NCBI RefSeq assembly: GCF_002892535.1
Contig: NZ_CP024847.1
Location: 558,001 to 622,000, forward strand
Length of the DNA stretch: 64,000 nt
Origin: Aquella oligotrophica
GTDB taxonomy: Bacteria; Pseudomonadota; Gammaproteobacteria; Burkholderiales; UBA11063
Reading direction: 5' to 3'
This document shows, in pieces, positions 1 to 64,000 of the stretch. Below the pieces are notes generated by a model. The model was not told the origin of the DNA and made no database searches. It saw only the letters and a list, made by a program, of their open reading frames with translations. The translations under genes were made by a program, and so were the position numbers. Each line of letters begins with the position of its first letter. Position 1 is the first letter of the stretch.

Positions 1-92
1 TGACACAAAAATCTTATAATTATGATTCTGATTCTGGGATTGGTTTTGGTCAGGTTTTTAAAAAAATAAAAAATATATTCAGAAATACGTAA
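1..92 (+). CDS. ftsA: FtsA, C-terminal end (partial)
   Basis: Only the last 29 codons are inside the window, read in the frame starting at base 3 and ending at TAA 90-92. The tail GFGQVFKKIKNIFRNT looks like the amphipathic membrane-targeting helix that ends FtsA, the actin-like protein that tethers FtsZ to the membrane. The position directly before ftsZ (10 bases between stop and ATG) is the standard division-cluster order. Identification rests on the tail and the context, since the rest of the gene is outside. Confidence 0.75.
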   Translation, partial: TQKSYNYDSDSGIGFGQVFKKIKNIFRNT

Positions 93-102
93 AGGCTTTA
101 TA

Positions 103-1281
103 ATGAATCAATTCTTTGAAATGGCAGAACAGGAAAGTAATTATAATATAGAAGCAGTATTTACTCATGTCGGTGAAGTTATTAAAGTAGTTGGTGTCGG
201 TGGTGGTGGTTGTAATGCTGTTGATAATATGGTAAAAAATGGCATTAAACATGTTGAATTTATCTGTGCTAATACAGATGCCAAAGCCTTAAGTCGTAAT
301 AAAGCTCATCATTTGATGCAACTTGGCCATGGATTAACTCGTGGGCTGGGTGCTGGAAGTCAGCCTGAAGTTGGGCAAAAATCGGCAATGGAAGACCGCG
401 AGAAAATTGCAGCATTATTAAAAGGTGCGGATATGCTATTTATTGCCGCAGGTATGGGTGGTGGTACTGGAACTGGTGCTGCGCCAGTAATTGCTGATAT
501 TGCTAGAAGCCTGAATATTCTAACCGTAGGTGTTGTAACTCGACCTTTTGATTATGAGGGTGAAAAACGCCGTAAGATTGCTGATCATGGGATTGAAGAA
601 TTACGTAAACATGTTGATTCATTGATTGTTATTCCAAACGAAAAATTGATGACTGAACTTGATGAAGATGTATCTATGCGTGAGGCATTTGCTGCTGCGG
701 ATGCAGTTTTACGTGGTGCGGTAGCTGGGATTACTGAGGTTATAAAAACTCCTGGTTTAATCAGTCTGGATTTTGCTGATGTGAAGACGGTAATGTCTGG
801 GCGTGGTTTAGCCATGATGGGCTCGGCGGCGGCTAAAGGGCAGCACCGTGCGCAGGAAGCAACCGAGAAGGCTATCTATAGTCCATTGTTGGATGATGTT
901 TCTCTTGATGGTGCTAAGGGTGTATTAGTGAACATATCTTCTGCACCTGGCGCATTAAAAATGCGTGAGTACCACGAAATTATTGGGATTATCCAGCGCC
1001 ATATTCACCCAGAAGCTGATTTTAAATCAGGCATGGCAGAGATAGAGGATATGGATGAAGAGGAAGTACGTGTAACTGTTATTGCAACAGGTCTTACCGA
1101 TATGCGCGCAGGTAATGAATTTCAGCCAGTTTTTGCCAAAGAGGATATGGGTCTAGCTGCTAATCAAGCTGTGGAAGGTGCCGCAGAAACAAGCCAGCAG
1201 GAGCAAGTTAATGATCCTTTTGCTAACTTTAACAAAAATGTATTTTCTACTCCGGCATTTTTCCGTAAAAATCGCTCATGA
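103..1281 (+). CDS. ftsZ: Cell division protein FtsZ
   Basis: Tubulin-like GTPase that polymerises into the Z ring at midcell. GGGGCNAV (residues 33-40) and the tubulin signature GMGGGTGTG (117-125) form the GTP site. The C-terminus STPAFFRKNRS is the conserved peptide that binds FtsA and ZipA, joined by a short variable linker (about 340-375). The length of 392 residues is normal. ATG 103 follows an AAAGG ribosome site; Met7 is a possible alternative start. It lies in the ftsA-ftsZ-lpxC order, and its stop overlaps the lpxC start (ATGA), so the two are translationally coupled. Confidence 0.98.
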   Translation: MNQFFEMAEQESNYNIEAVFTHVGEVIKVVGVGGGGCNAVDNMVKNGIKHVEFICANTDAKALSRNKAHHLMQLGHGLTRGLGAGSQPEVGQKSAMEDREKIAALLKGADMLFIAAGMGGGTGTGAAPVIADIARSLNILTVGVVTRPFDYEGEKRRKIADHGIEELRKHVDSLIVIPNEKLMTELDEDVSMREAFAAADAVLRGAVAGITEVIKTPGLISLDFADVKTVMSGRGLAMMGSAAAKGQHRAQEATEKAIYSPLLDDVSLDGAKGVLVNISSAPGALKMREYHEIIGIIQRHIHPEADFKSGMAEIEDMDEEEVRVTVIATGLTDMRAGNEFQPVFAKEDMGLAANQAVEGAAETSQQEQVNDPFANFNKNVFSTPAFFRKNRS

Positions 1282-2186
1282 TTCATCAACGATCTATTAA
1301 GAATCCGATTTCAGTAATTGGAGTCGGACTTCACTCTGGTTGCCGGGTTTCTTTGACACTCAAGCCAGCTAAAGCTGATCAGGGGATTACTTTTGTTCGA
1401 ACTGATTTGCCTAATACTCCTGCTATACAATGTCATCCGTTTTTGATTAATGATACCAGATTATCTTCTACTCTTGTTGATGAAGCAGGTGTAAGAGTGG
1501 GTACGATTGAGCATTTAATGTCAGCATTTGCCTGTTATGGAATTGATAATATTATTGTTGAATTATCTGCTCCAGAGATTCCAATTATGGATGGCTCATC
1601 CAATTCTTTTTTATATCTACTAAGCCAAGCTGAGATTATTGATCAAAATGCAAAGAAAAAATATATCAGAATAAAAGAACCAATAGAAGTGGTGGAACCA
1701 GATAAGTGGGTAAAATTTACACCATTTGATGGCTATAAGGTTAAATTAAGTATTGATTTTGGTAATCATCCATTATTTAAACCTGAAAATAATAGCTGTG
1801 AAATTGATTTTAGCAAGCAATCTTATGTGGATGAAATTAGTCGCGCACGAACATTTTGTTTTGTTCGTGATATCGAAAGTATGCGTAATAATGGTCTTGG
1901 GCTTGGTGGTAATCTGAATAATGCACTGGTTCTTGATGGCGATGCTATTCTTAATGAAGGCGGGTTACGTTTTGATGATGAGTTTGTTCGTCACAAAATA
2001 CTTGATGCGATTGGCGATCTATATATTGTTGGTCATCAGGTTATTGGTGGCTTTGAGGGCTATAAATCTGGACATGCAGTTAATAATAAATTACTTCGCA
2101 AGTTACTCAGTCATCCGGATAGCTGGGAATATGTAACTTATGACGACCCTGAAGAGGTGCCACAAAGTTTTCATTACGTTCGCTGA
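1278..2186 (+). CDS. lpxC: UDP-3-O-acyl-N-acetylglucosamine deacetylase
   Basis: Zinc hydrolase for the committed step of lipid A synthesis, in the cytosol at the inner membrane. The expected metal and catalytic residues are present: His79 in GTIEHLMSAF, and His239 and Asp243 in FVRHKILDAIGD. His266 in GYKSGHAVN corresponds to the general acid. These match E. coli positions within one residue. The length of 302 residues is normal. The start overlaps the ftsZ stop by four bases. A stem-loop follows at 2205-2230. Confidence 0.97.
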   Translation: MIHQRSIKNPISVIGVGLHSGCRVSLTLKPAKADQGITFVRTDLPNTPAIQCHPFLINDTRLSSTLVDEAGVRVGTIEHLMSAFACYGIDNIIVELSAPEIPIMDGSSNSFLYLLSQAEIIDQNAKKKYIRIKEPIEVVEPDKWVKFTPFDGYKVKLSIDFGNHPLFKPENNSCEIDFSKQSYVDEISRARTFCFVRDIESMRNNGLGLGGNLNNALVLDGDAILNEGGLRFDDEFVRHKILDAIGDLYIVGHQVIGGFEGYKSGHAVNNKLLRKLLSHPDSWEYVTYDDPEEVPQSFHYVR

Positions 2187-2204
2187 TGAAGGTGTGTGAA
2201 TGAT

Positions 2205-2230
2205 AAAAGGTGTCATTAATGGCATCTTTT
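2205..2230 (+). terminator. Stem-loop after lpxC
   Basis: AAAAGGTGTCAT and ATGGCATCTTTT can pair over about 10 to 12 bp with two G-U pairs, followed by a T-rich stretch. It is a plausible intrinsic terminator for ftsZ-lpxC, though the T run is interrupted. Confidence 0.55.
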
Positions 2231-2272
2231 GTCATTTATTGATACTAATTAATTGAACTTTACTTTGGCTAT

Positions 2273-2704
2273 ATGAGAAAAATAATGGATTCATGCTTTT
2301 TTTGTGACAATATAGGTGGAACAATTTTATTTAATTGTGATCTATATCGTATTATATTGATTGACTCCGAAACTGACTATCCGGGGTTTATTCGTGTTGT
2401 TTTAAATAGGCATGTAAAAGAAATTTCTGATCTTAATGATAAGGATGCTTTGAGTTTATTTAAAGCCATATTAGAGAGTGAAAAGATAATCCGAGATGTT
2501 TATAATCCAGATAAAATAAATGTTGCTAGTCTTGGAAATGTAACACCTCATGTGCACTGGCATATCATTCCTAGGTTTATTTATGATAAACACTATCCAA
2601 ACCCCATTTGGGGTGAAGTTACTCATCCTGAATATATTCCCTCAAAAGAAATAATTGGAGTAAAAGATAGGTTAATTCAGCAATTTAAAAACTTTACTAT
2701 ATAA
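2273..2704 (+). CDS. HIT-family nucleotide hydrolase
   Basis: Histidine-triad protein of 143 residues. The active-site signature HVHWHIIPR (near residue 93) is the H-x-H-x-H triad that forms a nucleotidyl-His intermediate. CFFC near the N-terminus is a usual extra metal-binding pair in proteobacterial HIT proteins. These enzymes hydrolyse AMP derivatives or dinucleoside polyphosphates; the physiological substrate cannot be read here. Neither ATG 2273 nor ATG 2285 (MDSCFFCDN) has a strong ribosome site, and the second gives the more typical N-terminus. It stands 16 bases before dnaE and may be cotranscribed with it. Confidence 0.9.
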   Translation: MRKIMDSCFFCDNIGGTILFNCDLYRIILIDSETDYPGFIRVVLNRHVKEISDLNDKDALSLFKAILESEKIIRDVYNPDKINVASLGNVTPHVHWHIIPRFIYDKHYPNPIWGEVTHPEYIPSKEIIGVKDRLIQQFKNFTI

Positions 2705-2720
2705 GATATTAGATAATATT

Positions 2721-5700
2721 ATGAGTGATTTTGTTCATCTACGATTACATACTGAGTTTTCAGTAACTGACAGTACGCTTAGGATTAAGCCAACTATTAA
2801 GCAGGCAAAAAATTTTAATATGCTTGCTTTAGCCATGACTGATTTGCAAAATATGTTTGGCTTGGTGAAATTTTATAAAGGTTGCCGCGAAGCTGGAATA
2901 AAGCCAATAATTGGCAGTGAGATTAATGTTGAGGGTGCTGAATTTAACTATTGTTTATTGGTACTTGCAAAAAATCTGGCTGGTTATCGTCAGATTTGCG
3001 AATGGCTTACTAGATCATATGTTGAGAATAAAATTCTTGATATGCCCTACATTAAGGAAGACTGGCTAAGATCGACTTCGTGCCAAGATGTGATTCTACT
3101 TTCTGGTGCAGATCATGGGGACGTAGGCCAGTATTTGAAACAAAATCGCTACAAAGATGCTTTATCAGCCGCTCAGAAATGGCAAGAAGCCTTTGCTGAT
3201 AATTATTTCCTTGAGTTGCAACGAGTTTCATACCAAGATAGCGAAGATCTCTTGCAGGAAACTGTCAAGCTAAGTTCTGAATTGCAAATTCCTTTGGTAG
3301 CTACCCACCCAGTTCAATTTTTAAAACCCGAAGACTATACTGCTCATGAGGTTCGTGTCTGCGTTGCCGATGGTGAGATTCTTGATGATGCAAGACGTGT
3401 TTCTAAATATAGCGAGGATCAATATTTTAAATCTGCCGAAGAAATGCATCAGCTTTTTGCTGATATTCCAATTGCACTTACAAATAGTTTAGAAATAGCC
3501 AAAAAGTGTAATTTGGAACTAACTCTGGGTAAATATTTTCTGCCAAATTTTGCAACTCCCGATGGACAGCTACTTGATGAATACCTGTCATCACTATCAT
3601 ATAAAGGTTTAGAGCAGCGGCTTATTGAATTATTTCCGGATGAAAATATCCGTAAAGAAAATACTGAAACTTACTCTAAGCGACTTGAACGCGAGATTGA
3701 AACGATTATTCAGATGGGCTTTGCCGGATATTTCCTAATCGTTGCTGACTTCATTATCTGGGCAAAAAATAACGGTGTGCCCGTTGGACCGGGGCGTGGC
3801 TCAGGCGCAGGCTCTCTAGTTGCGTTTAGTTTGGGTATTACTGATATTGATCCCCTTCGTTATAGCCTTCTTTTTGAGCGCTTTCTTAACCCAGAACGGG
3901 TGTCAATGCCGGATTTTGATATCGACTTTTGTCAAGATAAACGTGAACGAGTAATTCAGTATGTGCAGGATAAGTATGGTGCAGATGCTGTTTCACAGAT
4001 AGCAACATTTGGTACTATGTCATCCAAAGCAGTAATCAAGGATGTAGGTAGGGCACTTGGCTTACCTTATGGTTTATGTGATTCAATTTCTAAACTTATC
4101 CAGAATACTCCAGCAAAAAGCTGGTCGCTTGAAGATGCCTATAATGAGTTTCCAGAATTAAAAGCTAGAATTGATAATGCTGATGATGATTTATTACGCT
4201 TATGGGAAACCTCCAAGCAGCTTGAAGATTTAACCAGAAATGTTGGTAAGCATGCAGCTGGCGTTTTGATTGCACCAAGTAAATTATCTGATTTCTGTCC
4301 GCTATATGTCGCGGATGGTATGCAAACTTCACAGCTAGATAAGGATGATGTTGAAACCATTGGCTTAGTTAAATTTGACTTTTTGGGCTTACGCAATCTA
4401 ACGATTATTCAGGAGGCTGTTGAGAATATTGAGCGCCTACATGGAGTAAGATTACATCTATCTAATTCTGAATTTGAAGATCCAAATGTTTATAAGCTTT
4501 TGCAAGCTGGAAATACGACTGCAATATTTCAGCTAGAGTCGCAGGGAATGAAACGTTTACTGGTGAAACTTGAACCCAGCCGTTTTGAAGATATTATTGC
4601 TGTATTGGCACTTTATCGTCCTGGACCTTTAGGTTCTGGGATGGTTGATGATTTTGTTAAGCGAAAAAAAGGTGAGGCTGAGATAGATTACTTTCACCCC
4701 GATTTACGCGATTGTCTTGACCCAACTTATGGGGTGATTGTTTATCAAGAACAGGTAATGCAGATTTCGCAGACTATTGGTGGTTATACGCTCGGGGGGC
4801 TGATCTTCTGCGTCGTGCTATGGGTAAAAAGAAGCCAGAAGAAATGGCAAAGCACCGGGCAATATTTACTGAAGGTGCACTAGCTAAGGGCTATGATAAA
4901 GATTTAGCCGAACGGTTATTTGATTTGATGGCAATGTTTGCCGAATATGGGTTTAATAAATCACATACCGCTGCTTATGCGGTTGTTTCATATCACACCG
5001 CATATCTTAAAGCTTATTATCCAGCATCATTTATGGCGGCAACTTTATCCTCAGAGTTGGATAAAACTGACAAGCTTTATGAGTTTTATCAGGATTGTGT
5101 CGATAATAAACTTGAAATATTACCACCGGACATTAATAAATCTTTTTATCGCTTTACGCCTGTAGCTGAGAAGAGGGGCGAAAAAGGTGGTTCAATCCGC
5201 TATGCGCTGGGTGCAATTAAGGGGATTGGTCAGAATGTCGTTGATATTATTGTTGCCGAACGGGAAAAAAATGGTGATTATAAAGATATAATTGATTTTT
5301 GCCGCCGAGTGGATAAGAAGGCAATCAATAAACGGACTCTAGAGAATTTGATAAAGGCTGGAGCATTTGATGCGCTTGAAGCTAATCGAGCTAAGTTATT
5401 TAATAATCTTGGTAAGATAATCGAGTTTGTCGAGCAGGAACGTCTGAATGAAAATCAGGGTTCGCTTTTTGATGTGTTTGGCAGTGAAGAACCAGAATTA
5501 ACGACTATTGAACTTGATGAATATCCGCCATTTAATACCAAAGATCAGCTAACTTTGGAAAAACAGGCAATCGGTTATTATCTCTCTGGTAGCCTATTTC
5601 AGGATTATCATGATATTTGTAAAAAGCTTGAGATTGTCTCTTTAAGCAAATTTAACTTAGAAGATGAAGATATTCAAGAGATTATTAATGCTCGTTATGA

Positions 5701-6226
5701 AAAGCATAAGCCAAAGGTATTAATTGGTGGGATAATTAACTATATGGGGTCGCGCCCAACTAAGAGCGGTGGTAAAATTGGTTTTATTCGGATTGAAGAT
5801 GATAGTGGTGAACTTGAATTTGTAATTTTCAATCAAGAATACGATAAATATAATCACTTATTGAAAATGGATGAGTTGGTTTTTGTTATTGGAGAAGTTA
5901 GTTACGATTCATTTCGTGATGAAATCAAGGTTAATGCGAATCAGGTGTTACAGTTAAATGAAGTGATTGCTAATCGGGTAAATTTGTTTGAACTTGAGTT
6001 AAGCAATGTTGATAACTGGCAACAATTACAAAAGTATTTGAGTTTATCGGCTGAAGGTACAATTCCATTAAAAATACGTTATAAAAATGAATCTGGACAG
6101 TGCTATTTACGCTTGGGTGAGGGATATCAAATCAGCAATCTAAGTTATGAGAATCTTGATGAAATAAGTAATCTTCTTGGCGAAAATGGAAAAAGCCGCT
6201 GGAGGTTTGGTATTAATCAGGTATAA
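2721..6226 (+). CDS. dnaE: DNA polymerase III alpha subunit, with a frameshift at a G6 run
   Basis: Replicative polymerase. The N-terminal PHP domain begins VHLRLHTEFSV. The catalytic aspartates sit in PDFDIDFCQDKRERV, and KFDFLGLRNLTII carries the third. A C-terminal OB fold (GGIINYMGSRPTKSGGKIG) follows. The first frame runs 2721-4883 and the second runs to 6226. They join at 4794-4799 (GGGGGG): the first frame reads YTLGG then nonsense, while one base back it reads [21 protein letters not shown], exactly the family sequence. The joined product would be about 1168 residues, a normal length. Because dnaE is essential, either a base is missing from the assembly or the ribosome or RNA polymerase slips by one at the G run. 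The clean continuation argues against decay. Confidence 0.95.
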
Positions 6227-6261
6227 TAATTACCAACGCTCTAAAATTAGCAAGGATTTTT

Positions 6262-7653
6262 GTGTATGGAATTAAGTCAAAAATGATGCAAACGGTAAAT
6301 ATTGTTATTCTGGCAGCAGGGCAAGGCAAACGAATGAACTCATCCTTGCCAAAAGTCCTACATCCAGTTAGTACTAAGCCAATGTTACAACATGTTATTG
6401 ATACTGCTTTAGAACTTAGTCCAGAAAGACTGATAGTAGTTTATGGGCATGGTGGCGATCAGGTACAAAATACACTGTTGCCTATTTATGGTGATAAAAT
6501 TCAATGGGCGCATCAGGATCAGCAGCTTGGGACTGGGCATGCCTTAAAGTGTGCTTTACCTTATTTAAGTAATTCTGGGGTTACTTTAGTTCTATATGGT
6601 GATGTGCCACTAATAAGTCTTGCGACTTTACAGAAAATGCTAGCTAAATATCAAGATAGTATTGTCATGCTAACGGATGAAGTTGATAATCCAGCTGGTT
6701 ATGGTCGGGTAGTTAGAAATAGTGAGTTTGCAATAACTGGGATTATTGAAGAGAAAGATGCCTCGCAGAGTGAACGACTTATCCGTGAGATCAATACTGG
6801 GTTTTATGTTTTACCCAATAAAAAACTTGCTGACTGGTTAAGCCGTTTATCCAATAATAACAACCAGAATGAGTATTATCTTACCGATGTGATTGGCTTG
6901 GCTTATCAGGATGGAGTAGAAATTGACTATGTTTTATCTCCGCATCATTATGAAGTCTTAGGTGTTAATAATAAGTTGCAGCTAGAGCAGCTGGAGCGTA
7001 TTTATCAGCTTAATCGGGCGAATAAATTGCTTGAGGCTGGAGTTACCCTTTATGATAAAACTCGGATTGAGATTCGAGGCAGTATAAAAGCTGGAAAAGA
7101 TTGCTGTGTTGATGTGAACTGCATTTTTGAAGGCGATGTGGTTTTAGGTGATAATGTGACTATTGGAGCTGGATGTATTATCAAAAATGCTACAATTGCA
7201 GATAATGTTACAATTAAGCCATATACTATTATTGAGGAAGCTAGAATTTCAGCAGGTGCGCAAATTGGTCCATATGCTAGACTGCGTCCGGGGACTGAGC
7301 TTGCGGAAGATACGCATGTCGGTAATTTTGTTGAAATCAAGAAAAGCCAGGTAGGTAAAGGTTCAAAGATAAATCATCTGACATATATTGGTGATGCTAA
7401 TATTGGCAGTAAAGTGAATGTTGGAGCTGGGAGTGTTACTTGTAATTACGACGGGCAAAATAAATTTAAAACTGTAATAGGTGATAATGTTTTTGTTGGT
7501 TCTGGTACAATGTTGGTTGCACCAGTATCATTAAAAAATGGCTCATTAATCGGTGCTGGGTCAGTTATTACTGAAGATACTCCAGAAAACGAGTTGACTT
7601 TGGCAAGGACAAAGCAGGTTACAGTATATGGTTGGAAAAAACGGAATAAATAA
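6262..7653 (+). CDS. glmU: Bifunctional UDP-N-acetylglucosamine pyrophosphorylase / glucosamine-1-phosphate acetyltransferase
   Basis: Makes UDP-GlcNAc for peptidoglycan and LPS. The N-terminal nucleotidyltransferase domain has LAAGQGKRMNSSLPKVLHP and YGDVPL. The C-terminal half is a left-handed beta helix of hexapeptide repeats with the acetyltransferase residues (RPGTELAE, HLTYIGDA, TCNYDGQNKFKT). The 463-residue length fits. GTG 6262 has AAGGA five bases upstream; the in-frame ATG ATG at 6283/6286 gives an N-terminus closer to other GlmU proteins, so the start is uncertain by seven or eight residues. Confidence 0.97.
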   Translation: MYGIKSKMMQTVNIVILAAGQGKRMNSSLPKVLHPVSTKPMLQHVIDTALELSPERLIVVYGHGGDQVQNTLLPIYGDKIQWAHQDQQLGTGHALKCALPYLSNSGVTLVLYGDVPLISLATLQKMLAKYQDSIVMLTDEVDNPAGYGRVVRNSEFAITGIIEEKDASQSERLIREINTGFYVLPNKKLADWLSRLSNNNNQNEYYLTDVIGLAYQDGVEIDYVLSPHHYEVLGVNNKLQLEQLERIYQLNRANKLLEAGVTLYDKTRIEIRGSIKAGKDCCVDVNCIFEGDVVLGDNVTIGAGCIIKNATIADNVTIKPYTIIEEARISAGAQIGPYARLRPGTELAEDTHVGNFVEIKKSQVGKGSKINHLTYIGDANIGSKVNVGAGSVTCNYDGQNKFKTVIGDNVFVGSGTMLVAPVSLKNGSLIGAGSVITEDTPENELTLARTKQVTVYGWKKRNK

Positions 7654-7668
7654 TCAAGAGGTAGTTGC

Positions 7669-9102
7669 ATGCGCATCAAGAAAATAACTAATTTAATTGC
7701 ACTGTCTATAGTATCAGCATTAAGTGGATGTGCGATCTTTGGGCCCAGTTATGATAAGCCTGATACACAAGATCCGCAAAAATGGGTTAGTCGGGATTAT
7801 TTATCCGTAACTGAAAGTGATAATTTACCTGCGATGGCTTGGTGGAAATCATTTAATGATCCTGTACTTGATAATTTGATGGAAAGCGCATTAAAGAATA
7901 ATAATAATATTCAGGCAGCAGTTGGTAATGTTATTGCTGCAAAAGGATACTTACAACAGGTTCAGGCTGCGTGGATTCCAACTGGTAGTGCGCAGGTTGG
8001 TTATCAAACGCGTGCGGTTTATGGTGAAGGATATAACGCTGGTTTACTGCCTGCATACACCATAAATATTTTCCAAGCAATTCGTAGTATTCAGTATGCT
8101 GAAGCTAGTTATCAAGCACAGGTGGCTGCTAAAGATGCAATGCGTTTAAGTATTATCAGTCAGGTTGTTGGTGGTTACTTTACTTTACGCGGTAATGACT
8201 ATCTGCTAGTATTGCAAAAACAACTGGTAAAAGATTTGGGTGAAATATTGACTTTAGCTAAACAGCAGTATAAAGATGGTTATATTTCTCTGTATCAATT
8301 GCAGCAGTATATTGAGAATTATAATCAGGCGTTAGCACAGGTTCCGATTATTGAGAAAAATATTGTAGCTTCACGTAATACGTTAAGAGTTCTATTGAAT
8401 GAAAATCCAGGTGATGTTGATCGTGGTTTGGATTTTATGAAGATTAATAGTTATGGTGTGATTCCATCAAATATTCCATCAACAGTACTACGTAATCGTC
8501 CGGATGTTCAGCAGTCAGAGCAACAGCTGATTGCAGCTAATGCTAATATTGGTGTAGCAACTTCGCAGTTTTTCCCTACTATTAGCCTAAATGGTAATGC
8601 TGGTGCTGCCTCAAATGCTCTAAATAGCTTATTCACTCCAGGTAATGAATTCTGGAACTATACAGCTACGGCAACCATTCCAATCCTTAATTTTAGCATT
8701 TATGGACAAATTGATCAGGCTAAAGGTCAATATTACAATGCTTATTACAATTATTTACAGACTGTTCGTAATGCTTTTGCTTCAGTTGATTCTGATTTCT
8801 CGGCACATGATCAGGTTACCAAAAGTCTTGATACTCAAATTAAATACTATGACAGTACTGTAGTAGCGTATAAGCTTGCTCAGCAAAGCTTTAAAGATGG
8901 CTTATATAGCTTACCAACACTTCTGAATAATGCTGTAACCATGGATAATGCGGCAATCACGGTTGCGAATAGTAAGCAAACTCAGTTAAATACAATTGTT
9001 CAGCTGTATCAGGATCTTGGTGGTGGTTATGCTTATAAAAACTATAGTTATGAGAGTGCTAATCGCTTTGGCGACCAGCATGATGCTCATTTCATTTGGT
9101 AG
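7669..9102 (+). CDS. Outer-membrane efflux lipoprotein, NodT/OprM family
   Basis: TolC-type outer-membrane channel for a tripartite exporter. The lipobox LSGC at about residues 19-22 predicts a lipid anchor, followed by the family opening (WWKSFNDPVLDNLM, ALKNNNNIQAA). The two OEP repeats span about 60-260 and 270-460, with TVLRNRPDVQQSEQQL at the repeat boundary. The length of 477 is typical. No membrane-fusion or inner-membrane pump gene is adjacent, so the partner must be encoded elsewhere. It follows glmU by 15 bases with a good AGAGG site and precedes the dehydrogenase by 9 bases, so the three may share a transcript. Confidence 0.9.
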   Translation: MRIKKITNLIALSIVSALSGCAIFGPSYDKPDTQDPQKWVSRDYLSVTESDNLPAMAWWKSFNDPVLDNLMESALKNNNNIQAAVGNVIAAKGYLQQVQAAWIPTGSAQVGYQTRAVYGEGYNAGLLPAYTINIFQAIRSIQYAEASYQAQVAAKDAMRLSIISQVVGGYFTLRGNDYLLVLQKQLVKDLGEILTLAKQQYKDGYISLYQLQQYIENYNQALAQVPIIEKNIVASRNTLRVLLNENPGDVDRGLDFMKINSYGVIPSNIPSTVLRNRPDVQQSEQQLIAANANIGVATSQFFPTISLNGNAGAASNALNSLFTPGNEFWNYTATATIPILNFSIYGQIDQAKGQYYNAYYNYLQTVRNAFASVDSDFSAHDQVTKSLDTQIKYYDSTVVAYKLAQQSFKDGLYSLPTLLNNAVTMDNAAITVANSKQTQLNTIVQLYQDLGGGYAYKNYSYESANRFGDQHDAHFIW

Positions 9103-9111
9103 GGCGAACTG

Positions 9112-9888
9112 GTGTTAAATCGTATCAAGGATAAAACCGTATTAATCACTGGAGCTAGTTCTGGGATTGGTGCTGCTTGTGCCAAAGAGTTTGCCTCTTA
9201 TGGTTGCAGATTAATTCTTGCTGCTAGAAGAGTTGATCGACTTGAGGCTCTTCGTGAGAGTTTACAGTCTGAATTTGGTATTGAGATATTTGTGGTTGGA
9301 ATGGATGTTACCCATGCCAAGCAGGTTGAGATGGTACTAAATCACTTACCTGAAGCATATTCTGAGATTGACATTCTAGTCAACAATGCAGGGTTGGCTT
9401 TAGGTTTGGATAATTTTATTGATGATGACCCGAATAATTGGGAAACGATGATTGAAACCAATATTAAAGGGTTTCTTTCGGTATTAAGGCTAATTAGCCA
9501 AAAAATGGTACGACAAGGCTTTGGACATATAATTAATATTGGCTCAGTTGCTGGTGTTGAATCGTATGCCAAAGGTGGTGTATATTGTGCAACCAAACAT
9601 GCAGTTCATGCAATTACTCAAAGTTTGCGTGAAGAAATGATTGAGCACGGTATAAAAGTGAGTGAAATATTGCCGGGGGCAGTAAATACTGAGTTTAGTC
9701 AAGTTCGGTTTCATGGTAATACCGAACGTGCGGAAAAAGTATATGATGGGTTTGAACCATTACAGGCTGAAGATATCGCCAATTTGATAGTCTATACAGC
9801 AAACCTTCCTCTTCATGTTAATCTTGCTGAGTCTCTGATTCTTGCTGGTCGACAAGCTCGTGCGACCAAGGTTCACCGTCAGGGATAA
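9112..9888 (+). CDS. Short-chain dehydrogenase, YdfG-like
   Basis: NAD(P)-dependent oxidoreductase of 258 residues. TGASSGIG near the N-terminus is the cofactor loop, NNAG follows beta-4, and the catalytic set is Ser in INIGSVAG with Tyr and Lys in YCATK. The stretch PGAVNTEFSQVRFHGNTERAE resembles the C-terminal part of YdfG, which oxidises 3-hydroxy acids such as serine and reduces malonic semialdehyde. That substrate is by analogy only. The start is GTG 9112, nine bases after the previous stop. Confidence 0.88.
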   Translation: MLNRIKDKTVLITGASSGIGAACAKEFASYGCRLILAARRVDRLEALRESLQSEFGIEIFVVGMDVTHAKQVEMVLNHLPEAYSEIDILVNNAGLALGLDNFIDDDPNNWETMIETNIKGFLSVLRLISQKMVRQGFGHIINIGSVAGVESYAKGGVYCATKHAVHAITQSLREEMIEHGIKVSEILPGAVNTEFSQVRFHGNTERAEKVYDGFEPLQAEDIANLIVYTANLPLHVNLAESLILAGRQARATKVHRQG

Positions 9889-9898
9889 CAATTCTTTA

Positions 9899-9928
9899 GC
9901 AGGTGGTCTTTTGCACCTGCTTCTTTAT
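9899..9928 (+). terminator. Intrinsic terminator after the dehydrogenase gene
   Basis: GCAGGTG and CACCTGC form a perfect 7-bp stem with an 8-base loop, followed by a T-rich tail (TTCTTTATTTT). This ends the glmU-side transcript before the helicase gene. Confidence 0.75.
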
Positions 9929-10016
9929 TTTAATACTTTGCTAAGTATGCTAACTGCATCAAGTTTTACTTTTTGGCGCAGTAATAGATATTTGCAGTCT
10001 AAAAAGGATAAACTAT

Positions 10017-11567
10017 ATGAAAACATTTAATGATTTTAATTTAAGTCAGGAAATGCTAAATGCTTTAAATGAAAAGGGTTTTACAAATCCAAGCCCAATC
10101 CAGGCGTTGGTAATTCCTGAATTTCTGGCTGAAAAAGCTAACATTATTGGTCAGGCGCAAACTGGAACAGGTAAAACTGCTGCATTTTCAATTCCAATAA
10201 TAGAAAGTATCACTAGAGATGGTAGTATCAAAGCTATTATTCTTACCCCAACTCGTGAGCTGGCAATTCAGGTTTGTGAAGAGATGTATTCGCTAATTGG
10301 TAAACGTGACTTACGCGTATCCGCAGTTTATGGTGGTGCCTCGATTGAGCAACAAATCCGTAGCATCCGTAAAGGGAGTGATATCATCGTTGGAACTCCT
10401 GGGCGGATTATGGATTTGATGGAGCGTCGCGTTCTTGAGTTAAATAACCTTGAGTTCTTTGTTCTTGATGAAGCTGATGAGATGCTAAATATGGGCTTTG
10501 TTGAAGATATTGAAAAAATTCTTGAATCAACTAATGCTGAAAAAAATATGCTTTTCTTTTCGGCAACTATGCCGCCCTCAATTTTACAAATTGCTAAACG
10601 TTATATGGGGCAATATAAGATATTAAAAGTTGAAAATAAAGAATTAACTACTAAACTTACTGAGCAGATTTATTTCGAAGTCAAAGAAGGCGACAAATTT
10701 GAAGCATTATGCCGAGTACTTGATTTTGAACAAGATTTTTATGGAATTATATTCTGCCGTACTAAAGTAGAAGTTGATGAAGTTACTAAGCACCTTAAAG
10801 CGCGTGGCTACGCAGTTGATTCTTTACATGGTGATATCAGTCAGGGGCAAAGAACAAAAACTCTAGGGGAGTTTAAAGAGCGGATTACCAATCTATTAGT
10901 TGCAACTGATGTTGCAGCACGTGGAATTGATGTAAATAATCTAACGCATGTGATTAACTATTCAATTCCACATGAGGCTGAGGCTTATGTGCATCGGATT
11001 GGGCGTACTGGTCGTGCAGGTCAAAAAGGTATTGCAATCACTTTTGTTACACCAAAAGAAATGTCACGTCTTGGGCAAATCCGTAAAATCACTAAAACTG
11101 ATATTAAGAAGCAGGAAATTCCAGCAATTAAAGATGTAATCAAGGCAAAAGAAGAATATTTGCAAGCTTGCGTCGAAGAAATTATCAATGAAAAAGACTT
11201 TTACTCTTATTCTAAACTGGCGAATCAGTTACTGGCTAATAATGACCCAGTAACTTTGGTTGCCTCTCTATTACGTTATCAGTATCAGGATGAATTTATT
11301 GAAGAAAGTTATGCTAGAATTGAGCAAAACCGGATTAGTGCGGATAATGTGAAATTATTTGTCGCGCTAGGTAAAAAAGATGGTATGACGCCAAGAGTAT
11401 TATTGGATGTATTGCATCAAAATTGTAAAACACCAGGGCGTAAAGTTCGGGATATTCGGATTATGGATAAATTCTCATTTATTTCAGTACCACTTGATGA
11501 AGCAGAAATTATTATTCGTAAACTAAACCAGAAAAATAAGAAGATGGTTGAGATTGCTAAGAATTAA
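10017..11567 (+). CDS. deaD: DEAD-box ATP-dependent RNA helicase, CsdA/DeaD type
   Basis: RNA helicase of 516 residues. Motif I AQTGTGKT (47-54), Ia PTRELAIQ, Ib TPGR, II DEAD (151-154), III SAT (182-184), V VATDVAARGID and VI HRIGRTGRAG are all intact. The C-terminus (about 435-510: KLFVALGKKDGM, FSFISVPLDEAE) is a DbpA/CsdA-type RNA-binding domain, as in helicases of cold-shock and ribosome assembly. The gene lies about 0.7 kb before the rRNA operon, which fits but does not prove a ribosome role. AAGGA precedes the ATG by eight bases. It is shorter than E. coli CsdA because it lacks the basic tail. Confidence 0.93.
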   Translation: MKTFNDFNLSQEMLNALNEKGFTNPSPIQALVIPEFLAEKANIIGQAQTGTGKTAAFSIPIIESITRDGSIKAIILTPTRELAIQVCEEMYSLIGKRDLRVSAVYGGASIEQQIRSIRKGSDIIVGTPGRIMDLMERRVLELNNLEFFVLDEADEMLNMGFVEDIEKILESTNAEKNMLFFSATMPPSILQIAKRYMGQYKILKVENKELTTKLTEQIYFEVKEGDKFEALCRVLDFEQDFYGIIFCRTKVEVDEVTKHLKARGYAVDSLHGDISQGQRTKTLGEFKERITNLLVATDVAARGIDVNNLTHVINYSIPHEAEAYVHRIGRTGRAGQKGIAITFVTPKEMSRLGQIRKITKTDIKKQEIPAIKDVIKAKEEYLQACVEEIINEKDFYSYSKLANQLLANNDPVTLVASLLRYQYQDEFIEESYARIEQNRISADNVKLFVALGKKDGMTPRVLLDVLHQNCKTPGRKVRDIRIMDKFSFISVPLDEAEIIIRKLNQKNKKMVEIAKN

Positions 11568-11624
11568 CTTATATATTAATTTTTTTTAATTTCGCTATTA
11601 CTAGGTTTTGAGAGGATTTGAAAA

Positions 11625-11921
11625 ATGAGAAAGGTATTATTAATCATTAATATGTTTATTATTGTTAATGTTCATGCATTTAATAGTCTCAATTTGGATA
11701 AGCAGATAGTAACCTGTCAGGGGGAAAGTGGCAATACTTATACTTTAAATAGTAATTCCTCTGCGGCGGATATTATAAATAACTGCAAAATTACTCATGA
11801 AGAATCTGGTAATTACGCTCTACGTAAGGAAACTACCGTTGAATTTAATGCTACGGTAGTTACTCCTGTTAAATGTGATTACCATAATAATGTGCTTGAT
11901 GAATGTAAATTTGTAAAATAA
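11625..11921 (+). CDS. Small exported protein of unknown function
   Basis: A 98-residue protein with a clear signal peptide (MRKVLLIINMFIIVNVHA, cleavage likely after AHA-like HA at residue 18). The mature part has four cysteines (in TCQGES, NNCKIT, VKCDYH, DECKFVK), so two periplasmic disulphides are possible. A ribosome site (GAGAGG) stands upstream. I do not recognise the family. Nothing nearby suggests a function. Confidence 0.7.
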   Translation: MRKVLLIINMFIIVNVHAFNSLNLDKQIVTCQGESGNTYTLNSNSSAADIINNCKITHEESGNYALRKETTVEFNATVVTPVKCDYHNNVLDECKFVK

Positions 11922-12276
11922 TTTAGATGGTATCTCTTTGTTGTGTTTTGATTACCCATATTGGAGTTAATGAAAAATATTAATCATTCTAGAAAAACAT
12001 TTGACAATGATGTGTTTGCTGTGTGATAATACTGATCTCGCGAATGAAGACGCGGGATAAAAAGAGAAACAAAACAGATCTTTAACAAGATAAACAATCA
12101 ATAAATGTGAGGCATCTAGCTATAGAAAAGGTAGTGCCGTGGGGTGGGTTATTAAATAATCTGTTTCATGGTGTTACAAAAAAATAGCAGATGTCTAACG
12201 GGAAACCAAAGACGTCAAGCGAGTGTGTTCGTGTATGAATGCACTATAAAAAGAGTAGACTATAAGTCTAGGATTA
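11922..12276 (+). promoter_or_regulatory. rRNA operon promoter and leader
   Basis: TTGACA (12001-12006) and GATAAT (12025-12030), 18 bases apart, form a good sigma-70 promoter, preceded by an AT-rich stretch like an UP element. The leader carries a boxA-like antitermination site GATCTTTAACA (12078-12088). Bases 12091-12116 pair almost perfectly with 13821-13846 beyond the 16S gene, the RNase III processing stem. No protein gene is seen here. Confidence 0.8.
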
Positions 12277-13809
<1,533 letters not shown>

Positions 13810-13820
13810 GAGAATGGTTG

Positions 13821-13846
13821 GATGCCTCACATTTATTGGTTGTTTA
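13821..13846 (+). other. 3' arm of the 16S processing stem
   Basis: These 26 bases are the reverse complement of 12091-12116 in the leader apart from one G-U pair. Such long-range stems around the 16S gene are cut by RNase III to release the precursor. Confidence 0.85.
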
Positions 13847-13975
13847 TAGTAGTTAAGATTAGAGGTACTAAGTAGAAATACAGAGTATAAAAAATGCGAG
13901 TAATACGCGGAGCGAAATTGCAAAGTTTAGTGATCTAAATGAGCAATTGAGCGACAAAGTAGTACGAAGACATTT

Positions 13976-14051
13976 GGGGGATTAGCTCAGCTGGGAGAGC
14001 ACCTGCTTTGCAAGCAGGGGGTCGTCGGTTCGATCCCGTCATCCTCCACCA
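13976..14051 (+). tRNA. tRNA-Ala (TGC)
   Basis: A 76-base cloverleaf with acceptor stem GGGGGAT/ATCCTCC and an encoded CCA end. The anticodon loop TTTGCAA sits between CCTGC and GCAGG and gives anticodon TGC. The T loop is TTCGATC. It is the first tRNA in the 16S-23S spacer; most operons with this pair have the Ile tRNA first. Confidence 0.97.
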
Positions 14052-14068
14052 GGTATAGGTGAGATAAC

Positions 14069-14145
<77 letters not shown>

Positions 14146-14524
14146 AGACAGAGTGTCTAATGTAGATGAGATTAAGATTAAGTCATTTATGTTAAGTACT
14201 TTGGTACTAAGATCTTTAACAAGATGGATAGAGTTAGATATTAAAAATTTACCAACGCGTATATTTATAAAAATCTGGCAATGATTTGAAAGAGTTATTG
14301 ACAGTATCTGACTAAGCAGCAATGTTTAGGAAGAGTAAAGGATATGCGGGTAGATTGCATATGTAAAAAACTTAAGCAAAAAGAAACTCATACAGTAAAA
14401 AATAAAATCTTAGAGGTTTGGAAACGAATCTTTGAGAATCAGCAGTTTACTTGAATTTTTTATCGCGTTAACTAAGCTGACAAAGTTAGCTATTAATACG
14501 GTAAAGAGACTATTAAAATAATAG
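14146..14524 (+). other. tRNA-Ile to 23S spacer with a second boxA and the 23S processing arm
   Basis: It holds a second GATCTTTAACA (14211-14221), identical to the leader boxA. Bases 14509-14531 pair with 17383-17405 after the 23S gene over 23 bp with one G-U pair, the 23S processing stem. Nothing else is seen. Confidence 0.75.
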
Positions 14525-17390
<2,866 letters not shown>

Positions 17391-17632
17391 TATTATTTTA
17401 GTAGTTTTAGTAAAAATACTGCAAAAGCATATGAAGTAAAAACGAGACGCAAGATGACGTGATTTACATGAAATTAAATGAGGAGTCTTGTAACGAAGTT
17501 ATTACAAATAGGCATGGCAGTACTGCTGAGATAAGTGTGAGAAGAGCTTAAGTAAATAAACATAGTTAATATCAAAACAAAATCCATCTGTTAAACCGAA
17601 TTCGCATAGTTCAAAAGAACGTGCAAAAGAAT

Positions 17633-17750
17633 TGCTTGGTGACAATAGAGACCTGGAACCACTCCTTCCCATCTCGAACAGGACAGTGAAACGGGTGATC
17701 GCCGATGATAGTGTGGGGTATACCATGCGAAAGTAGGACATTGCCAAGCT
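17633..17750 (+). rRNA. rrf: 5S ribosomal RNA
   Basis: About 118 bases with the terminal helix TGCTTGG/CCAAGC and the conserved CCCATCTCGAAC, AGTGAAACG and CCATGCGAAAGTAGG stretches. The 240-base gap between 23S and 5S holds no tRNA that I can fold. Confidence 0.93.
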
Positions 17751-17762
17751 CCCATACAAGAG

Positions 17763-17792
17763 AAAGACCCGGATAATACCGGGTCTTTACAT
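17763..17792 (+). terminator. rRNA operon terminator
   Basis: AAAGACCCGG and CCGGGTCTTT form a perfect 10-bp stem around an ATAATA loop directly after 5S. The T tail is within the stem's 3' arm, followed by ACATTTG. Confidence 0.9.
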
Positions 17793-18151
17793 TTGTGGAG
17801 CCGAAATAGTTGATAGTAGACAATACGGCAACACAATAGCGTAAGCTGGGTAGCTCACGCCTACCATGCTTCTTCAATCTGATTGAGTATAAGCATTGAC
17901 ACATCGGACTTACGACAATTTCAATTAGCAACAAATTAGCTACAAAATAATCAAAAAGTTCATATCTCCCTCCATAACCTCCTGACCTTTGGTCAGGATC
18001 TTGTTATGGGGTTACCTTCTTTTATCTATCTTATTACTCTTTAGTTAGATGGGTTATCCTTTATTTAGCATACACTGCCAATTTGGCAGATTGTCTAATG
18101 ATAGTTCTTCTGCTAGAATCTCGCAATATTTGGTTAATAATTGGGGGAATT
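17793..18151 (+). other. Gap between 5S and the PAS regulator, with a repeat fragment and two palindromes
   Basis: Bases 17859-17891 match the end of the dispersed repeat found at 49712 and 61152. Bases 17972-18009 fold as CCATAAC plus CCTGACC-TTT-GGTCAGG plus GTTATGG. Bases 18075-18089 (CTGCCAATTTGGCAG) are a perfect 15-bp palindrome about 60 bases before the regulator start, a candidate operator. No protein gene is seen here. Confidence 0.6.
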
Positions 18152-18907
18152 ATGCAGTTTAAAAAGGAGTTACATCCTGTCTTAACTCAAGCGATTAATA
18201 GTATTAATTTTTTTTCAAAGATGAAATATGTCTTTTATCTTAAAGATAAAAATGGTAATTATTTAGCAATGACTGATTATGCTGCTGAGGTATATGGGCT
18301 TGAAAATGTAGAATTAGTACTAGGAAAGTCAATTATTGACTTCATGGGGAAAAACCATCCTAAAATAAGTAAACAGACAATGGAGTTAGAAGATCTATTA
18401 ATAAGATCAGACGCAGAAACTATGTCTGCTATTAATTTTTTTTCCTATAAAGATAATATTCATGCCAGATTGGTACTAAGGACAAAGCTTGTAGATAACG
18501 AAACTAGGGATGTTCTTGGAATACTTTGTCAGGAAATTCCCTCTGGCTTAAATAATGAATGTATGTCAATTATGGATTCTCTGGGTGATAATTTAGATGT
18601 TAAGTTTCCTGATTCTGATTTTAATCCAGTAATTGATAAACTTACACTTTATGAGCATGAAATTTGTTTTCTCGTTTCAATTGGTTGGGCTCTTACGCAG
18701 ATTCAAAATTTTTTAAATCGATTATATCCAGAACATCCTCGTTCATTAGATGCCATTATTAAAAAGAAAAATGCGATTTGTAATAAATTTGATCTTGAGT
18801 TTAATCATATTTCTAATCTGAAAGAGTTTTTAGTAAAAAATGGTGTTTATAAACAGATTCCATCGAGTTTATTAAATCATTTACAGGGCTCATACATGGT
18901 GCATTAG
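18152..18907 (+). CDS. PAS domain regulator with C-terminal HTH (family member A)
   Basis: 251 residues from ATG 18152, which has GGGGGA six bases upstream; a longer reading from 18083 lacks a ribosome site. The N-terminal part (MKYVFYLKDKNGNYLAMTDYAAEVYG) is a PAS-like sensor fold. The C-terminal 90 residues (LTLYEHEICFLVSIGWALTQIQ, IPSSLL) match the HTH region shared by five other proteins in this window, with the LuxR-like opening L-x3-E-x-EI-xFL. Probably a transcription factor for a small-molecule signal; ligand and targets are unknown. Its stop overlaps the convergent transporter-like gene by four bases. Confidence 0.75.
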   Translation: MQFKKELHPVLTQAINSINFFSKMKYVFYLKDKNGNYLAMTDYAAEVYGLENVELVLGKSIIDFMGKNHPKISKQTMELEDLLIRSDAETMSAINFFSYKDNIHARLVLRTKLVDNETRDVLGILCQEIPSGLNNECMSIMDSLGDNLDVKFPDSDFNPVIDKLTLYEHEICFLVSIGWALTQIQNFLNRLYPEHPRSLDAIIKKKNAICNKFDLEFNHISNLKEFLVKNGVYKQIPSSLLNHLQGSYMVH

Positions 18908-19794
18908 ATTGCCGCCTTGCTGCGTAGGGCTTTCATGGAGTAAGCCTTACTTGCAAGTAAAGGGAATGCAATGGCTATTGCAAGTGACATAGCAATGGTT
19001 ATAGCCACTAATTCAGCTTTTAGCATGATAAACTGCAATGTAAAGGTAAGTATTGGGGTAAAGCCCATTGCTAATGAAAATTTCTCAGAGCCAAATTTCT
19101 CGATACACAACTGACCAAAATAAAGTGGTAGTACTAGTGTGATCATACCAATAATAACTCCCTTTAAAACAATCATGGTTGTAAATAAATGAAACTCATG
19201 TCGGTAGATGATTAATGCTAGTGGCAGAATTAGTAGTAGCCAATATCGTAATGCTAAAATTTGACGTGAGTTCATTCCTTTATTATTAAGTCCCTTGGAT
19301 GATCTTAGATAAAGGTATAATGATAATCCTGTTAGCATTGTAACTAATATTCCAATGCTGGCTTTTATTAGGGAAAACTTATTGAATGTCACAAAATAAA
19401 ATAAGATAAAGGTAATTGCTATCATTATACTTTGAATTATATACACTGGTTTACGGGTTGTTGTTGCCATTACCACAGCACCAAAGAAACTAGGCCAGCC
19501 CAGATAACTAAAAACAAAAATAAATGGAGTATAAGTAATAGGAATTATAAACCCAGCAATCCACATAAAAGTTGTAGTTGCAATCACTTTTGTAATTCCA
19601 GCCCAAATGCTTTTATCTTTTATAATTCTGACATAGGTTTGTTTATTTTTTCTAAAATTAAGCAAATGAAAGCTTATGATTGCTGTAGCGGCAGAAATAA
19701 ATATCAAAATATCATGATTAATATCTTGTCCCCAGAAATAGATTATAATAGGGGCAATTGCGTTAAACGCCAGAAAAAGAATTAAATAAATCAT
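18904..19794 (-). CDS. Multi-spanning membrane protein, possibly EamA/DMT-like transporter
   Basis: 296 mostly hydrophobic residues with about ten membrane segments, a pattern and length typical of EamA/drug-metabolite transporters, although I see no diagnostic motif. Short positively charged loops (NFRKNKQ, LRSSKG) suggest where the cytosolic side lies. It is convergent with PAS regulator A (four-base stop overlap) and divergent from PAS regulator B, so it may be a target of either. Substrate unknown. Confidence 0.6.
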   Translation of the reverse strand: MIYLILFLAFNAIAPIIIYFWGQDINHDILIFISAATAIISFHLLNFRKNKQTYVRIIKDKSIWAGITKVIATTTFMWIAGFIIPITYTPFIFVFSYLGWPSFFGAVVMATTTRKPVYIIQSIMIAITFILFYFVTFNKFSLIKASIGILVTMLTGLSLYLYLRSSKGLNNKGMNSRQILALRYWLLLILPLALIIYRHEFHLFTTMIVLKGVIIGMITLVLPLYFGQLCIEKFGSEKFSLAMGFTPILTFTLQFIMLKAELVAITIAMSLAIAIAFPLLASKAYSMKALRSKAAI

Positions 19795-19881
19795 GTCTTA
19801 TACTCTAAAATAATTTATGTCATGATTATATTGAAATCCTTTATATTTTCATACCTTGTTTTTGCCAGGGGTCTCTACCAT

Positions 19882-20589
19882 ATGCTTGAATTATTTATTG
19901 ATAGACTTGCTAGCTTGGCTAATATGCTTCCAACCCAGATAATAGGAGTAAAAGATCTTGATTCGCGTTATCTCTACTGTTCACCAAATTTTGCTAGCCT
20001 TCTTGGTTATTCAGTTGAAGAAATAGTTGGTAAACATGATATGTTTATTGGGGAGGAAAATAATGCCTCACGGATTTGTGAAGATAAGCAAATTATTCAA
20101 GAGCGTAGGGCATTGCCATTTATTCATATTGATAAAATAAAGGGAAAATTGACTCCATTGACATTTATTAAATCACCAATTATCGAGGAGAAGACTGATA
20201 GTGTAATTGGTATTTTATGTCAGGTATTTGAGTTTGCTACTCTTGATCCGGCACAGCAAATTATTAATATGTATCAAAATTTGAATCTTACCCAAAAACA
20301 AAATCAGCAATTGCCTAATTTGAGTAAACGTGAGAAGCAAATAGTCTTTTTATTTTTGGCTAATTTGAATAGTGCCGAAATGGTCGAGATTATCTATCAA
20401 ATGGAGGGCAAGAAAATTAGTAAGGGAACAATTGACTGTGTATTTACTGATCAATTATTTCATAAGTTCGGTGTATATAATCGACAGGCTTTATATGTAA
20501 AGCTTGTAGAGCTTGGCTATAACCGACTTATTCCTACCGAGATGCTACCATCAACTACGATTGCTCTAGATACCCATGATTTATATTAA
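19882..20589 (+). CDS. PAS domain regulator with C-terminal HTH (family member B)
   Basis: 235 residues from ATG 19882 (GGGG upstream); an in-frame ATG at 19822 would add 20 hydrophobic residues and has no ribosome site. The PAS domain is the clearest of the family: GVKDLDSRYLYCSPNFASLLGY, then VEEIVGKHD. The C-terminal HTH opens LSKREKQIVFLFLANLNSAEMVEII and ends LIPTEMLP. Presumed DNA-binding sensor. Its TAA overlaps the convergent gene for member C by four bases, and the membrane protein gene is divergent upstream. Confidence 0.75.
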   Translation: MLELFIDRLASLANMLPTQIIGVKDLDSRYLYCSPNFASLLGYSVEEIVGKHDMFIGEENNASRICEDKQIIQERRALPFIHIDKIKGKLTPLTFIKSPIIEEKTDSVIGILCQVFEFATLDPAQQIINMYQNLNLTQKQNQQLPNLSKREKQIVFLFLANLNSAEMVEIIYQMEGKKISKGTIDCVFTDQLFHKFGVYNRQALYVKLVELGYNRLIPTEMLPSTTIALDTHDLY

Positions 20590-21377
20590 AAATTGAAATA
20601 TTTAACAACCAGATTGTGGTCTTGCACAATTATGCATGGTCGGCAAAGACTTTGTGGTATGTATTTATCGTATCCCATTTTGCGTGCTCTGGCTACCAAT
20701 TTAATTATGTCATTATCCTCAATTCCAAATCTGGGACAGATTGATTCGCGAACTATCCTTGATAAAGTTCCATAGCTGATTTCAAGAATTTGTGATGCCA
20801 TTCTCTGGCTGATTCCTGAAACCATCAAAAAAAGAACTTCGTGCTGGCGATTTGTTAATTGAACCTTAAACTTAAAGTCATCCGGCATAGGGATTAGAAA
20901 ATTTGCTTGTAACGACTCGGTTAATGAGAAATACTCCTGGATTCCCCACATACTATATCCCGAAATGATGTGTTCTACTGCAATGACTCTTGCCTTTTGG
21001 TCAAAGGCAGGAATAGCATGTATTAATAATGATTTATACTCTCCTTGATATGGCCAGAATGCAATATATTGTACGGGAGTTTTTTCATTGATAACAATTT
21101 GATAAATGATGTTGACAATTTTCTCAATATCACTAGAACGATGGAATTTATTTAGTGAGTTATCGCTACTTCTATTTTTTGCATAGTAACTATTTGATGA
21201 GCTAAAAATATCAATGATTTTGCCACAATTAGCTTCATCCGTAATTGAGAGCTGATGTTTAGCTTTTTGATTAATTTGAATAATCTTTAGATCTGGATCG
21301 GTCAGGATAAATCCAACAGAATTATTCAATCCTGCTATCTGGTTGGTAGTGGCTTGCAATATACTCTCTTGAGGCAT
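20586..21377 (-). CDS. PAS domain regulator with C-terminal HTH (family member C)
   Basis: 263 residues. The N-terminal half (SVGFILTDPDLKIIQINQKAKHQL) is PAS-like. The C-terminal half carries LTNRQHEVLFLMVSGISQRMASQIL, then GTLSRIVRESICPRFGIEDND and IPQSLCR. It is the closest relative of member F: both share S-x-R/KQHE-xLFL, GT-x-R/KI and the ICP+F stretch followed by IPQSL. No clear ribosome site precedes the ATG. Function as a regulator is inferred from the HTH. Confidence 0.72.
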   Translation of the reverse strand: MPQESILQATTNQIAGLNNSVGFILTDPDLKIIQINQKAKHQLSITDEANCGKIIDIFSSSNSYYAKNRSSDNSLNKFHRSSDIEKIVNIIYQIVINEKTPVQYIAFWPYQGEYKSLLIHAIPAFDQKARVIAVEHIISGYSMWGIQEYFSLTESLQANFLIPMPDDFKFKVQLTNRQHEVLFLMVSGISQRMASQILEISYGTLSRIVRESICPRFGIEDNDIIKLVARARKMGYDKYIPQSLCRPCIIVQDHNLVVKYFNF

Positions 21378-21572
21378 GTCGGTTAATCTTTTCTAGCTAA
21401 AAGGTCGGGGGAGACTTACTACAAAGTCGATGCCGAAGAATTGGACTATAGAATTTATTATACTATTATCTCTTGGGGAAATTAAGGCTAATTTACCGGA
21501 GTTATTATAAAAATTTCAGTATTAGGCTTATAGCAGATAGGGAAAAAGAATAGCTAATAACTGCCTTCCATA

Positions 21573-21896
21573 CTATTTAGGGTTGGTTTGAGCTAAACTA
21601 AGTCTGATAATCGAATTTTCAATTCCTAGTAAACTGTGTGGGATTTTTGCATCAAGATTTATCGTATCCCCTTTTTTCAGCTCGTATTCATTATTTGCTA
21701 CGGTAAATTTAACTTTGCCTTCTAAGACCATAACTATTATAGGGGCTGGAGCAGTATGTTCTTTCATTGATTGATCTTTAGTGAGACAAATTCTTATTTC
21801 TTTAGATACCGCTGTTTCAAGAATTTTCTTGATCATTACTTTATCTTGTGAAAACTCAATGTTTTCATAAAAGTTGGTGATTGAATAGTTTTTCAT
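21573..21896 (-). CDS. Cupin-domain protein
   Basis: A 107-residue single-cupin protein. HTAPAPIIVMVLEGKVKFTV and KKGDTINLDAKIPHSLLGIE correspond to the two cupin motifs; metal-ligand histidines are visible at HTAP and PHSL. Small cupins like this bind metal or a small ligand, and a catalytic role is not evident. AAGGA precedes the ATG. It is the last gene of a likely transcript with the truncated haemoglobin and the alternative oxidase, which suggests a part in nitric-oxide or oxidative stress. Confidence 0.82.
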   Translation of the reverse strand: MKNYSITNFYENIEFSQDKVMIKKILETAVSKEIRICLTKDQSMKEHTAPAPIIVMVLEGKVKFTVANNEYELKKGDTINLDAKIPHSLLGIENSIIRLSLAQTNPK

Positions 21897-21966
21897 TTTT
21901 ATGTTCCTTTTTCAATTTAAGTTGTGATGTAACAAACTAATATTTGACGGTAAATAAATTTTGTAT

Positions 21967-22368
21967 TTATCTTATTGACGGCTCTCCTATTTGATTTTTT
22001 GTCAAAACCCGGGCAGATAAATTTTCTTTTATGATTGCTGCATATTGTTTAATTTTTTCACTATTTGGTCCAGAGAATATTTCATCGGTAGTACTTGTGA
22101 ATAATTGTAACCAATGATCAAAATGCTCAATAGCTAGCGGTTGTTTTGTATTTAATTCGATATGTTTTCTCATTGGATTACCATTAAACACATTTTTACT
22201 GAAGAGGATACTTTCCCAGAAATCATACATTTGTGGCAAATGCTCTTCCCAGTTTACTTTTGCAACTTCATTAAAAAATATGCCTATTTTATGATCAATC
22301 TTTACCTTATCATAAAAGGTATTTACCAATTTTTCTATATCTTTACGATTTACTAGATCTTGTTTCAT
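21967..22368 (-). CDS. Group III truncated haemoglobin
   Basis: 133 residues of the 2-on-2 globin fold. The order VNTFYDKVKID, VNWEEHLPQMYDFWESILF and FNGNPMRKHIEL is that of the group III (P) subfamily, with the proximal haem histidine most likely in MRKHIEL and HFDHWLQLF following. Members bind O2 or NO. It lies 20 bases after the alternative oxidase stop on the same strand, so the two are probably cotranscribed and NsrR-controlled. Confidence 0.87.
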   Translation of the reverse strand: MKQDLVNRKDIEKLVNTFYDKVKIDHKIGIFFNEVAKVNWEEHLPQMYDFWESILFSKNVFNGNPMRKHIELNTKQPLAIEHFDHWLQLFTSTTDEIFSGPNSEKIKQYAAIIKENLSARVLTKNQIGEPSIR

Positions 22369-22388
22369 TTTGTTCTGCTTTCAGCTAT

Positions 22389-23030
22389 TCATTTTGTTTC
22401 AGGATAAATATTCTGTAGAATTTTATTGCCTGCATTGATATTATCAGATAGTTGATGATTTATATCACGATGTTTACATTCATCAATTCCAGTTGCAATT
22501 ACAACATCACGTAAAGTTGCATTTTCATTAAGTTTCCAGTAGTTTATTGCAATTTTTGGGGCTGGAGTATTTGCAATTTGTCCATTGTTAATTGCTTCAA
22601 GATAGTGGTTATAACTAACTACTGCCTCTTCTTCCAAATAGCCAACAAAGCGATGCGCAGTTTTGCTTGAGAGCATATACATTAAAAGGTAGAAAGGAGT
22701 GAACAAAATTTGGACCAGATAAATAGCAAAGCGTTCAAAATAGGTTGGTTTACCAATTTGGATATAAACTAGCAGATGCATCTTCTCATTTTCTGCTTCT
22801 TCGTATAGTTGATTGATCCAGCCATTATCATTTTTAATCCGCCGTAAACAGCGAAGGTGAAGTAGCCATGTTGCTACCATACCCGGAATAGCTGCCACTG
22901 TCTCTAGCATGATTGCTCGATTAGCATATCGCTTACCAAAGTAGATATCTGCAAGTGCCCTAAAAAATTTGACTAATCCATATGCAATTGCATCATGAAT
23001 AGAACTAACTGATTTATGCGTAGCTTTCAT
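22389..23030 (-). CDS. aox: Alternative oxidase (cyanide- and NO-resistant ubiquinol oxidase)
   Basis: A di-iron membrane-bound quinol oxidase that reduces O2 without pumping protons and stays active when NO blocks haem oxidases. The diiron ligands sit in LETVAAIPG (Glu43), EEAENEKMHLL (Glu82, His85), YLEEEAVVSY (about Glu134) and IDECKHRDINH (Glu184, His187). Two hydrophobic stretches (about 45-60 and 102-121) match its interfacial helices. At 213 residues it is the short bacterial form without a mitochondrial leader. GGAG precedes the ATG by eight bases. The divergent neighbour is an NsrR-like repressor, the arrangement known for aox in Vibrio fischeri. Confidence 0.93.
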   Translation of the reverse strand: MKATHKSVSSIHDAIAYGLVKFFRALADIYFGKRYANRAIMLETVAAIPGMVATWLLHLRCLRRIKNDNGWINQLYEEAENEKMHLLVYIQIGKPTYFERFAIYLVQILFTPFYLLMYMLSSKTAHRFVGYLEEEAVVSYNHYLEAINNGQIANTPAPKIAINYWKLNENATLRDVVIATGIDECKHRDINHQLSDNINAGNKILQNIYPETK

Positions 23031-23063
23031 TTTTTTATCTCCATTTGTTTATTCGGTAACATG

Positions 23064-23131
23064 ATTATAACAAATATTGCATTTTAAATACAAGTATTAG
23101 CCTTAAAATAATTGCATTAAAAATATAAGTA
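23064..23131 (-). promoter_or_regulatory. aox promoter with two NsrR-like operators
   Basis: On the minus strand TTGTAT (23088-23093) and TATAAT (23064-23069), 18 bases apart, make a good promoter for aox. Two 23-bp sites, 23074-23096 and 23109-23131, share ATTGCATT-N2-AAATA-N-AAGTATT and are centred 35 bp apart. Their half TGCATTT and 11-1-11 layout resemble the known E. coli NsrR motif. The first site covers the -35/-10 spacer, as expected for repression relieved by NO. Binding is inferred. Confidence 0.7.
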
Positions 23132-23198
23132 TTGAATATGCGAGGCTTATCTATGGTATATTTATGGATAATTAAAAATAGATACTTAGATAGATAAA

Positions 23199-23618
23199 AT
23201 GCAGTTAACCTTATTCACTGACATTGCTCTAAAAGCAATCATGTACCTTAAACAATCATCGGATCTCGTGACTATCGATGAAATCGCTGGGAAATTTAAT
23301 GTACCGCGCAATCATCTAATAAAAGTTTTAAACTTTATGGTTCATCAAAAGTGGATTGGTTCAGTCCGTGGGCGCAATGGGGGATTATTCTATAATTTAT
23401 CTAGTGATAGCCTAAAGCTCGGTCAGACAATCATGATTTTGGAAAATCGGGAAGAATTACTTGATTGTGATGCCTGTATCCTTCATTCCAATTGTGATCT
23501 ACGTGGTATGTTACGTGGAGCAGTAAATGCATTTTATGATTATTTGGATCAGTACACATTAAATGATTTAAATGGGCAGCGCACTAGAGCTTTTATAAAT
23601 TTACTTATAAAAGAATAG
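23199..23618 (+). CDS. nsrR: Rrf2-family transcriptional regulator, NsrR-like
   Basis: 139 residues with an N-terminal winged helix (MQLTLFTDIALKAIMYL, VPRNHLIKVLNFMVHQKWIGSVRGRNGG) and three cysteines, Cys90, Cys93 and Cys99, that would hold an iron-sulphur cluster. The recognition-helix sequence and the MQLT-FTD start are those of NsrR, the NO-sensing repressor, rather than IscR. It is divergent from aox across two NsrR-like sites. It probably represses aox, the globin and perhaps itself. Confidence 0.85.
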   Translation: MQLTLFTDIALKAIMYLKQSSDLVTIDEIAGKFNVPRNHLIKVLNFMVHQKWIGSVRGRNGGLFYNLSSDSLKLGQTIMILENREELLDCDACILHSNCDLRGMLRGAVNAFYDYLDQYTLNDLNGQRTRAFINLLIKE

Positions 23619-23651
23619 TGGCTGCCCAAGCGCTACTTTGAGTACTACTAA

Positions 23652-25829
<2,178 letters not shown>

Positions 25830-26087
25830 TTATATTTAATATCGGTGAGAGGGTAATTATTACTGATTTATATCTTATCTAGCCAATTAATTTTAATGAT
25901 GGGCTTGATAGTCAAAAACTAACTCTCTGATTAAGAGGCGAGTGTTGGATTTTGGTTTATCTATAGTTTACTGATTTGAAATGGTTAAATTATTTATAAT
26001 GCTTAAATCAGCTTATTTGGCGTAATGAGGTTTGCTAAGGTAGGGTATCAGATGATAAAATTGAAAAAATGTTATAAGGTGCAGTAA

Positions 26088-27215
26088 ATGAAAAAAATAA
26101 GTCTGGTTTTATTATCGCTACTAAGTCTAACTGCTTGTAATAGCGGTAGTAGCTCTTCAAGCGGTGGTTCAACAACCTATCCACCAAATCCTACAAATAC
26201 ATTGCCTAGTGGTTATCAGTGCTTGCCTAGTGGATATCCTACATCTTCAAGTAATTCTGGAGGTAATGCTAAAATTGCTTATGGAAGTGATTGTCAAGTT
26301 GAAAATGTAAGTGCGCCAACACAGGCAACATTGGAAAGCATGGCGGTTGCTTTAACCAATGGTACGGGTGGTAGATATTGTACTGGAACGCCACTTAGTT
26401 ATAATCCTGCAACAGGTGTTGGTTATGTGTTAAGTGCAGCACATTGTGTAGTTGGGAACCCTAAATCTATTGGTGCTGAGGTTACGGCTAATAATATAAC
26501 TACTTTTACTAAGATTGACTCAGTTACTAATACTCATGTTAATTATATAAATCAAACTTTAAATGCTTCTAACAATACAGGAACAACTGGGACTATTACT
26601 GCAGTATATATTCCAAGCCAGTATTGCCAGGTAGCTCCTTTTACACTAAATCAGTATGGTAATTATGAGTGTGGTTATCTTCCTGCACAAAATGGCGATT
26701 TGGCATTATTAAAAGTTAATTTTACTAGTGCTCAGTCGATGAATGTTAACTCACAAGTAAAGCTTGCTCCAAGTGGTCTAACTATGGCGCAACCTAGCTA
26801 TATTATGGCATTAGGATATGGTATTACAAATACTAATCAATACAATACCAATTTGTTTTATATTACCTATGAATATTTTGCTAATAATAGCTATCAAGGT
26901 GAAACTGGTTTATCCACATTAATGAATGGTTATTCACCATCAGGAACTAATGCTTATTATAGTATTATTTGTGGTGGCGATTCTGGTGGTGGCGACTTCT
27001 ATTGGGATGGTGCTAACTGGAATCTGGTTGGAGCGCATTCTTATGGTTCTTCAATATGTGGGTCAGCAAATGTAAATTATGCTGGAGCTAATGATGTGTC
27101 TGCGGATGTGCGACCATTTACCACTCAACTACAGCAAATTATGGCTCAGGATACTACTCCAACTGGTTGTAATGCTTCGGTAAGTGGTTTTATTTGTGCG
27201 GCTCAACCTCAATAG
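26088..27215 (+). CDS. Secreted trypsin-like serine protease lipoprotein
   Basis: 375 residues. The lipobox LTAC (about 14-17) is followed by a serine-glycine-rich linker (NSGSSSSSGGS), so the enzyme is probably tethered to the outer membrane. The trypsin triad is visible: VLSAAHCV (His), GDLALLKV (Asp) and CGGDSGGGDF (Ser). Additional cysteines in QYCQVAP, ECGYLP and SSICGS could form disulphides. Target unknown. A GTGCAG stretch, not a strong ribosome site, precedes the ATG. A strong terminator follows. Confidence 0.88.
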   Translation: MKKISLVLLSLLSLTACNSGSSSSSGGSTTYPPNPTNTLPSGYQCLPSGYPTSSSNSGGNAKIAYGSDCQVENVSAPTQATLESMAVALTNGTGGRYCTGTPLSYNPATGVGYVLSAAHCVVGNPKSIGAEVTANNITTFTKIDSVTNTHVNYINQTLNASNNTGTTGTITAVYIPSQYCQVAPFTLNQYGNYECGYLPAQNGDLALLKVNFTSAQSMNVNSQVKLAPSGLTMAQPSYIMALGYGITNTNQYNTNLFYITYEYFANNSYQGETGLSTLMNGYSPSGTNAYYSIICGGDSGGGDFYWDGANWNLVGAHSYGSSICGSANVNYAGANDVSADVRPFTTQLQQIMAQDTTPTGCNASVSGFICAAQPQ

Positions 27216-27236
27216 CAGGTACACTTGAAATAAAAC

Positions 27237-27264
27237 AATCGGGATACTTTCCCGATTTTTTTTA
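27237..27264 (+). terminator. Terminator after the protease gene
   Basis: AATCGGGA and TCCCGATT form an 8-bp stem with a TACTT loop and are followed by seven T bases. The convergent lipoprotein gene ends at 27262, within the tail. Confidence 0.92.
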
Positions 27265-27681
27265 TTTATAATAGCTAATATTTATCTGATTACCCTTCAA
27301 ATTAACTCGTCCGCTATCGAGTTTGCAGCAATGCTCTATATAAATTTGGTTACTTACCTGTTCATGTACTTGGTTTGCTACCTGATTTGCTAAGTCTGAT
27401 TCAGCTTTATAAGTGATTCTTACGTCTAAGTTAGGGTTTCTTTTAGCATTCTTTATTACCATATCTGAAATTTCTTTGGCATTTGAATTTGCACTTGGAT
27501 TATTATCGCGGAAAAATACCAGTTGCTTACCGCTAAAAACCTTGCTCTCATCATCTACATAAATAATCGGCTTTTTTGCTGATTGTGTAGTGTTGTTAGC
27601 CGTTGCATTAGCACAGCTGGATATTAAAAACCCCGCTGAGATCAGCATAAGATTAATTGTATTAATAGTCCTTTTTTTCAT
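27262..27681 (-). CDS. Small lipoprotein of unknown function
   Basis: 139 residues with a basic N-terminus and the lipobox LISSC (about 19-23), so it is exported and lipidated. The mature region is hydrophilic, with VFFRDNNPSAN, a charged central helix (KEISDMVIKNAKRNP) and HCCKLDSG near the end. I do not recognise the family. Its ATG overlaps the stop of the thioesterase gene (ATGA), and GAGG lies in the end of that gene, so the pair is translationally coupled. Confidence 0.7.
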   Translation of the reverse strand: MKKRTINTINLMLISAGFLISSCANATANNTTQSAKKPIIYVDDESKVFSGKQLVFFRDNNPSANSNAKEISDMVIKNAKRNPNLDVRITYKAESDLANQVANQVHEQVSNQIYIEHCCKLDSGRVNLKGNQINISYYK

Positions 27682-28112
27682 TTTAATTCCTCATTTACTT
27701 TATTTATATCTTCAAGTATATAATCGTATTGTGGTGGTGGCATTATACTACGTCCGGTAGTAAAATTAATCCAAATTACGGTTGCGGTCGCAGTTGCATA
27801 GATTAGATCAGGGGTATTTTTATCGCGAATAATATGTTCAAGATATATTTTGCGACCAGCTTTATGATTTAAGTATAATTCAACGACTATTTCTGCTGGG
27901 TAGGTGATTGGTTTCAGATATTTACAACCGACTTCACCGACAATTGGACCGAAAGTAGTTGGATCAATGATTATATTGTGGGACAACAGCCAGTCAAAAC
28001 GGCATTCCTGTAAATAGGTAAAATACGCGGCATTATTGACATGGTTGAATGCATCCATATCATCCCAACGAATGACATAGTTTTTACTATATAATAAGGG
28101 TTTATTCTCCAT
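27678..28112 (-). CDS. Acyl-CoA thioesterase, 4HBT hotdog fold
   Basis: A 144-residue single-hotdog protein. RWDDMDAFNHVNNAAYFTYLQECR is the 4-hydroxybenzoyl-CoA thioesterase/YbgC signature, whose Asp (in MDAFNH) is the catalytic residue. Later parts (VGEVGCKYLKPITYP, GRKIYLEHII) match the fold. It probably hydrolyses an acyl-CoA, chain length unknown. It is coupled to the lipoprotein gene downstream and is divergent from the RidA-like gene. Confidence 0.88.
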   Translation of the reverse strand: MENKPLLYSKNYVIRWDDMDAFNHVNNAAYFTYLQECRFDWLLSHNIIIDPTTFGPIVGEVGCKYLKPITYPAEIVVELYLNHKAGRKIYLEHIIRDKNTPDLIYATATATVIWINFTTGRSIMPPPQYDYILEDINKVNEELK

Positions 28113-28189
28113 TTGGATTCCTAAAGAATGGAGACTTAATTATAACGTATTTTGTAATGCTCTATCAGCTTTTATAGGTGTTAAAAACG

Positions 28190-28552
28190 ATGTCAGTTAA
28201 AAGAATTGGAACAACCGCGAGGTGGTCGGATGCGGTGATTCACAATAATACAGTATATTTGGTAGAAGTGCCATCAAATCTTGATGGAAATATTAGTGAA
28301 CAAGCAAAAAATCTGCTTTCGTCAGTAGAGTCGCGATTGCTTGAGGTAGGTAGTAATAAGTCGAATATCTTAATGGCAACGATTTACCTTTCAAGTATTA
28401 ATCATATTGGTGCCTTTAATGAAATATGGGATGCTTGGCTTCCAGCGGGTACAGCTCCGGTTCGTGCATGTATTGAAGCAAGGTTGGCAAATTCGACATA
28501 TTTAGTTGAAATACAGTTAACTGCGGCATTAGGGCCTTCTAGGGTTAATTAA
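28190..28552 (+). CDS. RidA-family protein, YoaB-like
   Basis: 120 residues from ATG 28190, which has AGGTG nine bases upstream; a GTG at 28178 would overlap that site. KRIGTTARWSDAVIHNNTVYLVEVP, then SNKSNILMATIYLS and APVRACIEARLAN, follow E. coli YoaB closely. The Arg in PVRACIEA is the residue that binds the carboxylate of reactive enamine/imine intermediates in active RidA proteins. Deaminase activity is therefore plausible. Its stop overlaps the convergent gene for PAS regulator D by four bases. Confidence 0.87.
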   Translation: MSVKRIGTTARWSDAVIHNNTVYLVEVPSNLDGNISEQAKNLLSSVESRLLEVGSNKSNILMATIYLSSINHIGAFNEIWDAWLPAGTAPVRACIEARLANSTYLVEIQLTAALGPSRVN

Positions 28553-29322
28553 CATATCCACAAATCAAATACATCATGAGTAATGTCATGAGAACCTTCC
28601 GGTAGAAACTCTGCCGGAACGGCAACATCATATCCGTATTTAAAAGATACGTCCTTTAATGCATCACTGGTAGTTACATTAAAAATACTCTTTAATTTGA
28701 GTAATTGCTTATTCACGGCAGTTGGTGAAATTTTATGTCCAAATCTTGTCATCCAGTCAGCGATCTCCGTATATGAATAATTGCGCACATAAAGATAAAT
28801 AATCATTTGTTGTACCCGAGTTAAGGTTACTTCGGCAAAATCGTTGCGATTTAATGGGTAGTAGCCTTCTAATTTATGGAATTTAGCTCCCAGATTAGCA
28901 AGTCTTGCTACGGTAAAGGGCTTATACTGTAGATGCAAGCAAAGAAAATTATTGTCTAGATCAAATACAGGAGTTTTATGGACAATATATGCATCAACAA
29001 TGTTTTCATTTTTGCGCACTTCAAGATAAATTCGACGTTGATTTGTCTTAATTATTTCTGCATGAGTTCTGATAAGTTGTTCTATGCTACTTTCTTTAAA
29101 AATCCCTGGGATTTTTTTTATAAAATTTTCACCAATCTTGGGTGGTTTTTCTAGTTTCAATAACTGATTAAACGCTTCATTAACAAATAAAATCCGATTT
29201 AACTCGTCAAGTATTACAAATGCATATGCCAGTGAGTTAGACAATAAGCCGCAACTATCTATGTACTCTTTACGGTTAGTTGAGATTTTTTTGCGCTCTA
29301 ATTGGGTGTAATTATATTCCAT
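28549..29322 (-). CDS. PAS domain regulator with C-terminal HTH (family member D)
   Basis: 257 residues. A PAS-like region (SLAYAFVILDELNRILFVNEAFNQLL) is followed by a C-terminal HTH block: VTLTRVQQMIIYLYVRNYSYTEIADWMTRF, TAVNKQLLKLKSIFNV and VPAEFLPEG. It is the most divergent of the six but keeps the spacing. A perfect palindrome GGTATAAAAATTTATACC lies 70 bp upstream of its start (29392-29409), and the same palindrome precedes member E. It is divergent from an outer-membrane barrel gene. Confidence 0.7.
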   Translation of the reverse strand: MEYNYTQLERKKISTNRKEYIDSCGLLSNSLAYAFVILDELNRILFVNEAFNQLLKLEKPPKIGENFIKKIPGIFKESSIEQLIRTHAEIIKTNQRRIYLEVRKNENIVDAYIVHKTPVFDLDNNFLCLHLQYKPFTVARLANLGAKFHKLEGYYPLNRNDFAEVTLTRVQQMIIYLYVRNYSYTEIADWMTRFGHKISPTAVNKQLLKLKSIFNVTTSDALKDVSFKYGYDVAVPAEFLPEGSHDITHDVFDLWIC

Positions 29323-29391
29323 AGGTTAGATGTGTCCATGATGTTAGTTTTTTTATATCTGTGTAATTTTACAACATTTGCTGATTTTTAT

Positions 29392-29409
29392 GGTATAAAA
29401 ATTTATACC
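29392..29409. promoter_or_regulatory. Palindrome shared by PAS regulators D and E, copy 1
   Basis: GGTATAAAAATTTATACC has perfect 8-bp arms. It is followed by CATTTTG and GGTG, as in copy 2. It lies between member D (minus strand) and the beta-barrel gene (plus strand), 187 bases before the latter. A candidate operator for an autoregulating PAS-HTH protein. Confidence 0.6.
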
Positions 29410-29595
29410 TCATCATTTTGTGGTGTCTAGTGATAACGAATACTTTTGTATCTGCATCTATTGACTTGTCTTATTTTTGAGAAATGGTGTTTTCTTTGGA
29501 TGGATGTTTGTGGGTGTTTTTGCCCGTATACCAGTAGTGTAGCGAGAGCTTACAATTGCTAGTGTGTAATTATTTTAAGAAAGCAAGTGATTTAA

Positions 29596-30144
29596 ATGAA
29601 TAAATTAAAAGTAATGGCAGTTTGTTTGGGGCTTGTTGCATTAAGTAATGCAGATCAACTAACTGGAAGTGGAGCATACATTAATGCCAACGCTGGTTTT
29701 GGGACAATGCAGTATTTACCAACAGGTTCATTTGCCGCGACCTTAAATGCAGGCTATGCTTTTAACCGCTCATTTGGTTTAGAGGGTGGCTATGCATGGT
29801 TACCAAGCAGTCAGTATGGAGCATCACAATATAATAATATTTTTGATGTGGCAGCAAAAGGAACTTTGCCATTAAGTCGTGTTTTTGCTTTATATGGGCG
29901 TTTGGGAGCTGGTCTTAACTATCAAAGCTTTAGTGGCACAACTAATCCGGGCACTCCATCATCTTACTGTCAGAATAGTACGATGTCAAATTTTGTAGGT
30001 TTAGCAGGAGTGGGAGGATCATTTGCGATTAGTAATCATTTTGATTTACGAGTAGAAGATACAATTTATGTACCATTTGGTGGCGGAAATCAGAGTGCTG
30101 GAGCAACGAATTTGGTACTGGGTGGTGTACAGTACAATTTCTAA
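29596..30144 (+). CDS. Outer-membrane beta-barrel protein, OmpA/OmpX-like size
   Basis: 182 residues with a signal peptide (cleavage about SNA-DQ, residues 19-20) and alternating hydrophobic strands rich in Gly and aromatics (GSGAYINANAGFG, GLEGGYAWLP, LYGRLGAGLNYQ, LVLGGVQYNF). The terminal Phe is the usual BAM-recognition end. About eight strands fit. A cysteine (SYCQNS) lies in a predicted surface loop. Role unknown. A hairpin follows at 30178. Confidence 0.85.
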   Translation: MNKLKVMAVCLGLVALSNADQLTGSGAYINANAGFGTMQYLPTGSFAATLNAGYAFNRSFGLEGGYAWLPSSQYGASQYNNIFDVAAKGTLPLSRVFALYGRLGAGLNYQSFSGTTNPGTPSSYCQNSTMSNFVGLAGVGGSFAISNHFDLRVEDTIYVPFGGGNQSAGATNLVLGGVQYNF

Positions 30145-30177
30145 ATAGCAACATTATAAAAGATTCCTTCATGAGAG

Positions 30178-30216
30178 CAGGGTGATAGACAAGAAATATC
30201 ATCCTGTTTATTTTGA
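30178..30216 (+). terminator. Terminator after the beta-barrel gene
   Basis: CAGGGTGATA and TATCATCCTG pair over 10 bp with one G-U, with a 9-base loop, then TTTATTTT. Confidence 0.78.
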
Positions 30217-30304
30217 GAGATGACCATATTTACTAAAGCAAAACTAAGTATACATGGTAGATAAGAAATAAAAAATATAGAAATAATTGGTATAAGAGGC
30301 ATGC

Positions 30305-32410
30305 ATGAAAAATCTGACAACAAAGACATTCGTACATGGAAGAAGTCGTAGGATTCAGAATCTGGCATTAGCAGGGATAACCGCAGCGGTATTAAGTGCG
30401 TGTGGAGGCGGAAGCGGTGGCTGCTGCACAGTTCCACCTAATGGAAATAGTCAATTAATCTTTGTAGCCCCAAGTATCTTACCTTCATTAGCGAACAAGA
30501 CAGGTATCAACTACATGGGAGTATATAACCCATCAGATGTAGCGATAAGTGGAATCAAGTATAGTGTTGGGCAGCAGGTAGGCTCAGGAAATAGCATAAC
30601 CATGGATCAGGCAAGTGCATTAGCCTGTGCAAATATAGCAGCAAAAAGTAGCTGTTACCTGAAATTCTCAGTACCAGAATCAACAATAGCAGGAGGTACG
30701 GTAGTAAGTGCAATAGATAGTAATGGAGCCGAAGCAGCAACACCGTTAGCAATTGGAGTGCAACAAGTACCATATAGCGAATCAGCCAATGCAAATGGAG
30801 TAGGCTTATATTTCTATCCCAAAGCGCAATATAGCGAAAGCGGAGTACCATTTATCTTGGTAACCGCAGTAGTGCAGTCACCAAATGTAGGGACAATCAA
30901 TACGATAGAGTTGGTAGATGAAAGTGGGAATGTAATTCCGAACCAGATGGTAACAAGTAATAACGCAGGACCAGGTAGTTCACCGCTACAAATGGGAGAT
31001 GTAGTAGAGATAGAGTTACCGATTCCGCAGGGAGTAAACCTGACGCAGAATATCAAAGTACAGACATCGTACCAGACACTAGCTACATCAGCGGTAAGTA
31101 GCTTAGCCGAGAGACTAAACCTGAAGAGTGAGGCATTAAAAGCTACGACAAATAGTAGTACGAGTACAGCAACCTATACACTGACTACACAGGGAAATAA
31201 CATCAATCTGCAATTAACACCAAATCAGGTGTATCTGACACAGAAAGATTCAATCCAGTATGGTTACTTATACAATATAGGAGATTTGACAGCATCACAG
31301 ATAACGGTAACGAGCAGCAGTCCGAATGTGAAGATAACAGTAGCAGATGAGATATTAAATGGACAGCGAGTAATCAAGGTAACGTATGAGTTGATTAATA
31401 CAAGTGTAGCACCGACAACAAATGCGGTACTAGTAACAGGAACGAACCCGAGTGGACAGACAGAGACAAGTACTGGGGGTACAAGTCAAAATGTGAATCC
31501 AGATGTGGTGCCGACACCAACGCCAAGTCCGACACCTACCCCGACTCCAACGCCTACTCCGGGACCAGGTCCATCTCCTGGACCTGCATTGACTGTCACA
31601 ACCAGTGCAACTGTTACCGCAGGTGCAGAATGCCGTGACGTTACAGTTACAGCCCCTTCCCCAGTTTTATTAGATACTACTGTAACGGTTACCATAAATC
31701 CTACTTCTGCTAATGCTTATGGGTTTGGATCAGGTCCTAGTGGAGCACCATTTTCAGGAACTGCAACTTGTACTATATTTGCAACCAATCCTTCTTGTAC
31801 TATTGGTGATGGAAATGGTTTATGTGCTGCTACAGGTACTGGTGGTACAGAATTTACTATTATTGCAAGTGCAACTGGGTATCAAAATGGTAGTACGCCA
31901 GTTACAATTGCATCCCCACCTGCACCAACTTCTTGTGGCGGTGGAAATTGCCGTATTTTTGCAACATCAAGTGCTACTGATGGTGATTTGGTGTCTGCGG
32001 CTGTTTCTGCTGGCGGTACTAATATTACTACTGGTTTTGAAGCTGCCAATTACTTATGCCAGAATGATACAAATAATCCTGTGTCAGGAAGTACATACTG
32101 GAAAGCAATGCTAGAAGGGAATAGTGCAACTAATAATGGAACAGTTTACTATCGTCCAGATCAAACTACTCAAATTGGTATTGGTAATGGAAACAATTTG
32201 GCAAGTTTAGATAATTTCGTAGCTCCATCTGTGAGTTGGGTTTGGACAGGGGGGCAAGGTGCCGGTTATAATTGTAGTGATTGGACATCGGGTTCAGGAT
32301 CCGTTTCAGGAACAACAGGTTGGGGTGATACGCCTCAATATTGGATCTCGAATTGGCCGGTTTGTACTCAGCAGGCTTATCTTTATTGTGTAGAACAATT
32401 CCATAATTAA
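30305..32410 (+). CDS. Large secreted lipoprotein with shared N-terminal module, PT linker and DUF1554-like C-terminus
   Basis: 701 residues. A long basic N-region and lipobox LSAC precede CGGGSGG. Residues about 50-380 form a beta-rich module (YMGVYNPSDVAISGIKYSVG, CYLKFSVPES, QVYLTQKDS) that recurs in the protein at 41057. A PTPTPSPTPTP linker (about 400-425) follows. The C-terminal part from CGGGNCRIFATSS to AYLYCVEQ, with YWKAMLEG and WVWTGGQGA, matches the DUF1554 domain seen in Leptospira-type surface proteins. Codon choice changes from A-ending to T-ending after the linker. AAGAGG precedes ATG 30305. A G6 run at about 32251 stays in frame. Confidence 0.8.
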   Translation: MKNLTTKTFVHGRSRRIQNLALAGITAAVLSACGGGSGGCCTVPPNGNSQLIFVAPSILPSLANKTGINYMGVYNPSDVAISGIKYSVGQQVGSGNSITMDQASALACANIAAKSSCYLKFSVPESTIAGGTVVSAIDSNGAEAATPLAIGVQQVPYSESANANGVGLYFYPKAQYSESGVPFILVTAVVQSPNVGTINTIELVDESGNVIPNQMVTSNNAGPGSSPLQMGDVVEIELPIPQGVNLTQNIKVQTSYQTLATSAVSSLAERLNLKSEALKATTNSSTSTATYTLTTQGNNINLQLTPNQVYLTQKDSIQYGYLYNIGDLTASQITVTSSSPNVKITVADEILNGQRVIKVTYELINTSVAPTTNAVLVTGTNPSGQTETSTGGTSQNVNPDVVPTPTPSPTPTPTPTPTPGPGPSPGPALTVTTSATVTAGAECRDVTVTAPSPVLLDTTVTVTINPTSANAYGFGSGPSGAPFSGTATCTIFATNPSCTIGDGNGLCAATGTGGTEFTIIASATGYQNGSTPVTIASPPAPTSCGGGNCRIFATSSATDGDLVSAAVSAGGTNITTGFEAANYLCQNDTNNPVSGSTYWKAMLEGNSATNNGTVYYRPDQTTQIGIGNGNNLASLDNFVAPSVSWVWTGGQGAGYNCSDWTSGSGSVSGTTGWGDTPQYWISNWPVCTQQAYLYCVEQFHN

Positions 32411-32444
32411 TTGTTATACTATTAATGTTATATAATAAATAAAA

Positions 32445-32471
32445 GGCAATGCTAATAATATTAGCATTGCC
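32445..32471 (-). terminator. Hairpin terminator between the lipoprotein and PAS regulator E
   Basis: GGCAATGCTAAT and ATTAGCATTGCC form a perfect 12-bp stem with a 3-base loop. On the minus strand it is followed by TTTTATTTATT, so it best ends regulator E, and it may work both ways. Confidence 0.82.
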
Positions 32472-32579
32472 AATAGCTAATTTCATGTTAATGCATGATC
32501 TTTTAATCAAGTTAACTGATTAATTATGAAATTGGCTACAAATTGTTTTTTTAATTATGCTACTATATTATTGATTATA

Positions 32580-33290
32580 TTAACGACTTAGATCAATAAA
32601 GCGATTGCTTAAAAGAGAGTTTGGTATTTTATTGTGATAGCCGTGTAGTTGTAATTTAGCCAATAGACTATCTTTATTACTAACGTTAAATTTTGGGTAT
32701 AGATAACGACTAACTATATTCCGTACCGTTTTCTCGGTAATAATTCGCTGATTAAATCGACTGATAATTTCTGCAATTTCTACATAGCTTGAGCAGTAAA
32801 ACAATAAAAAGGCAATCTGATGTTCACGCTTAGTTAAAAATTCATCATTATGTGGTAAATTATTATTTACTATTGGTTGCGCGTTTTTTATCAATATTTG
32901 AAAAAACGTATCAATTTTTATTGTACAAAATTCAAAGCGTAAGCCAATGACGTATCTTGTATTTGGTTCCATAATGGGTGAAATACAAGCGCCTAAAACT
33001 TGTATTTTATCCTCAATTTTATGTAGTAAGTTCGCAATTAATACTGGAACTGTTATACCTTCGGTTATTGCTTTGTTAAAGGCTTTGAGTGATGGTTGAA
33101 TATTTTCATCCGGTATAAGTGCTGTTGCATGAATATGTTTGCCAACAACTGATTGCAGATTTTTATTTCCCACTTTTAAGTATTGATTTCCTGCAAATCT
33201 TGCAATTAAATCTCTATCAAGGACAATCATAAAGGTATCACTGTAAAAATCTTCACAGTGTCTTATATATTTTTCAAGATGCTTATTCAT
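32580..33290 (-). CDS. PAS domain regulator with C-terminal HTH (family member E)
   Basis: 236 residues from ATG 33290; a longer reading needs TTG 33317. The N-terminal sensor part (MIVLDRDLIARFAGNQYLKVG) is PAS-like but loose. The C-terminal HTH is typical of the family: LTKREHQIAFLLFYCSSYVEIAEII, TVRNIVSRYLYPKFNVSNKDSLL and KIPNSLL. The same palindrome that stands before member D lies about 180 bp upstream (33469-33488), with no other plus-strand gene nearby to claim it. A terminator follows. Confidence 0.72.
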   Translation of the reverse strand: MNKHLEKYIRHCEDFYSDTFMIVLDRDLIARFAGNQYLKVGNKNLQSVVGKHIHATALIPDENIQPSLKAFNKAITEGITVPVLIANLLHKIEDKIQVLGACISPIMEPNTRYVIGLRFEFCTIKIDTFFQILIKNAQPIVNNNLPHNDEFLTKREHQIAFLLFYCSSYVEIAEIISRFNQRIITEKTVRNIVSRYLYPKFNVSNKDSLLAKLQLHGYHNKIPNSLLSNRFIDLSR

Positions 33291-33468
33291 TCGGACTATT
33301 ATTGTTATTTTAATCAATTATTTATATAGACATGATTGTAAGTGTTTAATGAATTAATTGTATATGGGCAGAAATACCCACAATTAAGCTGCTGTTAAAA
33401 CTTTTGTTAAAATGTGTATATATAACAATTGGATATTTGAGTGTGTTGAGGCTGATTATAATGTTTTA

Positions 33469-33488
33469 GGGTATAAAAATTTATACCC
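33469..33488. promoter_or_regulatory. Palindrome shared by PAS regulators D and E, copy 2
   Basis: GGGTATAAAAATTTATACCC has perfect 9-bp arms; its 18-bp core is identical to copy 1 at 29392. Flanking GCTGATT upstream and CATTTTG plus GGTGGTG downstream also recur. The only gene it can serve by position is regulator E on the minus strand. Confidence 0.62.
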
Positions 33489-33562
33489 ATTTTGATGGTG
33501 GTGATTTACTATAGCATACTCACTATAGTAGTACTATGCATAGCATTCATCAACAGAGCAAC

Positions 33563-33586
33563 GGTGTTTTCTTCTATAAAAACACC
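33563..33586 (-). terminator. Hairpin after the gamma-glutamyltransferase gene
   Basis: GGTGTTTT and AAAACACC pair perfectly over 8 bp with an 8-base loop, 22 bases after the ggt stop on the minus strand. The T-tail is weak. Confidence 0.6.
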
Positions 33587-33607
33587 CAAAAGTTACGACT
33601 AGATGGT

Positions 33608-35359
33608 CTAATTACCAATCGCAACACCTTCACGGCGTGGATCAGCTGCGCCAAGCCAACCATTCTTGGTTTTAAGAATATTGGTTTCGCCACTTACCAG
33701 ATCGGATTGGACAATTGATTCGCCCATAGCTTGCAATTGTGGTATTTGCTGATTTAGCCAGTCATTACCAGATTCAATTACCGGATTGGTATTAACTGCA
33801 CAAAGATTGGCACTACTTACCGCATCTAGTGGTGTTAGTCCCATATCAAGCATGCCAATCAGATTTTTGGCAACATAGCAAATTATCTGACTACCACCCG
33901 GTGAACCAGTCAAGGCATAAAGCTTACCTTTTTTATCAAAAACCATGGTTGGTGCTATTGATGAGCGCGGACGTTTACCAGCTTCGACGCGGTTTGCAAT
34001 TGGTTTTCCATTATCAGATACTGGCTTGAATGAGAAGTCAGTTAATTCATTATTAAGGAAAAACCCATCCACAAACAGATGGCTACCAAATTGATGTTCA
34101 ACTGTCACAGTCATAGTTACCGCATCACCATTTTTATCAACAATTGACATTGATGTCGTTCCATGTGGTTTCGGGCTTAGATCTGGTGCATATTTCTTAT
34201 CAATTCCATCCGGTATCCCTGCACTAACAGGCGTTGCCAGTGCGCTTTCACTTACTAATTTACTACGGCTAGCAAGGTAATCTGTATTTAGTAATCCTTT
34301 AACTGGTTGTTTGACAAAGTCAGGGTCAGCAAGGTATTGATTACGGTCAGCATAAGCAAGTTTACTTGCTTCAAGGAAATTATATGCCCATTTAACATCC
34401 TGTGGGTTATTGCCCGAATAGTTATTGGCATAAATTTGCATTAATTCAAGAACTGTTGCCCCGCCACTTGATGATGGTGGCACTGAGCATATTTTGTATT
34501 GATTACGATAGAGACTACAAACTGGATCATAAACAATTACATTATAGTCTTTTAAGTCTTTTTTAGTATAAAGCTCAGTGCCTGCTTTTTCATTGATAAT
34601 ATTGATAATGTCTTTGGCAATACTACCTGTATAAAATTCTTGTGGATCCTTGGCTATTTTTTGTAGTGTAGTTGCGTAATCAGGATTTTTTACTGTAGTA
34701 CCAATTGCTTTAACACTACCATCGCTATTAAAATAAACCGCAGTAATTGCCGGGTTTGCCGATAATACATTCTGATCTGCTACGAGTAAATTATATAGTC
34801 GTGGGCTCATCGGAAAACCTTTTTGCGCAAGCTTGATTGCAGGCTCTAATAGTTTTTTCCAATCTAATTTTCCACTATCTTGATGCATTTTATAAAGTAA
34901 GGCAACTTCAGATGGTACACCAATTGATTTGGCACTAAGCATTGCCTGATCAAAGCTTAAAGGCTTGCCATCACTACCGATAAACCACTGTGGATTTGCG
35001 CTTCTTGGAGCTACTTCACGTCCATCATAGGCTTTCATCTTCTTATCATTATAAACCATTGCATAACCACCACCGCCAATTCCCGATGATTGTGGCTCAG
35101 TAAGTCCGAGCATAAAGGCTGCTGCAATTGCGGCATCAGTAGCATTTCCACCTTTACCTAAGATCTCACTTGCTGCTTGACTTGCCCAAGGATTATTAGT
35201 TACAACCATGCTTTTTTTACCTAATACCAGTTCTTTATCCGTCTTCGCGGTCGCAACTTCTGGTGCAACTGGTTGATTGGCAGCATAAGCATTACTAAAA
35301 AAACTAGTTGCGACTAAAACACCCAGCACAGATTTTTTTATTGTAGTATTTCTATTCAT
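33608..35359 (-). CDS. ggt: Gamma-glutamyltransferase
   Basis: 583-residue periplasmic Ntn-hydrolase with a signal peptide (cleavage about AYA-AN, residue 26). It is made as a proenzyme that cleaves itself before the Thr of PKPHGTTSMSIVD, the nucleophile. GSPGGSQII near the C-terminus and the substrate-binding GGGYAMVYND and DGREVAPR match the family. It removes the gamma-glutamyl group of glutathione. It is followed upstream on the same strand by a glutathione peroxidase gene, so the two form a glutathione pair. Confidence 0.95.
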   Translation of the reverse strand: MNRNTTIKKSVLGVLVATSFFSNAYAANQPVAPEVATAKTDKELVLGKKSMVVTNNPWASQAASEILGKGGNATDAAIAAAFMLGLTEPQSSGIGGGGYAMVYNDKKMKAYDGREVAPRSANPQWFIGSDGKPLSFDQAMLSAKSIGVPSEVALLYKMHQDSGKLDWKKLLEPAIKLAQKGFPMSPRLYNLLVADQNVLSANPAITAVYFNSDGSVKAIGTTVKNPDYATTLQKIAKDPQEFYTGSIAKDIINIINEKAGTELYTKKDLKDYNVIVYDPVCSLYRNQYKICSVPPSSSGGATVLELMQIYANNYSGNNPQDVKWAYNFLEASKLAYADRNQYLADPDFVKQPVKGLLNTDYLASRSKLVSESALATPVSAGIPDGIDKKYAPDLSPKPHGTTSMSIVDKNGDAVTMTVTVEHQFGSHLFVDGFFLNNELTDFSFKPVSDNGKPIANRVEAGKRPRSSIAPTMVFDKKGKLYALTGSPGGSQIICYVAKNLIGMLDMGLTPLDAVSSANLCAVNTNPVIESGNDWLNQQIPQLQAMGESIVQSDLVSGETNILKTKNGWLGAADPRREGVAIGN

Positions 35360-35417
35360 CAGGATTCCATAAAAAATAACAGTTAAATTAGGAGTAGGGA
35401 ATAATTTATTTATTGGA

Positions 35418-35909
35418 CTATTTCATGTTTAGTAGGCTTTGTATTCCGATTTCAAGCTCCGAAGGCTTTAATTGTGGTGGATAACGAGTAATAATTGTGC
35501 TATCACGATTAATTAGGAATTTGGTAAAGTTCCATTTGATTCCTTTAGAGCCAAGTATACCAGGTGCTTTTTGTTTCAAGTGTTTATAAAGTGGATGGGC
35601 GGTATTGCCATTTACTTCAATCTTGCTCATTAACTTGAATGAAACATCATAATTTAGGTTACAAAATTCAAGAATTTCCTGTTCGCTACCGGGCTCCTGA
35701 TGTCCAAATTGATTACAAGGGAAGCCAATAATTTCAAGTCCATCAGCATGGTATTTTTTATGTAGTTCTTCTAATTCACGGTATTGTCCGGTAAAGCCAC
35801 ATTTGCTAGCAGTATTGACGATTAACACAACTTTGCCCCGAAGCTCTTCAAAATCAAACTCTTTACCATGAATATCCTGTGCCTTAAAGGTGTAGATGCT
35901 ATCAGCCAT
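35418..35909 (-). CDS. Glutathione peroxidase, BtuE-like
   Basis: 163 residues. The peroxidatic cysteine stands in NTASKCGFTGQY, with the conserved FPCNQFGHQEPGS and KWNFTKFLI motifs, giving the Cys-Gln-Trp-Asn set. The Cys (not selenocysteine) form uses thioredoxin or glutathione. GGAG precedes the ATG by eight bases. It reads in the same direction as ggt with a 58-base gap. Confidence 0.94.
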   Translation of the reverse strand: MADSIYTFKAQDIHGKEFDFEELRGKVVLIVNTASKCGFTGQYRELEELHKKYHADGLEIIGFPCNQFGHQEPGSEQEILEFCNLNYDVSFKLMSKIEVNGNTAHPLYKHLKQKAPGILGSKGIKWNFTKFLINRDSTIITRYPPQLKPSELEIGIQSLLNMK

Positions 35910-35948
35910 TAGTCTTGCTCCAAAAGATAGTATAATGATTACTTAATT

Positions 35949-36085
35949 GGTAACTGCTCGTACTATTTCGTAATAGCTATGTTGCAAGGCTCCTTATTTA
36001 GTTCAATCCAGACTGCGTCGCCTTGCGCCTTGCTATTGCCTCATATTCCGGCAGCTATAGTGAATGTACTATATCAATAGTTACC
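35949..36085. repeat. Palindromic element R2, copy A
   Basis: Nested inverted repeats: GGTAACT/AGTTACC outside, AATAGC/GCTATT, then CAAGGC/GCCTTG around CTCCTTATTTA and ACTGCGTCG. A related element lies at 52211-52317. The stem bases differ between copies but stay paired. No ORF. Confidence 0.7.
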
Positions 36086-36128
36086 TTAATTGACTAATTA
36101 TACTACAAATTATATATTTGGGCAGGGT

Positions 36129-37784
36129 ATGCTGGATATACGCAATAAAAATTTTTATCTGATTATTCTAATTGCTTTGGCAATTACGGCGATTGGTTTA
36201 TTTGAACCGCTAATGCGTAATGATGATCCGGTGCTATATGCAAATATTGCCAAGCAGATGATTCTACAACATAACTGGATTGATTTATACTCTGGTGGAC
36301 AGGATTGGCTCGATAAGCCCCACTTCCCATTTTGGATGGCAGCGCTATCGTTTAAGATATTTGGGATTAATTCATTTGCCTATGTATTACCGGGATATTT
36401 ATTTCATATCCTTGGTGCTTATTATACTTATCGGCTAGCAAAACACCTTTATAATCACGAAGTTGGCTTACTGGCTACATTGATTTATGTAACTAGTTTG
36501 CATCTGATGCTATCCGCAATGGATGTCAGGGCAGAAGCTTATCTCCTTGGTGAAATAATGCCTGCTTGTTACTACTGGCTGATCTACGATAAAGAATCTT
36601 CCGTTAAATCATTGTTATTGGCAAGTTTCTTTACCGCATTAGCACTGATGACTAAAGGTATCTTTGTTGTAATTACTATCTTTAGTGGTTTAGTTGCAGC
36701 ATGGATATATAGTGGTCAATTTAAGAAGATAATAACTCCTAAATGGCTACTTGGTTATGGACTAAGTCTAGTATTTATCTTACCTGAACTAATTTGTCTT
36801 TATCTCCAGTTTGATGCTCATCCAGAAAAAGTAATCTTTGGACAAACCCATGTTTCCGGGATACTCTGGTATTTCTGGGGTAGTCAGTTTGGTAGATTCT
36901 TTAATAGTGGACCAATAGTCAATAAACATGGTGATATATTCTTCTTTGTTCATACCTATTTATGGGCATTTTTACCGTGGAGCATGGTATTTATAATCGC
37001 TACTTATCAGCTAATAAAAAATTTCAAAAAAGAAGCCAATAGAGTACTTAAAGCTAAACAGGTTTATCTATTGGCAGCTTTCTGGCTTACATTCATTATG
37101 TTTAGTGCTACCAAATTCCAGCTTGATCACTATACCAATATCATTATGCCATTTGCTGTAATACTTTGTGCTGATTATTTGTATCGACAAAGTGGCAAAA
37201 AGCTTGCACAATTCCAACTAGTAATTAGTGTTTTATTGATAATACTTACAATTGGTCTAACGCTATACTTATTTAAGCTGGACATGGCTAGTATTAGTAT
37301 TATTCTACCATTAGGTTTACTAATCTATATTATCCAAACTAAAAATAAGATCAGTTATCTATCACAGATAACTATTTATCCGGCATTAGCAATTTCTTTT
37401 GCTTTTGTGTTTATTATGCTCGTGAATGGACGAATTTATGCTCGGTATGATTTTGGTTATTTGGCAGCGCAAATAGTAAATGCCCAAAAAGAGTCCCTCC
37501 CAGTTTATGATTATAATGTTAATGCTTTACCGCTAGAATTTCATTCTAACTACCCATATCACAAAGCGCATGAGTTGGCTGATTTACCTACTACCGAGAG
37601 TTATTATTTATTTATTCGCGATACTGAGTGGCAACAGTTAGCTGCCAATAAAGGAAAATTTCAATTAATTGGACAGTTTTGTGGCAATACCATTGATAAG
37701 GTGATTCCATATTATGCAAATTCGGCAAAACTACAGCAACATTTAGAGTGTTTTATGGTATTAAAAAATGATACAAATAAATAA
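36129..37784 (+). CDS. ArnT-like membrane glycosyltransferase (PMT family)
   Basis: An integral membrane protein with about 12 segments; a conserved acidic pair in the first outer loop (LMRNDDPVLYANIAKQM) and KPHFPFWM match ArnT/PMT transferases that move a sugar from a lipid carrier onto lipid A or another envelope target. The 551 residues from ATG 36129 are typical; a TTG at 36090 would add 13. The substrate sugar cannot be told. The downstream PAP2 gene overlaps by 17 bases and could recycle the carrier lipid. Confidence 0.83.
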   Translation: MLDIRNKNFYLIILIALAITAIGLFEPLMRNDDPVLYANIAKQMILQHNWIDLYSGGQDWLDKPHFPFWMAALSFKIFGINSFAYVLPGYLFHILGAYYTYRLAKHLYNHEVGLLATLIYVTSLHLMLSAMDVRAEAYLLGEIMPACYYWLIYDKESSVKSLLLASFFTALALMTKGIFVVITIFSGLVAAWIYSGQFKKIITPKWLLGYGLSLVFILPELICLYLQFDAHPEKVIFGQTHVSGILWYFWGSQFGRFFNSGPIVNKHGDIFFFVHTYLWAFLPWSMVFIIATYQLIKNFKKEANRVLKAKQVYLLAAFWLTFIMFSATKFQLDHYTNIIMPFAVILCADYLYRQSGKKLAQFQLVISVLLIILTIGLTLYLFKLDMASISIILPLGLLIYIIQTKNKISYLSQITIYPALAISFAFVFIMLVNGRIYARYDFGYLAAQIVNAQKESLPVYDYNVNALPLEFHSNYPYHKAHELADLPTTESYYLFIRDTEWQQLAANKGKFQLIGQFCGNTIDKVIPYYANSAKLQQHLECFMVLKNDTNK

Positions 37785-38424
37785 ATCAAATCTGTTTAAG
37801 TCCTTAGTTATAATCATTATACTTTGGATACTGGCTTATACTTCAATTCTTGTTATAGATCGTCCACTTGCGATATCCATTCATCAATATGGCGTTGACA
37901 GCTATTTGCAACTACGTAAAATTACCGAAGGAATGCCAGTTTTTATCAGTGTATTAGCAATGCTGGCATTAATAATCTACTACTGGCAGAAACAGCGTAA
38001 AGTATTAAGCTTTACCGCACCGATTTATTTTTATCTGATGCTGAAGCTAACCATGGAAATAAAAACTGGGCTAAAAATTTTTTTTGGTAGGTATTGGCCA
38101 AAAACTTGGATTAATAATAATCTTTCCTTGATTCATGATAATGTTTATGGGTTTAACTGGCTACATGGTTTTGGCAATCAAGGGAGTTTCCCTTCTGGTC
38201 ATTCTACCTATGTGGTATTTTGTGCAATGTGGTTGAGCTATGTTTATCCTAAACTAGCGTATATTTGGTTTTTATTGGCGTTTTTTGGTATTACGTGTTT
38301 GATACTTCTTGATTACCATTTCCTTGGCGATTGCTTTGCTGGAATTGGGCTAGGGATATTTTGTGCTGTAATAAGTCTTGCCATTTGGCAACGAATTGCA
38401 ATTAGCCATAACCATAATGAATAA
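37768..38424 (+). CDS. PAP2-family membrane phosphatase
   Basis: 218 residues with several membrane segments and the acid-phosphatase signature in order: KIFFGRYWPK (motif 1), FPSGHS (motif 2) and LLDYHFLGDCFAG (motif 3, catalytic His). Such enzymes dephosphorylate undecaprenyl pyrophosphate or lipid A. The 17-base overlap with the ArnT-like gene implies coupled expression and a common envelope role. Confidence 0.9.
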   Translation: MIQINKSNLFKSLVIIIILWILAYTSILVIDRPLAISIHQYGVDSYLQLRKITEGMPVFISVLAMLALIIYYWQKQRKVLSFTAPIYFYLMLKLTMEIKTGLKIFFGRYWPKTWINNNLSLIHDNVYGFNWLHGFGNQGSFPSGHSTYVVFCAMWLSYVYPKLAYIWFLLAFFGITCLILLDYHFLGDCFAGIGLGIFCAVISLAIWQRIAISHNHNE

Positions 38425-38442
38425 ATTTTTAATGAGTGAAAA

Positions 38443-39864
38443 ATGCTTAATCAACAGGTGATTACTACAATTCTTGAAGCAAATAATTTAGAACCAAGCT
38501 TTCTTGACCAAGAAATTAATAAAATAGCGCTTAAAGGAGTAGATTTTGCAGATTTTTATCTGCAACATACGGCAACTGAATCTTGGGTGCTGGATGAAGG
38601 GATAATCAAATCGGGTAGCTACGCTGTAAATCAAGGTATTGGGATTCGAGCAGTTTGTGGTGAAAAAACCTTTTTTAGCTATGCTAATGCGCTTAATGAG
38701 AAAGTAATCAGTAATCTAGTTGCTAATTTATATCTAGAGCCAGTTAATACCCAGTCTGGGAAATACTCACACGATAAAAAACTAATTAGTCCATTATATA
38801 CTTTAAGTAATCCGATTGCAACAATGGAAAGTATCGGTAAAATAAAAATTCTGGAACGGATTAATCAGCTTGCCCGTAAACTTTCTCATGTTATGAATGT
38901 GATTGCGAGCATAAATCTTGAATATGATCAAATTTATCTAGTGCGTAGTGATAAGGAACATTTTAGTGATATTCGTCCTTTAATTCATATGAGTATCAGT
39001 ATCATTGTGAACCGGAATGGACAAATGGAAAGAGCCGGCGCAGGTGGTGGTGGCAGGTATGATATATCGTATTTTAATGATGAAGTTATTGATGGTTATA
39101 TTGAGCGAGCATATAATCAGGCTATTTTGAAATTAGATGCTAAAGCTGGTCCTAATGGCGAAATGCCAGTTATCCTTGGTAATGGTTGGGCTGGTGTGAT
39201 TCTTCACGAAGCTGTTGGACATGGGCTTGAGGGTGATTTTAACCGTAAGGAAAGTTCGGCATTTAGTGGTAAAATTGGTGAGCGGGTAGCAAGCCCGGGA
39301 GTTACAGTAATTGATGATGGTACGATTAGTGATCGTCGTGGATCGTTAAATATTGATGATGAGGGAAATCCTACTCAGCATAATGTATTAATTGAAGATG
39401 GTATTCTTAAAGGTTATATGTTTGATGAGTTAAATGCCCGCCTAATGAATACCAAATCTACCGGAAATGGACGGCGTGAATCTTTTGCTTCAACTCCAAT
39501 TCCAAGGATGACAAATACCTATATGCTAGGTGGTAAGCATACTCCAGAAGAAATTATTGCTAGCGTAGATTATGGTTTATATGCGGAAAATTTTGAAGGT
39601 GGACAGGTTGATATTACTTCTGGACAGTTTGTATTTAATGCTTCAGTTGCTTGGGTAATTGAAAAAGGTAAATTATCATATCCGGTCAAAGGTTGCGCCC
39701 TAGTTGGAAGTGGTCCAGAATGTTTAAAGCACGTCACTATGATTGGTAATGATTTTTCTCTTGATAGTGGAGTTGGTGTTTGTGGTAAAGATGGGCAGTC
39801 TGTACCTGTTGGGGTTGGTCAACCAACAATCCGTTTGGATGGTGGACTTATTGTTGGTGGTTAA
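38443..39864 (+). CDS. tldD: Metalloprotease TldD
   Basis: 473 residues. LHEAVGHGLEGDFNRK holds the HExxxH zinc site of TldD; GIRAVCGEKTFFSYAN and GSGPECLKHVTMIGNDF are further conserved stretches. TldD works with TldE in peptide maturation and degradation; tldE is not in this window. The gene follows the PAP2 stop by 18 bases. Confidence 0.95.
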   Translation: MLNQQVITTILEANNLEPSFLDQEINKIALKGVDFADFYLQHTATESWVLDEGIIKSGSYAVNQGIGIRAVCGEKTFFSYANALNEKVISNLVANLYLEPVNTQSGKYSHDKKLISPLYTLSNPIATMESIGKIKILERINQLARKLSHVMNVIASINLEYDQIYLVRSDKEHFSDIRPLIHMSISIIVNRNGQMERAGAGGGGRYDISYFNDEVIDGYIERAYNQAILKLDAKAGPNGEMPVILGNGWAGVILHEAVGHGLEGDFNRKESSAFSGKIGERVASPGVTVIDDGTISDRRGSLNIDDEGNPTQHNVLIEDGILKGYMFDELNARLMNTKSTGNGRRESFASTPIPRMTNTYMLGGKHTPEEIIASVDYGLYAENFEGGQVDITSGQFVFNASVAWVIEKGKLSYPVKGCALVGSGPECLKHVTMIGNDFSLDSGVGVCGKDGQSVPVGVGQPTIRLDGGLIVGG

Positions 39865-39890
39865 TAAGTAATTCTTATGAGGCGATTATT

Positions 39891-41006
39891 ATGAAATTAC
39901 TTAACTCTAGTTTACGACTGATCTTTTACTTTTTTTTCACTATTATGGCTACGCTTTCATTTGCTGATGATTTAGGGAGTAAAGAGCATCCAATTCAGGT
40001 AGGTGTATTAATGGATATGCCATTTGCCCAAAATATTAATGGACATTATTCCGGTATTGCAGTAGATATTTGGGACAGAATTGCCAAATTAAATCATTGG
40101 GAGTATCGTTATATTCCATTAAGTAGCGATAATATGGAAAGTGTAGTTAATACACTTGCAAATACTAATAAGCTTGATGTAGTAATAGGTCCGGTATCTG
40201 TTTCAGCTAAAAGACTTGAGGTAATTGATTTTTCTCGACCATTTTATCTAAGTTCTATTGGTGTTATTATCAAAAAACATGAGCTTGGAATTTTTGATAT
40301 TGCAAAAATTTTAATTAGTAAAAATCTTCTGCATATAATCGTTGCTCTTATTCTATCTTTTGCTGGATATTTGACACTATTGTGGCTATTTGAACATAAA
40401 AAAGTAAAAAGTGGTTTAAATAATAGTAATATCCAATATCCAAACTTAACTCAACGAATATGGTTACATCTTTTTCAAAAAAAAGTTGATTATATGCCAG
40501 TAACTACACAGGGGCGGATTATCGGTATTTTTTGGATCATAATTGCCGCGGCGATATTTACTGCAATTAACGCCAATTTTACTTCAGCACTTACGATTGC
40601 ACGCTATGAAAATGCGCATCGTTCAGGAAGTCTTGAAGGGTTGCAAATAGCTGGTGTAGCTGGTATTTCTGGTGAGTTTGATGTTGAAGTTGCAGAAAAA
40701 AATGGTATTCCAGTTACTCGGGTAGGAGATATGGAAGCGGCAATCAAATTACTGGAGAAGGATAAAGTAGCCGGAATTGTTAGTGATACTCCTGTTGCAA
40801 TTCATTATTTAAGGCAGCATAATCGGAATGATTTAACCGTAAGCCCAGTAACCTTGGAAAATGATGAGATCTCATTTGCCGTTAAAATGAATAGCCCTTT
40901 ACGTCATGCAATTGATTTGGGGATTACATCTTTTCAGGATGATGATAGCGTTGTTCCCCTTTGCCGTAGATATGTCGGTGAGCAGGCAAATCGTTGTGAT
41001 TTGTAA
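39891..41006 (+). CDS. Glutamate-receptor-like protein with a ligand-binding domain split by membrane segments
   Basis: 371 residues. A signal peptide (cleavage about SFA-DD) precedes a solute-binding lobe (about 33-130) with SAKRLEVIDFSRPF, the usual ligand-contact Arg region. A membrane helix (about 145-168), a short amphipathic loop, another helix ending AAIFTAINANFTSALTIA, and a second lobe with VSDTPVA follow. The order S1-M1-P-M2-S2 and the FTSALT motif are those of bacterial GluR0-type ionotropic receptors. The pore loop carries KKVDYMPVTTQGR where GluR0-type channels have a TVGYG filter, so potassium selectivity is doubtful. Confidence 0.72.
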   Translation: MKLLNSSLRLIFYFFFTIMATLSFADDLGSKEHPIQVGVLMDMPFAQNINGHYSGIAVDIWDRIAKLNHWEYRYIPLSSDNMESVVNTLANTNKLDVVIGPVSVSAKRLEVIDFSRPFYLSSIGVIIKKHELGIFDIAKILISKNLLHIIVALILSFAGYLTLLWLFEHKKVKSGLNNSNIQYPNLTQRIWLHLFQKKVDYMPVTTQGRIIGIFWIIIAAAIFTAINANFTSALTIARYENAHRSGSLEGLQIAGVAGISGEFDVEVAEKNGIPVTRVGDMEAAIKLLEKDKVAGIVSDTPVAIHYLRQHNRNDLTVSPVTLENDEISFAVKMNSPLRHAIDLGITSFQDDDSVVPLCRRYVGEQANRCDL

Positions 41007-41056
41007 CGAATATCTGTTATAATTTACAATCTTCAGATTGGCTAGATGGGGGTAGA

Positions 41057-44000
41057 GTGAATAGGAAGTATTTAAAATCTTATGGTGTATTCCAAAAAAC
41101 ATTATTATGCTCAATACTATTGGGGTTAATTTCCTGTGGTGGCGGAGGTGGATCAAGTAGTAGTGGCAATAATGGGGATGTAAATACACTACAGATAATC
41201 ACACCGAGGACGATTTATAGTAATCCTAGTGTTGCCAATACTGGTTATGTAGTAATTAATAACCCAAGCAATACAGCAGTAAAGAATCTACATTATAGTC
41301 TGAATAATATAATTGGTGGCGCACAAGGTGCAAAGATCGATCCATCAAGCGCAGCAAACTGTAGTGTGATAGAGTCTTACGGGCAATGTAATCTGAAAGT
41401 AACTGTACCAATAGGAGCAGTTGCTGGAAGTTTAGGCATAAGTCTAAATAATGATAATAGCCTTTTGGGCAAATTAAGTAAGTCAGCCCAATCGGTCGTA
41501 ACCCCGGCAATGGGAATCCAGCAATCTGCATATAATAACCTGAGTGGTGCGGATGGAATTACGCTAAACTATTCCCATACCGTAATTAATGGTACGCCAT
41601 ATATATTAGTAGCAGGGCTAGTAGCCTCAGCCAATGCTGGCAACTTCAATAATGTGGTTTTGGTAGATGGCAATAATACCCCTATTCCAAATCAGCAACT
41701 GATTGCCGGAGCTGGTGCATATACCCAGGGTAAAACCTTTAGTATCTTATTGCCAGTACCCGTAGGCGATAACCTGACTCAGGTTATAAAAGTCCAAACA
41801 CAACTTATAACATCATCTACAGAATCTTCCAAGAAAAATCTTTCGTCAACAGAGATAGTATCAACAGCCACTACAAGTAGCACCTTAACTACTGCCAGTG
41901 ATATTGGTATAGTAGAAATGCTCCCCTCAGCAGTTTACTTGAATCAAAACAATCCAGAGCAGTCGGTAACCTTCAGTAACACAGGTAGTGTAACAGCAGA
42001 GTTACAAAGTCTTACTGCAAGTAACCCAAATATTGAGGTAACCTTTAGTTCTGGAGGATTAAGTAGTGGCGGTAGAACTACTGCAATATTAAAACTCAAA
42101 GATCCAACTCAATCAGCCTCAAGTGGTGAAATAGTATTGACTTATTATAATGGACAAAAAGAGGTTACTATTGCTGCGGCGGCTGATCAAAATGTGAATC
42201 CAACACCAACGCCAAGTCCGACACCAACGCCTACACCCACTCCAGCACCTACGCCTACTCCAACACCTACGCCAGTTCCAGCTACAGGATTAACCGCCAT
42301 ATTAAATCCGGATGATGATTTTTTTGTAACGACAGCAAATGATACTGCTTCAAGGCAGCTGACAATCACCAATACCGGCAATACCAATGAAAATAATTTT
42401 GTTCTGACTTTACCAAATAACTTCACTATTAGTGACGGAAGTAATCCAGCTACAAAATGTACGGTAACCCAACCAGCAACGATTAGTAATACACTTACCG
42501 CAAATGGAGGGAATTGTACAGTAACGGTGACTTATACCAATTCGACGGTAACCGCACAAGCGGCTGGTAATATAAGTATTGCTTACGACTATAATAATGG
42601 TATAGCTGCAACACCAGTAACAGTGGGCGTAAATTATAAAGTTACCCAGTCAACAGCAAATCTAAGTTTATCGCCAAGTACGATGAATTATGCATCAATT
42701 CCGAATAATGCCACATCTACCAGTGCTGCTGGCTCATTATTTACACTATCAAATAGTGGCGAAGTTGCAGCAAGCAATCTTACATTTAATATAACTGGCA
42801 CGAATAGTGGTTTATTTAGTGTTATAGCTGGCGGAAGTTGTCTTTCTGGTGGAACATTAGAGGCAAGCCCAGCCACATGTACTATTGCAACGCAGTTTGG
42901 TCCAGCAGCTAATGATGTAACAACTGGAGCAAAAATCGCTAGTTTTGCCGTTAGTTACACTCCATATACAGGTGGAGCGACCCAGAGTAGCAATACTGCT
43001 ACTTTAAATGGTAGCGTAACCGCAGCTCCATCAGCAACCTATACTTCAGCAATAACTGGAGCTAGCTTCATTGATGGAGATGGTAGTTCTATTGATCAAT
43101 ATATTGGATATATCAATACCAATTATACACTGGATGTAACCTATACTAACGATTCTGTAATAGATGCGAGCGGCTTTACGACTAGCTATACACCGCCCGC
43201 AGGCTGGACACTAAGTACTCATGGTTGTAATGATGTAGCAATGGCGGCTACCAATGGTACATGTACTGATACTTATACTTTAAATTCAGCAGATGCTGGC
43301 AGCCATAATCTTCTATTGCAGAATGTGACCGCCAGCTGGACTGATAGTTCTGGAACATATACTAATCAGCCAATGGGTGGGACAGAAGAGTATGTTAACC
43401 TTACTCCTCCTCCAGCGCCCCCAGCAATTACTATTAGTAATCTTCAAGGTGATGCAACAAACGTAATGGGTATTTCGCCGATAACTTTCACTGCAACAAT
43501 AAGTGGCAGTGGCACATCAACATTAACTGCGACACTTGCAAATTCAGTAACCGGGACGATAGTATCAGATCCAAGCCCATGTGCCTTGGATACGTCTGGT
43601 ACGACTAACTGTACTTTTAGTATAATCCCATGGTATACTGGTTTTGATAATAGTACAGTAGGACTACCTAGTTATGACCCATATACACCTAATGAAACGG
43701 AAATCCTATTATCAGCGACTAATGGAGCAACCATAAGCGGAACTGGAGTAAGCAGTAACTCAATCAGCTATATCATAACTACACCGTATATCTACTTGCC
43801 TGCTCCACAAGAAGGGATTGCATCAGATACTAATACCGGGATCACTTGGGGTAGTGGTGGTACGGTAAGCACACGTTTTGAAGCCGGAACTGCTGAAAAT
43901 GGTAGTGCTTGCCCAAGTGGGCAGGAAGTAAGGGTGGATAATTTAACAGGTTTGATGTGGGTACAAGCACCAAGCAGTACAACTTATACATGGGCAAGTG

Positions 44001-44290
44001 CACAAACTTCTCCTGCTATTCCCGCTACATATTGCGGTTATACAGACTGGCGATTGCCAACTGAAACAGAATTACTGAGCTTAGTTAATTATGCAGCACC
44101 GAATGGTGATTTAGCGGCTTGGTTAATTGCTCAAGGGTTTACTAACATTCAGGCTGACTATTATTGGTCATCTACACCAATGAGTGATAATATTTCAGTT
44201 TGGATTCTTAATCTGGCGGATGGTTCTAATGGTACTTTACCCAAAAATTTGGCTGGTGGTGCTTATGTTTGGCCAGTACGAAGTAGGTAA
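41057..44290 (+). CDS. Large secreted lipoprotein with shared N-terminal module, PT linker and DUF1566/Lcl C-terminus
   Basis: 1077 residues from GTG 41057 with GGGGG four bases before. Lipobox LISC is followed by GGGGGSSSSG. The N-terminal module (VVINNPSNTAVKNLHYSLN, CNLKVTVPIG, PSAVYLNQNN) corresponds to that of the 30305 protein, and the PT linker (about 375-405) is similar in DNA. Several Ig-like repeats (TTSTLSFTNTG-type) follow. The end, DNLTGLMWVQAPSS to WPVRSR with YTDWRLPTETELLSL and YYWSSTP, is a DUF1566/Lcl domain, which in other bacteria sits on ligand-binding surface proteins. Confidence 0.82.
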   Translation: MNRKYLKSYGVFQKTLLCSILLGLISCGGGGGSSSSGNNGDVNTLQIITPRTIYSNPSVANTGYVVINNPSNTAVKNLHYSLNNIIGGAQGAKIDPSSAANCSVIESYGQCNLKVTVPIGAVAGSLGISLNNDNSLLGKLSKSAQSVVTPAMGIQQSAYNNLSGADGITLNYSHTVINGTPYILVAGLVASANAGNFNNVVLVDGNNTPIPNQQLIAGAGAYTQGKTFSILLPVPVGDNLTQVIKVQTQLITSSTESSKKNLSSTEIVSTATTSSTLTTASDIGIVEMLPSAVYLNQNNPEQSVTFSNTGSVTAELQSLTASNPNIEVTFSSGGLSSGGRTTAILKLKDPTQSASSGEIVLTYYNGQKEVTIAAAADQNVNPTPTPSPTPTPTPTPAPTPTPTPTPVPATGLTAILNPDDDFFVTTANDTASRQLTITNTGNTNENNFVLTLPNNFTISDGSNPATKCTVTQPATISNTLTANGGNCTVTVTYTNSTVTAQAAGNISIAYDYNNGIAATPVTVGVNYKVTQSTANLSLSPSTMNYASIPNNATSTSAAGSLFTLSNSGEVAASNLTFNITGTNSGLFSVIAGGSCLSGGTLEASPATCTIATQFGPAANDVTTGAKIASFAVSYTPYTGGATQSSNTATLNGSVTAAPSATYTSAITGASFIDGDGSSIDQYIGYINTNYTLDVTYTNDSVIDASGFTTSYTPPAGWTLSTHGCNDVAMAATNGTCTDTYTLNSADAGSHNLLLQNVTASWTDSSGTYTNQPMGGTEEYVNLTPPPAPPAITISNLQGDATNVMGISPITFTATISGSGTSTLTATLANSVTGTIVSDPSPCALDTSGTTNCTFSIIPWYTGFDNSTVGLPSYDPYTPNETEILLSATNGATISGTGVSSNSISYIITTPYIYLPAPQEGIASDTNTGITWGSGGTVSTRFEAGTAENGSACPSGQEVRVDNLTGLMWVQAPSSTTYTWASAQTSPAIPATYCGYTDWRLPTETELLSLVNYAAPNGDLAAWLIAQGFTNIQADYYWSSTPMSDNISVWILNLADGSNGTLPKNLAGGAYVWPVRSR

Positions 44291-44335
44291 TTACTTCTTA
44301 TTTCAGCAGCCAATTGAATTAAAAGGGATAAATTT

Positions 44336-44914
44336 ATGAATTATAAAATAGTTAAAATTTTGCTTCTAAGTAGCTTTTTTATTATAGCCAATGCAGCGAA
44401 TATTGCTTACGCCCCCAAAGCTGCACCTGGTGATACTGCTGCGGCTGGTGTTGGTAAAGAGTGGCCAACTACACGTTTTACTGTAGATACAACTGAAGAG
44501 TGTGTTATTGATAATCTAACTGGTTTGATGTGGCCAAGAAATGGAAACTTGCTTGGAACTGGTAGCTGGGGAAGTAGTTCTACGGTAGGTACAGCACAGT
44601 ATCTAGTAGCGCAAATGAATACAGATTCGAGCGCAACTGGCTACCATTTATGTGGCTATAGCGACTGGCGCTTACCCAATATTAATGAACTATTAAGTTT
44701 ATTCAATTATTCTGCAACAAATGGAAACCAAGCAGATTGGCTAAATGGTACCGAAATATTTAGTGATGTACAAGGTAGTGGTTACTGGTCATCCACACCG
44801 TATAGTGGTGTTGGTGGCGGGGCTTGGTATGTAAATATGGCTACCGGCTTAAGTGCATATTATTCTGATTTGTCCGGCTCTTACTCCGTTTGGTCTGTGC
44901 GCGGTGGAAAATAG
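44336..44914 (+). CDS. DUF1566-domain exported protein
   Basis: 192 residues: a signal peptide (to about ANA-AN, residue 21), then one DUF1566/Lcl domain (DNLTGLMWPRNGN, YSDWRLPNINELLSLF, GYWSSTPYSG, YSVWSVRGGK). It is the same fold as the C-terminus of the preceding 1077-residue protein and starts 45 bases after it, so it may be a duplicated single-domain partner. Function unknown. Confidence 0.82.
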   Translation: MNYKIVKILLLSSFFIIANAANIAYAPKAAPGDTAAAGVGKEWPTTRFTVDTTEECVIDNLTGLMWPRNGNLLGTGSWGSSSTVGTAQYLVAQMNTDSSATGYHLCGYSDWRLPNINELLSLFNYSATNGNQADWLNGTEIFSDVQGSGYWSSTPYSGVGGGAWYVNMATGLSAYYSDLSGSYSVWSVRGGK

Positions 44915-45033
44915 TAAATTGTAAGAGATCTTTCTGCTGGATTGAATCTTAGTGTTCTTTGTCATTTTAGTACATTTTTATTTTGATTAGGGATGTTACG
45001 CTAATTGTCATTTGTTAGTAACTGGAGTTTATC

Positions 45034-45813
45034 ATGAAAAAATTGACTGATAAAGAAAGAGATAAATATGTACAGGAAATTATTTTGCCTGCTTTTCAAT
45101 GGATGTCAAAAAGCAATTCCTTTACTACTTTATTCTCGGCAGATGCAAAGATATTATTTATAACCGAAAAAAGTGCAGCTTCTATAGCAATTGACTCGGC
45201 GGATAAGTGTATTGGTATGAGTTATGCTACGCCCTTAGAAGAGTCTATAACTGGATTAAAGCAAAAATATAGGCTTGATACGGATAATATACTTGGAGCT
45301 TGTGCAAAGATATACCAGACTCAACTTCTTGCAATTAATAATAAAAAATCAGTAAGCTATATAGATATGATTCCTTATGCTGGACAATTTCATGGTTACT
45401 TGTGTATTTTAACACCGATCCTGCATCCTTCCGGAGAGGTAGTTGCCTTATTGTCTAATTCAGTCAAACATTATCTTTTTGGTTTGCATGAGTTTATTTC
45501 AACTGCCAACGCTGATAGCATTCCAGCACTTAACTCTTTAACGGCTGAAAATTTGGAGATTAGTCTATCAAAAAGACAACATGAAATCTTATTCCTAATT
45601 TGTAATGGTTTTTCTCAAGAGCTTGTTGCCCAGATGCTTAAAGTGACTAGGGGAACTATTGCCAAAACCATTTCAACGCAAATATGCCCTAAGTTTAATA
45701 TAGTTAATGATTCTGCCAGACTAATAGATTTAGCCCGTCAGCTAAAATTGCACCAAACGATACCACAAAGTTTGTGGCGGCAATATATTGTAATGCTTGA
45801 AGATAATTCATGA
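45034..45813 (+). CDS. PAS domain regulator with C-terminal HTH (family member F)
   Basis: 259 residues. The N-terminal sensor half (FTTLFSADAKILFITEKSAASIA) is PAS-like. The C-terminal HTH opens LSKRQHEILFLICNGFSQELVAQML, with GTIAKTISTQICPKFNIVND and IPQSLWRQY. It pairs with member C as the closest paralogue. It sits downstream of the lipoprotein genes and converges with the GH5 glycosidase gene, so secreted-protein genes lie on both sides. A ribosome site (GGAG) precedes the ATG. Confidence 0.74.
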   Translation: MKKLTDKERDKYVQEIILPAFQWMSKSNSFTTLFSADAKILFITEKSAASIAIDSADKCIGMSYATPLEESITGLKQKYRLDTDNILGACAKIYQTQLLAINNKKSVSYIDMIPYAGQFHGYLCILTPILHPSGEVVALLSNSVKHYLFGLHEFISTANADSIPALNSLTAENLEISLSKRQHEILFLICNGFSQELVAQMLKVTRGTIAKTISTQICPKFNIVNDSARLIDLARQLKLHQTIPQSLWRQYIVMLEDNS

Positions 45814-45834
45814 ATAATTGATTTTGGTATAGGC

Positions 45835-45870
45835 AAAATAAAGGTAACCCATAGGCTACCTTTATTTTTA
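45835..45870. terminator. Bidirectional terminator between PAS regulator F and GH5
   Basis: AAAATAAAGGTA and TACCTTTATTTT pair perfectly over 12 bp around a 10-base loop, ending in T runs on the plus strand and in the mirror image on the minus. It lies just after both convergent stops (counting the frame-corrected GH5 end). Confidence 0.85.
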
Positions 45871-45872
45871 CA

Positions 45873-48730
45873 TTATTTAATATACCATGGTTGTAAGCCG
45901 ATTCCCGAAGGATTAATAACTGTTTGTCCGGATAATATCCCACGACTTAGATAGTCAATCCGATTCCAGTTAATGTTTTTCCAGCTATCATCTACTACCC
46001 CCCAGTATCGCCACTATTGGCATTCCATGACCAATAGAACCAGTTATAAATCGGCTGATGTTTGCCATCATTAGCATCATTGCTACTATTTAAATACGAA
46101 GCAAAACTATTGAAAAACAGTAAATCACGGTTATCGGTAAATCTTGAGCCAAATTCGCCAATTGCTACCGGGAATTTATGACAGTTGCTATTTACACAAT
46201 AACCTGTATAATTTAGATAACCAAATGAATTATTCAACCGATTATATAAACCGCTACCAAAATAATCGCTGCTAGCATTGGTCACTGTCGGTGGATAGAC
46301 ATGTGGCGAGACAACTACCTGATTAACATATGGCTTACTTAATACGGCAGTAAAGAATCCATTTGGATCACTTAATCCCGATTGACTAATCAGAGTTTTA
46401 TTGGTAGCAAAACCATCACCCCAGTTAGCATTGATACCGGATTGACCTGTACCTTCAACCATATAGATATTATTCGGTAATACTGTGGCGATTGCATCCA
46501 TTGCGCTTAGATAAGCAGTAGCAAGGCTTGGATTTGAGCCACTAGCTTCCCAGCGAATACCAAAGTTATCCGGTTCATTTAATAGATCAAACATAACTTT
46601 ACTTGAGCTACTAGCTGGCATCCCATTTTTGATCCGAGTAGCCAGATCTTTCCATTGATTTGCCCACGAGCTAACACCGCTATTTAAAATAGTTTGATCT
46701 TCGCGTAAATGGTCATCAATAAGGACATAAAAGCCATTTTTGGCAAAGAAATCAATCACCCAGATAAAGCGATCCATCGTTGAATTATTGGGTAAATAGT
46801 CATTACACATATTGCTAGCTCTGGTTGGTGCATAGCTTAATGGTGGAATTGATGTTCCACTTGCTGGTGTAACGCTAGGGTTAGTCAAATTTGCCAGAAG
46901 CTGTGAATTAGTTGCCGTTGGACAATTACTATGGCTGAAATTATTGGGTGATTTAGCCAGATCCTTGAAGCTAAATGGTAAGCGTACAGCATTAAAGCCA
47001 AGTGCCTTGATGCGTTGAACTGTAGTTGAAAAATCACCACTTAATGGATCAGAACTCCATAGACCATCAAGCATGGTTCCACCATTATTAAAGCCAAACC
47101 AGTTGATACCTTTTAGTTTAATAATATTGCCGCTACTATCAACAATTTGCCCATTGCTGGTTGTCAGATAGCTATTAGTAATTGCCTGAAAACTAATACT
47201 CACACTAGTTGTTGCTGGTGTTATTACCTGTGGTGAATAACTGACAGTATAACCTGTTGGAACAGCAATATTTATAGCAATCGCTGATTCATTATTGGCA
47301 AACCAGTAATCACCATTACTCAAACTATCGGTATTATATTTGAATGCAGCATTTTGTCCAGCAAAGCTAACATTAGTTGCTGTAGCAGGTAGATTACTTA
47401 CACTAAACGTAACTTTATGTAGGCTACTAGTTGCTAATTTGCTAAATGTCAGACTTTTAGCAGTGTTTTGGTTATCAACTATTGATAGAGATAATGGATC
47501 GGCTTTGTAATAAACTCCTTTAAGCGGATCAGCTAGACCCTGAACGCTGATAGTATAATTTCCAGTATTTAGTCCACTGATATTTGCTGAACTATTAAGA
47601 TTAATAGTAAATGGATAACTGTTACTAGCACTCGTAACACTGCCTGGTAAGCCACCGATATTGGCAAATAATGTACTATCTGGGAAATTTTGATTAGTAA
47701 TTGTCAAGCTACCAAGTATTTTAGCTGGGATATAGCTAAAGGTAGTTTGGGCACTAGTGGTGGTATTTTTACTAACCGGTATCGACGCTGGCTCAGTTTT
47801 ATAAGTAATGCTTCCGCCCTGTGGATTTGGCAAACTACTACCATTAACACTAACTGTATAATTACCAATCAATAAGCCATTATATTTAACGGTATAAACT
47901 GGGCTTTCTTTTGGATTTATATTCATGCTAGCGATCTTTTGTGATGCTGGAGAGATTAAATCTAGTCCTATGGCACAATTGGTCGTCGTACACAAAGACT
48001 TTAACGAGCTACTATCAATTATTAGCTGTAATGAGCCGCTCTCAACTGCTGGTGGAGGTGTTACTCCATCAAGTGTCAGACTACTAACAGTAAAGCTATT
48101 GATAGCGCTATTAACTGCAGTATTTATAGTGATGGTCTTACTTGAATTAGGTGGCATTTTTGCCCAGTCACAATAATTTCCACTACAGCTAGGGGTTGTA
48201 AGATTTAGTGTAATATTACTACCGCTATTGGCAGAAGAAATATTAAGCCACGGTGCGCCATTTAGCTGATCCTGATCAATCCATTTAATTGAACCACCAG
48301 CACTGGCAAAAGATTTGCCATTGATATTAATACCAGAGAGTACTGCGGTCAAACCATTTAAGTTGATGTAGGTTGAACATTTATTTTGTAGCGTAAACTT
48401 TATTTGGGCTGGGCTATAATATTGATTGCCGGAGTAGCTGGTAATCATATTTTTACCATTTTGTGGTAGTATCTGCATACAACTACTGTCTGAAATAGCT
48501 TTGCTATTAGCTTGATTCTCTGTTAATAATGTTGTCTCAATTGATAATTGAGTGGCTAACTGGCTATCTCGATTGATGTTAATATTATCAATCACTCCTT
48601 GTGTTGCCGAAGTTGTAGAAGATGAGCTATTTCCACCATTACAGCCAGCTAGAAATATTCCGATTAAAACGGATGTTACTTTTAGCATTTGCGGTTTTCG
48701 GATTTTTAAATATATTATATTACTGTTCAT
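45873..48730 (-). CDS. Secreted GH5-family glycosidase lipoprotein, with a frameshift at a G6 run
   Basis: The lipobox AGC and Ser-rich linker begin a long N-terminal beta-rich region (to about residue 520). The GH5 catalytic domain starts LKGINWFGFNNGG, with the acid-base Glu in FDLLNEPDN (about 716) and the nucleophile in VAIGEFGSRF (about 856). It is likely an endoglucanase-type enzyme. The open frame ends WYWSWNANSGDTGG then TAG TAG at 45995. Shifting back one base at the C6 run (45998-46003; G6 on the coding strand) restores VVDDSWKNINWNRIDYLS and then WYIK, ending at TAA 45873, as GH5 C-termini do. The full product would be about 952 residues. Confidence 0.85.
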
Positions 48731-49347
48731 TTTATTTCCTCCTAATATAGAAATCTAATATCTTCGAAATCTTTGTTATTGTATTACAGCATTCTTAATT
48801 AATTCCAATCCACGCAGGACAAAATCAATATTAAGATTGAAGTACGAAGAGTTATCTATGCAGTGTTTATTTTAGCTCTATTGGCTATCTAATTGAAATA
48901 GTTAAATTCGTATAAGTATTATACGAATTTTGATGATTATTCATGTATAACTGTTATACGTAAATGGATGAGGTGAAAATAGAAAATCCGATGATCTACC
49001 AGATTTATAAGATTTGATTAATATCATATTGAATGAATAGTTACCATGTTATCCTAAATTGTTCCACTGGGGATTGCCGGAGTAATACTATTCATTTTGA
49101 CTAAATGTTATCATTATCTAATTATGGGTGCTTCTCTTATATGAGGCGAGGACAAAACTAAAATCTTTGACTTTGTTAATATATCCACTAAAAAAAGATT
49201 GTTTAAATTTAACAGAAATAGCAAACTAATTTCTACCCTCGATGGGTGCAGTGCAAAAAATATTTGAAAAATATATTGACAAATCTAAATAGCTATTGTT
49301 ACAATTTCCAAACTTAATTAAATTATTTTCCCTAATGGAGTATTTAA
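48731..49347. promoter_or_regulatory. Long gap with tandem palindromes, repeats and a strong promoter
   Basis: 48904-48930 is a perfect palindrome of 12-bp arms with core CGTATAA-GTA-TTATACG. 48945-48959 is GTATAA-CTG-TTATAC, 35 bp further on. 48967-49010 repeats sequence found again at 62537. 49032-49096 is bounded by AATGAATAGT and ACTATTCATT. TTGACA (49276-49281) and TACAAT (49300-49305), 18 bases apart, form a strong plus-strand promoter. The palindromes may serve the GH5 gene (minus) or the plus-strand leader. Confidence 0.65.
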
Positions 49348-49464
49348 ATGAAAAAATCGCTCTACCAATGCGAATTTAAACCGCCGCTATCTAGCCAAAC
49401 TGCTTCAGTAGTTTCAGCATTTAATTTCAATTCATACTCTTCAGTTTCTTCTCGACGAAGCTAA
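49348..49464 (+). CDS. 38-residue ORF, candidate leader peptide of the arginine genes
   Basis: MKKSLYQCEFKPPLSSQTAS begins the peptide and VSSRRS ends it, with CGA CGA as adjacent arginine codons just before the last serine. A strong promoter ends 43 bases upstream and GGAG precedes the ATG by seven bases, so translation is likely. Twelve of 38 residues are serine. An AAGCT-AAA-AGCTT stem overlaps the last codons, and a second hairpin follows at 49480-49507. Such a layout could sense arginine by stalled ribosomes, but argF starts 440 bases downstream. No family was recognised. Confidence 0.5.
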   Translation: MKKSLYQCEFKPPLSSQTASVVSAFNFNSYSSVSSRRS

Positions 49465-49904
49465 AAGCTTTCATCTACTAAACATTTCATCTTCATGAAA
49501 TAAGTTTAGTTCAACATTTATCCATAAATTTTAAATTGCATAATTCAGGTATTTTATTACCCTGATTTCAGCGTGATATTTTTATCTTTTCAATAGATTT
49601 TTATATCTGTCTGATCATCAGCGCAAATATTCCTGATATTGGTATTAGTTCTATGTAGTTAACTAGATTAATGATCTATTTTACTATCCAATTATGCCAA
49701 GATAATAGCCTTATATACTCAATCAGATTGAAGATTCATGGTAGGCGCGAGCGACGCAGCCTACAAGTAGTAGGTAAGAAGCGAAGCAACAACCTAGGAA
49801 CTTCAAACAGTTTGAGTATAACACATGCAATTTCAAATTAAATCATATTAATCAGCGGATTAGCGGAATTATAAATTAGCCAATAATCCATAAATAAAGG
49901 TTTA
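49465..49904 (+). other. Gap before argF with hairpins and element R1
   Basis: The stem at 49480-49507 (AAAC, ATTTCAT-CTTC-ATGAAAT, GTTT) follows the small ORF. TCAGG/CCTGA may pair at 49545-49565. The R1 element fills 49712-49822. No further ORF of note is seen; argF has its own AAAGG ribosome site at 49896. Confidence 0.5.
49712..49822 (-). repeat. Dispersed element R1, full-length copy before argF
   Basis: About 110 bp with terminal inverted repeats: TATACTCAATCAGATTGAAG at the left and CTTCAAACAGTTTGAGTATA at the right. Inside, GTAGGC and GCCTAC form a stem around a GC-rich loop. Orientation is opposite to the copy at 61152, which matches over its full length. Its TATA ends and lack of an ORF suggest a MITE-like element. 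Confidence 0.75.
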
Positions 49905-50915
49905 ATGATGAATATCAGTTTATACAATAAAAGCTTTCTTAGTTTACTCGATTTTACTGCTAACGAAATTTACTATTTGCTAGATCTAGCTACCAAACTG
50001 AAACTAAAACGGAAACAAGGTATCCCAGGTAACTTATTACAGGGAAAGAATATTGCTCTTTTATTTGAAAAAACTTCAACTAGAACCAGAAGTGCATTTG
50101 AAATCGGTGTTATTGAAGAAGGTGGATATCCCAGCTTTATCGATATTTCTAGTTCACAGTTTGGTAAAAAAGAATCGGTTGAAGATTCAGCAAAAGTGCT
50201 GGCAGGATATTTCCATGCGATTGAATTTAGGGGTTATGCCCAAAAGACAGTTGAAGATTTGGCAAAGTATTCTGGCATCCCAGTTTATAACGGGCTAACC
50301 GATGAAGATCATCCAACGCAAATATTGGCAGACTTACTAACTATTCAGGAAAAATTGCCACATAAACCATTATCTGAAATCAAGGTTGCCTATATTGGAG
50401 ACACCAGAAACAATATGGCTAATGCTTGGATGTATGGTTGTGCCAAACTAGGCATGCATTTTGTTGGTTTTGGTCCCAAAGAGTTACATCCTAAAGATGA
50501 ATTTATGAATAAGGCTTTGGCGGCGGCAAATAAAAATGGTGCAAAAATTGAAATTAGCTCCGATCCTCTTTGCTTAAAAAATGCCGATGTAATCTATACC
50601 GATGTCTGGGTATCAATGGGTGAAGAGCATGAGTTACAAAAACGTGCCAGCTTACTTAAAGACTACAAGATCACGCCGGAACTAATGAATGCGACACAAA
50701 ACCCGAATACTCTTTTTATGCACTGCTTACCAGCTTTTCATGATGATCATACACTAGCCGTGAAAAAAGCCAGCGAAGAATATGGAATCGATATTAAGGA
50801 AGTGAGTGATGAGGTATTCAGAAGCAAAAATTCAATTGTGTTTGAGCAAGCAGAAAATCGGCTGCATACAATAAAAGCTCTATTAGTTGCAACACTCTCA
50901 CCACAGCAAAACTAA
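49905..50915 (+). CDS. argF: Ornithine carbamoyltransferase
   Basis: 336 residues. Carbamoyl phosphate binds at FEKTSTRTRSAFE; HPTQILADLLT and FMHCLPAFHD carry the ornithine-site residues. It makes citrulline from ornithine and carbamoyl phosphate, supplied here by the carAB genes of the same block. ATG 49908 (spacing seven from AAAGG) is as likely as 49905. The sequence also resembles catabolic ArcB in length, but the arginine-biosynthesis context favours ArgF. Confidence 0.96.
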   Translation: MMNISLYNKSFLSLLDFTANEIYYLLDLATKLKLKRKQGIPGNLLQGKNIALLFEKTSTRTRSAFEIGVIEEGGYPSFIDISSSQFGKKESVEDSAKVLAGYFHAIEFRGYAQKTVEDLAKYSGIPVYNGLTDEDHPTQILADLLTIQEKLPHKPLSEIKVAYIGDTRNNMANAWMYGCAKLGMHFVGFGPKELHPKDEFMNKALAAANKNGAKIEISSDPLCLKNADVIYTDVWVSMGEEHELQKRASLLKDYKITPELMNATQNPNTLFMHCLPAFHDDHTLAVKKASEEYGIDIKEVSDEVFRSKNSIVFEQAENRLHTIKALLVATLSPQQN

Positions 50916-50978
50916 AAAGTCCCAAAAGACACTGATGTGAGTATTAACAAAGTAAAGATTTATTTTTAGGATAAAAAA

Positions 50979-52199
50979 ATGAATAAAAAACCACAATGGA
51001 TCGAAAAAAATATCTGTGCCCCACAGGGATTCAAGGCTTCGGGGATAAGTGCCGGATTGAAAAAATCGCAAAAGCCGGATCTAGCTCTGATTTATAGCGA
51101 AGTACCAGCAATCGCTGCGGGTGTCTTTACCAAAAATAAGGTTAAGGCGGCACCATTACTAGCAACCAAAAAGAATCTTAAAAATGGACAATTACAGGCA
51201 ATCATAATCAATAGTGGCAATGCCAATGCTTGTACCGGTAAAAATGGCGTAAACCATGTCAAACAAACAATAGCTACACTCTCAGATGAATTGGCAATTA
51301 GCCCAAGTTTAATTGGGGTCGCTAGTACGGGGGTGATCGGCGTACCTCTTGCTATTGATACGCTAATTGAGGGGATCCCTAAGCTAACTAAATCTCTAGA
51401 TAATAAGACTGGTAATCCAGCTGCAACCGCGATTTTAACTACCGATACCTTTATCAAGGAAGCGGCGATTAAGGTAAAACTCAGTAATGAAACAATCATC
51501 AAGCTGGGTGGAATTGCCAAAGGTTCTGGCATGATCCATCCAAATATGGCAACCATGCTTGCTTTTGTCACCACCGATGCATTGATCACAGCTGAAGCAT
51601 TACAAGCAGCATTGAGTCTTGCAACCGAAAATTCATTTAATATGATTAGTGTTGATGGTGATTCATCAACAAATGACATGCTAGTAGCGATGGCGAATGG
51701 TCTTGCCAAAAATAATCCTATTGATAACCTTCAGTCAATTGATGGACAAATTTTTTACCATGCTCTACTGGAGCTTTGCATAAATCTTGCCAAACAAATT
51801 GCTAAGGATGGTGAAGGAGCAAGTAAATTAATCACGGTTAATGTCTCTGGTGCCAAAACCTCTAAGCAGGCAAAATCAGTCGCAAAAGCTGTAGTTTCTT
51901 CATCGCTAGTCAAAGCAGCAGTATTTGGTAATGATGCCAATTGGGGGCGGATAGCTTGTGCTGTTGGTTATTCTGATACTCAGGTAAAAGCCGATAAACT
52001 AGAAATTGCAATTGAAAATCTGCTTCTTTTTTCCGCAGGAGTACCGCTTGATTTTTGCGAAGATACGGCAACCAAGCTTTTAAAGCAAGCAGAAGTAAAA
52101 ATCAATATTGACCTTGGTTTGGGCAAAGAAAAAAGCACCTCTTGGGGCTGTGATCTTACCTATGATTATGTCAAGATTAATGCAGCCTATCGGACATAA
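50979..52199 (+). CDS. argJ: Glutamate N-acetyltransferase / amino-acid acetyltransferase ArgJ
   Basis: 406 residues of the ArgJ Ntn-hydrolase fold, cleaved into two chains before the Thr of GSGMIHPNMATMLAF. Other conserved parts are INSGNANACTG and the C-terminal GNDANWGRI. It transfers acetyl from acetylornithine to glutamate (and may also use acetyl-CoA), so a separate ArgA and ArgE are not required, and neither gene is in the block. It follows argF by 63 bases. Confidence 0.96.
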   Translation: MNKKPQWIEKNICAPQGFKASGISAGLKKSQKPDLALIYSEVPAIAAGVFTKNKVKAAPLLATKKNLKNGQLQAIIINSGNANACTGKNGVNHVKQTIATLSDELAISPSLIGVASTGVIGVPLAIDTLIEGIPKLTKSLDNKTGNPAATAILTTDTFIKEAAIKVKLSNETIIKLGGIAKGSGMIHPNMATMLAFVTTDALITAEALQAALSLATENSFNMISVDGDSSTNDMLVAMANGLAKNNPIDNLQSIDGQIFYHALLELCINLAKQIAKDGEGASKLITVNVSGAKTSKQAKSVAKAVVSSSLVKAAVFGNDANWGRIACAVGYSDTQVKADKLEIAIENLLLFSAGVPLDFCEDTATKLLKQAEVKINIDLGLGKEKSTSWGCDLTYDYVKINAAYRT

Positions 52200-52210
52200 G
52201 CTATGAAAGT

Positions 52211-52317
52211 AACTGCCCACTCTATATTGTAATAACGTCGTCACAAAGCTCCTTATTTACGTTTCATGTAAACTGCGTCGCTTTGTTCCTAATTCTTACA
52301 ACATATGGTTAGCAGTT
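52211..52317. repeat. Palindromic element R2, copy B
   Basis: Nested inverted repeats AACTGC/GCAGTT, TTGTAA/TTACAA and CAAAGC/GCTTTG enclose CTCCTTATTTA and ACTGCGTCG. It corresponds to the 35949-36085 element with changed but still paired stems. It fills the gap between argJ and argB. Confidence 0.7.
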
Positions 52318-52365
52318 TATTAGTGCTTAATTATTAGAAAAATGATTTTTTAAGGGAATTTCCTG

Positions 52366-53247
52366 ATGTCCGACAAAGTAGAAAACTCAAAAAACATGAG
52401 AGTTGTAATAAAGTGTGGTGGCTCCATTCTTAATAATCAGGCTGAACTTACGCATATTATAGCGGGGATTAAATCGCTGATAGAAAAAGGTTATCAACCA
52501 CTAATTGTCCATGGCGGCGGCCCGGAGATTAGCCAATTAGCCAATAAGCTTGGGATTAAGTCTGAATTTAAAAATGGCTTACGGGTAACTGATGCTGCGA
52601 TGCTTGAAATTACGCAAATGGCACTACTTGGTATCACTAATCCCAAGCTAGTAGCGGAACTAAATAAACAAACTATCAAGGCTAGTGGTTTGGCACTTCA
52701 TACTTTAGGCGCACTTATCGCAGAAACGCTAGATATTGCTACTTATGGTTATGTTGGCGTGGTAACTAGCGTAAACCCAGAACCAATCTATCAGCTACTG
52801 GCAAATGGATTTATCCCAGTGATTGCGCCACTTGCGGTTGATGAAAATTGGCAAATACTTAATATAAATGCTGATCTTGCTGCGGCGGCGATTGCGAAGG
52901 CAATATCTGCCGAAAAGCTGATACTCCTTAGTGATATTGATGGCTATTATAGCAATTATCCAGATCCGAGTAGTCTTGTTGCAGAACTAAGTTTGACAGA
53001 GTTACAACATTTACTGACGACTGATAATAACTCAATAAGTGCTGGGATGATCCCAAAATTAGAAGCATGCTATCAGGCGGTCGGTAGTAAGGTAAATACC
53101 GCACACATCATAAATGGCAATAAAGCCGCAGCACTTGCTAATATAGCTTTGGGAATAGCTCAAATAGGCACAACTATTTATAAATCATCATCAAATAATA
53201 CAGCTATAGATAAAAGTACGTTACAAACAAAAGGAGCAAGTGCATGA
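52366..53247 (+). CDS. argB: Acetylglutamate kinase
   Basis: 293 residues of the amino-acid kinase fold. KCGGSILNN (phosphate contact), VHGGGPEISQL and NINADLAAAAIAKA are intact. SAGMIPKLEAC near the end replaces the usual GGM with AGM. It phosphorylates N-acetylglutamate. The N-terminal extension may be involved in arginine feedback in the family, which cannot be judged here. It overlaps argC by four bases (ATGA). Confidence 0.96.
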   Translation: MSDKVENSKNMRVVIKCGGSILNNQAELTHIIAGIKSLIEKGYQPLIVHGGGPEISQLANKLGIKSEFKNGLRVTDAAMLEITQMALLGITNPKLVAELNKQTIKASGLALHTLGALIAETLDIATYGYVGVVTSVNPEPIYQLLANGFIPVIAPLAVDENWQILNINADLAAAAIAKAISAEKLILLSDIDGYYSNYPDPSSLVAELSLTELQHLLTTDNNSISAGMIPKLEACYQAVGSKVNTAHIINGNKAAALANIALGIAQIGTTIYKSSSNNTAIDKSTLQTKGASA

Positions 53248-54296
53248 AAATCAAAGCCAGCATAATTGGAGCATCTGGTTATACCGGAGTAGAATTAATC
53301 CGGCTATTAAATGCTCATCCAAATGTCAAATTACAATATTTGGTATCAGAGAATAATGCCGGAAGTAAGGTTGGTGATATTTATCCACACCTTGATACTG
53401 CTGATAATTATAGTTTTAGTAACCCTGATATTGAAGCGATAGCAAAAAATAGCGATGTGGTTTTCTTGGCATTACCACATACCAAATCAATCACAGCGGT
53501 TAGTAAACTAATTGAATATAATTGCAAAATAATTGATTTAAGTAGTGATTTTCGTCTAAAAAATGGGGCAAATTATCAAAAATGGTATCAGCACCCAGCA
53601 GCTAGTCAATCGTTATTAGATCAAGCAGTATATGGTATTCCGGAAATTAATGCGGCTAACATCAAAAGAGCAACACTAATTGCTAATCCGGGTTGTTATC
53701 CAACCGCAAGTATTCTGGGGATTGCCCCATTAATCAAAAATCAGCTTCTGGATATTCCGCTAAATCATCCTTTAGTAATTGATGCAAAATCTGGGGTATC
53801 CGGGGCTGGCAAGACTCCTAACCCACATACCCATTTTTGTGAAGTAAGTAATAACTTTTCGGCATATCAGGCAGGTGGGATACATCGGCATATTCCCGAG
53901 ATTGAACAGGAATTGGGCATTTTGGCAGGCAAAGATTTTACCATTCAGTTTACGCCCCATTTAATCCCGATTCCACGTGGATTAATGGCAACTATCTATG
54001 CACCAGTAAAGAAGAATATTAGCCAAACCGAGATTATTGACTGTTATAAAAGTTTTTATCAGCATCAAGAGTTTATAAAGATTAATTCACTACCGCGCCC
54101 GGATCTTAAAACAGTCATTGGGACTAATAACTGCAATATTAGTCTTCATCTGGATCAAAGAACTGGTTACCTGATAATCATAAGCGCGATTGATAATCTT
54201 ATAAAAGGTGCTTCTGGACAGGCAATCCAAAATATGAATTTGATGTTTGGGCTACCTGAAACTAGTGGCTTAACTCAACTCGCAATCTATCCATAA
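53244..54296 (+). CDS. argC: N-acetyl-gamma-glutamyl-phosphate reductase
   Basis: 350 residues. The NADP loop is IIGASGYTGVELIRLL; the catalytic Cys lies in LIANPGCYPTAS and HRHIPEIEQEL carries the His. It reduces acetylglutamyl phosphate to the semialdehyde. Translational overlap with argB makes the two products in step, as expected for consecutive enzymes. Confidence 0.96.
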   Translation: MKIKASIIGASGYTGVELIRLLNAHPNVKLQYLVSENNAGSKVGDIYPHLDTADNYSFSNPDIEAIAKNSDVVFLALPHTKSITAVSKLIEYNCKIIDLSSDFRLKNGANYQKWYQHPAASQSLLDQAVYGIPEINAANIKRATLIANPGCYPTASILGIAPLIKNQLLDIPLNHPLVIDAKSGVSGAGKTPNPHTHFCEVSNNFSAYQAGGIHRHIPEIEQELGILAGKDFTIQFTPHLIPIPRGLMATIYAPVKKNISQTEIIDCYKSFYQHQEFIKINSLPRPDLKTVIGTNNCNISLHLDQRTGYLIIISAIDNLIKGASGQAIQNMNLMFGLPETSGLTQLAIYP

Positions 54297-54311
54297 GATA
54301 AGGAAGATAAA

Positions 54312-55616
54312 ATGACTAAACTATGGGACAAAGGCTATCAGATAAACCACGATCTGGAAGCATTTATGGCAGGTTCGGATCCATTACTTGATCTTAAAAT
54401 TGCTAAATATGACTGTCTAGCAAGTATTGCTCATGCCAAAATGCTTGCAACAATCAATTTACTTAGCCCAACTGAATGCGAGGCTCTTACTTCTGAGCTA
54501 AAAGAGATAATCAAACTACTTGTAACGGATAGTTTTAATATCGACATGGATCAAGAAGATATTCATACTGCAATTGAAAACCATTTGATAGCAAAGCTTG
54601 GTGATATTGGCAAAAAAATCCATACTGGCAGATCAAGAAATGATCAGGTATTAACCGCCTTAAGATTATATAGCAAGGCTAAACTTGAGGATATTTATCA
54701 GTCTATGATAGCCGCACTCGAAGTATTCTATGCCTTTACTTCCAAATATCAAAATATTCCCTATGTCGGTAGAACTCATTTCCAAAAAGCAATGCCTTCT
54801 TCGTTTGGACTTTGGGGTGGCGCAATGCTTGAATCTCTACTTGATGATATAAAGCTAATAAACAATGCTTACCAGATCATCGACCAGTCACCACTTGGCT
54901 CTGCCGCCAGCTACGGAGTAAATTTAGAATTAGATAGAGAATATTCAAGCCAAGAAATGGGCTTTAACAAAGTACAGAACAACGTACTATATGCTAATAA
55001 TAGCCGCGGTAAATTTGAAGGGATAATTATTCATGGATTAAGTCAGATTATGCTCGATTTGGCAAAATTATCTACCGATATAATTATCTTTGCAGCACCT
55101 GAATTTGGCTACCTAAATTTACCAGAAGAGTTTTGTCCGGGAAGTAGTCTAATGCCAAATAAGAAAAATCCCGATCCATTTGAGTTAATCCGGGCAAAAT
55201 CAGCTAGCGTAATTAGTAAATTAATGCAGGTAATGGAAATTTCACGCGGCTTACCTTCTGGTTATAACCGTGATTTTCAGGAAACCAAGGAGCCATTGAT
55301 TAGCTCATTTGAGATTACCCAGCAATCACTGGAAGTTGTCGCATTAATCATGGCAAAAGTTACAGTAAATGAAGAAAAATGCCTAGCAGGCTTTAGCCCG
55401 GAAGTCTTTGCAACAGATCATGCATTGGCTTTAGCTACTAGCGGAGTTCCATTTCGTGACGCTTACCGTGAAACGGCACTAAATATTGATAAACTAGAGT
55501 TAAATGATCCAGTTAGCAATATACTCGCAAAGAAGCATCAGGGTGCAACCGGAAATTTGGGGCTAGATTTACTATATCAGCAAATTCAGGATTTAAAACA
55601 AAATTCTTTAGGATGA
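54312..55616 (+). CDS. argH: Argininosuccinate lyase
   Basis: 434 residues of the fumarase/aspartase superfamily. GSSLMPNKKNPDPFELIR is the signature carrying the catalytic serine loop; TGRSRNDQVLTALRL and VGRTHFQKAMP are the other two substrate regions. It splits argininosuccinate to arginine and fumarate. Start ATG 54312 follows AAGGAAG. A hairpin terminator follows its stop, so argG begins a separate or read-through segment. Confidence 0.96.
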   Translation: MTKLWDKGYQINHDLEAFMAGSDPLLDLKIAKYDCLASIAHAKMLATINLLSPTECEALTSELKEIIKLLVTDSFNIDMDQEDIHTAIENHLIAKLGDIGKKIHTGRSRNDQVLTALRLYSKAKLEDIYQSMIAALEVFYAFTSKYQNIPYVGRTHFQKAMPSSFGLWGGAMLESLLDDIKLINNAYQIIDQSPLGSAASYGVNLELDREYSSQEMGFNKVQNNVLYANNSRGKFEGIIIHGLSQIMLDLAKLSTDIIIFAAPEFGYLNLPEEFCPGSSLMPNKKNPDPFELIRAKSASVISKLMQVMEISRGLPSGYNRDFQETKEPLISSFEITQQSLEVVALIMAKVTVNEEKCLAGFSPEVFATDHALALATSGVPFRDAYRETALNIDKLELNDPVSNILAKKHQGATGNLGLDLLYQQIQDLKQNSLG

Positions 55617-55633
55617 ACTTTATAAATCATAAG

Positions 55634-55678
55634 AATAGGTAAATTATTAAGTTTGAAGCGCAAAATTTATCTATTTTT
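55634..55678 (+). terminator. Hairpin and T run after argH
   Basis: AATAGGTAAATT and AATTTATCTATT pair over 12 bp with one G-U pair, and the loop is 18 bases. A T run (CTATTTTTAG) follows. Likely a partial terminator inside the arginine block. Confidence 0.65.
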
Positions 55679-55778
55679 AGTCTAAGAAAGTTTTTTATAA
55701 CAATATAAACTCAAAGTATTTCAATTTTGGACGTGAACAAGACTGGAAGACAAAGAGTAAGATAAAAAGGAGCACATT

Positions 55779-56996
55779 ATGACACAAAAACTACTTCTTG
55801 CCTATAGTGGCGGACTTGATACTTCGGTAATTCTGAAATGGCTGATTAGCAAAGGCTATGAAGTAACCGCTTTCATTGCCGATGTCGGACAAGATGAAGA
55901 TTTTAAACAAGCTAAAGCAAAAGCTTTAGCAATCGGTGCAAAAGAAGTAATCATTGCTGATTGTAAAGAGGAATTTGTTAGTGACTATATAATCCCGGCA
56001 TTACAAACTGGTGCTCTTTATGAAAATCGCTATCTTCTTGGTACTTCGCTAGCAAGACCATTAATTGCGAAAAAAATGGCTGATTATGCTCTTACTCATA
56101 ATATCAAATACCTTGCCCATGGCGCAACTGGGAAAGGCAATGATCAAATCAGATTTGAATTGGTATTTTTGCAATTTATCCCGGATGTAACCATCATTGC
56201 ACCATGGAAAGAAGCTGAATTTCTAGAGAAATTTACAGGTAGAACCGATTTACTAAACTATGCTAAAGATAACAATATCCCGGTAACTTCAACTCTGGCA
56301 AAACCATATAGTATCGATGAAAATCTGATGCATACCAGTTATGAAGCCGGGATTTTGGAAGATCCAGAGTTAACGCCACCTGATGATATGTATAAAAAAA
56401 CCTTGTCACCAATGGAGGCACCGGATGAGATGTTAACTTTAACTATCGAATTTAACAAAGGTATTCCATTAAAAGTTACTGATCATAATAACAAACAGAC
56501 TATTGAACATAACCTACTAGCGATATTCTCTTACCTAAATGAGGTTGGTGGCAAAAATGCAATTGGCAGAATTGATATTGTGGAAAGCAGGTTTGTTGGC
56601 ATGAAATCAAGAGGAATCTATGAAACTCCGGGTGGCACTATTCTTCATAAAGCCTATCAGGATCTGGAAACCATGGTTCTAGATCGGGAAGTTATCTTGC
56701 TAAGAGCAATTAATGCACCAAAAATCGGGCAATTAATCTATAACGGCTTCTGGTTTAGTCCAGAAATGCAGATGCTAATGCAAGCAAATCAAGTTAGCCA
56801 AAAGAGCATCAATGGTAGCGTTAAATTAGGCTTATATAAAGGCAATGTCATAATTCTTGGCAGAAACTCACCCAATTCACTCTATGACCATGATATTGCT
56901 AGCATGGATAAACTTGGCAATTATGATCAAACCGATGCCAAAGGGTTTATCAAATTAAACGCGTTAAGACTTAAACCACAAAAATTCATCAATTAA
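55779..56996 (+). CDS. argG: Argininosuccinate synthase
   Basis: 405 residues. The ATP-pyrophosphatase loop LLAYSGGLDTSVILKWL, the citrulline/aspartate region HGATGKGNDQIRFE and GIYETPGGTILHKA are intact. It joins citrulline and aspartate. AAGGAG is seven bases before the ATG. It is separated from argH by 162 bases containing a terminator-like hairpin, and from carA by 11 bases. Confidence 0.97.
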   Translation: MTQKLLLAYSGGLDTSVILKWLISKGYEVTAFIADVGQDEDFKQAKAKALAIGAKEVIIADCKEEFVSDYIIPALQTGALYENRYLLGTSLARPLIAKKMADYALTHNIKYLAHGATGKGNDQIRFELVFLQFIPDVTIIAPWKEAEFLEKFTGRTDLLNYAKDNNIPVTSTLAKPYSIDENLMHTSYEAGILEDPELTPPDDMYKKTLSPMEAPDEMLTLTIEFNKGIPLKVTDHNNKQTIEHNLLAIFSYLNEVGGKNAIGRIDIVESRFVGMKSRGIYETPGGTILHKAYQDLETMVLDREVILLRAINAPKIGQLIYNGFWFSPEMQMLMQANQVSQKSINGSVKLGLYKGNVIILGRNSPNSLYDHDIASMDKLGNYDQTDAKGFIKLNALRLKPQKFIN

Positions 56997-57007
56997 CGGA
57001 GCTTAAA

Positions 57008-58054
57008 ATGCAAATCTGGCTAACTCTTGCCAACGGGCAGCAATATTCGGGAATGGTAGCTAATTATAATAGTCAGGACATAAATGGTGAACTGGTTTTT
57101 AATACTGGGATGACTGGCTATGAAGATACATTAACTGATCCTTCCTATGCAGGACAAATTCTGGTATTTACCTATCCATTAATCGGTAATTATGGTGTGC
57201 GCTTACAGGAAAATCTTGAGTCAGACAAGATTCATGTCAAAGCAATAATTTGCAATCAGATAGTTGATAATCAAGAGCATCATCAAGCAATCACATCCTT
57301 TATTGATTGGCTTAAAAAGCATGATATTCCAGTTATTACTGGAATTGATACCCGGCAGCTAACCAGAGACCTTAGAGAAGATGGCACTATGGATTGTGTA
57401 ATCTCAGAAAATAAAAATACTCTACCTAAATTATCGGGAAAACATGAAATGGCAGGTACGAAGGAAATCATCTATCACGGCAATGGTAAGCATAAAATCA
57501 TCCTACTTGATTGTGGGGTTAAAAAAAGCATTATCCGCTATCTACTTAATTTTGATGTCAGTATCAAACAGGTACCGTACGATTATGATTATAGCAATGA
57601 GGACTATGCTGGGATTCTACTTTCAAATGGTCCGGGAGACCCAGAAGACTATGGGAAAAGTATTACGGTTCTAGAAAAAACACTAGCAAGCAATAAGCCA
57701 ATCTTTGGTATTTGCTTAGGGTCGCAATTACTTGGTTTAGCTAGTGGAGCGAGTACGTATAAGCTAAAATTTGGACATCGTGGACAAAACCAGCCTTGTC
57801 AAGATACCAATACCCTAAAGTGCTATCTGACGGCACAGAATCATAACTATGCACTGGAAGAAAAAAGCATCGCTAGTGACTGGAGTATCAGCTTCAAACA
57901 TTTGCATGATGGTAGTGTTGCAGGTATCAGTCATTGTGATAAGCCATATTCAGCGGTACAGTTTCATCCTGAGGCAGCCGCCGGACCAAATGATACAGCG
58001 TTTCTCTTTGAGAATTTTTTTAACCAGATTAAAATTCAGGGATTGGTAACATGA
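57008..58054 (+). CDS. carA: Carbamoyl-phosphate synthase small subunit, Bacteroidetes/eukaryote-like
   Basis: 348 residues: an N-terminal CPSase domain (MTGYEDTLTDPSYAGQILVF) and a glutaminase domain with the nucleophile in FGICLGSQLLGLA and FHPEAAAGPNDTAFLF. The glutaminase feeds ammonia to CarB. Phrases such as GHRGQNQP, AQNHNYALEE and FHPEAAAGPNDT are, from memory, more like the Bacteroidetes and eukaryotic (CAD) type than E. coli CarA. It overlaps carB by four bases. Confidence 0.95.
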   Translation: MQIWLTLANGQQYSGMVANYNSQDINGELVFNTGMTGYEDTLTDPSYAGQILVFTYPLIGNYGVRLQENLESDKIHVKAIICNQIVDNQEHHQAITSFIDWLKKHDIPVITGIDTRQLTRDLREDGTMDCVISENKNTLPKLSGKHEMAGTKEIIYHGNGKHKIILLDCGVKKSIIRYLLNFDVSIKQVPYDYDYSNEDYAGILLSNGPGDPEDYGKSITVLEKTLASNKPIFGICLGSQLLGLASGASTYKLKFGHRGQNQPCQDTNTLKCYLTAQNHNYALEEKSIASDWSISFKHLHDGSVAGISHCDKPYSAVQFHPEAAAGPNDTAFLFENFFNQIKIQGLVT

Positions 58055-61000
58055 AAAATATTTTATTGATCGGCTCTGGTGGATTAAGAGTTGGACAGGC
58101 AGGCGAATTTGATTACTCTGGCTCACAGGCAATCAAGGCATTTAAATCCGAAGGTCATCGGGTAATTTTGATTAATCCAAATATTGCGACCGTACAGACT
58201 GATGAGTCAATGGCAGATAAAACCTATTTGCTACCATTAACGCTAGCCGAAGTAACAAGCATAATTGAAACAGAAAATATCCAGCTTCTGGCGCTTAGTT
58301 TTGGCGGACAAACTGCATTAAATCTCGGGGTGGAACTAGCTGACAGTGGTATCCTTGATAAGTATAATATCCAAATACTTGGTTCGCCAATCGCTTCAAT
58401 AAAAGCAACTGAGGATCGCGATCTTTTTAAGGCAACTCTTGAAAATAAGCAAATAAAAACACCACTCAGTAAAGCAGCTAACTCATTGGAAGAAGCGATT
58501 ACCAATGCAGGGATAATTGGCTATCCATTAATGCTTCGTTCTGCATTCTCATTAGGTGGGCTTGGCTCTGGCAAAGTTAGTAGCGAAGAAGAATTAATTA
58601 CCAAAGTAACTCAGGCACTAGCTGTCACACCACAGGTTTTACTCGAAGAATACCTAACTGGCTGGAAAGAATTTGAATACGAAATAGTCAGGGATATGGA
58701 AGGTAATGCGCTTACCATCTGCAATATGGAAAATCTTGACCCTATGGGTATCCATACTGGAGAAAGTATCGTTATTGCACCAGCCCAAACCCTGACTAAT
58801 AATGAGCATCAACAGCTAAGAGATGTAGCACTGAAATGTGCAGAGCTTTTTGGCATAATCGGTGAATGTAATATTCAGTTTGCAGTTAATCCCCAAAATG
58901 GTGATTATCGGGTAATTGAGATGAATCCGCGGCTATCCAGATCAAGTGCGCTAGCATCAAAAGCAACAGGCTATCCGCTTGCTTTTGTCGCAGCCAAGCT
59001 ATGCCTTGGGTTACCACTTTATAAGATAGAAAATAGCCTAACCGAATCAACTAGCGCTTATTTCGAGCCAGCTCTTGATTATGTGGTGGTGAAAATTCCT
59101 AGATGGGACACCCACAAAATGCCAGCTGCGGATAGAAAAATTGGCAGCGAGATGAAAAGTGTCGGTGAAGTAATGGGTATAGGCAGAAGCTTTGCTGAAG
59201 CCCTACAAAAAGCAGTACAAATGCTAAATATCGGGGCTTCTTGTTTGCATGATTATCCATTCGGAGATGCGGTTTCGCTTGAGAACGAGATTGAATTTGC
59301 GACAGATAGGAGAATATTTGCGCTTTATAAATGGTTTTTTGCTGGTGGTACAGTTACTAAAGCTCATACACTATCACATATTGATCCGTGGTTTCTTAAT
59401 GGAATAGCAGCGATTGCCAATTTTACCAAAGACTTGGCAAATCTTAGCCTTAACTATGAAGTATTACTAGCTGCCAAACAGTTTGGTTTAAGCGATAAAG
59501 TTATCGGTGAAATCCATAATCTAACAGAAAATGAAATTAGAGAATTACGTTATGGTTATGGAATCATCCCGGTAGTGAAGCAGATTGATACCGTCGCAGG
59601 TGAAATGGCAGCCAAAAGCAATTATCTATATCTAACTTATCATGGGACTCATCATGATTTATCCGCATCAAAAGAACATATCTGTATTCTTGGCTCGGGT
59701 CCATATTCGATTGGCTCGTCAGTTGAATTTGACTGGTGTACGGTAAATCTAGCTAGAAGCTTACGGCAAAAAGGCAAACAGATAATCATTATCAATTCAA
59801 ATCCTGAAACAGTTTCAACCGACTATGACGAATCAGAGCGCCTCTATTTTGAGCCACTTAGTTTTGAAAGAGTTGCCGATATTCTTGATTTTGAAAATCC
59901 GACAGCTACTATCGTTTGTGCAGGTGGACAAATTGCCAATAATCTAGCGCCAAAGCTAGCAGAGTTTAATTATAAAATACTTGGAACACCGGCAAATAAG
60001 ATTCTACAGGCTGAGAATCGGCAAGAATTTGCAACTATGCTTGCTAGTTGTCAAATAAATCAACCACACTGGGCAAATGCAAATAGTCTTGAAGAAATTC
60101 GTTCGTTTATAAACACCCATGCTTATCCGCTGATAGTCAGACCTTCGTTTGTATTATCAGGTTCAGCAATGAAAGTAATTGATAATGATAATGAGCTAAT
60201 CGCTTATCTGACAAAAAATAAAGTTTCCACTGATAATTCGGCAGTAATTAGTCAATTCATCAAAGATGGCAAAGAAATCGAGGTTGATGGAGTTTGCCAG
60301 CATGGTGAGATAATCTTCTTGGCGATTGCTGAACACGTTGAAAATGTAGGTGTGCATTCTGGCGATGCAACGATTATTTATCCGGCACAAAGCCTCGCTA
60401 CTGAGATTATGACAAAGATTCAGGAAATCTCGATTAAGATAGCAGCAAAGCTTACGCTACATGGTCCATTTAATATGCAGCTTATTCTAAAAGATGATGA
60501 TTTACTGGTAATCGAATGCAATGTTCGGGCATCGCGTTCCCTACCCTTTATTGCTAAGGTAAGCGGGGTTAATCTGGTTAGTCTGATTGCTGATATTTTA
60601 CTTGAGAAAAAGGTTGCAGCGCTTAACCATACACCCGAACAGATCGGTGTGAAATGTCCGGTATTTTCCTACAATCGTTTTAAAGGGGCAGATCCAGTTA
60701 GTCAGGTTGAAATGGCAGCTACTGGTGAAGTTGCCTGTATCGGTGATAACTTGGCTACGACATTTTTCAAATCATGGATTGCAAGCGGGCAGAATATTAA
60801 TAGCAATAAATTATTAATTCAGCTACCAGAATATATTCTTAATAAGGAAACACTAGCAAATCTAGAGAAATTATTAGGCTTAGGATGGGAAATTAGTAGC
60901 TATTGCAATACTTATCAGCTACTCACCGATAATGGAATCAAGGTAAAGCATCATGTGAGAGATACAATTAAGCCAGCAATTGCAAAGCAGGAGTTTGGTT

Positions 61001-61149
61001 TAATCATTAATATACCGGAAAATAATTATAATGCCAGTAATAATCTAGATGAATATATGATTAGACGGAGCGCTATTGATTATCATGTTCCGCTAATTAG
61101 TAATGCTCAGGTGGGTAAATTGATGCTTGATTACCTAGCAAATCAATAA
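58051..61149 (+). CDS. carB: Carbamoyl-phosphate synthase large subunit, Bacteroidetes/eukaryote-like
   Basis: 1032 residues with two ATP-grasp halves (about 1-540 and 545-1030). The N-half reads IGSGGLRVGQAGEFDYSGSQ, INPNIATVQT, LGGLGSGKVS and NMENLDPMGIHTGESIV. These are the wordings I recall from CAD/CPS1 and Bacteroidetes CarB, where E. coli has CSIENFDAMGIHTGDSIT. MNPRLSRSSALASKATGYPL and FEPALDYVVVKIPRWD agree. The C-terminal allosteric domain is shorter than in E. coli. It supplies carbamoyl phosphate for ArgF and pyrimidines. Its stop abuts the R1 element. Confidence 0.95.
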   Translation: MKNILLIGSGGLRVGQAGEFDYSGSQAIKAFKSEGHRVILINPNIATVQTDESMADKTYLLPLTLAEVTSIIETENIQLLALSFGGQTALNLGVELADSGILDKYNIQILGSPIASIKATEDRDLFKATLENKQIKTPLSKAANSLEEAITNAGIIGYPLMLRSAFSLGGLGSGKVSSEEELITKVTQALAVTPQVLLEEYLTGWKEFEYEIVRDMEGNALTICNMENLDPMGIHTGESIVIAPAQTLTNNEHQQLRDVALKCAELFGIIGECNIQFAVNPQNGDYRVIEMNPRLSRSSALASKATGYPLAFVAAKLCLGLPLYKIENSLTESTSAYFEPALDYVVVKIPRWDTHKMPAADRKIGSEMKSVGEVMGIGRSFAEALQKAVQMLNIGASCLHDYPFGDAVSLENEIEFATDRRIFALYKWFFAGGTVTKAHTLSHIDPWFLNGIAAIANFTKDLANLSLNYEVLLAAKQFGLSDKVIGEIHNLTENEIRELRYGYGIIPVVKQIDTVAGEMAAKSNYLYLTYHGTHHDLSASKEHICILGSGPYSIGSSVEFDWCTVNLARSLRQKGKQIIIINSNPETVSTDYDESERLYFEPLSFERVADILDFENPTATIVCAGGQIANNLAPKLAEFNYKILGTPANKILQAENRQEFATMLASCQINQPHWANANSLEEIRSFINTHAYPLIVRPSFVLSGSAMKVIDNDNELIAYLTKNKVSTDNSAVISQFIKDGKEIEVDGVCQHGEIIFLAIAEHVENVGVHSGDATIIYPAQSLATEIMTKIQEISIKIAAKLTLHGPFNMQLILKDDDLLVIECNVRASRSLPFIAKVSGVNLVSLIADILLEKKVAALNHTPEQIGVKCPVFSYNRFKGADPVSQVEMAATGEVACIGDNLATTFFKSWIASGQNINSNKLLIQLPEYILNKETLANLEKLLGLGWEISSYCNTYQLLTDNGIKVKHHVRDTIKPAIAKQEFGLIINIPENNYNASNNLDEYMIRRSAIDYHVPLISNAQVGKLMLDYLANQ

Positions 61150-61151
61150 GG

Positions 61152-61260
61152 TATACTTAAACAGATTCATCATCCTGGGTTTGTTGCTAAGCTCTTTGCT
61201 TACTAGTTGTAGGCAACAGCGCTTGGTCGCCTACCATGAATCTTCAATCTGATTGAGTAT
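61152..61260 (+). repeat. Dispersed element R1, full-length copy before argD
   Basis: Begins TATACTTAAACAGATTC three bases after the carB stop and ends CTTCAATCTGATTGAGTATA. The last 33 bases are identical to the reverse complement of 49714-49746. GTAGGC and GCCTAC form an internal stem. It separates carB from argD and supplies a spurious in-frame TTG (61253). Confidence 0.75.
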
Positions 61261-61294
61261 ATTTAATTTAGATAACAGTAGAGGAAAACTAACA

Positions 61295-62491
61295 ATGTAC
61301 ATACGGCAAGATTATAGTAAATACTTTCTTGATATTTATGGGCAGGTTGATTTTATGCCTGTTTCAGCCAAAGGCTCAAGGATGTACGATGCAGATGGTA
61401 CGGAAGTAATCGATTTCGCAGCCGGGATAGCGGTAAATAGCCTTGGGCATTGCCATCCGGAATTAATCGCTGCATTGACAGCTCAGGCACAACAACTCTG
61501 GCATGTAAGTAATATCATGGTAAATCAACCAGCACTGGAATTCGGTAAATTACTGACTGAAAATAGTTGCTGTGATAAGGCTTTTATCTGTAATACTGGG
61601 ACTGAAGCGATTGAAGCCGCGCTAAAACTGGCTAGGCGCTATAATTTGAAAAACTTTGGCAAAGATAGACATAAGATTATTTCATTTAAGAATAGTTTTC
61701 ACGGTAGAACCTTATTTGCCGTCTCAGCTGGTGGACAAAGTAAATATAGTGAAGATTATGCCCCGTTACCTACTGGGATCAGTCATGCAGAATATAATAA
61801 TCTCGAGAGTATCGAAGCTATGATTGATGAATCAACAGCTGCCGTGATTATTGAGCCGATACAAGCTGAAGGCGGAATTATCCCGGCAAACCCAGAATTC
61901 TTACAAAAGCTACGCGAACTATGTGATAAGCATCAAGCAATTTTGATTTTTGATGAAGTACAGACTGGAGTTGGTAGAACTGGCAAGCTCTTTGCCTATC
62001 AGCATTATGATATTGAGCCAGATATAATTTGTCTGGCAAAAGCATTGGGTGCAGGATTCCCGATTGGCGCTATCTTAGTAAAAGACAAATATAGCTCAGG
62101 GTTTGAGATTGGTTCTCATGGGACGACCTTCGGCGGTAATCCGCTAGCTTGTGCCGTTGCTACGAAAGCATTTAGCATCATCAATACCCCAGAAGTACTA
62201 GATGGTGTCCAGCAAAAAGCACAACTATTTAGACAACATCTCGAAGAAATTAATAATAAGCTTGATATTTATAAAGAAATTCGTGGTAAAGGCTTATTAA
62301 TTGGCATGGAACTCAATGATAACTACGCTGGACGTGCCAAAGAAATTATGCAAGCAGGTTTTAAGAATAAAGTTGCAACGCTGATGGCTTCACCGAATGT
62401 TACTAGGTTTACTCCATCACTAATAATTCCTAATGAAGATATTATGCTTGGCTGCCAGAGATTCCTAGATGGACTATTAATCTGGCAATAA
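61295..62491 (+). CDS. argD: Acetylornithine aminotransferase
   Basis: 398 residues of a class III PLP aminotransferase. The start is ATG 61295, with AGAGGA nine bases before; the in-frame TTG 61253 lies in a repeat. NTGTEAIEAALKLAR, FHGRTLFAVSAGG, FDEVQTGVGRTG and the PLP lysine in CLAKALGAGFPIG are intact. It converts acetylglutamate semialdehyde to acetylornithine and may double as DapC. Last gene of the arginine block. Confidence 0.95.
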   Translation: MYIRQDYSKYFLDIYGQVDFMPVSAKGSRMYDADGTEVIDFAAGIAVNSLGHCHPELIAALTAQAQQLWHVSNIMVNQPALEFGKLLTENSCCDKAFICNTGTEAIEAALKLARRYNLKNFGKDRHKIISFKNSFHGRTLFAVSAGGQSKYSEDYAPLPTGISHAEYNNLESIEAMIDESTAAVIIEPIQAEGGIIPANPEFLQKLRELCDKHQAILIFDEVQTGVGRTGKLFAYQHYDIEPDIICLAKALGAGFPIGAILVKDKYSSGFEIGSHGTTFGGNPLACAVATKAFSIINTPEVLDGVQQKAQLFRQHLEEINNKLDIYKEIRGKGLLIGMELNDNYAGRAKEIMQAGFKNKVATLMASPNVTRFTPSLIIPNEDIMLGCQRFLDGLLIWQ

Positions 62492-62536
62492 ATTATATAA
62501 TGAGCCTTAAAATTTTGGTAATATTTTACATTAATT

Positions 62537-62584
62537 GATGAGGTGAAAATAATAAATCCGGTAGATTACCGGATTTATTATTTT
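62537..62584. terminator. Bidirectional terminator between argD and amtB (also repeat R3)
   Basis: AAAATAATAAATCCGGTA and TACCGGATTTATTATTTT form a perfect 18-bp stem around GAT (62546-62584). It ends in T runs both ways, suiting the convergent argD and amtB. The left flank GATGAGGTGAAAATA and a decayed hairpin recur at 48967-49010. Confidence 0.9.
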
Positions 62585-62598
62585 GGAATACTATAGAG

Positions 62599-63822
62599 TT
62601 AGTCAATATTATATGCGCGTTCACCGTGCTCTGCCAAATCAAGCCCAGACTCTTCATCATCAGCATTAACGCGTAAACCAATGGTTTTATGGATGATTGC
62701 AAGTAATACATATGTTGCAGTGAAACTAAAAAGTGCGCCAAGAGAAGTTACCACTAACTGTTTGTATAACAGTGACCAGTTACCATAAATAGCGCCATCT
62801 GGAATTGCTGGATTAATTTTGTTTGAAGCAAAGACACCTACCAAAATACCGCCAATAAAACCTGGAATACCATGACAGATAAATACATCAAGGGTATCAT
62901 CTACCATACGCTTAAATTTGGCAGCATGTAAGATAAAAGTATAGCTGATAGCTGAGGCTATTGCTCCAATTGCAATCGCTGATGAGCAGCTAACATAACC
63001 AGCAGCTGGGGTAATCGTTACCAGCCCAACAATCAACGAGGTGGAAATTCCGGAAATACTTTTGGGGTTTTTGAAAAGAATATCACAAAGAATCCAGACA
63101 AACATTGCGCTCGATGCCGCAAACATGGTATTTTCAAAGGCTATCATTGCTATTGGTGATAATTCAAGGCTAGAGCCAGCATTAAACCCAAACCAGCCAA
63201 ACCAAAGCATACCACAGCCTAATACCATAAAGGGTAAGTTATGTTTGCCATGTAGTCCGCTAATTTTGCGATGTTTTAGCATTACAGCTAGCGCTAAGCC
63301 AGAGAATCCGGCACTAACATGGACAACTACACCACCAGCGAAATCAAATGCACCAAATTGAGCTGCCCAGCCATTACTATCCCAGACTGTATGCGCGATA
63401 GTACAATAGACACAAACTATCCATAGCACGATAAAAACAATGTAAGCATTGAATTTCAGCCGTTCAACCCCTGAGCCAGAAATGATTGCTGGGGCAATAC
63501 TGGCAAACATTGCCTGATAACAAATAAAAGCAATGGTTAAAACTTTGGTATTAGGGAAAATATCTACTGGGCTAATTCCATTTAGAAAAAGATAATCAAA
63601 TCCACCAACGAAAGCATTATTCCCCGAAAATACCAGCGAGTAACCGCATAGCCACCAAACAATTGGTACTATCCCAAGCGTGATGATACTCATTTTTATG
63701 GTATTTAGCACATTTCTTCCAGATACAAGTCCAGCATAGAAAAATGCGAGCCCAAAATTCATCAAAAGAACCAGCATAGCCCCAAATGCTACCCAGAAAG
63801 AATTGATATAAACTGGATCCAT
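62599..63822 (-). CDS. amtB: Ammonium transporter AmtB
   Basis: 407 residues with eleven predicted membrane segments. Pore residues are visible: Asp in FDFAGGVVVHVSAG, and the twin histidines in VVHVS and FICHGIPG. The C-terminal tail (GLRVNADDEESGLDLAEHGERAY) is the GlnK-binding region. No signal peptide is visible upstream. It follows gltD by two bases on the same strand; glnK is not adjacent in this window. It brings in the ammonium that feeds glutamate and the arginine pathway. Confidence 0.97.
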   Translation of the reverse strand: MDPVYINSFWVAFGAMLVLLMNFGLAFFYAGLVSGRNVLNTIKMSIITLGIVPIVWWLCGYSLVFSGNNAFVGGFDYLFLNGISPVDIFPNTKVLTIAFICYQAMFASIAPAIISGSGVERLKFNAYIVFIVLWIVCVYCTIAHTVWDSNGWAAQFGAFDFAGGVVVHVSAGFSGLALAVMLKHRKISGLHGKHNLPFMVLGCGMLWFGWFGFNAGSSLELSPIAMIAFENTMFAASSAMFVWILCDILFKNPKSISGISTSLIVGLVTITPAAGYVSCSSAIAIGAIASAISYTFILHAAKFKRMVDDTLDVFICHGIPGFIGGILVGVFASNKINPAIPDGAIYGNWSLLYKQLVVTSLGALFSFTATYVLLAIIHKTIGLRVNADDEESGLDLAEHGERAYNID

Positions 63823-63824
63823 TC

Positions 63825-64000
63825 TTAGTTTCCTTCTATGAACTCTTTGATTTCACGAGCGGCAGCTATTCCATCCGCAATTGCATGGACTACTAAACTT
63901 GCGCCTCTGACAATATCACCCCCAGCAAAGATTTTGGGATTGGCAGTTTGTAGGCGTTCCTTTTGTACCCGAATTCGCCCATGATGATCAGTTTGCACCT
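63825..64000 (-). CDS. gltD: Glutamate synthase small subunit, C-terminal end (partial)
   Basis: The last 58 codons (minus strand) read ANPKIFAGGDIVRGASLVVH and AIADGIAAAREIKEFIEGN, the FAD/NADPH-binding C-terminus of GltD. GltD supplies electrons from NADPH to GltB in GOGAT. It leads into amtB with two bases between, so ammonium uptake and assimilation are coupled. The gene continues beyond the window edge. Confidence 0.93.
   Translation of the reverse strand, partial: VQTDHHGRIRVQKERLQTANPKIFAGGDIVRGASLVVHAIADGIAAAREIKEFIEGN

What the first reader, a model, noticed from the sequence alone, without database searches (positions are those of the whole stretch)
29392..33488. An identical 18-bp palindrome stands before two of the PAS regulators
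GGTATAAAAATTTATACC at 29392-29409 and 33470-33487 is perfect, with similar flanks (GCTGATT before, CATTTTG-GGTG after). Each lies upstream of a PAS-HTH gene, and copy 2 can serve only that gene. This looks like an operator for the family itself.
Basis: partly seen in the sequence, partly recalled or inferred. Interest (0 to 1): 0.65.

Follow-up and report, generated by a model that had tools for sequence, protein, structure and literature searches.

The report
Paired operators of a surface-protein regulon
Two identical 18-letter mirror-image DNA sites, the only two in this freshwater bacterium's genome, are probably control switches for a gene pair encoding cell-surface proteins and for the neighbouring sensor-regulator genes, an arrangement also seen around quorum-sensing regulators of Vibrio and one of its phages.

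Summary
GGTATAAAAATTTATACC (P1) is perfect at 29392-29409 and 33470-33487, and these are the only copies with 0-1 mismatch in the 2.82-Mb Aquella oligotrophica chromosome. The claimed flank similarity is weak. P1 is not an operator of the PAS-regulator family: about 55 such genes exist and only D and E carry it. In two related species P1 also stands upstream of four orthologues of the outer-membrane-barrel gene 29596-30144 (two strong matches, two weak), and in one of them beside the E orthologue. A second palindrome, P2 (GTGGGY-N6-RCCCRY), lies between P1 and both the OMP gene and E, but not D; it precedes a conserved -10-like hexamer and would be centred near -43. P2 recurs at both P1-bearing OMP promoters of one relative. 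The best-supported unit is therefore a small regulon: E plus the OMP/lipoprotein pair, with D possibly included. D and E are full-length relatives of VqmA, a quorum-sensing PAS-LuxR regulator that binds GG-Nx-CC palindromes; its phage homologue controls itself and an adjacent gene from one intergenic region. Which protein binds which palindrome is unproven.

The parts
29392..29409 (.). P1 copy 1, GGTATAAAAATTTATACC, in the D/OMP divergent intergenic region
33470..33487 (.). P1 copy 2 (20-bp palindrome 33469-33488), upstream of E
29510..29527 (+). P2 copy 1, GTGGGTGTTTTTGCCCGT, upstream of OMP; centre 118 bp from P1 centre
33364..33381 (-). P2 copy 2, GTGGGTATTTCTGCCCAT, upstream of E; centre 106 bp from P1 centre
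29551..29556 (+). -10-like hexamer TACAAT of OMP, position 42 counted from the first base of P2
   Evidence: predicted only
33335..33340 (-). -10-like hexamer TACAAT of E, same position relative to P2
   Evidence: predicted only
29596..30144 (+). OMP: outer-membrane beta-barrel gene
   Evidence: Pfam PF13505 E=6.8e-14
30305..32410 (+). Lipoprotein-like surface protein gene, probably co-transcribed with OMP
   Evidence: ORF; DUF1554 E=1.5e-8
32580..33290 (-). E: PAS-HTH regulator, VqmA-like
28549..29322 (-). D: PAS-HTH regulator, VqmA-like; P1 copy 1 lies 70-87 bp before its start codon
29670..31333 (+). Body of OMP plus 5' part of the lipoprotein gene, 98.9% identical to the locus at 118 kb; the identity begins after the promoter and signal-peptide codons

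Best explanation
P1 is a transcription-factor operator. Together with a second palindrome, P2, about 80-120 bp nearer the gene, it controls a small local regulon: the regulator gene E and the OMP/lipoprotein pair (29596-32410), with the divergent regulator D possibly a further target through P1 copy 1. SHOWN: P1 and P2 stand in the same order before both E and OMP; P2 stands at the same distance from a -10-like hexamer at both; the arrangement recurs at two OMP promoters of another species. INFERRED: P2, centred near -43, is an activator site of the kind LuxR-family proteins use; P1 is a distal operator that helps or modulates; the proteins that bind are the locally encoded VqmA-like PAS-LuxR dimers. 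E is the likeliest binder of P2, and E or D of P1. The circuit would then be a ligand-sensing regulator that controls its own gene and an adjacent surface operon.
For: Only two P1 sites exist in the genome, both beside D, E and OMP. G005 carries two P1 copies (1 mismatch) between its E orthologue (60% identity) and the divergent OMP gene, and a weaker one (3 mismatches) before an unlinked OMP gene. G002 carries one 1-mismatch and one 3-mismatch site before OMP genes. P2 has only four exact matches in the own genome, two of them at these promoters, and two places in G005, both next to P1 at OMP genes. The P2-to--10 spacing is the same within 2 bp in four promoters. Outside the two palindromes the own promoters are not similar, so this is not simply a copied promoter. 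Both proteins match VqmA over full length: family profile E=1e-16, and VqmA is the top PDB fold match for E (1.6e-9) and D (1.4e-12). VqmA binds GG-N6-CC or GG-N9-CC palindromes, and VqmA-Phage activates itself and the neighbouring qtip from one intergenic region (PMC8284805). P2 occurs at these promoters only in the two genomes whose E has nearly the same recognition helix.
Against: No binding data exist. G002 has P1 at OMP genes but no D or E orthologue was found (87% complete assembly). G005 E has P1 but no P2 of its own, and G005 D has no P1. G022 has a 47% E relative without P1 or P2 in the 118 bp available. Two of the OMP-associated P1 matches carry 3 mismatches. P1 spacing (GG-N14-CC) is wider than known VqmA sites. 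Six of nine matches with 0-1 mismatch in relatives lie in coding or unrelated places.
Confidence: 0.6

Rival explanations
1. P1 is specifically D's operator: D activates its own gene from about -41 and reaches over to OMP and E, while P2 is E's operator. Two regulators share control of one surface operon.
For: Seen from D, P1 is centred near -41.5 of a guessed start (TAAAAT, read sequence); a P1-like site CGTATAAAAATTTATATC lies just upstream of the G014 D orthologue, in a genome with no close E. P1 occurs in three genomes with an intact D; P2 only in the two with a close E.
Against: G005 D has no P1 nearby, and G002 has P1 without a D; the D promoter assignment is a guess, since a better consensus promoter overlaps its start codon.
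Confidence: 0.25
2. P1 (and P2) are bound by a regulator of another family, not encoded here; the PAS-HTH neighbours are only targets.
For: P1 is present at OMP promoters in G002, where neither D nor E was found.
Against: In the own genome the whole P1 regulon lies within 4 kb around two regulator genes, typical of a locally encoded regulator.
Confidence: 0.2
3. P1 is an RNA hairpin or transcription terminator rather than a protein site.
For: P1 copy 2 folds well as RNA (z=-3.4), and the scan flags a terminator-like match at 33469-33488 on +.
Against: No gene reads into the + orientation there; in the - orientation no T-run follows; copy 1 is not flagged. The predicted OMP and E transcripts start downstream of P1. 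No Rfam match.
Confidence: 0.06
4. The two copies are remnants of a recent local promoter duplication or of a small mobile repeat.
For: Two identical copies 4 kb apart.
Against: Flanks are 35-40% identical; only two genomic copies; conserved in promoters of other species.
Confidence: 0.04

Closest known systems
VqmA / PvqmR (Vibrio cholerae) and VqmA-Phage / Pqtip (phage VP882)
   Same: PAS-LuxR regulators with full-length sequence and fold similarity to D and E; short GG-Nx-CC palindromic sites; VqmA-Phage controls its own gene and the neighbouring gene from one intergenic region (PMC8284805), as in the G005 layout.
   Different: About 16-19% identity in the fold alignments; here two different palindromes, GG-N14-CC (P1) and GG-N8-CC (P2), about 80-120 bp apart; the target is a surface OMP/lipoprotein pair, not a small RNA or antirepressor; ligand unknown.
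lux-box promoters of LuxR-type regulators
   Same: Palindrome of about 18-20 bp centred near -42 and abutting the -35 region (P2); comparison from general knowledge.
   Different: Half-sites run GG...CC instead of the ACCTG-N10-CAGGT order; no acyl-homoserine-lactone domain in the regulators (PAS instead).

Membership tests
VqmA-like PAS-LuxR regulators (proteins D and E) | Full-length similarity to VqmA over PAS domain, HTH and C-terminal tail | tested here: met
   Family profile E=1e-16 over profile positions 12-248; top PDB fold matches are VqmA
VqmA-like PAS-LuxR regulators (proteins D and E) | Binds 3,5-dimethylpyrazin-2-ol (DPO) | not tested
   Pocket residues were not compared; the low identity makes a different ligand likely
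VqmA-like PAS-LuxR regulators (proteins D and E) | Recognises a GG-Nx-CC palindrome at its target promoter | tested here: inconclusive
   P1 and P2 have this form by inspection (PMC8284805); binding cannot be tested here
Operator (protein-binding promoter element) | Conserved in promoters of orthologous genes while surrounding DNA diverges | tested here: met
Operator of the PAS-HTH family as a whole | Present before many family members | tested here: not met
   2 of about 55 PAS-HTH genes
lux box | ACCTG-N10-CAGGT-type half-sites | tested here: not met
   Both palindromes run GG...CC
Intrinsic terminator | GC-rich stem followed by T-run, downstream of a gene on the same strand | tested here: not met
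   no suitable gene or T-run

The most novel reading that the evidence does not exclude
P1 and P2 are dedicated operators of two different VqmA-like receptors (D and E), which together gate one surface operon. Nearly identical copies of that OMP/lipoprotein cassette sit at three chromosomal places with different promoters, each next to a different VqmA-like regulator. The species would thus wire one exchangeable surface module to several small-molecule receptors through private palindromes.
Probability: 0.2. Interest if true: 0.65.

Novelty: new member of a known kind. Interest (0 to 1): 0.42.

Why it matters
VqmA is a well-studied PAS-LuxR quorum-sensing receptor; this genome has about 55 relatives for which I found no known ligand, site or target. 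A predicted two-operator regulon with named target genes gives a concrete first case on which binding and ligand tests can be done, and suggests that these receptors control surface proteins.

Tried and rejected
Operator of the whole PAS-HTH family: rejected, since 2 of about 55 genes carry it. D/OMP site serving D alone: the second palindrome P2 points to OMP. Terminator or riboregulator: no fitting gene, no T-run, no Rfam match. Promoter duplication: flanks not similar. P1 matches in G011, G022, G009, G012 and one in G008 lie inside coding sequence and were discounted, as was a second one in G008 in an unrelated context; one G014 match lies in a glyoxalase-like gene. P1-P2 centre distances (118, 106, 92, 81 bp) are not clearly helix-phased. 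A genome-collection scan with the E family added only the two known relatives. Laying out the whole genome was not available, so genome-wide work was done by pattern and profile searches.

Full report
WHAT IS THERE. The window is G000:C1:558001-622000 of a 2,820,660-bp chromosome, the size published for Aquella oligotrophica P08 (PMC6612550). GGTATAAAAATTTATACC (P1) is perfect at 29392-29409 and 33470-33487. Genome-wide these are the only places with 0 or 1 mismatch; four places have 2 mismatches, all inside coding sequence; at 3 mismatches the count is no higher than the reversed control. In Markov shuffles of the window such palindromes appear about 1.6 times, but never the same one twice.

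THE GENES. D (28549-29322, -) and E (32580-33290, -) are PAS-HTH regulators. Pfam is weak on them, but a profile of the family matches Vibrio VqmA over its full length at E=1e-16. Predicted structures (mean pLDDT 88.9 for E, 77.1 for D) have VqmA as best PDB match. The genome holds about 55 such genes. Between D and E lie an outer-membrane beta-barrel gene (OMP) and a lipoprotein-like gene, both on +.

FOOTPRINTING. P1 was sought in 22 genomes of the same genus. Of nine places with 0-1 mismatch, six are in coding or unrelated sequence and three are meaningful: two copies between the divergent E orthologue and OMP gene of G005, and one upstream of the OMP/lipoprotein pair of G002. Weaker copies (3 mismatches) stand at a comparable place before a second, unlinked OMP gene in G005 and a second one in G002. 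In G014 a P1-like site (2 mismatches) stands just upstream of the D orthologue, and another upstream of a lipoprotein gene. These nine sites were picked by similarity to P1, so the uniformity of the arms is partly by construction; the two central bases were left free in the search.

A SECOND PALINDROME. Upstream of OMP (29510-29527) and of E (33364-33381) lies P2, GTGGGY-N6-RCCCRY. It has four exact matches in the whole genome; the other two are in a gltD-like gene and between convergent genes. G005 has two places, both beside P1 at its two P1-bearing OMP genes. Single P2 matches also occur in several other genomes of the genus at about control level and were not followed. A TATAAT-like hexamer (5 of 6) lies at position 40-42 from the start of P2 in all four promoters, which would centre P2 near -43 of the transcript start. 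D has P1 but no P2. Centre distances P1-P2 are 118, 106, 92 and 81 bp. The two own promoters share little else.

HOW IT MAY WORK. The simplest reading is a local regulon of E plus OMP/lipoprotein, controlled by an activator bound at P2 with P1 as a distal site, and possibly D through P1 copy 1. VqmA offers a close parallel: it needs AGGGGGGATTTCCCCCCT at PvqmR (GG-N6-CC), and its phage homologue uses GG-N9-CC in the region between its own gene and qtip and activates both (PMC8284805). P2 is GG-N8-CC and P1 is GG-N14-CC. P2 stands at these promoters exactly where E keeps the recognition helix ITEKTxRNIVSRYLYPKF (own, G005) and not in G022, where the helix differs; for G022 only 118 bp upstream of E could be read, but that genome has no exact P2 at all. 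This favours E on P2. P1 follows D about as well as it follows E, and G002 carries P1 with neither, so the P1 binder is open. Binding, activation and ligand are all inferred.

WIDER SETTING. The OMP body and the 5' part of the lipoprotein gene are 98.9% identical to a locus at 118 kb, and the stretch 30007-31551 is 97.2% identical to one at 2340 kb. Identity with the 118-kb locus starts after the promoter and signal-peptide codons. Each of the other two loci has a different VqmA-like gene next to it and no P1 or P2. The same surface cassette thus appears beside different regulators.

VERDICT.

Noticed in passing
29670-31333 versus genome 118-120 kb (L157) and 2340 kb (L158): Three nearly identical OMP/lipoprotein cassettes (OMP only partial at 2340 kb) with different promoters, different lipoprotein 3' parts and a different VqmA-like regulator gene beside each; looks like recombination between surface cassettes.
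   Followed up: partly
17871-17891 and 61241-61261: TCTTCAATCTGATTGAGTATA, nine exact copies and four more with 1-2 mismatches genome-wide, preceded in the window by CGCCTACCATG; possibly the end of a mobile element.
   Followed up: partly
whole genome: About 55 VqmA-like PAS-HTH genes in one 2.8-Mb genome, a large expansion, several as tandem-domain proteins of about 500 aa. Perfect inverted repeats are enriched in their upstream regions (20 versus 6 expected; some are probably terminators).
   Followed up: partly
L169 (genome 19000-22500), 76 bp before the PAS-HTH gene at locus position 1188: Another operator-like palindrome, TATAGTAAAATTTACTATA.
   Followed up: no
2721-4883 and 4820-6226: The DNA polymerase III alpha-like coding region appears split into two overlapping frames (possible frameshift or sequencing error).
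   Followed up: no
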